Origin: Nitrospirota bacterium
GTDB taxonomy: Bacteria > Nitrospirota > JACRHL01
Direction of reading: 5' to 3'
Assembly (NCBI GenBank): GCA_029858285.1
Contig: JAOUFN010000023.1
Coordinates: 1 to 36,765 of the forward strand
Length of the DNA: 36,765 nucleotides
The notes beneath the pieces are model-generated. The model saw nothing but the letters and a program-made list of their open reading frames with translations. It had not been told where the DNA came from and ran no database searches. The translations under genes were made by a program, and so were the position numbers. Each line of letters begins with the position of its first letter. The stretch's first letter is position 1. Positions 1 through 36,765 of this stretch are shown here, piece by piece.

Positions 1-30
1 TCCACCGCCGTCAGCCTTGCCGGTGTAGCG

Positions 31-49
31 CGACACATGGATTGATAGT
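31..49 (+). repeat. Transposase end-binding site R1 (phage right end)
   Basis: The 19-bp sequence CGACACATGGATTGATAGT lies seven bases inside the TGT terminus. It is repeated exactly at 53-71 and in inverted orientation at the other end of the element. By analogy with Mu attR it is the outermost MuA-binding site. Binding itself is inferred. Confidence 0.8.
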
Positions 50-52
50 AAA

Positions 53-71
53 CGACACATGGATTGATAGT
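53..71 (+). repeat. Transposase end-binding site R2
   Basis: This is an exact second copy of the 19-bp end site, starting 22 bp after the first. Mu R1 and R2 also abut with a 22-bp period, which supports the assignment of this end as the phage right end. Confidence 0.8.
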
Positions 72-481
72 GATCACTTGGGTCTGGACAGGTGGCAATA
101 ATATTTTTTTGGGGGGGGGTCGCCCGGTGGAAGGGGCCGGGGTCAGAGCCAACCCTGGCCTGCTGGATACCGCGCTGTATTCCTGGCGGCGGCCCCGCCG
201 CCATCTCTGTCAATAATGGATCAACTACCTCCTCCGCCGCCGCGTGGAGGTGCATGATGCGGCGCACTGCACGATGCACCGCCGTGCGGCTGATTTGGGT
301 GCCGCCGGTCAGGCTCACGGCGGCCGCCGCGTCGCGTGGCCACTCGCCACGGGGGGCTTGATTGCCCGACAGGGAGGTTACGCCTCACCCAGTGACACAC
401 GTCAAGAGCAAAGCCAGGACTATTGGCTGGTTATCCATCCGGCCTTACTGCCACTAGCAATCAATCTATTTCGCTGAAGCA
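72..481. other. Right-end segment without an intact gene; possible broken ORF on the minus strand
   Basis: No intact gene is supported here. On the minus strand an ATG at 438 is followed by 17 codons and a TGA at 385-387. The same frame then stays open to the phage end, with helical, HTH-like wording around GGTQISRTAVHRAVRRIM (about 330-240). The distal part crosses runs of nine G and seven T (about 103-119), where frame is easily lost. It could be a decayed gene of the kind Mu carries near its right end, or chance. The corresponding + strand frames are Arg/Ala-rich and look like shadows. Confidence 0.35.
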
Positions 482-500
482 CGACACATGGTTTGCTTGG
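482..500 (+). repeat. Candidate third right-end transposase site (R3)
   Basis: CGACACATGGTTTGCTTGG matches R1/R2 at 15 of 19 positions, including the first ten, and has the same orientation. It sits four bases beyond the methylase stop codon. Mu also has a third, weaker R site, but this one is about 410 bp inside R2, much farther than in Mu, so its function is uncertain. Confidence 0.5.
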
Positions 501-503
501 TGG

Positions 504-1304
504 TCAGGACCAATTGAGGATAATCAGCTCGGTGGCGCGCTTGACGTGGTTGCCATTCGCCGTTTTGCCGCCGACCGTGTAGGTGATGGGCACCTCCCGC
601 ATCGGCAGACCGGCAAATGCCCTGCGCATCTCGGGGTGGTCGGACACGCTGATGATCATTTTGCCCTTGATGGTGCGGGCCAAGTCGGCCATGCGGTCGT
701 AGTGTTCCAGCACAAACGGTGTGCCGTATCCGGTGGTACTCCAGTAGGGGGGATCACAGTAGAACAGTGTGTGCGGGCGGTCATACCGGGCAATGCAATC
801 CTGCCAGTCCAGATTTTCGATATTCACCCCGGCCAGGCGCGTGTGGACCTCGGACATGGTCTCCTCCAGCGCCACCAGGTTCAGCTTGGGTTTGCTCGTG
901 GTGGAATACCCGTAGGGCCCATTTTTCTTGCCACCGAATGCCAGGCGTTGCAAGTAGTAAAACCGGGCCGCACGCTGGATTTCAGTCAACGGTTCCGGCG
1001 GCATATCCTGGCACCAATCAAACACCTTCCGGCTGGTCACCGCCCAGCGAAACTGGTTGCAGAACTCCACCAGGTGGTGTTTGGCGGTGCGGAAAAAATT
1101 CACCAGTTCGCCATCGATGTCGTTGAGCACCTCAGTTTTGGCCGGATCCTCGCGGGCAAATAGCAGGGATCCGCTGCCCGCAAACACCTCCACGTAGCAG
1201 GAGTGGACCGGGAACATGGGCAGGATCACCGGCGCCAGCCGCCGCTTGCTGCCCATCCAGATGATGGGGCTACGCATAGCCGATGTAAATGGTGTTTTGG
1301 CCAT
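504..1304 (-). CDS. dam: Dam-type DNA adenine N6-methyltransferase (D12 class)
   Basis: This 266-aa protein methylates adenine in DNA, probably at a short GATC-like site. It has the N-terminal PIIWMGSKRRL segment typical of Dam, the AdoMet motif FAGSG at residues 41-45, NDID at 61-64 and the catalytic DPPY at 184-187. The ATG at 1304 is chosen because aaggaag lies just upstream and homology begins there; the open frame runs further upstream without family similarity. It is the last gene before the phage right end, the place where Mu has mom, so it probably protects phage DNA from host restriction. The sequence specificity is inferred from the family. Confidence 0.93.
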   Translation of the reverse strand: MAKTPFTSAMRSPIIWMGSKRRLAPVILPMFPVHSCYVEVFAGSGSLLFAREDPAKTEVLNDIDGELVNFFRTAKHHLVEFCNQFRWAVTSRKVFDWCQDMPPEPLTEIQRAARFYYLQRLAFGGKKNGPYGYSTTSKPKLNLVALEETMSEVHTRLAGVNIENLDWQDCIARYDRPHTLFYCDPPYWSTTGYGTPFVLEHYDRMADLARTIKGKMIISVSDHPEMRRAFAGLPMREVPITYTVGGKTANGNHVKRATELIILNWS

Positions 1305-1387
1305 AGATGACTTCCTTATGTTGATCCGGTGCCGCGCCGATAAGGGGCGGTCCGGACACCATGGCGCAATCCATGGGGTTTGGGCAG

Positions 1388-1415
1388 CCGGTGGGGGGTT
1401 GCCGCCCCTCACCGG
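1388..1415. other. Strong hairpin between tail fibre and methylase
   Basis: Arms CCGGTG (1388-1393) and CACCGG (1410-1415), extended by GGGG/CCCC (1395-1398/1405-1408), can form a long stem with a 6-base loop. No T-run follows on either strand, so it is not a classical intrinsic terminator. It may punctuate late transcription ahead of the methylase, whose own upstream space is 1305-1435. Confidence 0.5.
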
Positions 1416-1434
1416 CACCTTTGTGCCTGCGCGA

Positions 1435-1515
1435 TCACCACAAATCAAACTCCCGGCGGGCGCCCAGTTGCCAGTGCAGGATGATGCCGTTCAGGTTGTA
1501 GGGAGGGGCATTGTG
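1435..1515 (-). other. In-frame open extension after the fibre stop codon
   Basis: After the fibre TGA at 1518-1516 the same frame stays open for 26 codons before a second TGA (1437-1435). It encodes a protein-like, aromatic-rich stretch containing YNLNGIILHWQLGARREFDL. There is no start codon at its head. It may be a former C-terminus cut off by a nonsense mutation, a readthrough tail, or chance. Confidence 0.4.
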
Positions 1516-3036
1516 TCATGGTATCTGCAGACTGCGGAGTACGGCGCCATTTGCACACATTATCAAGTACAGCCCACCGTAATAAAATACGCATGTGTTT
1601 ACGATCTGAGTAGCCCCAACCGTCCAATCGATGCCGTAATTGTCGCTGGTGAGCACAAATCCATCGTTGCTCACGGCGACAAACAGGGTGCCGGACCAGA
1701 CCACGCTGACCAGGCCGCCGGTGGGCCAACCACTGTTGCGGACTGTCCAGGTGGTCCCGTAGAGGCTGGTGACAATTGTCCCGGTGGCGCCCACGGCCAC
1801 GAACAAAGAGCCGGACCAGATCACTCTGTTGAGCGCGTTGGTGGTGCCACTGAGGATGGCTGTCCAGGTGATCCCGTCGGTGCTGGTGACAATTCTCCCG
1901 GAGGCGCCCACGGCCACGAACAAAGAGCCGGACCAGACCACGCTGTTGAGCGCGTTGGTGGTGCTACTGGAGCGGACTGCCCAGGTGATCCCGTCGGCGC
2001 TGGTGACAATTGTCCCGGTGGCGCCCACGGCCACGAACAAAGAGCCGGACCAGATCACGCTGTTGAGCGCGTTGGTGGTGCCACTGGAGCGGACTGCCCA
2101 GGTGATCCCGTCGGCGCTGGTGACAATTGTCCCGGTGGCGCCCACGGCCACGAACAAAGAGCCGGACCAGACCACGCTGTTGAGCGCGTTGGTGGTGCCA
2201 CTGGAGCGGACTGTCCAGGTGGGACCGTAGAGGCTGGTGACAATTGTCCCGGAGGCGCCCACGGCCACGAACAAAGAGCCGGACCAGATCACTCTGTTGA
2301 GCGCGTTGGTGGTGCCACTGGTGAGGACTGTCCAGGTGATCCCGTCGGGACTGGTGACAATTGTCCCGGAGGCGCCCACGGCCACGAACAAAGAAGAAGA
2401 GCCGGACCAGACCACGCTGTTGAGCGCGTTGGCGGTGCCACTGGAGCGTTCAGTTGTATTGGCGACCGCCAGTCGGTGTGTCAGGGTGACCAGATGTTTG
2501 TTACCGATCCCGCCCACCGTCCACCAGCCGCTGCTGCCATCGGTCACCAGATCCACCACATCGCCTCTGAGCTCCAACCCCAGACTGGTGGCGCCGTCCA
2601 CGGCATCAGACCCGCCGCACTGCACGGTCACGGTGGTGGCCGCCGAATCGGTGCGCACGATGCGGTAGCGCGCGGAGGTCAGCGCATTAGCCGCAGGCAG
2701 GGTCAGGGTGATGCTGCCCCCCGCCGCGTTGACCAGCACCAGACCGATCTGGTCCAGGGTGAGTGTGGCGCTGCTGGCGGAAATGGCGGTTACGTTTGCC
2801 CCGGCAAGCCGCCGCATGCTCTGGCGCAGTTGGGTTTGCACCGTGCGATCCAGAGTGACGCCCCCCGCCTGAATGGCGGCAATCATCTCCTCCTGCACGG
2901 CATTGAACCAGTCCTGCCCCGGCATGGTAGCGGGCACGGCGGCGCCCGGATCCCCTTTCGTGAAATAACCTGGGGTGCCCGCCACGTCCATCGTGGGCGG
3001 GGTGGCGATGGCGGTGGTGGTTTCGACGCGTTGCAT
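1516..3036 (-). CDS. Tail fibre with seven to eight beta-propeller-like repeats
   Basis: This 506-aa protein is probably the adsorption fibre. Residues 1-190 resemble the N-terminal attachment region of Mu-like fibres (for example GDPGAAVPATMPGQDWFNAV). From about residue 195 a 39-residue unit, consensus NALNSVVWSGSLFVAVGATG followed by TIVTSxDGITW, recurs six times nearly perfectly and then once or twice in degenerate form. The first copy has two extra serines from an AAG duplication. The units resemble Asp-box/BNR propeller blades, so the tip is likely a receptor- or glycan-binding propeller. An aaggg ribosome site precedes the ATG at 3036. The gene follows gp48, the usual fibre position. 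No separate fibre-assembly gene is found. Confidence 0.85.
   Translation of the reverse strand: MQRVETTTAIATPPTMDVAGTPGYFTKGDPGAAVPATMPGQDWFNAVQEEMIAAIQAGGVTLDRTVQTQLRQSMRRLAGANVTAISASSATLTLDQIGLVLVNAAGGSITLTLPAANALTSARYRIVRTDSAATTVTVQCGGSDAVDGATSLGLELRGDVVDLVTDGSSGWWTVGGIGNKHLVTLTHRLAVANTTERSSGTANALNSVVWSGSSSLFVAVGASGTIVTSPDGITWTVLTSGTTNALNRVIWSGSLFVAVGASGTIVTSLYGPTWTVRSSGTTNALNSVVWSGSLFVAVGATGTIVTSADGITWAVRSSGTTNALNSVIWSGSLFVAVGATGTIVTSADGITWAVRSSSTTNALNSVVWSGSLFVAVGASGRIVTSTDGITWTAILSGTTNALNRVIWSGSLFVAVGATGTIVTSLYGTTWTVRNSGWPTGGLVSVVWSGTLFVAVSNDGFVLTSDNYGIDWTVGATQIVNTCVFYYGGLYLIMCANGAVLRSLQIP
1740..2455 (-). repeat. 117-bp tandem repeats inside the fibre gene
   Basis: The motif gagcgcgttgg recurs at 1831, 1948, 2065, 2182, 2299 and 2422. 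That is exactly 117 bp apart except for a 6-bp insertion (aagaag) in the last interval. Copies are nearly identical at DNA level, so unequal recombination could change the number of propeller blades. Confidence 0.9.
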
Positions 3037-3048
3037 TATTTGTGTCCC

Positions 3049-3591
3049 TTATGCATAAGCGAATTGGACGGCGACGTGGGCCGGTTTCAGGCGTTTGATG
3101 GCGCACTCCAGCACCTCATTGCCCCAGGTGCGCAGGGGCTCGGTGCAGGGTGATACGCAAGTAAATTCGGCGGTGATCGTCACCGCCGGGGCGTTAACGC
3201 GGAACGTGTGAGCCAAGGGATAGGTGATGGTGACGGTGTACCCCAAGGAGGCGGCCACGGAGATGAAATAGGTCTCGTCCTGTCTCCCCTCCAGGGTGAG
3301 CAGGGTGACGATGGCGGCGCGGCGCTCGGCCAGCGTGGTGGGTGGTGTGGCCAGACAGTCATCCGGCAAGCCCAGCAGCCGCTCCCAATCGGTGATCAGA
3401 TCGTTGGTGGTGTGCGGGTCGGCCTCCTCGATGAGCTGCTCAACGCGCTGGTGGGCGCGGGCCATCTCCACCCCCAGCGCCGCCAGCACCTGTTGCAGCA
3501 CGCTGACCTCCACCTGCGGCCACACCGGGCCATCCGGCAGCAGCGCGGCCAGCGTCAGGCGGTAATTGGCTGCGGTGCCCGCTACGCCCAC
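3049..3591 (-). CDS. Mu gp48-like baseplate/tail protein (DUF2313, YmfQ family)
   Basis: The 180-aa product matches the DUF2313 family, which in Mu-type phages links the baseplate wedge to the tail fibre. Its N-terminus (NYRLTLAALLPDGPVWP) and the LLGLPDDCL segment are typical. It starts inside the end of the baseplate J gene (10-bp overlap) and is followed by the fibre after 12 bp. This is the conserved gp47-gp48-fibre order and implies translational coupling. Confidence 0.85.
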   Translation of the reverse strand: MGVAGTAANYRLTLAALLPDGPVWPQVEVSVLQQVLAALGVEMARAHQRVEQLIEEADPHTTNDLITDWERLLGLPDDCLATPPTTLAERRAAIVTLLTLEGRQDETYFISVAASLGYTVTITYPLAHTFRVNAPAVTITAEFTCVSPCTEPLRTWGNEVLECAIKRLKPAHVAVQFAYA

Positions 3592-4634
3592 GTGATGGCC
3601 CCAAACACGCCCAGTTGCTGGGCGCCCAGCACCACATCGGCGGCGGGTGCGGTGAGGGTGTGGTTGCTTTCCCCCGCCGCGCGGCTGATGGCCTCATTGA
3701 TCCACATCAAATACAGCGTGGCGCCCGGTTCCGCTTGTTGCAGCACCAGGTCGCGCAACTCCGCCTCCACCGCCGCCTTGACGGCGGCGGTGGCCGGTAC
3801 CAGCGCGATGGTGAAATTAACGGTCACAGCGGTGGGGGCGGCCACGGTAATTGCGGCGGTAACGGGCCTTTTGCCATTGATGTACGTCTGCACGGCGGTG
3901 ATTTCACCTGCGTCAGGGATGATGCTGCCCGCGTCGTTATCGCGGGCGAACAGCACGGTGGCCTGCCCCGCCGCAGGCGTCGCGGCCAAGCACCAGACGC
4001 GGGTAACCCCTGCGACCTCGCGCGCCCACATGATGTAATCCTCTTGGGTACCACCGTGGGGTGGCTGGCGCAGCCGGGTGACCAGCCGGTTGCGCAAGGC
4101 AGCGTCGGTTTCCGCGTCCGCCCCACCGGACAGCCCGGTGGGGGTGGTGGCGGTGCTGTTGACCCCGGCAATGGGGGCGGTGAGGGTGAGGCTGCTGGCG
4201 GCGGCGGTGTTGCCGTCCGCCCCCGCAACGGCGGCGGTGACGGTGGCCGTGGCCGATCCGGCGGCGATAGTTACGTCGGCAGCCGTCACAAACTCGGCGC
4301 CATCGGCCCGCTGCACGGTGGTGCCCACCGGGATGAGCGTGCCGTTGGTGCCGGTGAACGTAACGCTGCCGGAGGCCTTGGCGGCGGCGGTGCGGGAGAT
4401 ACCCCATAGGGATGCCCAGCGCTCCAGATAATCGGTTTCGGCGGTATCGGGCAGGATTTGACCGGCCAGATGCTGGGTGTAGCCGTAGATGCCGTGTACG
4501 GCCCCGGCCAGTGCGGTGCCCAAAATGTTGAGCACGGTGCGGCGCAGGCGCGCGTCGGCGCCGGGGAGCTGGGCCTCGATGTCGGCCAGCACCCGGTTTT
4601 TGATGTCGGTCAATGTGGGGCGCGTAAACGGCAT
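3582..4634 (-). CDS. Baseplate J-like wedge protein (Mu gp47)
   Basis: The 350-aa protein begins with FTRPTLTDIKNRVLADIEAQ, the standard opening of the baseplate J/gp47 family, and keeps the LERWASLWGI segment and the Ala/Thr-rich middle. It forms the outer wedge of the contractile-tail baseplate. The ATG at 4634 follows an array of 11-bp repeats containing AGGG, which may serve as ribosome-binding sequence. Full length for the family. Confidence 0.92.
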   Translation of the reverse strand: MPFTRPTLTDIKNRVLADIEAQLPGADARLRRTVLNILGTALAGAVHGIYGYTQHLAGQILPDTAETDYLERWASLWGISRTAAAKASGSVTFTGTNGTLIPVGTTVQRADGAEFVTAADVTIAAGSATATVTAAVAGADGNTAAASSLTLTAPIAGVNSTATTPTGLSGGADAETDAALRNRLVTRLRQPPHGGTQEDYIMWAREVAGVTRVWCLAATPAAGQATVLFARDNDAGSIIPDAGEITAVQTYINGKRPVTAAITVAAPTAVTVNFTIALVPATAAVKAAVEAELRDLVLQQAEPGATLYLMWINEAISRAAGESNHTLTAPAADVVLGAQQLGVFGAITWA

Positions 4635-4638
4635 TTTT

Positions 4639-4690
4639 AGACCCTATCAAGACCCTATCAAGACCCTAGACAGACCCTAGACAGACCCTG
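4639..4690. repeat. 11-bp tandem repeat array (agaccctatca type)
   Basis: Two copies of AGACCCTATCA, two of AGACCCTAGAC and a partial AGACCCTG lie head to tail between gp46 and gp47. The array also contains the gp46 stop codon. Read on the minus strand each unit offers AGGGTC, close to a ribosome-binding sequence. A related two-unit array lies at about 17491-17512. Confidence 0.85.
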
Positions 4691-5129
4691 CCCACAAGCG
4701 ATCGAAACGCATGGCCAGGGTGGTGCCGGTGGTGCGGGTGATGGCGATCTGCAACCCCAGCACGCCGGGGGCGGTCCACTCAGCCAGCACGTCCACAGTG
4801 GTGGCGATGCCGTCTGTCACCAGCCACGCCAATGCCGCCGCCGCGTACTCACGGGCGCGCACCAGCACGTCCGCCGTGGCTTTGGCGCGGGTGAGCAGCC
4901 ACAGGCGGCTGCCAGTCTGGTCACCCTCGATATCGGTCAGGGCATCGCCCCACCACCCGCCCCGGCCAGCCACCGGATCCGGCAGCGGGTCGTCGGCGGC
5001 GGCGCGGGCGGCGGTGAACAGGCTAATGAGCACCGCCGTTTGCAGCCCGTCGTCCTGCGCCAGCAGGGCGCCATCCAGCGACAGATCACCGCTGGCGGCG
5101 GTGGCGTCCCATGTGATCCGGGCGTCCAT
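4677..5129 (-). CDS. Mu gp46-like baseplate protein
   Basis: This 150-aa protein matches the GP46 family (MDARITWDATAASGDLSLDG opening; WWGD and GSRLWLLTR segments), a baseplate wedge component comparable to T4 gp25. The ATG at 5129 is preferred because it overlaps the stop codon of the upstream nuclease gene as TGATG; a GTG four codons earlier is possible. The stop codon lies inside the 11-bp repeat array. Confidence 0.88.
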   Translation of the reverse strand: MDARITWDATAASGDLSLDGALLAQDDGLQTAVLISLFTAARAAADDPLPDPVAGRGGWWGDALTDIEGDQTGSRLWLLTRAKATADVLVRAREYAAAALAWLVTDGIATTVDVLAEWTAPGVLGLQIAITRTTGTTLAMRFDRLWAGSV

Positions 5130-5554
5130 CAGCAGGCCCACGGCAGGCGCTTGCCGCCGCTGTAGGCGCGCGCATGGCCCTCGTCAATGAGCGTATCGGT
5201 CAACGATTCGAGGCCGCGCGTCACGCGGGCAAGCTGGCGGCCGTATTTGTCGCGCCCCAGCGTCTCCACCCGCAGCCCCCTGGCGGCGGTCCACGCGGCC
5301 ACAAAATTGCGCGCGGCGACCGCCTTGGCGCGCACGCACGGCAGAGGGTCGTGCATCTCCGGAGTGTCCACCCCGTCCAGCCGAAAAATATCGGTGGCCA
5401 TCAATCCCTCGGCGATATACAACCGCATCTCCAGGGTGTCGCCATCGAGCACGCGGATCACCTCCGCCGTAAACGGGCCAAACGTTTCCGCCCGTGCGGG
5501 CACGGTGGGCCCGCCGAATATCAGTACCGAAACCAGCATGATGATGCTGCGCAT
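5129..5554 (-). CDS. Secreted thermonuclease (SNase family) inserted in the baseplate operon
   Basis: The 141-aa product is a staphylococcal-nuclease-type Ca-dependent phosphodiesterase. Residues 1-22 look like a signal peptide ending ARA. The active-site set is intact: D39-T40 in LDGDT, R58 in FRLDGVDTPE with D63, T64 and E66, and R106 in DKYGRQLA. It overlaps gp46 (TGATG) and follows gp45 after 15 bp, so it is co-expressed with baseplate genes. Mu has no such gene here. It could be exported to degrade competing or host DNA, or act at the tail tip; the family assignment is firm, the role is not. Confidence 0.9.
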   Translation of the reverse strand: MRSIIMLVSVLIFGGPTVPARAETFGPFTAEVIRVLDGDTLEMRLYIAEGLMATDIFRLDGVDTPEMHDPLPCVRAKAVAARNFVAAWTAARGLRVETLGRDKYGRQLARVTRGLESLTDTLIDEGHARAYSGGKRLPWAC

Positions 5555-5569
5555 TTGACCCCCTTCTAC

Positions 5570-6238
5570 CTACATTTGTGGGCTGGGCACCCCGCCGCCG
5601 GGGTGGGTGTGGAGATTGTACGTGCTGCGGATGGCGCCCAGGTTGCCGGTGGCGTCGGCCACCGTGGCGCCCACCACGGCCCCGGCGGCGGTTACGGACG
5701 GAGCGGTAACGGCCCCGGCGGCGGTTACGGTGGCGCCAGCGGTGACCGCGCCGGTGAGGGTGCTGGTGCCGGTGACGGTGGTGTTGCCGGTGACGGTGGT
5801 GTTGCCATCCACCTGCAAATTGCCGGTCATGTGTACGACGGGGCTGGTGATGTCCAATTTGGTAGTGGCCGAGACGTCGATGGTTCCGCCCCGTTTGATG
5901 TGGATTCTGTCTCCCTGGTCGGTATAGATGGCCACTTCGCCCTCGGCCAAAGGCTTGAGGCGGTAGCGGCGGTCGTCCACCGCGATCACGATGGGGTGCC
6001 CGGCGTCGCCGCCCACCGCCAGCACCAGCGCCTCTGCCCCCGGATGGGGGTGGGAGGTGAACCCGTAACGCTGCATGTGCTCCACGTCGTCCGCCAGACC
6101 GTCCGGGGGCAGAGTGATCTGCAACGCCTGCCACTGGGCGGCGTCGTTGACCAGTGCCACCACGCCACGCCGGACCATGTTCCGCGCGCGGCGGGTCAGG
6201 GGAGCCAATAATTTGACGATGACGCGCGGAGTCACCAC
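5570..6238 (-). CDS. Baseplate assembly protein V / tail spike (Mu gp45)
   Basis: The 222-aa protein is the membrane-piercing central spike. The N-terminal half is the OB-fold baseplate V domain. The C-terminal half is rich in short Thr/Val/Ala beta-strand repeats and ends with an HTHPGG motif (about residues 211-216), the His-x-His that binds iron in Mu and P2 spikes. The start at 6238 overlaps the end of gp44. Confidence 0.92.
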   Translation of the reverse strand: MVTPRVIVKLLAPLTRRARNMVRRGVVALVNDAAQWQALQITLPPDGLADDVEHMQRYGFTSHPHPGAEALVLAVGGDAGHPIVIAVDDRRYRLKPLAEGEVAIYTDQGDRIHIKRGGTIDVSATTKLDITSPVVHMTGNLQVDGNTTVTGNTTVTGTSTLTGAVTAGATVTAAGAVTAPSVTAAGAVVGATVADATGNLGAIRSTYNLHTHPGGGVPSPQM

Positions 6239-7263
6239 ACACCCCCCTGCCGTGGCTCCGGCATGGGAATGCGGTCGAACGCCTCCGGGCGGACCATTTC
6301 GATTTGGGTGCGGGTGCCGCCGTCATCCAGAGTATGGGTGACCGAGGTGATGAGCAGGTCGGCCGCCAGCGCCAGTGAGGGCAGGCTCACGCCCACGCGC
6401 GTATTGGGTTGCCACAGGCCGCCCGCGTGGGACCAGCCCGGCACTGTCACACTCACGCGGCGACCGCGCCCGGAGCGCACGTTGCGCTCCCACTCCGCCC
6501 GCACCCGCAGCCCTGCACGGTCCGACGCATCCTCCGCCTGCATCACCAGCGGGCGGTGGCGGCTGATCTCTGTGTCGGTGGCCACTCCCTTGCCTGCGGC
6601 GGCGGCCCCGAAAAGGCCGTCACTGCCCGGCAGCACCCCCACCACGGTGACGGTGGAAAACCGCTCGCGCCAGGTGGCCGCGCCTTCGGCCTCCAACACG
6701 TTTTGCCCCTCCACCAGTTCGGTGGCCACGCGAGTGGTGGTGGCGCGGGTGATGAGCAATCCCCCCGCGCCATCGGCCACCGCCAGCACGCCGCAGATGC
6801 GCGCCAAGCGCTCGATGACCTCCCACACAGTCTCGCCGTGGTCCGCCCTGAATGTGGGCATGACCGGGAGGGTCAATCCCGCCGCCACGGCGACCGGGAC
6901 ACCAAATGGTTTACAGAGCGCCTCGGCGATTTGCCGCATGGTGCGGCTGGGGTACTGTTTATCGGTTACCGAGCAGTCCACCAGGTCGCCTGTAGCGTCA
7001 CGACCGGAGATTTCAATCTCGCGGCTGTCGGCGCGCAGGCGCATGGCCACGTCGTCCACGTGGCCGGTGATGACCGTCTGGCCGTCCATTTGCACGGTGC
7101 AGGCGTCACCGGGGCGGATGTCGCGGCGCACATCCTGCCCCGGCCAGCGGTCCGACACCCCCAAGGAAAACTGTCCCGCCACCTGCTCGATGCCGCGCTG
7201 GATCTGCACGGTTTTCCACCCGCCCCAGCGGGTGCCACCGATGGTGAGGGTGATGTCAGTCAC
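6232..7263 (-). CDS. Baseplate hub protein (Mu gpP/gp44)
   Basis: The 343-aa protein matches the gpD/gp44 tail-hub family (for example WKTVQIQRGIEQVAGQFSL and EIEISGRDATGDLVDCS). It forms the hub that carries the gp45 spike. The GTG at 7263 (VTDITLTIGG) is preferred since family similarity starts there; a start 16 codons earlier lies inside the upstream gene. It overlaps the zinc-finger gene upstream by 8 bp and gp45 downstream by 7 bp. Confidence 0.9.
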   Translation of the reverse strand: MTDITLTIGGTRWGGWKTVQIQRGIEQVAGQFSLGVSDRWPGQDVRRDIRPGDACTVQMDGQTVITGHVDDVAMRLRADSREIEISGRDATGDLVDCSVTDKQYPSRTMRQIAEALCKPFGVPVAVAAGLTLPVMPTFRADHGETVWEVIERLARICGVLAVADGAGGLLITRATTTRVATELVEGQNVLEAEGAATWRERFSTVTVVGVLPGSDGLFGAAAAGKGVATDTEISRHRPLVMQAEDASDRAGLRVRAEWERNVRSGRGRRVSVTVPGWSHAGGLWQPNTRVGVSLPSLALAADLLITSVTHTLDDGGTRTQIEMVRPEAFDRIPMPEPRQGGVW

Positions 7264-7516
7264 AGGACCACCCCACCAGGCGCAGATGGCTGGTTGCCCC
7301 GCAATCGGCAAAATGGCAAATAACGGCGGGGGACACGTGACCCCGGTAGTTCACCCGCCGCCCGAGGCCAATGACCGCCTGGGCGCCGCAGCACGGCAGG
7401 CGGATGATGGCTACGGCGGCGGGGGCGGCGGCGCGCTCGGCGGCGCCCGGTTTGCGCCAGGTGGCGCGGCTGTCCAGCGCCGGATTATGCATCAGGTCGT
7501 GGTAGTCCGTAGTCAT
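7256..7516 (-). CDS. Small Cys-rich protein, Ogr/Delta-like zinc finger
   Basis: I do not recognise a Mu homologue for this 86-aa protein. The second half carries PCCG (C42, C43), then ICHFADCG (C67, C72) and a last C85. The C-x4-C-G followed by a beta-like tail resembles the Ogr/Delta zinc finger of P2-type late activators, although the first Cys of the usual C-x2-C pair is shifted. It starts by ATGA overlap with gp43 and ends inside gp44, so it is a real operon member in a position where Mu has no gene. A regulatory or structural role is possible; function unknown. Confidence 0.75.
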   Translation of the reverse strand: MTTDYHDLMHNPALDSRATWRKPGAAERAAAPAAVAIIRLPCCGAQAVIGLGRRVNYRGHVSPAVICHFADCGATSHLRLVGWSCD

Positions 7517-8706
7517 GCGGCCAGCACCTCCAGCGGCAGCCCACCAGGCACAAAGCCAGGATGCCGGACATGGTTGCGCGCCACCACTTCGGCCTCGCGG
7601 GTGGCGGCGCCATACAATTGGTGGGCGATGACCAGCGCGGGCAGGGTCACGACCGGGGTATGGGTAATCACATCCGGCAGCAGCGCCCCGCGATCCGCCA
7701 GATCGCGGGCCACGGCCACGCGCAAATCGGCCAGCGTGGCATAGGTGTCGTCATCGGCGGTTTCGGCGCGGGCGGTCAGCAGATCCAGCAGGCGGCCGCG
7801 CACCGCCTGGGCGTCGCCCCGGCTGGTAAACGATGTGGCCGCCGCCGCGCTGGCCATGTGGATGGCGGCGGCGGTGGATACCAGCGCGCCCAGCGCCGCC
7901 TGATTGTCCGCCTGCGTCTGGCGGGTGGCGGTGGGAGTGGAGACCGGCGTCAATCCCGCGCCGAAATCGGCCAGCGACTCGGTGAGGGTCAGCGCGTCGG
8001 TGGATCCTGCCGGGGCGGTGGCCGCCGTATCGGATACCACCCCCAGCAGCAAATCCGCCAGCCCCCCGGCATCCGCCAGCAGGTCGCTCATGCGGGTGCG
8101 GGCGTCGGCCAGAGTGGTGGCAAACACGTCCTTATCAGTGGCCTTGGACAGCACCCCCACCAGCGCCTCCATGCGGTCCAGCGCCTTGGTGATAACGGTA
8201 CGGGCCGCGTCGCGCAAAAACTCCGGCTGGCCGGTGGTGCTGAACCCGGCGGCGAATTCCGTCCGCACCGCCGTGAGTGCCCCGCTGGCTGCCGCATCCA
8301 CCAGCGCCGGGGTAAACGCCACGCCCGTGGGCATGGCCAGATCGCCCGCCAGTACGAAGGTCACGGAAAACCGCGCCATGCCCCCCTCGCGGGTGGTCTC
8401 GCTCATCCGCGCCTGGGTGACGGCCACGCGCAGGGTGCCCAACCAAGGGTGAATGAGGGTGCCGGGGCCGGGGGCCTCGATGGCGCCCATCAGGGCATCG
8501 CGCGCGCCCATGTAGTCCGCGCCGATCACCAGCAGGTCGAAGGTGAACTCGCGGGCCTTGCGACCCAGATCCTCAGTGTAGGGCGCGTCGCGCCCCGGAA
8601 ACTCGTGCAGAATAGTGCGGCGGCCGATGGTGGTATCCGCCCCACCCTCGACCCCAAACGGCACGCCCCGGAACGAGCCGGGCTGGAGCTGGTCGCGCCA
8701 GGTCAT
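7513..8706 (-). CDS. DNA circularization/tail protein (Mu gpN, gp43)
   Basis: The 397-aa protein opens with TWRDQLQPGSFRGVPFGVEG, the DNA-circularization N-terminal domain of the gp43 family, and keeps HEFPGRDAPYTEDLGRKARE. In Mu, N is a tail/baseplate protein needed for infectivity. Its upstream neighbour on this strand, the tape-measure gene, is separated from it by a + strand gene, so gp43 must be reached by transcription across about 400 bp. Confidence 0.9.
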   Translation of the reverse strand: MTWRDQLQPGSFRGVPFGVEGGADTTIGRRTILHEFPGRDAPYTEDLGRKAREFTFDLLVIGADYMGARDALMGAIEAPGPGTLIHPWLGTLRVAVTQARMSETTREGGMARFSVTFVLAGDLAMPTGVAFTPALVDAAASGALTAVRTEFAAGFSTTGQPEFLRDAARTVITKALDRMEALVGVLSKATDKDVFATTLADARTRMSDLLADAGGLADLLLGVVSDTAATAPAGSTDALTLTESLADFGAGLTPVSTPTATRQTQADNQAALGALVSTAAAIHMASAAAATSFTSRGDAQAVRGRLLDLLTARAETADDDTYATLADLRVAVARDLADRGALLPDVITHTPVVTLPALVIAHQLYGAATREAEVVARNHVRHPGFVPGGLPLEVLAA

Positions 8707-8723
8707 GCGGCGCCCCGTGGTGC

Positions 8724-8729
8724 TATGCT
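8724..8729 (+). promoter_or_regulatory. Extended -10 promoter of the + strand moron gene
   Basis: TGCTATGCT (8721-8729) is an extended -10 (TGn plus TATGCT). It lies 31 bp before the start codon of the only late-region gene on the + strand. A -35 element is weak at best. It would let the gene be expressed from the prophage independently of Mor. Confidence 0.5.
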
Positions 8730-8760
8730 GGGGGGACCAACAACCGGATGGGAGGTTTCG

Positions 8761-9087
8761 ATGCGCGCTGTTGTTGCCTTTGTAGTCGCCACGTGTTTGT
8801 TACTGATTCCGGTCATATCGCTGGCGGACCGCCAATCCGCGCTGAATGCGGTGCGGACCGAAAAGGGGGTGAGTGGCGCCAGATGGCGCGCAAATAATTT
8901 GCGCGTTTTGGTGCGCGACGACGGCAGCAGCCGAAATGGTTTTGCCGAATATCTGTGCATGCTGGTGATCGACCACACCCCGGAGATGGTTCCACCCCCG
9001 GCCGGACAGTGGCTTTTGGTGACCATCCTGGATGCGGATGACCCAAACCAGACACACCAACTTGGCATGGCCGCTTGCTCGCCGTAA
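8761..9087 (+). CDS. Secreted small protein, lone + strand moron in the tail operon
   Basis: This 108-aa protein is encoded against the direction of all surrounding late genes, between tape measure and gp43. Residues 1-22 form a signal peptide with a hydrophobic core, likely cut after SLA. The mature part (about 86 aa) has two Cys (C66, C106) that could form a disulfide and a beta-rich look. A strong gggagg ribosome site sits 6 bp before the ATG, and an extended -10 lies upstream. It ends 4 bp from the end of the convergent tape-measure gene. No family recognised. Layout is typical of a prophage-expressed moron, perhaps for superinfection exclusion or host fitness; this is inference. Confidence 0.8.
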   Translation: MRAVVAFVVATCLLLIPVISLADRQSALNAVRTEKGVSGARWRANNLRVLVRDDGSSRNGFAEYLCMLVIDHTPEMVPPPAGQWLLVTILDADDPNQTHQLGMAACSP

Positions 9088-9091
9088 CGCA

Positions 9092-10531
9092 TCACCATCC
9101 CCCCATGGCCAGACCGGTGTCCACAGTCAGATCCACCGGGCCGGTGGCGCGCACTTGTTTGACGCGGGGGCGGCCCTCACCATCCACCCGAATGTGGATG
9201 GTGCCACCCACCTGCTGGGTGCGACTGCCCGTTACGGTCCGCGCCGGAGGCGCCAGCGCGGTGGCTCCGGCGGCGCCCAGATGCAGGTTTCCGGCTACCC
9301 CCCTGGCCAGATCCACCACCCGTTTGATTTTGTCCCACAGCGCGGCGAAAAAATCGCTCAGCGGGGACCAATATCTGTAGATGAGGATGGCCGCCCCGGC
9401 GAGGGCGAGGGCCAACCAGCCAATGGGAGTGGTGAGAATAGCTGCCCCCAACTGCAAAAAAGCCAGGGTTAGCCCCCCCAGGGCGACAATCACCTTGGCG
9501 CCGATCAGCACCGTGATGCCCAGCATCAGGTTGCGCCAGCCGCCCACAGCGTGGGACAACCAGTTAATGCCGCGCCCGATCCCCACGATGATGGGCAGTA
9601 GGGCGCGGAACGCCGCCCACGCCTCGCGCAAACCTCCAACGATCTCCTGCCCCCACAAGTTTGCAATGCGTTGCAGATCGCCGTTGCTGGCCATGCGGTC
9701 AATGGTGGCCAGCAGCGTACTCAGCCGGATTTTGAGCCAATCGAACGCACCGGACTGCATGATCAACAGCCGGAATCGGGTCCATTGGTCGGCCAAGTTT
9801 GACATCAGCCCACCCCAGGTGCCGGACATTTTAAGCATGGCGCCACCGAATTTTTCGTTCCAGATGGCCGACAGGGTGGATTCGATCATGGCGCGGCTGT
9901 TGATGTCCGCCATCTTGCGCACCTGTTTCCCGGCCACCGTATATTCATAGGCCACGCGGTTACCGCTCACCCGCGCGCGGATGCCAAACTCTTTCAGTCG
10001 CTCGTTTTCACCTGTAATGGCGTCGGCGATGGCCTCCACCGCCTGCGTCAACGGTTTGCCCATGGCGGCGCTGGTATCACCCAGCGTGCGCAGCAGACCA
10101 TTGGTGGGATCCAGGCCATATGTGCGCAGCATCACAAACGCATTCATGACCTCGCCCAGCTCGTAGGGAGTTTTGGCTGCAAAATTGGATACCCAGTCCA
10201 GCGATTTTTTAGCCTTGTCGGCGCTACCCTCGGTGGTTTCTAGGATAACGCCAAACTTTTCAAATTCTGCGGCCACATCAATGAGATGTCTCTTGATGGC
10301 CCAGCCGACGGCGCCCGCCCCCAGACCGAGACCGGCCAGCCCACGGGATACGCTGGAGATGGATTGCTGCACTTGCCCAAGCTGGCTGCCCACCTGCCCC
10401 AGCGCGCCGGACACGCGGCCCCCCCCGGCGGCATTGCGGATGCCCGCAAGAGCCTGGCTGACGCGCCGCGCCGGACCGGTGACGCGGTCAACCAAATCGA
10501 TGATGACGCTGGTTTTAAGGTCACCCGCCAT
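9092..10531 (-). CDS. Tail tape-measure protein (Mu gp42)
   Basis: The 479-aa protein begins with KTSVIIDLVDRVTGPARRVS, the conserved opening of Mu-type tape measures. It keeps the LGEVMNAFVMLRTYGLDP region and has hydrophobic segments around residues 330-390. It sets tail length and is ejected at infection. It is shorter than Mu gp42 (about 690 aa), suggesting a shorter tail. Its ATG overlaps the end of the frameshifted chaperone extension by 11 bp. Confidence 0.92.
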   Translation of the reverse strand: MAGDLKTSVIIDLVDRVTGPARRVSQALAGIRNAAGGGRVSGALGQVGSQLGQVQQSISSVSRGLAGLGLGAGAVGWAIKRHLIDVAAEFEKFGVILETTEGSADKAKKSLDWVSNFAAKTPYELGEVMNAFVMLRTYGLDPTNGLLRTLGDTSAAMGKPLTQAVEAIADAITGENERLKEFGIRARVSGNRVAYEYTVAGKQVRKMADINSRAMIESTLSAIWNEKFGGAMLKMSGTWGGLMSNLADQWTRFRLLIMQSGAFDWLKIRLSTLLATIDRMASNGDLQRIANLWGQEIVGGLREAWAAFRALLPIIVGIGRGINWLSHAVGGWRNLMLGITVLIGAKVIVALGGLTLAFLQLGAAILTTPIGWLALALAGAAILIYRYWSPLSDFFAALWDKIKRVVDLARGVAGNLHLGAAGATALAPPARTVTGSRTQQVGGTIHIRVDGEGRPRVKQVRATGPVDLTVDTGLAMGGW

Positions 10532-10972
10532 GTACCGCCTCGATGCGCACCGCCTGTGCGTGCCACATGATCAGTTCCGCCATGGGCATGGCCCACAGCT
10601 CCGACGGCGGAAAATGAAACACCGCCGCCACGTCGCCCATCACATCCCGCCAATTGGCGGGGCACCCCCTAAAAAAGCGCCGACCAGCGCCCCCATGGCC
10701 ACCATGTCACGCCCGGCCATCCCCTCCAGCAGGGGGGGCGCCATTTTGTTGATGGCCGCCAGCAGGTGGCGGATTTTGGCCATTTCGCCTGGTACCCGAT
10801 CCATGGCCTCCATCTGCCGCGCCGTTGGCTCGCAAATGATGAGTGTGGTCACCTCCCCCGTGTCGCCGGAGATCGGTTTGGACAGGGTCAGGATGACCTG
10901 GGTGACCTCCCCGTCCGCAATCCGGCCCAGAACAGCGCCGACCTCCGCCTGTGTGATGGTGATGTGGCTCAT
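10521..10972 (-). CDS. Tail assembly chaperone, long form by -1 frameshift (gp41-gp41')
   Basis: A -1 slip at T TTT TTA (10676-10670) after codon 101 opens 49 further residues, including RGCPANWRDVM, VFHFPPSELWAMPM and LIMWHAQAVRI, ending at a TGA at 10523-10521 inside the tape-measure start. The product is 150 aa. Eight bases after the slip site lies a perfect CCCGCC/GGCGGG hairpin (10646-10661) with an AATT loop, at typical stimulator spacing. Trp-rich extensions of this kind are the rule for tailed-phage G/GT pairs. Mu itself is reported to use a -2 shift, so the -1 site is a difference. Confidence 0.85.
10640..10972 (-). CDS. Tail assembly chaperone, short form (Mu gp41)
   Basis: The 110-aa product occupies the chaperone position between tube and tape measure and resembles the gp41 family (ITITQAEVGAVLGRIADGEV; TLSKPISGDTGEV). 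It binds the tape measure during tail assembly. Near its end codons GCT TTT TTA contain a T TTT TTA slippery site at 10676-10670, from which the longer form is made. Confidence 0.88.
   Translation of the reverse strand: MSHITITQAEVGAVLGRIADGEVTQVILTLSKPISGDTGEVTTLIICEPTARQMEAMDRVPGEMAKIRHLLAAINKMAPPLLEGMAGRDMVAMGALVGAFLGGAPPIGGM
10646..10676 (-). promoter_or_regulatory. -1 frameshift signal: T TTT TTA plus downstream hairpin
   Basis: The heptamer reads 10676 to 10670 on the minus strand in the correct phase (X XXY YYZ). The 8-base spacer (10669-10662) is followed by a 6-bp GC stem, 10661-10656 paired with 10651-10646. Both elements of a canonical bacterial -1 frameshift site are therefore visible. 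Confidence 0.85.
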
Positions 10973-10973
10973 T

Positions 10974-11330
10974 TTACACCGCCTCCGCGCGCGGGCCGAT
11001 GAACTTGTACCCGGCCTTGCCGGGGGTGCCGCCGGTGATTGTCGGCGGATCGGCGGACACGGCGCCGCTGATCACGTAGGTCTGGCCCGTGTCGAGGCGA
11101 AACACCACCGTGAGGGCGGTGGCGGCGTGAATGTCCTCGGGCCTGGTGGCGGCGGAGATGGCGATCTCGCACGCCACCGTGGCCTCTTTTTCGGCCTCGG
11201 CGTGCCCGTAGTAGCCATTACCGACCACCGCCTGCCGGGTGATGCCACCCAGATCAATGCTGGCGCCGTCCAGCGACTCCAGCAGCTCGCCGTTGACGGT
11301 CACGAAGGCTTTGCCGAATCGTTTGCTCAT
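10974..11330 (-). CDS. Tail tube protein (Mu gpM, gp40)
   Basis: The 118-aa protein (KRFGKAFVTVNGELLESLDG start; HAEAEKEATVACEI) fits the Mu-type tail tube family and lies just after the sheath gene. It polymerises into the inner tube through which DNA passes. It ends directly before the chaperone ATG. Confidence 0.9.
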   Translation of the reverse strand: MSKRFGKAFVTVNGELLESLDGASIDLGGITRQAVVGNGYYGHAEAEKEATVACEIAISAATRPEDIHAATALTVVFRLDTGQTYVISGAVSADPPTITGGTPGKAGYKFIGPRAEAV

Positions 11331-11362
11331 GGCCTTATCACAGCTCCTTCACAGCCGATTAT

Positions 11363-12826
11363 TTACAGCAAAAACTGGATCTGCGCGGCCAGCACCTGCA
11401 GGCCGTTGACCAGATCCGGGGCCATCAGCACGTCCACCCGGTTGGGGTCACCAGCGTTGCGCTCCACGATCAAATTCGACTTGAACTGGTCCATGCCCTC
11501 GATGAGTCCGGCGGCCTCCAGCTCGTAGAACAGCGCCACGATTTCGGCGCGGATGCTGGCGGGCGTGGCAATGGCCTGCCCCGGCGACGCCGGGACGCCG
11601 TCGCTGGCCAGCTTATGGCGCGGGAAGCGCAGCCCCATGCGGGTACGAAACTGGTAACGCACCGCAAACAGGGTGTGGGGGGTGGTCACATCCAGGTAGC
11701 TGGTGTCCGGCGCGGCGGCCGCGTTGATCTGGTACATGGTGATGCTGCGCTCGATCTGCACCGTGCCCACCACCACTGTGGTGGTGCTGATGCCGTCGAA
11801 CAGCAGCGTGTTGCGCTCGTTCCAGGTGCGGCGGGCGGATTCGGCGGGGGCCATCAAACCGGTGAGGGTCAGGGTGCGCAAGGGCCGCGCCGGATCGGTG
11901 GCCAGGTTGAACGCCGCCACGCCGCCGTACACCGCCGCCCAGATTTCCGTCGTCTGGGGCGCATTGCCCGCGTCGATGCAGCTCACCAGGTGGCTGTTGC
12001 GCCCGCTGCCAAACGCGGACAGGGCGGACACGATGCCTTTTTTGGCCGTGTAGAGCACCCCGGAGTTGGCGCGCAGCGGGCCGAACCGGTCCAGCAGTTC
12101 GGCCTCCGCCGCCGTGAGGCTCGTCGCGTCGGTGTAGGGGCTGATGATGTAATGGTACTGCACCTCGCCCATGGCGGCGATGGCCGCCGTGAGTGTGGGG
12201 TTGGTGACACCGGACGCCATGGCCGCGACGACCACCGTCACGCCGGAGGGCAGTTGCTCGCCCTGCTGGTAGTTGACCCGCAGGTCAATGTCGTTGCCCA
12301 GTTCGCCCTTGTGGCGGGCGGTGACGGTGACCACCCCGAGTGTACTGGTGGCGGTGACCGGCAGGGATGTTTCGGCGGTGATGGCCGCCGCGATGGCGGT
12401 GGCGATGGTGGTGGCCGTGTCGGTGGTGGCCACGCCGATGGTCAGCCGCACCCCTCCCACGTATAGGGCGATGGTGCCCGCTTTGGGGGTGGTGGCCGTG
12501 ACGGTGAGGGTGCCGGTGGCGGCCACCCCGGCGCCGTTGTCGTCTAGGGCGATGGCCCACGACTCGGTGTAGCGGTTCGCCCCTTTGAGGGCGGCGAACA
12601 TGCGCGCCAGCATGGATCCGCGCCCAAAATACGCCTCCGCCTCGGCGGCGGAGTTGACCATGGTTGGCACACCGGCGGCCACGCTGCCAGTGGTGAGCCG
12701 CTGCCCCAGCACCAGGATGCGCTGCTGCTCGGGCGCCAGACCCCGCGCCGCCCGGCTGGCGTCGAACTCGGCATAGACACCCGGCACGCGGGTGCTGACG
12801 GGGATGCCGTTGAAACTGATTGCCAT
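11363..12826 (-). CDS. Contractile tail sheath protein (Mu gpL, gp39)
   Basis: The 487-aa protein starts ISFNGIPVSTRVPGVYAEFD, diagnostic of Mu-type sheaths, and has the LVSCIDAGNAPQTTEIWAAV and RTWNERNTLLFDGI regions. It is the contractile outer tube; its presence establishes a myovirus morphology. Length matches the family. Confidence 0.95.
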   Translation of the reverse strand: MAISFNGIPVSTRVPGVYAEFDASRAARGLAPEQQRILVLGQRLTTGSVAAGVPTMVNSAAEAEAYFGRGSMLARMFAALKGANRYTESWAIALDDNGAGVAATGTLTVTATTPKAGTIALYVGGVRLTIGVATTDTATTIATAIAAAITAETSLPVTATSTLGVVTVTARHKGELGNDIDLRVNYQQGEQLPSGVTVVVAAMASGVTNPTLTAAIAAMGEVQYHYIISPYTDATSLTAAEAELLDRFGPLRANSGVLYTAKKGIVSALSAFGSGRNSHLVSCIDAGNAPQTTEIWAAVYGGVAAFNLATDPARPLRTLTLTGLMAPAESARRTWNERNTLLFDGISTTTVVVGTVQIERSITMYQINAAAAPDTSYLDVTTPHTLFAVRYQFRTRMGLRFPRHKLASDGVPASPGQAIATPASIRAEIVALFYELEAAGLIEGMDQFKSNLIVERNAGDPNRVDVLMAPDLVNGLQVLAAQIQFLL

Positions 12827-12829
12827 GGG

Positions 12830-13012
12830 TTACTCCTTTGCCTTGGCGGCCTTGGGCGGTTTGCACACGACCACGTCGCCGTCGTTGATGCGGCGCTGCC
12901 AGTGCTGATCGAGCGGCTTTTCCTCCCCGTCCGCCGCCAGATGGGCCATGGTGATCGGGTCGCGCACCAAAAATTCGGGCGAGGTGGGCTTAACAAAAAC
13001 GGTATCGGCCAT
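12830..13012 (-). CDS. DUF2635 small tail protein (Mu gp38)
   Basis: The 60-aa protein (VFVKPTSPEFLVRDP; HWQRRINDGDVVV) matches DUF2635, the small gene that always precedes the sheath in Mu-like phages. It ends in a Lys/Ala tail. Precise role is unknown. Confidence 0.88.
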   Translation of the reverse strand: MADTVFVKPTSPEFLVRDPITMAHLAADGEEKPLDQHWQRRINDGDVVVCKPPKAAKAKE

Positions 13013-13021
13013 GGCGATCTC

Positions 13022-13567
13022 CTACGGCTGCGGCAGCGTGATGGTGTCGGCGGCGGTGGGCTCGTTCGGCCCCGCCGCCAGGCTGGCGGTGTTGGTGATG
13101 GTGATAAAAGCATCGAGCGTGGCGGGGTCGAGGGCGGGGTCCGGCGCCACCGAACACTCCACTACCAGCAGGTGGACAAACAGCCCGGCCTTGTCGAAAG
13201 CGTCGGACTGGACCGGGTCGCCGGACAGTACGCGCCAGGTGGTCAGGGAGGTACTGGTGTTGTGGATGATGGCCACCAGGGCGTCGGCCATCTCCAGCAT
13301 GCCGATGGTCACCCCGTCGCCATGCCGGGCCGCCTGATGGCCACGGGCGTTTTTGGCAACGGCCGCCACGATGAAACGCGGTGAGACGCTGACGCCAACC
13401 AACCTGAACGGGCCGCCGGACACGTACACCGCCGGAGCCTGCACGCCGAACTGTTTGACCAGTGTATCGTCTGCCATGTCCGGCAGGATCCCCACCGCGC
13501 GCAACTTGGGGGACAGGGTGGATGCCTGGATCAACGCGACCAGGTCGTTTTCAAGCTGTGGCAACAT
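13022..13567 (-). CDS. Tail terminator/completion-like protein (Mu gp37, DUF1834)
   Basis: The 181-aa protein matches DUF1834 (N-terminal LENDLVALIQAS; PAVYVSGGPFRLV). It lies between gpG and gp38 and is thought to act at the head-tail interface or tail terminus. It overlaps the gpG stop codon by one base. Confidence 0.85.
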   Translation of the reverse strand: MLPQLENDLVALIQASTLSPKLRAVGILPDMADDTLVKQFGVQAPAVYVSGGPFRLVGVSVSPRFIVAAVAKNARGHQAARHGDGVTIGMLEMADALVAIIHNTSTSLTTWRVLSGDPVQSDAFDKAGLFVHLLVVECSVAPDPALDPATLDAFITITNTASLAAGPNEPTAADTITLPQP

Positions 13568-14067
13568 CAGGATGCCCCCAGGGCGCGTTCAATTTTGCTG
13601 GTGATGTAGTCCAGCATGTCGGTCCGGTCGGCGTCCGAAATACCCAAAAAAGGGCGAGAGGGAATGGTGACCTGGCGCGCAGTGCGCCAACTGCCGTTGG
13701 CCAGGCGAAAGCGCAGGGCGCTGGCCGATTTGGGGCGGATGACGCCGCCTGTCTGGTGGATGGCGCCGTACACCATGTTGGTGCCCCACTCGGCCCAGGT
13801 GCGGGCCGAATCACTGGTGATGGAATTGCCCAGGTGCCCCCGGTGGGTGAGGGTGCGCCCGCCGATGAGGCGTGCCCGCAGCGATGGCGTCCAGCGCGTG
13901 CCATCGGGGGCGGTTTGGGTGGTGAACCGTTCCCTCGTGCTGTTTTCGCCGATGGTTGCAAGACCGCGCATGATGGGTGTGGCGTCCGCCCCCAGATCAG
14001 CCACGCGCCGCAGGGCCGCCAGCACGGCGGCATCGTCCACGCGGTAGGTGATCCCCAGGGCAGTCAT
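13567..14067 (-). CDS. Virion morphogenesis protein (Mu gpG, P2 gpS-like)
   Basis: The 166-aa protein matches the phage virion morphogenesis family (ENSTRERFTTQTAPDGTRW; IPSRPFLGIS), involved in tail completion. In Mu the G gene lies next to F; here it has moved to between gp36 and gp37, a rearranged position. It overlaps gp36 upstream by 4 bp. Confidence 0.9.
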   Translation of the reverse strand: MTALGITYRVDDAAVLAALRRVADLGADATPIMRGLATIGENSTRERFTTQTAPDGTRWTPSLRARLIGGRTLTHRGHLGNSITSDSARTWAEWGTNMVYGAIHQTGGVIRPKSASALRFRLANGSWRTARQVTIPSRPFLGISDADRTDMLDYITSKIERALGAS

Positions 14068-14486
14068 ACGTACCCCGTGGACAGGTTGCGGGCGAACACG
14101 GATCCGGCGGACTGGGTTTCCGCTCCGTCGCTGGGGGTCGCCTGGGCGCCCGCACTGTCAACACCCATGGTGATTTTGCCGCTGGCCACGTCACGCAAAA
14201 ACCGCAGGCCATCGTCGTAGCGTTTGCGCACATCTTCCGGCGGGACATCGTACAGGTGGTACCGCGAAAGGTTGCAGGCCACGCGGGCGAGCACCTCGGG
14301 CACCACCGCCAGGGGCAGGCTGTAGCGGCCAGCCAGCGCGGCATTGATCTCGGCGGTGGCGTCGGATATGGCGCGGTCCAGCACCGTGGTGTTGATCACC
14401 CCGGTGGGTGGCACCGCCCGGTCGGTGAGCTGGATGATCTCCTGCACACCAAACCGGTCGGTCATATCTGCCTGTGTGCAGTACAC
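14064..14486 (-). CDS. Head-tail joining protein (Mu gp36, DUF1320)
   Basis: The 140-aa protein (MYCTQADMTDRFGVQEIIQL; DATAEINAALAGRYSLPL; VACNLSRYHLYD) clearly belongs to DUF1320, a head-completion or connector protein of the gp36 type. It starts 3 bp after gp35 ends and its last codons overlap gpG. Confidence 0.92.
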   Translation of the reverse strand: MYCTQADMTDRFGVQEIIQLTDRAVPPTGVINTTVLDRAISDATAEINAALAGRYSLPLAVVPEVLARVACNLSRYHLYDVPPEDVRKRYDDGLRFLRDVASGKITMGVDSAGAQATPSDGAETQSAGSVFARNLSTGYV

Positions 14487-14489
14487 GTA

Positions 14490-14849
14490 TTACCCCTTAC
14501 CACCCTTTTTGCCCTCGCCGCCCTTGCCGGAGGGACCATCACTGGCTTTCTGGATGTCCGCCAGCTCCGTCTCCAGCTCGACGATGCGCGCGCTGGCCGC
14601 CGCCAGATTCCGTTCCAGCTCGACGATGCGCGTGCTGGCCGCCGCCAGATTCCGTTCCAGCTCGACGATGCGATTGGTAGTCATCGGGGCGGCACCGTCA
14701 TGCACGATGAGCATGGGTTCGCTGCGCAGCGCAGCCAGCTGCGCTGCGGAAAACTCACCCTCATCCACGGTGACGGGGGTTTCCGGCCAGGGGCGCCCGG
14801 CGCGGTGAAAACCGGCCTTCTTGGACGTGATGGTGATGGTCTTGGCCAT
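14490..14849 (-). CDS. Mu gp35/HI1506-like protein with repeated coiled coil
   Basis: The 120-aa protein starts with a gp35/HI1506-like domain (KKAGFHRAGRPWPETPVTVD; FSAAQLAALRSEPMLIV, residues 1-50). A coiled coil of three 14-residue units RIVELERNLAAAS follows, then a Gly/Lys-rich tail. The repeats are nearly identical in DNA, so coil length may vary among relatives. The ATG at 14849 has aaggat upstream. It lies between capsid and gp36; family members are small head-associated proteins of unclear role. Confidence 0.8.
   Translation of the reverse strand: MAKTITITSKKAGFHRAGRPWPETPVTVDEGEFSAAQLAALRSEPMLIVHDGAAPMTTNRIVELERNLAAASTRIVELERNLAAASARIVELETELADIQKASDGPSGKGGEGKKGGKG
14573..14672 (-). 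repeat. 42-bp tandem repeat in the gp35-like gene
   Basis: Two copies (14573-14614, 14615-14656) differing by one base (gcgcgcgctgg/gcgcgtgctgg) and a 16-bp third start encode the 14-aa coiled-coil unit. Exactly 42 bp keeps the reading frame and two heptads per unit. Confidence 0.9.
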
Positions 14850-14871
14850 GTCGTAAATCCTTTTTTGGTGC

Positions 14872-14901
14872 GGGGGGCCGGGAAATCCGGCCAGGCCCCC
14901 C
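14872..14901. other. GC-rich hairpin between capsid and gp35 genes
   Basis: Arms GGGGGGCC (14872-14879) and GGCCCCCC (14894-14901) enclose an inner CCGG/CCGG. The only T-run lies upstream on the minus strand as AAAAAA, so it is not an intrinsic terminator for the late transcript. It may protect the capsid mRNA 3' end. The rest of 14850-14962 shows nothing else. Confidence 0.5.
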
Positions 14902-14962
14902 TTGAATGTTGGCTCGGGTGACTGGCCCGCCGGACCGGGCCGCGCCGCCTCAAAGTGCGCGG

Positions 14963-15841
14963 TTAGGTCAGCCAGGGCACCTGGACCACCTCGACGGCCC
15001 CCTGGTTGATGTTGGTGGCCCCGGCGGCATTGCGCTCCGCCTTCACCACCTCCAGCGCGGCCGCGCGGTTGGTGGGGCCACACACCAGGATGTTGGGCCG
15101 GATGCCCAGGGGCCGCCCCTCGTCCGAGAGGAACGCCTGCATGGCCGCCACCCCCGCGTTGAAATTGGCGGCATCGAGCGCAGCCTTGCTGCCCAGGGCC
15201 TGCTGCCAGAAGCCGAAGCCAACGTTCACACGAGCATCCACCCCGAAGCGGAATTCATCACGCATGAACACCGCCTCATCCTCACCGGAGGTCATCGACT
15301 TGAACTCGTACGGCCGACGCCGCTGGAAAATGATCGGCTTGAGTGGGCGGCGGGTATCCATCAAAAACCACGGATTGCCCGCGCCCGCCTGCATGTTGGA
15401 CACCACGCCGGTACCAACCGGGTGGTCCGTGTCGAAAAAATACTGACCGTCGAAACAGGTGGTGGTGAACCCGGCGGCGAGCAAGCCGAACACCAGCTCG
15501 TTGGGGTGAGCGGCCGCCGCATACCCCATGTCGTCGAACATGGTATTGAACACCCCGAACTGATCGTCCTCGATTGTCGCCTTGGGCACGGCGATGGTGC
15601 TCTCGAACGGGTCGTTTTTGATCGTGTAGGAGTGGGCTTCCATGTTGCGCACCACCCGGTCGCCCACCCATTTGCGGATCTGGGGGAACTGTCCCAGCCA
15701 TGCATACTGGTTTTCGGACGTGGATGACGGCACCAGGGTAGCCACAGTCTCCCATTCGTTGGTGACGCGCTGGAACCCCCCCTTGAAAGCGGCGTTGAAG
15801 CCGATGAACAGGGCTGCCAATGTGGCTTTGTTGATAATCAT
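14963..15841 (-). CDS. Major capsid protein (Mu gpT)
   Basis: The 292-aa protein (ALFIGFNAAFKGGF; WLGQFPQIRKWVGDRVV; FDTDHPVG) is a clear Mu gpT-type HK97-fold major head protein. Its length is close to Mu gpT (about 305 aa). It follows the protease/scaffold and cement genes as expected. Confidence 0.95.
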   Translation of the reverse strand: MIINKATLAALFIGFNAAFKGGFQRVTNEWETVATLVPSSTSENQYAWLGQFPQIRKWVGDRVVRNMEAHSYTIKNDPFESTIAVPKATIEDDQFGVFNTMFDDMGYAAAAHPNELVFGLLAAGFTTTCFDGQYFFDTDHPVGTGVVSNMQAGAGNPWFLMDTRRPLKPIIFQRRRPYEFKSMTSGEDEAVFMRDEFRFGVDARVNVGFGFWQQALGSKAALDAANFNAGVAAMQAFLSDEGRPLGIRPNILVCGPTNRAAALEVVKAERNAAGATNINQGAVEVVQVPWLT

Positions 15842-15880
15842 GTCGAGCGCTCCGTGTGTGTGATCCGGGGGCTCCCGGCG

Positions 15881-16282
15881 TTAGTCGATCCGGACCCAGA
15901 CACCGTCGGTGCCCACGTCCACAATGGTGCCCAGGGCCGAGCGGGTGCTGGTCCCGTTGTTGTCGGCCACCGTCTGGTCGTCGACGATATAGGCGATGCC
16001 GCCAATGTCGACGCGGGCGATGGTGCCGTCGTTGTTCAGCTTGTATGTGCCCTTGCGGGTGCTCACACTTTTGGCCCCGGCGATGCCCGTGGAGTTGTCC
16101 ACGGTGTCCTGGGCGATGCCGCGCGCGATCAGGGTGGTGGCAACGACACCCGGTTTGGCGTCGCGAGACGCATCCAGCACCACGATGGAGCCCGCGTAAA
16201 TCTTGACGGCGGCGGCCATGGGATCAGAAAATGTCTTGCCGTCGCGGTTGACGGTGTTGCGATCGGCTGCGAGTGCAGTCAT
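15881..16282 (-). CDS. DUF2190 capsid cement/decoration protein
   Basis: The 133-aa protein (TFSDPMAAAVKIYAGSIVVL; GVVATTLIARGIAQD) fits the DUF2190 cement-like family, placed between the protease/scaffold and capsid genes. It probably stabilises the shell. In Mu a different small gene occupies this slot. Confidence 0.8.
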   Translation of the reverse strand: MTALAADRNTVNRDGKTFSDPMAAAVKIYAGSIVVLDASRDAKPGVVATTLIARGIAQDTVDNSTGIAGAKSVSTRKGTYKLNNDGTIARVDIGGIAYIVDDQTVADNNGTSTRSALGTIVDVGTDGVWVRID

Positions 16283-16318
16283 GGCAGAATCTCCTTTGAG
16301 GGCCAGTGGCCCCGGTTG

Positions 16319-16846
16319 CTACTTTTTGGCCTTGGCGGCAAGAAACGTCTCGGGGGTCATCCCCAGGGTGGCGCACACCTGGTGCTCCTCTGCAGACAGG
16401 GCGGCGACGCCCTCTTCACCCGGCGCCTTGCCGCCGGTCTGGGTGCCGGTCAACGCGGCCACCGGCACCGCCGAGGCCAGGTAGTTCTCCAGCGCGGTGA
16501 CGTCCTTGCCGCCCAGTTCCCGCGCCCACGGCTCCATGGCGGGCAACAGCTTGCCGCTCGCCATGGCGGTGGCGATCAACCCGGTCACCCTGGCGCCGTT
16601 CACCTGCGCGGTCAGGGCGGCCACCTGCTCCTGGAGCGGTTTGACCACGTCGAGGGGTACGTACTTGGCGGGGTCCGGCTTGGCGTCGGGCAATTGCGCG
16701 GTCAGGACGGCGACCTGGGTATTGGCCTCCGCCGCCTTTGCCTCGGCGGCCTCCGCCCGCTGGATCAGCGCCGCACAGGCGGCAATGGCGGCCTCATCAT
16801 CCGCCCCCTTTTTCAGATCCAGCAGCTTGAGCAGTTTCTCGTTCAT
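16319..16846 (-). CDS. Internal-start scaffold protein (Mu gpZ-like)
   Basis: In Mu the scaffold Z is translated from an internal start within I. Here an in-frame ATG at 16846 (MNEKLLKLLDLKKGADDE) follows a gaggac sequence and begins exactly where the helical scaffold region starts, giving 175 aa. The position fits, but use of this start is inferred. Confidence 0.6.
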   Translation of the reverse strand: MNEKLLKLLDLKKGADDEAAIAACAALIQRAEAAEAKAAEANTQVAVLTAQLPDAKPDPAKYVPLDVVKPLQEQVAALTAQVNGARVTGLIATAMASGKLLPAMEPWARELGGKDVTALENYLASAVPVAALTGTQTGGKAPGEEGVAALSAEEHQVCATLGMTPETFLAAKAKK

Positions 16847-17377
16847 GGCGTCCTCATCTTCAGGTTCGGGTGATAGATCAAAATGCGCAGCCACCAGGGT
16901 GGCCACCTCCTGCATGCCGTCCAGCGCCGGGTTGTTGGTGAGGGCGGCGTTGAAAATCTGCGTCACCTCACCGGTGTCGGTGGAGAACCAGAACACCGGA
17001 CTGATATAACGGAACTCCCCACTGGTAATGGCTGTGGCGGCCTTGTCCGTCCAACGCACATCCACCGCAAACAACCCCCTGCCCTCGCGCCACTCCATGC
17101 GCCGGAACCACCCGGCGGCCGGGGCCGGTTGGCCGTTTTCGCGGCTATATATGGTCTGGTGGTTGTAGTCGATGACGAAGTCGGACACCCGTCCGGCCTC
17201 GCGGGCGATCACACGGGCGGCGATGTCGGCGTCGACCCTCCAGGCGTCTATCCCTCCGGGGCGGTTATCCATCGCGCGGAACTTGCCCGCTGGCAAAAGC
17301 TGGATTTCCCCGGTGTTGGCAAGGTCCAGGTGGCATACGGCGATGCCGATATGGCTTTTGCGCTTCATGCCGCCCAT
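16319..17377 (-). CDS. Head maturation protease with scaffold domain (Mu gpI, gp32)
   Basis: The 352-aa protein matches the Mu I family. Residues 1-160 form the protease with conserved DYNHQT (H73), PAAGWF and FRYISPVF (S126), then FNAALTNNPAL. Residues 178-352 are Ala/Glu-rich and helical, the scaffold part. The ATG at 17377 has ggggac just upstream; a second in-frame ATG three codons later (17368) is an alternative. It follows a 350-bp segment without a certain gene. Confidence 0.9.
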   Translation of the reverse strand: MGGMKRKSHIGIAVCHLDLANTGEIQLLPAGKFRAMDNRPGGIDAWRVDADIAARVIAREAGRVSDFVIDYNHQTIYSRENGQPAPAAGWFRRMEWREGRGLFAVDVRWTDKAATAITSGEFRYISPVFWFSTDTGEVTQIFNAALTNNPALDGMQEVATLVAAHFDLSPEPEDEDAMNEKLLKLLDLKKGADDEAAIAACAALIQRAEAAEAKAAEANTQVAVLTAQLPDAKPDPAKYVPLDVVKPLQEQVAALTAQVNGARVTGLIATAMASGKLLPAMEPWARELGGKDVTALENYLASAVPVAALTGTQTGGKAPGEEGVAALSAEEHQVCATLGMTPETFLAAKAKK

Positions 17378-17728
17378 ATTGTCCCCGGCGCGATGACGAA
17401 ATCCTGCCGAAGCATTTCGGCAATTTTGGCGTGCAAGGGGGGCGATGCGGGGTGACTGGGTACCACCAGAAACCGTAATGCCCCAGATAACCCTTTTAAG
17501 ACCCTTTTAAAAACTCCGATCTCCCACCGGACTATCCCATGCCCCAGTCGGGCCGATTTTTTGCGGCACAGGGCAAATGCGGCGGTCGGGGTTGCCTGCG
17601 TCGGGAAAAGGGGGTACATTTGACCCGAGGGAGGCGCGGGCGACACGGTGAATCTCCCGGCCGTAACCTTGCCAGATGGCATTGAGTGCTATGTGGGGGA
17701 AATGGGAGTCCCCACCCCGTCGCCGACC
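17378..17728. other. 350-bp segment between gpF and gpI, no certain gene
   Basis: Other head genes here are packed to the base. This segment holds an 11-bp direct repeat (ttaaaagggtc/ttaaaagggtt on the minus strand, about 17491-17512), a GCCGAA/TTCGGC hairpin (17406-17421), and a 105-codon minus-strand frame (17682-17365) whose TGA overlaps the second ATG of gpI. That frame starts Pro/Thr-rich and matches nothing I recognise. The segment could hold a promoter, a small gene, or an insertion of host repeat DNA. Confidence 0.4.
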
Positions 17729-18910
17729 TCATTTCCACTCCCCCAAAATCACCTGGCCCCGCCGCAGCCACTTGGCCACGTCCTCCCGGTTTGTGCGGCG
17801 GAAGCTGGTGACGAACGACGCCAGGCCGCTCTGGGTCACCTTGATGGCCGCAGAGTAGATGCGTCGCCCCTCGCGCCGGATGGCAACGGCGCTCTGTTTC
17901 CCGTCCTGCACCACCACCGTGGCCGATTCGCCCAGCAGGGGCAGCACCCGGTATTCTTCCAGCGTCAACTCCGGGTGGACCTCCGCCTGCTTGCCCGCGC
18001 TTTCCGCGCTCATCACCCCGATCCGGCTGTGCGCGCCCAATGCCGTGGCCACCTCCTGCGGCAGGTGCATCACCGGCATGTTGCCTTTGGGCATCTTGAG
18101 CCACTGTTCAAACTCCGGCGCCGCCACGCCCGATCGGATGGCGGCGGCCGCATCTTCCGGCGCGGCGTCCGCCAGGCGGAAAACCAGATGATCATCCAGC
18201 GACTGGCGGCGGCCGCCGGGCGGATAGTTGAACTCCGGGTCCACCCCACGGGGGATGCGCTGCACCTGGCCGGTGCGTTTGTTGCGGTAGGTGGTGGCGG
18301 GCACGTCCGGGCGCGGCCCCACGGTCAGGCCGCGCCGTTTGGCCTGGGCGTCGGACAGTTGCCGCACCCGGCACTTGCAGCCCCACGCCTTGATGGGCAT
18401 GTGCTCCTGCCAAAATGGGTCATCCACCGGCAGCACCAGACCATCCCACGCGGCGTGTTCGGCGCGCGGCGCCTCGCTGTTGTTGGCGTCGTAGATCAGC
18501 AGGCCGAAATCATCTTTTGCCTTCTGGATGCGCTCCCACTGCCCCTCGCTGTGGGATGTGCGCAGGTTGGTGTCGTAGATCACCTGCAAGCGGCGCACGC
18601 TGCCCAGTTGCACCTCGCGCAGCTCGCGGGTTTTGGGATCCTCCATCAACGCCCGCCCCCACCACCCTTTGCGAACCAGCTCCGGCTGGAGCGTTTGGGC
18701 AAAATTGCGAAAGGGCACGCCATCCGCCAGGGCGCGGTCCACCTGGGCGCGGATGGATTTGAGCACGGAAAGCTGCATGGCCTTGGCCACGGTGAAGGCC
18801 GCCTGGTGATCGGTTTGCCACACGTCGCGCCAGTCGAAGCCGACCGCAAAGCCCTTCTGGCGGAAGAACTTGATGGCCTCGGCGGGGGGCAATGGCTTGA
18901 GGGCGATCAC
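17729..18910 (-). CDS. Head morphogenesis protein (Mu gpF, gp30)
   Basis: The 393-aa protein matches the Mu F family: EAIKFFRQKGFAVGFDWRDV near the N-terminus, the RTSHSEGQWERIQKAKDD segment and the HAAWDGLVLPVDDPFW plus WGCKCRVRQLSDAQAKRRGL motif. It is a minor head protein near the portal. The GTG at 18910 overlaps the portal stop codon as GTGA. Confidence 0.92.
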   Translation of the reverse strand: MIALKPLPPAEAIKFFRQKGFAVGFDWRDVWQTDHQAAFTVAKAMQLSVLKSIRAQVDRALADGVPFRNFAQTLQPELVRKGWWGRALMEDPKTRELREVQLGSVRRLQVIYDTNLRTSHSEGQWERIQKAKDDFGLLIYDANNSEAPRAEHAAWDGLVLPVDDPFWQEHMPIKAWGCKCRVRQLSDAQAKRRGLTVGPRPDVPATTYRNKRTGQVQRIPRGVDPEFNYPPGGRRQSLDDHLVFRLADAAPEDAAAAIRSGVAAPEFEQWLKMPKGNMPVMHLPQEVATALGAHSRIGVMSAESAGKQAEVHPELTLEEYRVLPLLGESATVVVQDGKQSAVAIRREGRRIYSAAIKVTQSGLASFVTSFRRTNREDVAKWLRRGQVILGEWK

Positions 18911-20445
18911 GCGCGGCCGCCATTCACCCGGCCCCACACGCCCGCCGCAAACTGGCCCTGCGCCAGGCTTTCGATCAGCGGCGCCAGATCCTGCCCGGCC
19001 AGCAGATCGGTCAGCCCCTGTCTAAACCCGTCGAAATCGTCACTGGCGGCGGCCAGCGCCAGGATGGGGGCGATCAGCGGGTCCATCACCCTCTCCCAAT
19101 CCGCGCCCATGTCGGTCGCCAACCGCTCCAGCTCGTCGGGCGGGGTGGGCTGCGCGGCCAGTGCCGCCATCCGCGTGGATGCAACGGCGGGCGCCGCTGG
19201 GGCGGTACGGGCCAGCACTGGCTCATCTTTTTGCGGCAGGGGGATGCCCAGTTTTCCGTGCGCCCAGCCCACGGGGATGCGGAACCCGGCATCCACCAGG
19301 TTGGGCACAGCGCCGCCCCACGCCACCAGATCCTCCGGCTCGCTGGTATCAAATCGAAAACGCGGGGCGCGGCGCAGGCCGTCCGGCGCCAGGCCGTTGA
19401 GGGCGGCGATGGGATACACCAAATCGCGCGTCAGCGTGCTGGCCACCTGGAGCGCGTCTGACTCCAGCAGCTCGCGTCGCACTTCGTTGTGGACGTTGCC
19501 CAGGGCGTTGGTGCTGGTTTTGCCGTCGGCCTGGCTGGTGAGGGTGCCACCCAGAATCGCTTTCGATTGGGTGCGCTCGCACCAGGCGATCATTGCCTCG
19601 AATGGCAGGTGACTGCCCTTGGCCGCCTCCTGGAACTCGATGGCCATGCCGTCGGGCACGATGCCCGCCGCGTTGTGGCCGATGTTCATCACCGCCCGCA
19701 TCAGGGTGGCTTTTTCCTTGTCCGTGGCCCCGGACGGGTATTTGCCCAGACGCAGCGGCAGGCCATAAATTTCCAGAAATTCGGCCAGGTCGCGGACGGC
19801 GTAAACCTTGAACAGATACGGCCACGCGAGCACCCGGCCCAGACCGGCGCGCGTGACGTAGCCGGATTTGGCCTTGTGCAAATGCTGGATCCAGCCGAAC
19901 GGGGTCAGCTCCACACCGTTGGGCGACCCGTCGCGCAGGTGCAGTTCGTGGCGGTTCTCCGGCGGGGTATGGAACCACCCCGCAGGGCGCAGGATGATTT
20001 CGCGCGGCAGCCACACGCGATCCACCAGGCGCCAGGCGATTTCCAAATTGGCGTACCCCTTTCCGACGCCATCCATCACGTCGAACAACAGATCCTCGAT
20101 GTCCGGGATCTCCTCGAACAGTTCGGCCAGGTGCTCGGCGTTTTTTTGTTCGGCGGCGGTGGGGCGGGCAGGGGGAAAGATGGCCCAGGGCAAACCCGTC
20201 AATGCGCGTTTGCGCTTGGACAGCTCGGCCAGGATGTGGCCGTCTTTTTCCTCCATGTCCTCGATCAGCTCCGCCTGGGCGCGCAGGTTGCCCTGCTCGG
20301 CGTCGCGCAGGATCTCCGCCAGGCGGCTGACCGTCAACCCGCTGGAGGGGTGATCGGCAAATTCCCGGTGCAGCGCGCCGACGCTGGCGGTCTGCTCATC
20401 CTGCGACGGGGCCTTGACCGGGCGTCCGTAGGCGTCAACCAGCAT
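18907..20445 (-). CDS. Portal protein (Mu gp29, DUF935)
   Basis: The 512-aa protein (LVDAYGRPVKA; GNLRAQAELIEDMEEKDGHI; LSKRKRALTGLPW; YGLPLRLGKYPSGA) is a typical DUF935 portal, the dodecameric ring at the head vertex through which DNA is packaged. The ATG at 20445 has gggagg 5 bp upstream. Length matches Mu gp29. Confidence 0.94.
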   Translation of the reverse strand: MLVDAYGRPVKAPSQDEQTASVGALHREFADHPSSGLTVSRLAEILRDAEQGNLRAQAELIEDMEEKDGHILAELSKRKRALTGLPWAIFPPARPTAAEQKNAEHLAELFEEIPDIEDLLFDVMDGVGKGYANLEIAWRLVDRVWLPREIILRPAGWFHTPPENRHELHLRDGSPNGVELTPFGWIQHLHKAKSGYVTRAGLGRVLAWPYLFKVYAVRDLAEFLEIYGLPLRLGKYPSGATDKEKATLMRAVMNIGHNAAGIVPDGMAIEFQEAAKGSHLPFEAMIAWCERTQSKAILGGTLTSQADGKTSTNALGNVHNEVRRELLESDALQVASTLTRDLVYPIAALNGLAPDGLRRAPRFRFDTSEPEDLVAWGGAVPNLVDAGFRIPVGWAHGKLGIPLPQKDEPVLARTAPAAPAVASTRMAALAAQPTPPDELERLATDMGADWERVMDPLIAPILALAAASDDFDGFRQGLTDLLAGQDLAPLIESLAQGQFAAGVWGRVNGGRA

Positions 20446-20460
20446 GGCCACCTCCCGGCA

Positions 20461-22014
20461 TCACCAGCCCCCCCCCTTGACCAGCGCGGGCTGGTTGTTG
20501 CGGTCCTCATCCTCATCGGCCAGGCGATCGCGGAACGGGCTCGCGGTTTGCGGGCACGGCGTGTAGTCGATTTCCGGCGGCTCCATCATGGCCACCGCGT
20601 ACAACACGTTGGCGAGGCTGATGGCAAACTCGCCGTGGCGTCGATTGCCATCGGCCCCTTTTTCGCGCTTTTTCGGGATCTGCGCCACGCCGTCGATGCG
20701 CTTGATGGCCCGCAGATCCGCCAGCACATCGTCGTGGCGGGGGGCGGTGATGGTGCGGTCCTCCACTGCCGCCTTGACCCGTGGCATGTGCTCGCGGTAC
20801 CACCCCACCGTGGCCATCACCTGCTCGATGCGCCCGGCCCCGTAGCGCTGCATGGTAGCCTCCGCCATCTCGCCGCCGTTGCCGCGCGCGTCCATGGCGC
20901 CAGCGGTGAAGCGGGGCAGGCGGTCGACCAGATAGAACAGCACCTGTTTTTGCTGGGCGAACGGCACATTGCGCATCTCCAGCAAAAACGGTGTGTGCAG
21001 GGTCAGGTTGAGCGATTCTTGCACCGGCCAGACGGTGGTGCTGTCCGCTGTGCGACCGAAATCCTGGCCAAAATAGCTTTTCAGGATCGGATTCAGGGCC
21101 GCCAAACGGGTCTTCAGGTGCTCTGCGCACCAGTCGTTCACTTCCGCCCGGCGGATGTGCTCCGGCAACTGTTCGAACCCGGCGGCCAGGGTGAGGTTCA
21201 GCACCGGGATGTCCGGGCGCATGATCCCCTCGATCATCATGCGTGTAAGGAACGTGCCGGAGCCCTGCGACGGGATGACGTCCAGCTCCTCCGCCGCGTC
21301 CTCGCCGTAGTGGCCCCGAATGTCCGCGCACCAGATGGCCTCGCCCCCGGTGGTCCATTCGGCGCCCTTGGCCAGGCAGATGCGCCGGTACAGACCCTGT
21401 TCCACCGCCAGGTCGAACGTGATGCGGTGCAGCCCCCATTTTTTGCGGCCCGCCCGCACGTCGTCCACCAACCCGTTGAACGGGTTGGATTCGCCGTCGT
21501 GGGTACTGATGATGCGCACCCGGCCGCCCCACATGAGCAACGCCATGGCGGACTTGAGCAGGCCGGGCAGATCATCGTGGAAGGCCGCTTCGTCGATCAC
21601 CACCACGCCCTGTTTGCCGCGCAGGTTGCTGGGGCGCGAGGCCAGGGCCTTGACGTGGCAGCCAGAGGCGAACTTGATCACGTAGATCTGGATGTCATCG
21701 CCATCCTTGCCCTCGCCCTTCAGCACGTCCTGATACACATCGGAGCAGGCGCGGTCGAATTGCCGCGCCCAGCCCGCGCAGGTATCAACAAAATCACGCG
21801 CCATATCCTGGTTATAGCCGATGTACCACACGTTCTGGCCCCCGTCCTCGCGGGAGGTGGCGGCTATCAGCACATCGTCTGCGGCCTCCGCCCAGGTGAT
21901 GCCGACGCGGCGGGATTTTTCCACCACCTTGACGGTGGATTGATCCGCCACCCATTGCTGTTGGTAGGGCAAAAAGACGGCGGGAATGGTGGCCTGCGCG
22001 GTCACGGTTTCCAA
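20461..22014 (-). CDS. Terminase large subunit (Mu gp28)
   Basis: The 517-aa packaging motor has the Mu-type Walker A variant KSRRVGIT (33-40), Walker B VVVIDE (137-142) and RNase H-like nuclease acidic residues D318 (GQDFGRTAD), D375 (AMDARGNG) and probably D428/D429. It cuts host-flanked Mu DNA for headful packaging. The start codon is TTG at 22014, overlapping the upstream gene by 13 bp; no in-frame ATG exists nearby. Confidence 0.94.
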   Translation of the reverse strand: METVTAQATIPAVFLPYQQQWVADQSTVKVVEKSRRVGITWAEAADDVLIAATSREDGGQNVWYIGYNQDMARDFVDTCAGWARQFDRACSDVYQDVLKGEGKDGDDIQIYVIKFASGCHVKALASRPSNLRGKQGVVVIDEAAFHDDLPGLLKSAMALLMWGGRVRIISTHDGESNPFNGLVDDVRAGRKKWGLHRITFDLAVEQGLYRRICLAKGAEWTTGGEAIWCADIRGHYGEDAAEELDVIPSQGSGTFLTRMMIEGIMRPDIPVLNLTLAAGFEQLPEHIRRAEVNDWCAEHLKTRLAALNPILKSYFGQDFGRTADSTTVWPVQESLNLTLHTPFLLEMRNVPFAQQKQVLFYLVDRLPRFTAGAMDARGNGGEMAEATMQRYGAGRIEQVMATVGWYREHMPRVKAAVEDRTITAPRHDDVLADLRAIKRIDGVAQIPKKREKGADGNRRHGEFAISLANVLYAVAMMEPPEIDYTPCPQTASPFRDRLADEDEDRNNQPALVKGGGW

Positions 22015-22310
22015 CCCATCGGCACCGGGATCCAGGTCAGGCGCACCGCGCTGGTGGGGGCAAAGCGGGCCACGCTGGCCTCGTCCGCGCGAAAACCGTC
22101 GTACATGCCGTCGCTTCTCAAGCGCTCCACCACCGTCCAGCCGGGCGGTAGCAGGCCCTCGTCAAAACCGTCCTCCACCACCAGCAGGGCGACCTGTTGC
22201 CCGGCGTTCACCACACCCGCCGGATGCGGTGGATGAATCACCCCATCGGTGGGCCACGGCAGGTCGGAATTGGGGTTCGCGGCGGGGCGAATGCAGGTCA
22301 GTTGTTTCAT
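22002..22310 (-). CDS. Small unknown protein between adhesin and terminase
   Basis: The 102-aa protein (MKQLTCIRPAANPNSDLPWP) is not recognised. It is proline-rich at the start and ends with RLTWIPVPMGWKP. Start and stop are tightly fitted: 10 bp after the adhesin-like gene and overlapping the terminase start. Given its neighbours it may be a partner of the adhesin-like protein. Confidence 0.65.
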   Translation of the reverse strand: MKQLTCIRPAANPNSDLPWPTDGVIHPPHPAGVVNAGQQVALLVVEDGFDEGLLPPGWTVVERLRSDGMYDGFRADEASVARFAPTSAVRLTWIPVPMGWKP

Positions 22311-22320
22311 GCAAATCCTG

Positions 22321-23511
22321 CTACGTGGTCAACCATTTTATTTGCTCCTGCGGCAGGTCCGCGGGGTAGATTGCGAGCTTTTGTATCCATGCGTTCGGCT
22401 GCAAACTGCCGTTCATCGTGTCCCATCCAATCCCTATCACGGTCCCGGCGGGGGCGGAGGGCGTCCCCGCGGCGTCAGCACCATCGGCGGTGCCGTCCCG
22501 GAACTGCCGGAAATCATCCTGGCGGACGCTAGCCCCAACGTTATGAAAAGCACCGGTGCTAATCGCCGCGCCACCCAAAATGTTAGCCACCCCAACGCCA
22601 TCAGCTATGACCAGTGTCTGTATGCCATTACCAAACCCGGTTCCAAAAAAACCAAAACGCGAGCCATTAAGGGTGGAACCAAAACTCAAAAGCCCTCCCG
22701 CTATGGTGGTAAAGCTCTCGCGGTAGACGGTCGCGACCACGGACCAAGCGAGGGGGTTAATTGCGCCCGGCAGCGGGATTGTCATCTGGTCGGCCTGCCG
22801 CAGCGCCGCAGCGCCAGCCACGACGATCGGCGTCGTGCAGAACGCCCCCAATTCGAACTGGTTCAGCACAAAATAGAGCACCGTCGAGGCGGGCACGGTC
22901 AGCGTCAGCAGATCGCCCGCCGCCGCTGCGATGTTCTCGCTCTTGATACGCGTGTACGTTGCGCTGGTGATGTTCTGGCTGCCCTTCGCGCCGGTCAGCG
23001 TGGCCGTGATCGTCCCCGCGCCGCTGAAACGCCGGGCGATAAGCTGGAAACTGTGGGCCGCCGTCGTGGCCGCGCCCGCGACCGTCACGGCACCGCCGCT
23101 GGCCCCGCCATCCACCTTTATCGCGTAGGTACAAATCGCGGGGTCCACAATGGCCGCGAGCGCCGTGGTGTCGGCGATGTTCGCCACCGTCGCGGTGCCG
23201 GTCACCGTGTACGCCGTGGTCGGGCTCCCACTGGCGGGAGCGTTGTAGTTGGTGTTCAGGTTGGTGGCTGCGACCTCGCTCAGCATCCCCCGGTCCGTGC
23301 GGGTGCGGTGCATGTCGTTCGCATACTTTTGCCACACCCCGGCGGCATTTGTTCCCAACGCCTCCGAGGCGCGGGTGTGCGTCACCGGCGGCCCCCAGTA
23401 CGTGCCGTTGGCAAAGTCATAAAAAGCCGTCGCGCCGTTGATGGCTGGGCGCAGGGCGATGGCGGGATGAAGAAAATCCGGATCCAGAGTGACAGGATGC
23501 AGCGGAAACAT
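22321..23511 (-). CDS. LamG/concanavalin-like surface protein upstream of terminase
   Basis: The 396-aa protein resembles phage virion proteins with carbohydrate-binding beta-sandwich domains. An N-terminal segment FYDFANGTYWGPPVTHTRAS is followed by MLSEVAATNLN, a Thr/Ala-rich central domain (about 90-240) and a LamG-like C-terminal domain (WSVVATVYRES, GIQTLVIADG, NAWIQKLAIYPADLPQEQIK). The ATG overlaps the preceding gene as TGATG. It probably decorates the head or tail and binds glycans; Mu has no counterpart between gp27 and gp28. Confidence 0.7.
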   Translation of the reverse strand: MFPLHPVTLDPDFLHPAIALRPAINGATAFYDFANGTYWGPPVTHTRASEALGTNAAGVWQKYANDMHRTRTDRGMLSEVAATNLNTNYNAPASGSPTTAYTVTGTATVANIADTTALAAIVDPAICTYAIKVDGGASGGAVTVAGAATTAAHSFQLIARRFSGAGTITATLTGAKGSQNITSATYTRIKSENIAAAAGDLLTLTVPASTVLYFVLNQFELGAFCTTPIVVAGAAALRQADQMTIPLPGAINPLAWSVVATVYRESFTTIAGGLLSFGSTLNGSRFGFFGTGFGNGIQTLVIADGVGVANILGGAAISTGAFHNVGASVRQDDFRQFRDGTADGADAAGTPSAPAGTVIGIGWDTMNGSLQPNAWIQKLAIYPADLPQEQIKWLTT

Positions 23512-23789
23512 CAGACCCCCAGGAGCACGGTGACCATGCCGGACGTCCATGCTGTGGTTTTGGCGCGGATGTATTTCCATCCGTCGCCGGACATGACATA
23601 GATGCCCGACGCGGTGAAGGCCGGGGGTATCTGGCTCCAGGTAACGCCATCCAGCGAGACCTCGATGGCGACGGTGGCCACGCCGGTGATGATCACCTGC
23701 AACTTGCCCGCGCCCTTGTCAGTAAAAATGTCGCCGGTGAAAACGGCGGTCACGGCATCCAACAGCTTGTAAACGTGCATGACGCTCAT
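23511..23789 (-). CDS. Small beta-rich protein preceding the LamG-like protein
   Basis: The 92-aa protein (MHVYKLLDAVTAVFTGDIFT; VAIEVSLDGVTWSQIP; GWKYIRAKTTAWTSGMVTVL) looks like a single beta-sandwich of the kind found in phage decoration or spike proteins. It starts by ATGA overlap with gp27 and overlaps the adhesin-like gene. Start could also be the Met at codon 4. Function unknown, probably structural. Confidence 0.7.
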   Translation of the reverse strand: MSVMHVYKLLDAVTAVFTGDIFTDKGAGKLQVIITGVATVAIEVSLDGVTWSQIPPAFTASGIYVMSGDGWKYIRAKTTAWTSGMVTVLLGV

Positions 23790-24367
23790 TTGGCGGATTC
23801 CTTTGGAGTGATGCCCAGGATGAGGGCGCGGATGGCTTCGGCGGTTTTGCCGGTGATCCCGGCGGCGCGCACCGCCTGGTCCACGGCCTCGGCGGCCTGT
23901 GTGGCGCTGGCGGCCACTTGGGCGGCCATTTGGGCGCGGATTTTGATCTCGCGGTCGGCGCTGGTTTTGTCGGCGGTAGACAGGTCTTTGATGGCGCGGG
24001 CCAGCAGGGCGAGGTCTCCGGGTTTTGGGGGGGCGATGTCGCCACCGGTCTCGCCGCCGCTCATGCCCATGAGCTGCTGGAAGGCCACGGTGCGCAGCAT
24101 CTCGGCCAGCAGGCGGCCAACATCCGAATCCGGGGCGGCGCCCAACTGGGTGACCCATGTACCCGCGATCTCGCGCGCCTCGCGAATGCGGGCGCCTACC
24201 GCGCGGAAGTCCTGGGCGAAACGTCCCACGGAGGACTTCGACACGGTCACGTCCAGCCCCTGCAAATGCGCCACCACCTGGGCGATGGTGGCGCCGTCAT
24301 GTAGCAGGCGCTGCACCTCGGCGCGGATTTCGGGCGCGAGTTTGGCGATGGTGGATTTGCTGCCCAT
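23786..24367 (-). CDS. Terminase small subunit (Mu gp27, DUF3486)
   Basis: The 193-aa protein (KSTIAKLAPEIRAEVQRLLH; GLDVTVSKSSVGRFAQDFR) matches DUF3486: an N-terminal helix-turn-helix followed by a helical region. It binds the packaging site (pac) and recruits the large subunit. The ATG overlaps the gp26 stop codon as TGATG. Confidence 0.9.
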   Translation of the reverse strand: MGSKSTIAKLAPEIRAEVQRLLHDGATIAQVVAHLQGLDVTVSKSSVGRFAQDFRAVGARIREAREIAGTWVTQLGAAPDSDVGRLLAEMLRTVAFQQLMGMSGGETGGDIAPPKPGDLALLARAIKDLSTADKTSADREIKIRAQMAAQVAASATQAAEAVDQAVRAAGITGKTAEAIRALILGITPKESAK

Positions 24368-24666
24368 CAGTCCCCCGGTCCGGGGCGGCGCACTCCGGGC
24401 ACGCTGGCGCGGCCAGCAGCCACGTCCGCCCCGCGCTGGGTTAGCCGGGCGACGTGGACGGAATCCGCCACCACCTCCACGGTGACCAGCTCCTGCTCGG
24501 CCAGCCAGGCAAAATCGGTGCGCACCTGATCGCGGGAGACTCCGTGGCCAAACCGCGCCAGCGCCGTTTGCAGGATGGCCTCCCCGGCGGCGTAATCGGG
24601 ATCCTCGGCCAGCAGGCGCAGGATCACCAGGCGGCGATCCCCGGTATGCAGGGCCGCAAAACTCAT
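24367..24666 (-). CDS. Mu gp26-like protein (VpaChn25_0724 family)
   Basis: The 99-aa protein (HTGDRRLVILRLLAEDPDYA; LARFGHGVSRDQVRTDFAWL; LTQRGADVAAGR) has a winged-helix look and matches the conserved gene found just before gp27 in Mu-like phages. Role unknown, possibly packaging-linked DNA binding. Confidence 0.85.
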   Translation of the reverse strand: MSFAALHTGDRRLVILRLLAEDPDYAAGEAILQTALARFGHGVSRDQVRTDFAWLAEQELVTVEVVADSVHVARLTQRGADVAAGRASVPGVRRPGPGD

Positions 24667-24971
24667 TTGCCACCGCCATTCAACATGTGTTGCACCAGCA
24701 TCCCTAACTGGTGGGCAATACCCTTGAGCTCGCCGCGCAGGCCTTCGAGCCCCTCGCCCAGGTTGTTGACGCGCTCATAGATGCGACCCAAATCGTCGTG
24801 GCCGGGGGCGGAGTTGACCCGCTCCTCGATGCGCGTGAGGCGGATATCCAGCGACCGCACCTCGGTGGCGGTGGCGCGATCGTGGTTGGTGATCCATGTG
24901 TAGGTGGCGGCGCCCCCGGCCACCGCCATGGCGATGAGGTCCAACCAAAATCGACCTGCGTCCCAGTTCAT
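24663..24971 (-). CDS. DUF2730 membrane-anchored coiled-coil protein (Mu gp25)
   Basis: The 102-aa protein has one N-terminal transmembrane helix (about residues 8-28, LDLIAMAVAGGAATYTWI) followed by a coiled coil (LTRIEERV, YERVNNLGEGLEGLRGEL). This matches DUF2730, always near the lysis genes of Mu-like phages. The ATG at 24971 overlaps the upstream stop codon (TGATG). Confidence 0.88.
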   Translation of the reverse strand: MNWDAGRFWLDLIAMAVAGGAATYTWITNHDRATATEVRSLDIRLTRIEERVNSAPGHDDLGRIYERVNNLGEGLEGLRGELKGIAHQLGMLVQHMLNGGGK

Positions 24972-25438
24972 CACCGGATGGCGCCCTCCCCGGTGGTGTT
25001 GTCAACGGATTTGGCGCAGTGGCCGGGATCAAACCAGTGCAGGGCGCGGCATATCCAGTAACAGACCCGGCAGCGCTTGCCCTTGCGCTCGATTTTGCCC
25101 AACCGGCTGCTGATGGTTTCCGTTGGGTCGCCGCCCAGCAGGGCGTTTCCCAGCATGTCCACCGCGCGGGCCACGCGCACAAAGGCGGTAAACACCTGTT
25201 TGCCCAGCCACATGGCGACCGAGCGGATGCCCGACGGGAGGGCGCACAGCAGGGACCGGGTTGCCCCGCCGAGGGCCCGGACTCGCTCGCCGATGGCCGC
25301 GCCCACCACCGCCATGACCAGCAGCAGGTAGCCGAACGGCTCCAGGATCACGTCCGCGATGCCCGTGCCCAGCGCCTCGAATATCTGCACGAGAGCGACG
25401 CACAGATTGTGGAAATACCGCATGATGGTGTTGACCAT
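24971..25438 (-). CDS. Cys-rich membrane protein in the lysis region
   Basis: The 155-aa protein is not recognised. It has a hydrophobic segment at about residues 33-51 and a second weaker one. A basic Cys-rich tail has C123, C126, C130 and C141 (KRCRVCYWIC, HWFDPGHC), a possible metal site. It lies between holin and DUF2730, where spanin-like functions are often found, but it lacks a lipobox, so a spanin call is not supported. Confidence 0.7.
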   Translation of the reverse strand: MVNTIMRYFHNLCVALVQIFEALGTGIADVILEPFGYLLLVMAVVGAAIGERVRALGGATRSLLCALPSGIRSVAMWLGKQVFTAFVRVARAVDMLGNALLGGDPTETISSRLGKIERKGKRCRVCYWICRALHWFDPGHCAKSVDNTTGEGAIR

Positions 25439-25445
25439 ATATCCT

Positions 25446-26015
25446 CTATTTGCCGATGATCTGTTTGCCCAGGGTGATGAGATCGCCCACCGGGGCCGCG
25501 CCAGCGGCCAAAGCCTTGTCGCGTGAGCGCGTCCACACCCCCACCCCCACCACCGACATGCCCACAGACCACATCAGGCTCAAATCCGCCAGCGCGCCGA
25601 TTACAGGGACGGCGCGCACCGGGTCGGTGACCGCCAGCCAGGCGATGGCCAGCATGACCGCCGCCCAGGTGGCGGCCATCGTGTAACCAAACGTGGGCCG
25701 CCAGCGGCTGACGTATTTGTCGTTGGCGGCGGCCTCTGTGCGCATGGTGGTGTTGACCTCGGCCAGTTGGCCGATATCCGCTCGCAGCACCATCTCGCCC
25801 ATGCGCTGCAAGTGGGCCATTTCGGCCTCGCGCAGGCGCACCAGGGCGTCGGGGCTGGCGGCCAGCAGGGCCTCATGCACCCGGTCCGGGGTGGCCTCCA
25901 CCCCCAGGGCGGTGGCGATCACCCCGCCGATGGCGGCGCCCGCCGGGCCACCCAGCAGCCCGCCCAGCACCGGCGCGGTTTTACTGACCGTGGTTGCAAC
26001 GCGGTCCCAACTCAT
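25446..26015 (-). CDS. Holin (3TM family)
   Basis: The 189-aa protein matches the three-transmembrane holin family. Hydrophobic stretches lie at about 15-40 (glycine/alanine-rich), 108-130 (FGYTMAATWAAVMLAIAWLA) and 134-160. It makes inner-membrane holes so the amidase can reach peptidoglycan. Its ATG overlaps the amidase stop as ATGA. Confidence 0.85.
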   Translation of the reverse strand: MSWDRVATTVSKTAPVLGGLLGGPAGAAIGGVIATALGVEATPDRVHEALLAASPDALVRLREAEMAHLQRMGEMVLRADIGQLAEVNTTMRTEAAANDKYVSRWRPTFGYTMAATWAAVMLAIAWLAVTDPVRAVPVIGALADLSLMWSVGMSVVGVGVWTRSRDKALAAGAAPVGDLITLGKQIIGK

Positions 26016-26473
26016 GCCGTGGCCTCCAGCACGTGGTCCGCCAGCGGCGCCATGCCGCCCGCACGCCAGGCGGGCACGTCAAAATTGGGGCAGGTTTTGT
26101 GGGACTCCACCTGGCGGTGGCCGATGACCGTGGCGCCCGAAAACCGGGCCTCCAGCTCGGCGACCAGGGTGGCCAGGGATTGCCACTGCGCGGGCGTGTA
26201 TCGCCCGATGGCGTCACCGCCGGTGCCGCCGCCCACCATGCAGATTCCGACCGAGTAGGCATTGTGGTTTGCGGCGTGGGCGCCCATTTTTTCCAGCGGG
26301 CGACCATTTTCCACCGTACCATCCAGGCAGATGACAAAGTGGTAGCCGATATCCGCCCAGCCGCGCCCCACGGGCGGCGGCGCGGTGTGCCACCGACGGA
26401 TGGTGGCCGCCCGCACGTCGCGGCCGTGGGGTGTAGCGGAGCAGTGGATGATGATTTTGGTGATGTCCCTCAC
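26012..26473 (-). CDS. N-acetylmuramoyl-L-alanine amidase (endolysin)
   Basis: The 153-aa protein is a T7-lysozyme-type Amidase_2 enzyme that cuts the stem peptide from muramic acid. Zinc ligands are visible as H10 (IIIHCSAT), H120 (VIGHRQVESH) and C128 (KTCPNFD). No signal peptide is present, so release depends on the holin encoded directly after it. The start is a GTG at 26473; no ATG lies upstream in frame. It is the first gene of the late block after a 300-bp non-coding region. Confidence 0.93.
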   Translation of the reverse strand: MRDITKIIIHCSATPHGRDVRAATIRRWHTAPPPVGRGWADIGYHFVICLDGTVENGRPLEKMGAHAANHNAYSVGICMVGGGTGGDAIGRYTPAQWQSLATLVAELEARFSGATVIGHRQVESHKTCPNFDVPAWRAGGMAPLADHVLEATA

Positions 26474-26774
26474 GGGCGGGACTTCAGCAAAAAGATTGTT
26501 GCACCGGGGTGACAGCGCATCGCCGTCGCCCGTCCGTGGTGATGACGGGCAGTGGCGGGGAAAATGACGCTGCCGCCCCGGTGCTGGCGAGGCCGCGTCC
26601 GTGGTTGCCGGTGCGGGGGATGTGCGGACGCGGCCCTGCTGCCTGGGGATGTACGAGCAGTAGTAATGACGAGATTTGAAACCGGCAACCACATGAGCCG
26701 CAGATTACCCGCGCGGGGGGGGGTAGGGTTTGCCGAAAGACTTCCGCTTCTTTTACCCGAACAACTGTGTATTT
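26474..26774. other. Non-coding region between Mor and amidase with nested inverted repeats
   Basis: No credible gene is seen. Perfect inverted repeats are dense: GCACCGGGG 26501-26509 with 26576-26584; CAGCG 26513-26517 with CGCTG 26568-26572; GCCCGTC 26528-26534 with GACGGGC 26544-26550; and GGCCGCGTCC 26591-26600 with 26626-26635. By position it should carry the Mor-dependent promoter for lysis/late genes, but I cannot single out its -10. A run of nine G lies near 26715. The fold could equally be a structured leader RNA. Confidence 0.6.
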
Positions 26775-26794
26775 TTACCCAAACAACTGTGTCT
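26751..26794. repeat. 22-bp tandem duplication at the mor 3' end
   Basis: ttttaccc(g/a)aacaactgtgt occurs twice, 26751-26772 and 26773-26794, differing at two positions. On the minus strand the distal copy encodes the last codons of Mor (TQLFG stop); the proximal copy repeats that coding end just after the stop. Confidence 0.85.
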
Positions 26795-27209
26795 GGCGAT
26801 CATCCCGGATGGGGGCGGGGGGGGGTGGGGCATCAGCGCGGGCGATGGCGCGCTTGAGCGCGTTGCCGATGGTGCGCTCGGTGCATCCGTGGCGCAGGGC
26901 CAGCTCACCCTGGGTGGCGTTGGTCTGGTGATATTCAGTCATGATCTGCGCGTCCCACGCGGCCTGCATGGCCGCCTGGGCGCGGGGCACCACGATCACC
27001 TGTTTCCCGTAGCGCCCGCGCAGGGCCTCTGATTTTTCTGGCCCGATCAGATCCACCAGCTCACCCGACGGCCCCTTGCGGCCAATCCACAGGCGCACAC
27101 CGCCGTATCGCCGCACTATCGCAAGTGCGGCGTCCAGACCGATCACCTCCGCCATCTCGCGCGCGGTGGCGGGCAGGTCGCCCAGGTGGATGGCGGCAGG
27201 ATCGCTCAC
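26775..27209 (-). CDS. mor: Mor/C-family middle-late transcription activator
   Basis: The 144-aa protein matches the Mor family: an N-terminal dimerisation part (AREMAEVIGLDAALAIVRRY; GPEKSEALRGRYGK) and a C-terminal helix-turn-helix (about 98-121, ATQGELALRHGCTERTIGNA). It activates the next set of phage promoters, here probably lysis and head genes directly downstream, as no separate C gene is found. A proline-rich tail ends QTQLFG, resembling a sliding-clamp-binding pentapeptide. The GTG at 27209 overlaps the GemA stop codon. Confidence 0.88.
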   Translation of the reverse strand: MSDPAAIHLGDLPATAREMAEVIGLDAALAIVRRYGGVRLWIGRKGPSGELVDLIGPEKSEALRGRYGKQVIVVPRAQAAMQAAWDAQIMTEYHQTNATQGELALRHGCTERTIGNALKRAIARADAPPPPAPIRDDRQTQLFG

Positions 27210-27856
27210 GCGGCGCCGCCCCCCTGACCGTGGGTTTTGGCCAGTTGGGCGATGCACAAGTCGGCAGCGGCGGCGCTGATGGCGCTCATGGTTTTGGGCA
27301 CGCGGATCCGGGCGCGGTCGTTGATGATCCCCCGGTTGTGCAGGTCGAGCGTGTTGCGCACATAGGCGATCAGGCTGTTGGCGCCGGGCGTTACCAGCCC
27401 GGCAATCTCCAGCATGGCCCACACCGCCCGCAGTCGCTCGCGGGCGGCCCACGCCTTGAGCGCCTCGATGACGAAACTGCCCTTTTTTACCGGCAGCCAG
27501 GCGACATTATCCACACCGCACAGCCGCTTTACATAGGCGTTGAGGGCGGTTTCGCTGGCATTTTTGACAATGCCCTCTTTGGCCATATCGATCCATAGAG
27601 CGCGGACCTTGTCGGCCTGGCCCTTTTCGATGTCGGGCTTGTGGCGTGAGGCCGGGCCACGCTTGCGGGCCGGGGCCTTCCAGCCCTTGGCGATAAACTC
27701 GCGGATGACCGCGTCGAGATGGATGTCGGTGCAGTCACCAGCCGAAACATGGCCGGTGATGCGGCGCAGCATCAGGCGATATTCGGTGTCACCCAGCCCC
27801 ATCTGCGCCTTTGCGATGTGGATTTTGGCCAACAGGCCCCGGCGGGTGGGGGTCAC
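27206..27856 (-). CDS. gemA: GemA/gp16 regulatory protein (DUF1018)
   Basis: The 216-aa protein matches the gp16/GemA family: KIHIAKAQMGLGDTEYRLML near the start, KVRALWIDMAKEG and ALNAYVKRLCGVDNVAWLP in the middle. In Mu GemA modulates host gene expression and DNA topology early in infection. The C-terminal extension (about 150-216) is longer than the minimal family. Start GTG 27856 overlaps the preceding stop as GTGA. Confidence 0.88.
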   Translation of the reverse strand: MTPTRRGLLAKIHIAKAQMGLGDTEYRLMLRRITGHVSAGDCTDIHLDAVIREFIAKGWKAPARKRGPASRHKPDIEKGQADKVRALWIDMAKEGIVKNASETALNAYVKRLCGVDNVAWLPVKKGSFVIEALKAWAARERLRAVWAMLEIAGLVTPGANSLIAYVRNTLDLHNRGIINDRARIRVPKTMSAISAAAADLCIAQLAKTHGQGGGAA

Positions 27857-28113
27857 AATACCTCCCAGTGGCGGCAGGCCGGGGACGCCGACTTCACGTC
27901 GGTGCCTCTGCCGCCGGTCCAGTGTTTTTGCATCAGGCCGCATTTGCGGTAGGTTTTGGCCTTTTGCACCCGCGCCAGGTGGCGGCAAGTGCCGCAGGTT
28001 TCCCCAGCGGGGCCGGTGCCCGGCTGCGCGGCGTAGCCCCCCAGCCGCCTGTCGCGCGGCGGCGCCACGTGGGTATCCAGGTCGGGAATCAGGCCGAGTT
28101 GCCAGGATGTCAT
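27853..28113 (-). CDS. Small zinc-binding protein (C-x2-C ... C ... C)
   Basis: The 86-aa protein carries ETCGTCRHL (C40, C43), TYRKCGLM (C58) and SPACRHWE (C80), a pattern recurrent in phage proteins of unknown function. Its first residues, WQLGLIPDLDTH, closely resemble those of the next gene upstream (LQLGLTPDLDVH), a local duplication seen at DNA level too. It lies in the early operon next to gemA. Function unknown. Confidence 0.8.
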   Translation of the reverse strand: MTSWQLGLIPDLDTHVAPPRDRRLGGYAAQPGTGPAGETCGTCRHLARVQKAKTYRKCGLMQKHWTGGRGTDVKSASPACRHWEVL

Positions 28114-28519
28114 TGGCTGGGCCTCAATCTGTGTCGGCCCAGTCGGACTCGCTGCCGTCTGGCTCCGCCGTAGCACGTATAGAGCGTTGTGTGGATAGGA
28201 TGAGTTTGGCAAGATCCGCAGCGGTTTCCAGCCGGGCTGGGTGGGTGGTTGCCGATTGCCCGGATTGCTTTTTACGTATCCCGAGTACGGCACTTGGATC
28301 AAGCTCTCCCCACCGGCAGATTTTCCCGAATGTAACCAAGTCAATTTTATGGCCCCTCTCAAATCTGGACAGTGTGGCGGGACTGATACCAATCGCGGCG
28401 GCGGTTGCGCGGATTCCCACGTCGCCCCTGCGGTCGCGGAGATACGCACCAAGGGTTTGCAACGTTGGCACCCCGTGGACATCCAGGTCAGGGGTCAGGC
28501 CGAGTTGCAGTGGGATCAT
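28071..28519 (-). repeat. Direct repeat of about 40 bp at the starts of two adjacent genes
   Basis: atccaggtc..ggccgagttgc sequences at about 28075-28102 and 28481-28508 encode the shared QLGL-x-PDLD-x-H peptide at the N-terminus of the 86-aa zinc protein and of the HTH protein. The rest of the two genes is unrelated, so the start region was duplicated or exchanged. Confidence 0.7.
28124..28519 (-). CDS. XRE-type helix-turn-helix regulator
   Basis: The 131-aa protein has a Cro/CI-like HTH at about residues 35-55 (IRATAAAIGISPATLSRFER) with the following helix IDLVTFGKICRWGELDPSAV. Its N-terminus (LQLGLTPDLDVHG) matches that of the adjacent 86-aa gene. It probably regulates early transcription. 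Start ATG overlaps the preceding gene as ATGA. Confidence 0.85.
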   Translation of the reverse strand: MIPLQLGLTPDLDVHGVPTLQTLGAYLRDRRGDVGIRATAAAIGISPATLSRFERGHKIDLVTFGKICRWGELDPSAVLGIRKKQSGQSATTHPARLETAADLAKLILSTQRSIRATAEPDGSESDWADTD

Positions 28520-28719
28520 GCCAGCCTCCGTTTTTGCACCAGCCACGCCGCGACGTGCAGGGTTATGGCCTGGTCGCATCCCGGCAGCGGCTCCGGCGGC
28601 CAGGAACCGGGCGATAACTGCGATTTGGGGATCCACACCTCGCGGTCCCCCGCCACGATCACGCACACGGCGGATTCGCCGTCCCAGCGGTAGCGACAGG
28701 GCACTGGCACGGTGGTCAT
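28516..28719 (-). CDS. Small early protein (EVWIPKSQ motif)
   Basis: The 67-aa protein has the segment VIVAGDREVWIPKSQLSPGS, a motif seen in many small phage proteins of unknown function. It overlaps neighbours on both sides by ATGA. No catalytic residues are evident. Confidence 0.75.
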   Translation of the reverse strand: MTTVPVPCRYRWDGESAVCVIVAGDREVWIPKSQLSPGSWPPEPLPGCDQAITLHVAAWLVQKRRLA

Positions 28720-28865
28720 CGGGCGCCCCCCATCACGGCGGCCAGGGCGTCCCAGCATCCCCGCTGGTGCCCCGCCTGGCACGCGGGGCAGAACGTCCGT
28801 CCGCAGGTGGTGCAGCGCCACGGTTTTTCGGGCACGCGGGTGCAGGTCGAACATCGGGCGGTCAT
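28716..28865 (-). CDS. 49-aa cross-brace zinc finger (B-box/RING-like)
   Basis: This tiny protein has eight ordered metal ligands: C5, C8, C18, C21, C26, C29, H33, C37 (RCSTCTR, RCTTCGRTFCPACQAGH). The spacing, C-x2-C-x9-C-x2-C-x4-C-x2-C-x3-H-x3-C, suggests a two-zinc cross-brace like B-box or RING fingers. ATGA overlaps on both sides show it is a translated operon member. Likely a protein- or nucleic-acid-binding module; function unknown. Confidence 0.8.
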   Translation of the reverse strand: MTARCSTCTRVPEKPWRCTTCGRTFCPACQAGHQRGCWDALAAVMGGAR

Positions 28866-29389
28866 GTTGGGCTCCCCTCATTTTTGGCGGCAAAACCGGA
28901 CCCCCCCTTGCCCAGTCCCAGCCGGGCCAGCTCCGCGCGGGCGGATTCCGGCAGCGCCTCCGGCCGGGGGCGGTGGATGCCCGCGCGGCGCTGATGCTCG
29001 CGCTCGGTCTCATTTTTGGCGTCCGCCCGCTCCGCCAGATCGTAGACCACCGCGCGCAAATAGTTGTGGTTTTTGAGCGGGGTGGTTAGCGCCCCGGCCT
29101 CAAACCGCTCGCGCACGGCGAGCAGCCCTTCCGCCCAGATGGCGGGTGGGCATGGGCGGGCGGGCTTGCGATCCACGCTGATATGTCCGCGCCGGATGAT
29201 CTCGTCCAGCGTCGCCAGCACCTTGCGGGCGCGGGACCACGACAGACCGTTTTTGGCCGGGCGGAACAGGGCCAGATAGGCCAGCACCACGTCCGCCATG
29301 TCGCCCGGCAGGGCGGCGCGCGCGGCCACTTCGGCCGCCCACGTTTCAGCACTGGCCACCGCCCCGCATGCCGGGCAGGTCAGTTTCAC
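28862..29389 (-). CDS. Conserved early phage protein with N-terminal zinc ribbon
   Basis: The 175-aa protein begins LTCPACGAVASAETWAAEVA (C5, C8), then an all-helical region with LAYLALFRPAKNGLSWSRAR and LRAVVYDLAE. This pattern is common in early operons of Mu-like phages, where its role is not defined. GTG start at 29389 overlaps the upstream membrane-protein gene (GTGA). Confidence 0.8.
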   Translation of the reverse strand: MKLTCPACGAVASAETWAAEVAARAALPGDMADVVLAYLALFRPAKNGLSWSRARKVLATLDEIIRRGHISVDRKPARPCPPAIWAEGLLAVRERFEAGALTTPLKNHNYLRAVVYDLAERADAKNETEREHQRRAGIHRPRPEALPESARAELARLGLGKGGSGFAAKNEGSPT

Positions 29390-29541
29390 CGGCGGCCACC
29401 CTGCGCGACGTGGCGCTCCTCGACCAGATGCACCAGCCAGAGCCCAATGATCCACGCCGCCGCCATGATGGTGACGCCCGCCATGGCGCCCAACGCGGCG
29501 TAGGCCGCGTTTTCCAATCCATACCAAATGTCGGGGTACAT
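29386..29541 (-). CDS. 51-aa single-span membrane protein
   Basis: The frame encodes MYPDIWYGLENAAYAALGAM followed by a hydrophobic helix (about 13-42, VTIMAAAWIIGLWLVHLV) and a basic tail. It has a good ribosome site (gaggagac) before the ATG at 29541 and a GTGA overlap with the next gene. One inner-membrane span is predicted. Function unknown; small early membrane proteins can serve exclusion or host control. Confidence 0.75.
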   Translation of the reverse strand: MYPDIWYGLENAAYAALGAMAGVTIMAAAWIIGLWLVHLVEERHVAQGGRR

Positions 29542-29551
29542 ACCTGTCTCC

Positions 29552-29824
29552 TCAGTGCAGATGCATTTTGTTGCCGCGCCGCCAGCCCACGGTGATGACC
29601 GTTTCGCCCTCCGGGCTCAGGATGGCGTAGAGCCACGCCAGGCGCTCCAGCCCCATCTGGCGCAGCCGCTGCTTGCCGCTCCGATCGAAATAGACCACTT
29701 CGCCGTTGGACTGGCGAAACCAGGCGCCATGCTCGAACAGCACGACCAGATCCTCGGGGCGGATGCCGCGCTGGCGCATGCGCTCGCGCGCATGGTCGCT
29801 GGGGACGATGGCCTGCACCGTCAT
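29552..29824 (-). CDS. DUF4258 protein (RelE/BrnT-like fold)
   Basis: The 90-aa protein has the DUF4258 features: SDHARERMRQRGIRPEDLVV at the N-terminus and TVITVGWRRGNKM at the C-terminus. The family resembles small RNase-type toxins. No matching antitoxin gene is obvious beside it, so a host-directed early effector is as likely as a toxin-antitoxin role. Confidence 0.8.
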   Translation of the reverse strand: MTVQAIVPSDHARERMRQRGIRPEDLVVLFEHGAWFRQSNGEVVYFDRSGKQRLRQMGLERLAWLYAILSPEGETVITVGWRRGNKMHLH

Positions 29825-30042
29825 TTGCAATCCTCCAGCTCCGCCGCCATCCAGTGTGTATCGGCGGCTGATCGCAGCCACTGCGCCGCGTCGCGGTGGG
29901 GGATGCCCACATGTTTGCGGGTGTGCATGTCGCCGGTGGTGACGTCCATCAGCACCTGGACCAACACCAGTTTTCCGGGCGGTGTGCCCGGCTGGGCGGC
30001 GCCCCCTGGCGACAAAATCGCCAGCAGATCACGCAGGGTCAT
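29821..30042 (-). CDS. Small early protein, unknown
   Basis: The 73-aa protein (MTLRDLLAILSPGGAAQPGT; HRDAAQWLRSAADTHWMAAE) is not recognised. A strong aaggag ribosome site precedes its ATG, inside the end of the upstream gene. It overlaps DUF4258 by ATGA. Confidence 0.7.
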   Translation of the reverse strand: MTLRDLLAILSPGGAAQPGTPPGKLVLVQVLMDVTTGDMHTRKHVGIPHRDAAQWLRSAADTHWMAAELEDCK

Positions 30043-30220
30043 GGCCGCACTCCTTTCGGGGTGTCAAATCGGCGTGGGGCGGCGACACTTTGCAGCCGGG
30101 GCAGTAGGCATAGCCCGCCCCGCCCACAGGCGCCCACTGCACCCGCACGCCGCAGTGCTCCCACCGGCCCGCCGCGATGGTTTGCGGGTCGGGCCGCCCC
30201 GCCAGCGCCGGGGCGGTCAC
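30029..30220 (-). CDS. Small Cys-rich early protein
   Basis: The 63-aa protein has C23, C40, C43 and C58 (WEHCGVR, YAYCPGCKVS, KECGH), a likely single zinc site. GTG start at 30220 overlaps the Gam stop codon as GTGA. Function unknown. Confidence 0.7.
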   Translation of the reverse strand: MTAPALAGRPDPQTIAAGRWEHCGVRVQWAPVGGAGYAYCPGCKVSPPHADLTPRKECGHDPA

Positions 30221-30738
30221 TGGCCCGCCTCCAGCTCAACCGCGAACGGCACCACCACAAACTCCTCGCGCTGCTCGATGCGCAGCCCGGCGATGCTCGC
30301 CACGGCGGCCGGGTCGGCCAAAATGGCCTCCTTGTCGATCTCCTCCTCCGGCTGACGTAAAAACCGGGTCATCCCGGCGCGGCGCAGGGCGTCCAGCACC
30401 GCGCTGACCCCACGCACCACCACCCGTGGCGGGGTGACCCGCCAACGGATTTCACCGGTGGCCAGCATCACGGTTTTGGTTTTGCCGCCATGGGTGAGCA
30501 CGGCGCGGTTGGCGGCGGCCCAGGTCTCCAGCCCGTTGGTGAGCACCTGGATGCGGTCCGCCAGCGGCGTGGCCGTGCCTTCGTGCCTGCCTTTGATGCC
30601 AGACAGTTCCTCATTCATGGCCGCCTGGATGACCTGCAACTCGCGTTGCAGGCGGCCGATTTCGGCCACGGCGGCCTCGGCCTCGGTGCGGTTTTGCGGC
30701 ACCGGGGTGGTGGCGGCGTTGGTTTTGGTTTTGCCCAT
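30217..30738 (-). CDS. gam: Host-nuclease inhibitor Gam
   Basis: The 173-aa protein matches Mu Gam, a Ku-like protein that binds DNA ends and blocks host exonucleases such as RecBCD. An N-terminal helical region (TEAEAAVAEIGRLQRELQVI) precedes the core (GKTKTVMLATGEIRWRVTPP; FLRQPEEEIDKEAIL). Length equals Mu Gam. Confidence 0.92.
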   Translation of the reverse strand: MGKTKTNAATTPVPQNRTEAEAAVAEIGRLQRELQVIQAAMNEELSGIKGRHEGTATPLADRIQVLTNGLETWAAANRAVLTHGGKTKTVMLATGEIRWRVTPPRVVVRGVSAVLDALRRAGMTRFLRQPEEEIDKEAILADPAAVASIAGLRIEQREEFVVVPFAVELEAGQ

Positions 30739-30767
30739 GGGTTTTGCCCTCTCTCCGTGGTGGGTGG

Positions 30768-30962
30768 TCAGGTGGCCTGCCGGGCCGACTCGCGGCGGCG
30801 CAGGTTTAGCAGATGGCGGGCGGCGCCCTCGTAGAGGTGGGGCTCCGAAACGAACCGCTCAAACGTGACGCCGGTCTGTTCGCGCAAACCGGACCGAATG
30901 AACAGCCAGCCCAACATGTCCAGGTTCGCGTCGCGCACCCGGGTTAAATCGATTGCTCGCAT
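30768..30962 (-). CDS. Small early protein, unknown
   Basis: The 64-aa protein (MRAIDLTRVRDANLDMLGWL) is helical and basic at its end (LLNLRRRESARQ). A ggaggg ribosome site lies 6 bp before the ATG. Similar tiny genes precede gam in Mu-like phages; role unknown. Confidence 0.7.
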   Translation of the reverse strand: MRAIDLTRVRDANLDMLGWLFIRSGLREQTGVTFERFVSEPHLYEGAARHLLNLRRRESARQAT

Positions 30963-31009
30963 GGTTCCCTCCGTGGTAACACACCAGCCGTCATGGCCGG
31001 TGGGTGGTA

Positions 31010-31285
31010 TCAGTCGCCCGCCCACACAATTTGGCAGCCGGTCCTTTCGAGGCTGGCCATCAGGCTGCCGGGGCCAGGGCTTCCGCAATTGCAGGGATTG
31101 AGGTAGCGATACATGCCGTCACAGTCCGGGCAAATGTGGGCGTCATCGAGGTTGTCACCGGGCTCCGGGTGGAGCGGAGCGATATCAGCCCCGCAAAACG
31201 GACACTCGATTTCCTCCCCTGGCTGGGGGATGTGCCCCGTGATTTCCACCCCACAATCGGGGCATTCGGTTTCAGTTTTTGACAT
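31010..31285 (-). CDS. Multi-zinc-ribbon protein
   Basis: The 91-aa protein contains three C-P-x-C pairs (C8/C11, C28/C31, C52/C55) and NPCNCG (C65, C67), enough for two zinc ribbons. The middle is acidic. A strong aaaggag ribosome site precedes the ATG at 31285. Likely an adaptor for nucleic acid or host proteins; function unknown. Confidence 0.75.
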   Translation of the reverse strand: MSKTETECPDCGVEITGHIPQPGEEIECPFCGADIAPLHPEPGDNLDDAHICPDCDGMYRYLNPCNCGSPGPGSLMASLERTGCQIVWAGD

Positions 31286-31412
31286 GGTTTTCTCCTTTCG
31301 ATTTCCCACAGTTGCACAGCCCCAGCACCGCACCAAGGCCACCCAGCACGACGCCGAGGACGATTCCCGCCAGCAGCGCCAGCAGCATCAGATCACCGGT
31401 GTTTCCCTCCAT
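31272..31412 (-). CDS. 46-aa single-span membrane protein
   Basis: The product, MEGNTGDLMLLALLAGIVLG followed by VVLGGLGAVLGLCNCGKSKG, has one glycine-rich transmembrane helix (8-32) and a Cys-containing basic tail. A tggaggg ribosome site lies upstream. It overlaps both neighbours (20 bp and 14 bp). Function unknown. Confidence 0.7.
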   Translation of the reverse strand: MEGNTGDLMLLALLAGIVLGVVLGGLGAVLGLCNCGKSKGENHVKN

Positions 31413-31737
31413 GGCTGCCACCCTCCAGTTGTTGGTTGTGTTTGCACGTGCGGCATGCCCGGTACAGCGCCACCCGCAGCGGGTTACTCGCCAAAAATTG
31501 CCGTGTCTGGTGTGCGAGGCACTTGTCCCGGCCCAGATCGCCCAACACCGGACAGTCCACCGTGACCCCCAGCAGCAGCCCCCGCACGCGTTCTTGCAGC
31601 CGCCCCAAATTGCCCTTGTAGGTACCCTTGAGCGCCTGATTGACCATGGCCGCCGATACCCCCAGCCGCCGCGCCACGTCGGACTGGGTGGTGCGGGCGC
31701 ACTCAGCACGCAGGACGTGCAGCCACTGGTCATCCAT
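31393..31737 (-). CDS. HTH protein with Cys4 C-terminal domain
   Basis: The 114-aa protein has an XRE-like HTH (SDVARRLGVSAAMVNQALKG, 19-38) and a C-terminal domain with C62, C73, C95 and C98 (VDCPVLGDLGRDKC, ACRTCKHN). This architecture is frequent in early regions of Mu-like phages. The Cys set could hold zinc or an iron-sulfur cluster. Probably a DNA-binding early regulator. Confidence 0.8.
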   Translation of the reverse strand: MDDQWLHVLRAECARTTQSDVARRLGVSAAMVNQALKGTYKGNLGRLQERVRGLLLGVTVDCPVLGDLGRDKCLAHQTRQFLASNPLRVALYRACRTCKHNQQLEGGSHGGKHR

Positions 31738-32341
31738 GGCCTCCTCCCTGGGTCCACATGATTTGGTTCAGGTTGCGGTCGTACACCTGCCGGGGGCGGT
31801 TTTTGCCCTGCTGGATGACCGGCGCCAAGGGGCCGGTGTTGCGCACAAATCGCCACGTGGCGGGGTGCGCTATGCGCGACTTTTCTGCCAGGGCCAGATA
31901 CCCGGCCAGGGCGAGATAGCGCAAATAGCCGCGCGTGTTGGCCTCCGATATCGTCACGGTGGGGGTGCATGACGTGATAGCCAGCTCCCTGACCGTGAAA
32001 AACTTGAGCACCCGCATGGCATTCCAAAGGTGCGTGTTTTTGATGCCGCTCTGGTACTTGTCCATGGGCGCCGTCCGCACCTGACGGATCACGCGGTAAC
32101 GCCCCGCCGTCCATCCCCCGCGCGGGAGTGGACGCTGCGGATCAATCACCTCGACATATCCCTCCTGGACGAGCTTCCGCAGGTATCTCTTGGCAATTTG
32201 GGCCGTCACCGTGGCCGGTAGGTCTTTCAAGCCGAACTCGACGAGCTTCAGCGCAGCCGCCCAGATGGCATCCCGCCCCCGGCGCGCAGCGACGATCTCG
32301 GACGTCACGCGCCCCTGGGCCCCTTCCTGGGGGGGGCACAT
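31730..32341 (-). CDS. Early winged-helix-like protein
   Basis: The 203-aa protein has a winged-helix look (IWAAALKLVEFGLKDLPATV, TAQIAKRYLRKLVQEGYVEV, about 25-65) and a second similar region (HLWNAMRVLKFFTVRELAIT, RGYLRYLALAGYLALAEKS). It follows MuB directly. The ATG at 32341 is given; a GTG at 32308 is an alternative. Two tandem winged helices suggest a DNA-binding regulator. Confidence 0.75.
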   Translation of the reverse strand: MCPPQEGAQGRVTSEIVAARRGRDAIWAAALKLVEFGLKDLPATVTAQIAKRYLRKLVQEGYVEVIDPQRPLPRGGWTAGRYRVIRQVRTAPMDKYQSGIKNTHLWNAMRVLKFFTVRELAITSCTPTVTISEANTRGYLRYLALAGYLALAEKSRIAHPATWRFVRNTGPLAPVIQQGKNRPRQVYDRNLNQIMWTQGGGHG

Positions 32342-32342
32342 A

Positions 32343-33071
32343 TCAGCCCACCCGGCGCTTGGGGGCTTCGCCGGTGTACAGGGGGGTGTCGCCCCAGGTC
32401 GCCAGCGACATCTCCATGGCGCCCAGCGTGCGGGCGCGTTCCAGCACCAGGTCGAGGTTCACGCAGATCCGGCGCACCGACCCGCGCGCGGCATCAACGA
32501 TGTGTTGCAGCAGGTCGTCGGCCACCTGGATGCGGCGGCAATACAACTCGCGCAGATGCCGCCCATCCTCCAGATCGGCGGGCTGGGCCGGATAAAACGC
32601 CAGCACGCGCCCATGGACGCGCTCCCACTGGCGCAATTTGTCAGGCAGGCGCTCCTCGCCGATGAGCAACACCGCCGCACCGGAGGCGTCGTGCAGATCC
32701 CGCACAATCTCCACGGCGCGCTTGTCCACCATGTGGTCCATTTCGTCCACAATCAGCGGTCGGCCCGTCCGGGCGAGCTCCCCCGCCACCTGCTCGGCGA
32801 TTTCGTCCATCGTGCGCGCCGGAGTCAGGTTCAACTCCGTGGCGATGGCGATCAGCAAACTTTTGCGCGTGGTGGTGGAGCGGCAGGCCACATAGACCGC
32901 GCTCATTTCATTCATACAGTAGGCTGCCGCCGTGGATTTACCCCAGCCACTCGGGCCGTACAGGACCACCAGCCCCGGCAGGTGTGCCGCCCGCTGGGTT
33001 GCCCGCTCGATGGCCTCGATTGCTATGGCCACGTTTTTCAGCGTGGCGACCGTTCCCGTGTTTCCGTTCAT
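32343..33071 (-). CDS. B: MuB-like transposition ATPase (AAA+)
   Basis: The 242-aa protein selects target DNA and activates the transposase. Walker A GPSGWGKST is at 39-47 and Walker B PLIVDEMDH at 105-113. It lacks the N-terminal helix-turn-helix region of Mu B (312 aa), so it is a compact MuB/TniB-like form. The ATG at 33071 overlaps the transposase stop codon (ATGA). Confidence 0.92.
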   Translation of the reverse strand: MNGNTGTVATLKNVAIAIEAIERATQRAAHLPGLVVLYGPSGWGKSTAAAYCMNEMSAVYVACRSTTTRKSLLIAIATELNLTPARTMDEIAEQVAGELARTGRPLIVDEMDHMVDKRAVEIVRDLHDASGAAVLLIGEERLPDKLRQWERVHGRVLAFYPAQPADLEDGRHLRELYCRRIQVADDLLQHIVDAARGSVRRICVNLDLVLERARTLGAMEMSLATWGDTPLYTGEAPKRRVG

Positions 33072-35200
33072 GATGCCTCTCCCAAGCGTTTGAACGATTG
33101 ATGAATGCGCCGCTGGGCGCGGTATTCCGCTGATTGCACGTAGCTCGCATGGAATGCCAGTTCCTGCTGTGTCACCTCCTGGTTGTTGCGGATGGATTGA
33201 TCGAGTGAGTGCCAACGTTTGTAGCGCTCAAGTGGGGTTTCCGGTGGCGCCGGTTTCGGCGTGTGGAAACGATCCAGAAACTCGCGATGTTTGCGCTGTT
33301 CGGCGGGCGTGGGTGGTGCTGCAACGGGTGCATCGCCAGAGCGTGCCGCATCGGCGGCGGCATTGAGGCCCTCCGATTGGTGCGGCAGGGACGGGGCCGG
33401 GAACGCCACCAGACGGCTGTTGACAAGCCGCTGCGATTCCAGGATTTCGCCCACGATCTCGCGCGTGCCCACCTTGCGCGCGGCGCGTTTCAGCTCCGCC
33501 TTGGCGGCCTGCACGTGGGCCGTTTGTCGGGCGCGCGCCGCAATGGCCACCTCGCGCCGGGATACCCCGGTGATCTCCGGGCATTCGGCGATGCAAACAA
33601 ACCCGCCATCCTCGGCAAACACATGGATGCGGCCGATATCCTCCGGGTCGTAAAGGCAGCGCACCCGGTCGCCCACGTACAAACCCAGCTCGCTGTGGAT
33701 GTACCTCTGACCCTCGATGCGCAGGCCCTTTTTGGTGACCACCCGCCACCCCCCCTCGCCGGGGGCCTCGGCCAGCAGGATATCCAGGGCGCGCTCGTCG
33801 GTGATGCGGCGCACGGGCTGCCGCCACTCGGCGGCGGCCTGAAAGGGGGTGCGGCCATTCAGCCCGGTGTGCTCCCGTTGGTGATACACATCGGTCACCC
33901 AGCGGTCACAGTAGGTCTGCAACGCGGCGGCGGACATGTGCAGTTCCACGGCGGCGTCCCGCTGGAATAGCCGCTCCGCAAATGACTGTCGCGCCCTGAT
34001 GGTCTCACGCTCGGCCACGTTGTGACCGATAAAACCCACCGCTAATTCCAGCAAATCGTGTGAAAATGTGTGGAAAAACCGCTCGATATGGGGCTTTTCC
34101 CAGGCAGCGAACGGGGCACACAACCTGTGCTCGACCGCGAGCATCGAAAATACGCGCGTAACGTGATGGCTGGTATAATCGGCGCCATTGTCGGTTTTGG
34201 CCACCTCCGGCACGCCCCAATCCAGCAGCGCCCGGCGCATCAGTGTCGCGATGCCCACGGCGCGGGAGGTTTTCGATACCAGCAGGTGCGCGCGGCGGGT
34301 AAACACGTCTATTACGCCGATGATGCTGTGGCGCCCATCGGTCAGCATCACGTCCGCCGGGGTGCTATCAAGCTCCCACAGTTGATTCAGGCGGGCCACA
34401 TCCTCCGACCGCGACCCGAACGCCACCATGTGGTTGTTTTTCCACCCGTCCGGGTTGGTGACGGCGGCATACACCTGACGATTGGCCTGTTTCCAGGCGT
34501 CCATCCACCGCTCCAGCGACCGTCTGGATGGCAGGTCTGCCTCCGGCATCCGGGCGCGGGCGGCGGACAAAATGTGCCCCGCGTGCGCGTGGGGGTGCTC
34601 CACCAGCATGGCGATCACCAGCCCCATCAGTTCCGGTCTGGCATCCACCAGACTCTGGCCCCGGCGGTTGCCGTAGGCCCCGGCCAGCCGGGCGGGGCCA
34701 TGCGTGCGCTGGATATTTTGCCAGCGGTAGAGGGCCGCCGGACTGATCGCATGGACCGCCTGACGCACCTCGGGTGCGACATCAATTTTTCCCTCGTTGT
34801 AGAGGCCGCAAAAGACCGCCCACGCCTGGGTGCGGGAGAGGGACGACGCCCGCGCGTACTCATTGGCCGCCGTAAAAACCGCCAGCTTGGCGTGGGCGCG
34901 GTTGGCGGCGGACGTCCGCAGGCGGGGCGGAGCGCCTGCCACGGCCTGCTGCGTGGGTTGCCCGGCGGCGGGGATTTCCGCACCATCCTCGGTGGCGCCC
35001 GCGCGCATCGCCGCGTACACCAGGTGTTCGCGGGTCTCAGGGGGCAAAAAGCAAAATGCGAACTCCCGGCCACCGCCCCGCCCTTGCCTGGTGCGGGAGG
35101 ACCATCTTTCCCATCGCGCGAGGCGGTTGATAGACCGCTTTGTGCCCGGCATCCCCGGTAGCCCGACTAGTTCGGCGGCGCTAAACCACAATTGGGTCAC
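33068..35200 (-). CDS. A: MuA-like DDE transposase
   Basis: The 710-aa transposase carries out integration and replicative transposition by binding the end sites. The N-terminus (FSAAELVGLPGMPGTKRSIN) is the Mu-type DNA-binding domain. The catalytic triad is D278 (LWELDSTPADV), D337 (AKTDNGADYTS) and E373 (WEKPHIERFF), a D,D-35-E spacing shorter than in MuA (D269, D336, E392). The C-terminal 200 residues include the beta-barrel and the region that contacts MuB. Length is near that of MuA (663 aa). Confidence 0.95.
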   Translation of the reverse strand: MTQLWFSAAELVGLPGMPGTKRSINRLARWERWSSRTRQGRGGGREFAFCFLPPETREHLVYAAMRAGATEDGAEIPAAGQPTQQAVAGAPPRLRTSAANRAHAKLAVFTAANEYARASSLSRTQAWAVFCGLYNEGKIDVAPEVRQAVHAISPAALYRWQNIQRTHGPARLAGAYGNRRGQSLVDARPELMGLVIAMLVEHPHAHAGHILSAARARMPEADLPSRRSLERWMDAWKQANRQVYAAVTNPDGWKNNHMVAFGSRSEDVARLNQLWELDSTPADVMLTDGRHSIIGVIDVFTRRAHLLVSKTSRAVGIATLMRRALLDWGVPEVAKTDNGADYTSHHVTRVFSMLAVEHRLCAPFAAWEKPHIERFFHTFSHDLLELAVGFIGHNVAERETIRARQSFAERLFQRDAAVELHMSAAALQTYCDRWVTDVYHQREHTGLNGRTPFQAAAEWRQPVRRITDERALDILLAEAPGEGGWRVVTKKGLRIEGQRYIHSELGLYVGDRVRCLYDPEDIGRIHVFAEDGGFVCIAECPEITGVSRREVAIAARARQTAHVQAAKAELKRAARKVGTREIVGEILESQRLVNSRLVAFPAPSLPHQSEGLNAAADAARSGDAPVAAPPTPAEQRKHREFLDRFHTPKPAPPETPLERYKRWHSLDQSIRNNQEVTQQELAFHASYVQSAEYRAQRRIHQSFKRLGEAS

Positions 35201-35484
35201 AACCCACCCTGATTTGTTTTGGCCTTGCCGCGTGAGTTACGCTTACCGCGATTTACATATCGCTCAGGCCAGATCGTTTCGGGGGTCACACCGATGGCCT
35301 GTGCAAGCAATCGTTGCGCCTTTGGAGTACGGTAACGGCGCGCCCTGGTCAGGGCGGGATGCGTGATGCCATTGGCGCGGGCCAAGGCCCTGATTGTCAG
35401 GCCGCGCAGACCGAGTTGGTATTTGACCCACTCCCATGTGCGGAGCGGATCAGTGGGGATGCCTTGTTCCATGGTTGTGTCCAT
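35197..35484 (-). CDS. ner: Ner-like early regulator
   Basis: The protein (about 95 aa from the ATG at 35484; ATG 35472 is an alternative) has a lambda-repressor-like HTH, TIRALARANGITHPALTRAR, and ends the domain with the Ner signature IGVTPETIWPERY. Ner damps early and repressor transcription. Upstream in-frame starts fall inside the predicted promoter, so they are unlikely. No ribosome site is evident, suggesting leaderless or weak translation. It overlaps the transposase start by 4 bp. Confidence 0.88.
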   Translation of the reverse strand: MDTTMEQGIPTDPLRTWEWVKYQLGLRGLTIRALARANGITHPALTRARRYRTPKAQRLLAQAIGVTPETIWPERYVNRGKRNSRGKAKTNQGGL

Positions 35485-35493
35485 GGGAATGAA

Positions 35494-35522
35494 CATTAAT
35501 CGGACCAAGTCCTAGGTGTCAA
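35494..35522 (-). promoter_or_regulatory. Early promoter Pe for ner-A-B
   Basis: A perfect -35, TTGACA, reads on the minus strand at 35522-35517. A 17-base spacer is followed by TTAATG at 35499-35494 as -10. The -35 lies in the loop of the operator inverted repeat and both arms overlap promoter elements, which fits repression by the S24 repressor. Confidence 0.75.
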
Positions 35523-35538
35523 GGACTTGGTCCGATTA
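35497..35538. promoter_or_regulatory. Operator: perfect 17-bp inverted repeat
   Basis: TAATCGGACCAAGTCCT (35497-35513) and its exact inverse (35522-35538) are separated by 8 bp. The repeat lies between the divergent repressor and ner genes and covers the early promoter. It is the obvious binding site for the phage repressor or Ner. Confidence 0.85.
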
Positions 35539-35557
35539 TCTGGATTATTTCTTTGTA

Positions 35558-36331
35558 ATGCCAAAAAAACCATCAGATAGCGCCATTAATCCCCAATTTG
35601 CGGAACGGCTGCGGGCGATCGTGGGAACCATGAGCAACGTGGCGTTTGCCCGTCTGGCGAGCGTGTCAGAAAAAATGATCCGAAAATATCTTGCCGGAGA
35701 GAGTAAACCGGGGCTGGAAGCACTGTTGGGGCTGGCATATGCCGGTGGTGTGGAGGCTCAATGGCTGGCCACCGGCGAGGGACCAAAGGAGTTACAGCGG
35801 CCCCCCCGGCAGCCGTTGAGCTTGGCCACACTGAAAGACACCACGTTTGCTGGAGCACTGGACGCATCCATCCGCATCAGCGATCAGGGGCCACCCGAAG
35901 TAATCTGGATTGGGTCTGGCGAGGTGGTGGAAATCCCCGAGTACGGCGTGACCGCCAGCATGGGGCCGGGTGCCGAAAACCATATCGAGGAGGTCGTGGG
36001 CCACTGGGCGCTGCCACCCCGCTACCTGCGCGAGTTGGGCGTGGCCCCGGCGGATGCGTGTGTGATCTCGGCGCGCGGGGATTCGATGGCGGGCACCATC
36101 CACGACGGCGACCGCCTGCTGGTGGACCTCTCCCGGCGCGAGATCGGCGAGGGCATCTACATCATGCGGATCGGCGATACCCTTCTCGCCAAGCGCTTGC
36201 AGCGCAAGGCCGACGGATCAGTGATGATCCGGGGCGACAACCCCGCCTATGGGCAGGAAATAGTGCCCGCCACCGACACCGAAAACCTGATCATCCTTGG
36301 CCGTGTCGTGGCCCGCCTCGGTCGAGTATAG
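35558..36331 (+). CDS. Phage repressor with HTH and S24 peptidase domains
   Basis: The 257-aa protein has an N-terminal HTH (about 24-45, TMSNVAFARLASVSEKMIRK) and a C-terminal LexA-type domain with catalytic S176 (ARGDSMAGTI) and K212 (LLAKRLQ). An Ala-Gly pair at 98-99 in the linker could be a self-cleavage site. It keeps the prophage silent and may respond to DNA damage, unlike the Mu c repressor. The ATG at 35558 is preferred; a GTG at 35516 lies inside the operator. No ribosome site is evident. Confidence 0.92.
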   Translation: MPKKPSDSAINPQFAERLRAIVGTMSNVAFARLASVSEKMIRKYLAGESKPGLEALLGLAYAGGVEAQWLATGEGPKELQRPPRQPLSLATLKDTTFAGALDASIRISDQGPPEVIWIGSGEVVEIPEYGVTASMGPGAENHIEEVVGHWALPPRYLRELGVAPADACVISARGDSMAGTIHDGDRLLVDLSRREIGEGIYIMRIGDTLLAKRLQRKADGSVMIRGDNPAYGQEIVPATDTENLIILGRVVARLGRV

Positions 36332-36593
36332 ACGACCAGACTCGTTTCCGGCCCGGTTTTTGCTGTTCTGTCCATTTTACCAAAAAAATCATCAAGTTAA
36401 GTGATTTTCACGAACTGGGACGAACTGGGACGAACTGGGACAAACTCGGGCGTTTTCGGCAGTTTGGCGCCCGAGTTCCAGATTACACCAGCATGGTTTT
36501 GGACTGGACACACGACCTCGATATGGCTACGCTCCCCGCCACTGGCGCGGGTTTGGCGGCATTTGCACTATGTGCCGCACGGCTCTGTCGGTC
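36332..36593. other. Region between repressor and left-end sites, with 10-bp repeats
   Basis: No gene is seen. Three exact copies of cgaactggga (36411-36440) and a degenerate fourth (36441-36450) lie in tandem. An inverted repeat AACTCGGGCG/CGCCCGAGTT (36443-36452, 36468-36477) overlaps the fourth unit. A short CCGGcCCGG followed by TTTTT just after the repressor stop might act as a weak terminator. Confidence 0.6.
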
Positions 36594-36612
36594 ACTATCA
36601 ATCCATGTGTCG
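36594..36612 (-). repeat. Transposase end-binding site L2 (phage left end)
   Basis: On the minus strand this is an exact copy of the R1/R2 site (CGACACATGGATTGATAGT). It lies 125 bp inside L1. Mu L1 and L2 are similarly separated by about 100 bp. Confidence 0.8.
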
Positions 36613-36718
36613 TAGTGGGACACTCATTTTCCCGTTTTTCCCCATGCCCATCCCCAGCATCCCCTTTAACCACGCCAATTTCCCACCATTCCCCGCTATT
36701 CCCCGCTATTTCCCGCCC
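36613..36718. other. Spacer between L2 and L1 with helically phased A/T tracts
   Basis: A pyrimidine-rich spacer in which A/T clusters (catttt, ttttt, ttta, aatt, catt, tatt, tatt) recur about every 10 bp, ending with two exact ccccgctatt units (36691-36710). Such phasing favours intrinsic curvature. In Mu the L1-L2 spacer must be sharply bent by HU. Confidence 0.6.
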
Positions 36719-36737
36719 ACTATCAATCCATCTGTCA
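36719..36737 (-). repeat. Transposase end-binding site L1
   Basis: On the minus strand it reads TGACAGATGGATTGATAGT, 17 of 19 identical to the other end sites, and lies seven bases inside the terminal ACA at 36744, as R1 lies seven inside the TGT. Confidence 0.8.
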
Positions 36738-36765
36738 CGTCACACGCCGCCAGTGGAGGTGTCGT

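Follow-up and report, generated by a model that had tools for sequence, protein, structure and literature searches.

The locus analysed here raises the question of why a single gene with a predicted export signal faces against the late operon of a phage, directly beside its tape-measure gene. The window, i.e. the whole stretch of 36,765 bp under analysis, is one whole contig of the host assembly and carries a Mu-like phage without host flanks. Based on Pfam/PHROG-type matches, the genes for terminase, portal, protease, major head, sheath, tube, tape-measure protein (TMP), gp43, gp44, baseplate and transposase are all located on the − strand. Since a CI-like repressor is encoded at 35516-36331 on the + strand (phrog_4, E 3e-40), the phage is regarded as temperate. 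The gene in question (8761-9087, +) encodes a 108-aa protein and lies between the convergent TMP gene (9092-10531, −; TMP_3, E 6e-19; phrog_973, E 2e-62) and the divergent gene for gp43/DNA circularisation, a baseplate hub protein (7513-8706, −; DNA_circ_N, E 2e-30; phrog_184, E 2e-93), whose start is 54 bp upstream. An initial sequence-only reading claimed that no other gene within 25 kb of late genes lies on the opposite strand. This is plausible, as 17 of 17 late genes tested against PHROGs in that stretch were found on the − strand. Very probably, the gene is a moron that occupies a cargo slot and encodes an exported product.

The positions given in the sequence-only reading were correct throughout. 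The extended −10 element TGCTATGCT is located at 8721-8729, the Shine-Dalgarno sequence GGGAGG at 8750-8755, 5 nt ahead of the ATG at 8761, and the stop ends at 9087; the ribosome site, the signal peptide and the 4-bp spacing to the convergent TMP end likewise agree with sequence and translation. An open frame arising by chance in GC-rich DNA, where the high GC content keeps this same frame open for 508 codons, is hardly conceivable and is refuted by homology, namely by the match to phrog_7191 (E 6e-13; A2 profile, E 4e-22) with its invariant residues in the family alignment, next to the coding score and the comparison with empty junctions. The codon score of 8761-9087 amounted to +5.2 bits compared to −34 ± 12 in 2000 dinucleotide shuffles, none of which scored as high, and the GC content by codon position (0.63/0.46/0.67) is coding-like. 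An antisense ORF of 131 aa (8703-9098, −), which would fill the junction co-directionally, was judged spurious and ruled out as a true gene, since its codon-position GC (0.50/0.64/0.65) is non-coding and no credible family match above chance was obtained. Altogether, 8761-9087 is a genuine gene. With a GC content of 58.7% compared to 62.6% for TMP and 70.5% for gp43, its base composition differs from that of its neighbours.

The product had been described as unrecognised, which has to be corrected: it belongs to phrog_7191, a family that also includes cellular lipoproteins. The profile match spans residues 20-106, and all invariant columns are present in the window copy. The 33 aligned members share D54, R58, G60, A62, Y64, C66, G102 and C106 (window numbering), the first six of which form the core motif DGSSRNGFAEYLC (residues 54-66, 8920-8958, +), while the second invariant cysteine C106 is encoded at 9076-9078 (+). 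From the alignment, C66 and C106 are probably paired in a disulphide. Nearly all members start with a signal peptide or lipobox, and in the window copy a Sec signal peptide MRAVVAFVVATCLLLIPVISLA (8761-8826, +) is predicted from translation, hydropathy and these relatives, with cleavage after SLA and a following D. As for all export calls in this study, the assignment of the window copy as exported was made by a hydropathy rule and inspection by eye, not by SignalP; the product is expected in the periplasm.

Outside the slot described below, the family was found in the P2-like Mannheimia phage PHL101 (ORF33), where it lies downstream of CI within the CI operon with annotated promoter and terminator, and in the Rhizobium phage RR1-B (RHYG_00018), where it is a lone reversed gene of the early region. 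Both proteins resemble the window copy in family, signal peptide, invariant residues and an orientation opposite to neighbouring late or early genes, but differ in lying outside the slot between TMP and gp43. Among RR1-B-like phage copies, dN/dS values of 0.09-0.21 indicate purifying selection; the nearest relative of the window copy is ~42% identical, and the selection refers to the family level only. In Flavobacterium (L045) and Psychrobacter (L050), the family also includes lipoproteins whose genes have ordinary chromosomal neighbours. Since such cellular members exist, the activity of the domain need not be directed against phages.

A host-resident origin of the gene was rejected: among 396 genomes of the phylum, phrog_7191 occurs in the window's own genome only, which indicates that the gene arrived with the phage. 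The host chromosome also carries a decayed fragment of the family (L002, G000:C20:170701-170820, frame around 1500-1650), in which LADRESALDAVNAETSVDGAI and RQNNLRLIVCDDD are separated by an internal stop. It is 55% identical to residues 17-56; the same genome lacks a second gp43.

The AlphaFold model of the protein (pLDDT 85) comprises an alpha-beta-beta-alpha-beta-beta arrangement after the signal peptide. A fold search against the PDB gave no match at E<0.001; the best resemblances, to FliF ring-building and YhcN domains, reached ~0.7-0.9 probability and were not accepted as identification. Among viral structures the best neighbour was a mycobacteriophage lipoprotein, which is a weak match (E 4e-3, TM about 0.48). 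No sequence relation to a solved structure was found, Pfam showed no match above cut-off for the window copy, and PADLOC and NCBIfam searches over phrog_7191 yielded nothing above noise. PF21903 (BDI_0842) remained below its gathering cut-off (best 24.1 of 27 bits), mainly for Bacteroidota-type members and with no hit in the window copy.

What the reading as a "lone" gene did not capture is that Mu-like phages repeatedly use the same junction as a cargo slot, filled mostly by opposite-strand genes whose products are exported or membrane-bound and belong to unrelated families. Viral contigs were gathered by gp43 similarity only, supplemented by five isolate records and five family-selected loci (L008, L015-L017, L028), and reduced to 148 clusters with <90% gp43 identity and a required long upstream TMP frame; TMP denotes here the long frame upstream of gp43, most contigs being unannotated metagenome sequences. 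In 119 of the 148 junctions the gap between TMP and gp43 was ≤60 bp, and stop and start usually overlap. A gap of >150 bp was determined for 24 of 148. After setting aside L117, a broken TMP, 23 of them carry cargo, which in 18 cases is encoded on the opposite strand. For comparison, the next junction, gp43/gp44, measured ≤60 bp in 134 of 142 cases. Annotated isolates show both states, with a reversed gene in Alteromonadaceae phage B23 and Chromohalobacter phage YPCBV-1 and an empty junction in SfV, YeP1 and PBb001. By BLASTP, the cargo falls into ~15 mostly unrelated families. Two further cargo families were searched separately; one was found in the slot only, reversed, in 5/5 loci, and the other in 4/5, with one contig end unresolved. 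In the open PMC subset, nothing relevant on a TMP/gp43 cargo slot was found.

The cargo is strongly biased towards the envelope. Exported or membrane-bound proteins account for 29 of 30 distinct cargo proteins compared to 13 of 63 small genes of the two baseline phages, B23 and YPCBV-1 (Fisher p 6e-13); counted by family, 14 of 15 are envelope-directed (p 2e-7). A known domain is missing in nearly all of them. One exception is the TM2-domain protein of L237. At L259 (3562-3966, +) the slot carries an exported staphylococcal-nuclease homologue (PF00565, E 1e-9; PADLOC SNc+LTD match, E 1e-9), a candidate periplasmic nuclease acting on incoming DNA. The sole non-envelope cargo seen is a non-exported protein of 128 aa with a weak HEPN match (L217, 3553-3939, +). 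An exported four-cysteine family (VxxYEC...D....SC) recurs in the slot at L144, L061, L134 and L074 and showed no Pfam/PHROG match.

How the gene is expressed can be approached through its upstream region. A plain sigma-70 scan upstream of the gene found nothing, and the −35 region is poor, with no usable −35. The extended −10 at 8721-8729 (+), which the sequence-only reading had proposed, is backed computationally by its conservation across phages as the motif GCTAnnCT, and in this sense the gene has a promoter of its own. The motif is present in 11 of 21 opposite-strand-filled junctions, the window included, compared to 0.24 in shuffles (maximum 3 in 300) and 2 of 119 empty junctions; it was noticed by side-by-side reading and tested on the same loci, so that its absence from 117 of the 119 empty sites serves as the independent control. 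When upstream regions were scored for patterns one by one, the combined signal was only modest (Fisher p 0.001). In most phages the 3' end of the motif, CTCC, doubles as the Shine-Dalgarno sequence of gp43 on the other strand; in the window, the distance of the −10 from gp43 is greater than elsewhere, and an overlapping CTCC is missing. Transcription would start at ~8736.

No terminator was detected after 9087, and the gene is in this respect a variant of the classical moron. The same is observed for reversed cargo in general, which lacks a strong terminator in 18 of 21 cases (window included), whereas co-directional cargo has one in 4 of 5. The late operon is thereby left unbroken by reversed cargo. 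It has been considered that the locus is mainly regulatory, with transcription or antisense RNA over the TMP 3' end or the gp43 start holding the tail genes down in the lysogen, as transcripts could run antisense into TMP where no terminator follows the gene. The residue-level conservation of the protein families under purifying selection and the occurrence of the same families elsewhere in phage genomes make this very improbable.

Members of phrog_7191 are also found co-directionally between TMP and gp43 (L015-L017, L028, L221), where they end in terminators. Since the family occupies the slot in this form as well, the opposite orientation is not essential. An in-place inversion of such a co-directional gene was discarded as origin of the window copy, because a single clade of both was rejected (AU p 0.012, of modest weight in view of long branches). 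As the copies do not form one clade, phrog_7191 probably reached the slot more than once, by independent arrivals. The phrog_7191 copy at L008 (4825-5141, +) shows a one-base deletion compared to L015 and an extra insert of ~600 bp ahead of the gene, and is either a pseudogene or the result of a sequencing error.

A comparison of closely related phages shows how the slot is filled and emptied. Both flanks of L028 and L222 agree at 92-94% identity; in L028 the phrog_7191 gene follows directly after the TMP stop, whereas L222 comprises at the same point 42 bp including a terminator and no cargo. L174/L298 and L176/L181 have a common backbone (80-90%) and promoter with two unrelated cargo proteins, the Shine-Dalgarno sequence and first codons also being common to three of the four. 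Unrelated cargo is likewise swapped between L186 and L187 with the promoter kept, and the cargo of L217 replaces the phrog_7191 gene of its near-twin L017. The content of the slot therefore changes by cassette exchange, with promoter and start often kept. Presence and absence in near-identical phages, as expected for a moron, is thus documented for the family (L028/L222) and for the junction at large, the window copy itself having no near-identical relative. Together with the GC content below that of the neighbours and the promoter element, this agrees with the moron assignment of the sequence-only reading.

These data also bear on the alternative that the product is made late or belongs to the virion, for instance as a helper in tail assembly or lysis, and that its gene lies reversed by happenstance. 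Its position within the tail operon and the co-directional relatives of some phages would fit, but the opposite strand, the signal peptide, the absence from near-identical phages and the location of family members in the CI operon of PHL101 and at an unrelated place in RR1-B leave little credence for this explanation.

Returning to the moron with an exported product, the following course of events is proposed. In a dedicated slot between TMP and gp43 of a contractile-tailed, temperate Mu-like phage, the gene would be read by host RNA polymerase from its own extended −10 promoter. Because of this promoter and the reverse layout, it could be active at a time when the late genes are not; the layout strongly suggests expression in the lysogen, and the gene would be switched off in late infection, when late transcription would run antisense through it. 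The product would be exported, lose its signal peptide and, probably with the one disulphide C66-C106, form a small alpha-beta-beta-alpha-beta-beta domain in the periplasm. In the envelope of the lysogen, it might then block the DNA entry of related phages, whose conduit involves the tape measure, the product of the adjacent gene.

Superinfection exclusion at DNA entry is our best guess for the function, proposed by analogy and at not quite even confidence. It is based on the exported product, the position of the slot beside injection proteins, the lysogeny-operon site in PHL101 and the exported nuclease among the alternative cargoes; the weak HEPN match of L217 and the phage lipoproteins as best, albeit weak, structural neighbours were also counted in its favour. 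A gene of lysogenic conversion that benefits the host through its envelope (stress, surface properties, envelope homeostasis), and not by keeping phages out, has a considerable, though minority, probability. The Flavobacterium and Psychrobacter lipoproteins beside ordinary chromosomal genes point to a cellular role of the domain, and the slot cargo is very diverse and mostly unrecognised. On the other hand, injection proteins are encoded next to the slot, and two of its cargoes are similar to defence proteins that target nucleic acids, although neither point is specific to phrog_7191.

For the preferred reading of exclusion, several known systems offer comparisons. Ltp of TP-J34 is an exclusion lipoprotein expressed by the prophage, which blocks DNA injection and targets the tape measure, and Glo of K139 has been described as a soluble periplasmic exclusion protein (PMC3952083). 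The window gene would resemble them in encoding a small envelope protein expressed by the prophage, as predicted from sequence, but neither shows a sequence relation to phrog_7191 that our searches could detect, and the host of Ltp is Gram-positive. The window copy has neither a normal lipobox nor a Pfam match above cut-off as in the Ltp type, and the fold resemblance to one annotated member is weak (probability 0.85). HK97 gp15 is reported to act at the membrane on injection and to be tied to tape measures (PMC10883804). Lambdoid morons such as this one are similar in being single genes with their own expression signals between tail genes and with a membrane product. They differ in that no sequence relation is established, and that the slot has a recurring promoter element and mostly reversed filling, swaps ~15 families in contractile-tailed Mu-like phages and carries reversed cargo mostly without a classical terminator. 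SNIPE, a membrane-bound nuclease that defends during genome injection, is tied to tape-measure proteins (PMC13190303); the window protein differs in having no nuclease domain, an exported SNase being the cargo of L259. The window protein shows no homology to any tested exclusion protein. Since homology to Ltp, HK97 gp15 and SNIPE is lacking, it may work like these proteins but is not assigned to them.

Accessory single-gene insertions at fixed places are also known as regions of genomic plasticity in Pseudomonas Mu-like phages (PMC4378225). These phages have long flexible siphovirus-type tails, and the sections of that report available to us describe no TMP/gp43 slot, reversed envelope cargo or common promoter.

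For future searches, the odd reversed gene turns into a rule: searching Mu-like prophages in the interval from the tape-measure gene to gp43 should collect single-gene envelope effectors, most of them without known domain. If exclusion at DNA entry holds true, the slot would provide a ready collection of small exclusion proteins, with the tape measure linked to each pointing to its target. A far-reaching version is considered rather unlikely: here the junction of contractile-tailed Mu-like phages would be a promoter-equipped socket for the exchange of at least a dozen unrelated envelope proteins, every one of them directed against superinfection and fitted to the injection machinery on its flanks.

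Two further observations concern the surroundings of the slot. In the window, the unusual gap of 201 bp ahead of gp44 is occupied by an ORF of 86 aa (7256-7516, −), which has a 4-bp overlap with the gp43 stop. Its codon use is coding-like (0.23 bits per codon), and it could be a small extra gene of the tail operon. In L024 and L043, an Aureimonas altamirensis prophage, a reversed phrog_7191 copy is located at the 5' side of the tape-measure gene and not at its 3' side, which makes the 5' side a possible second cargo position.
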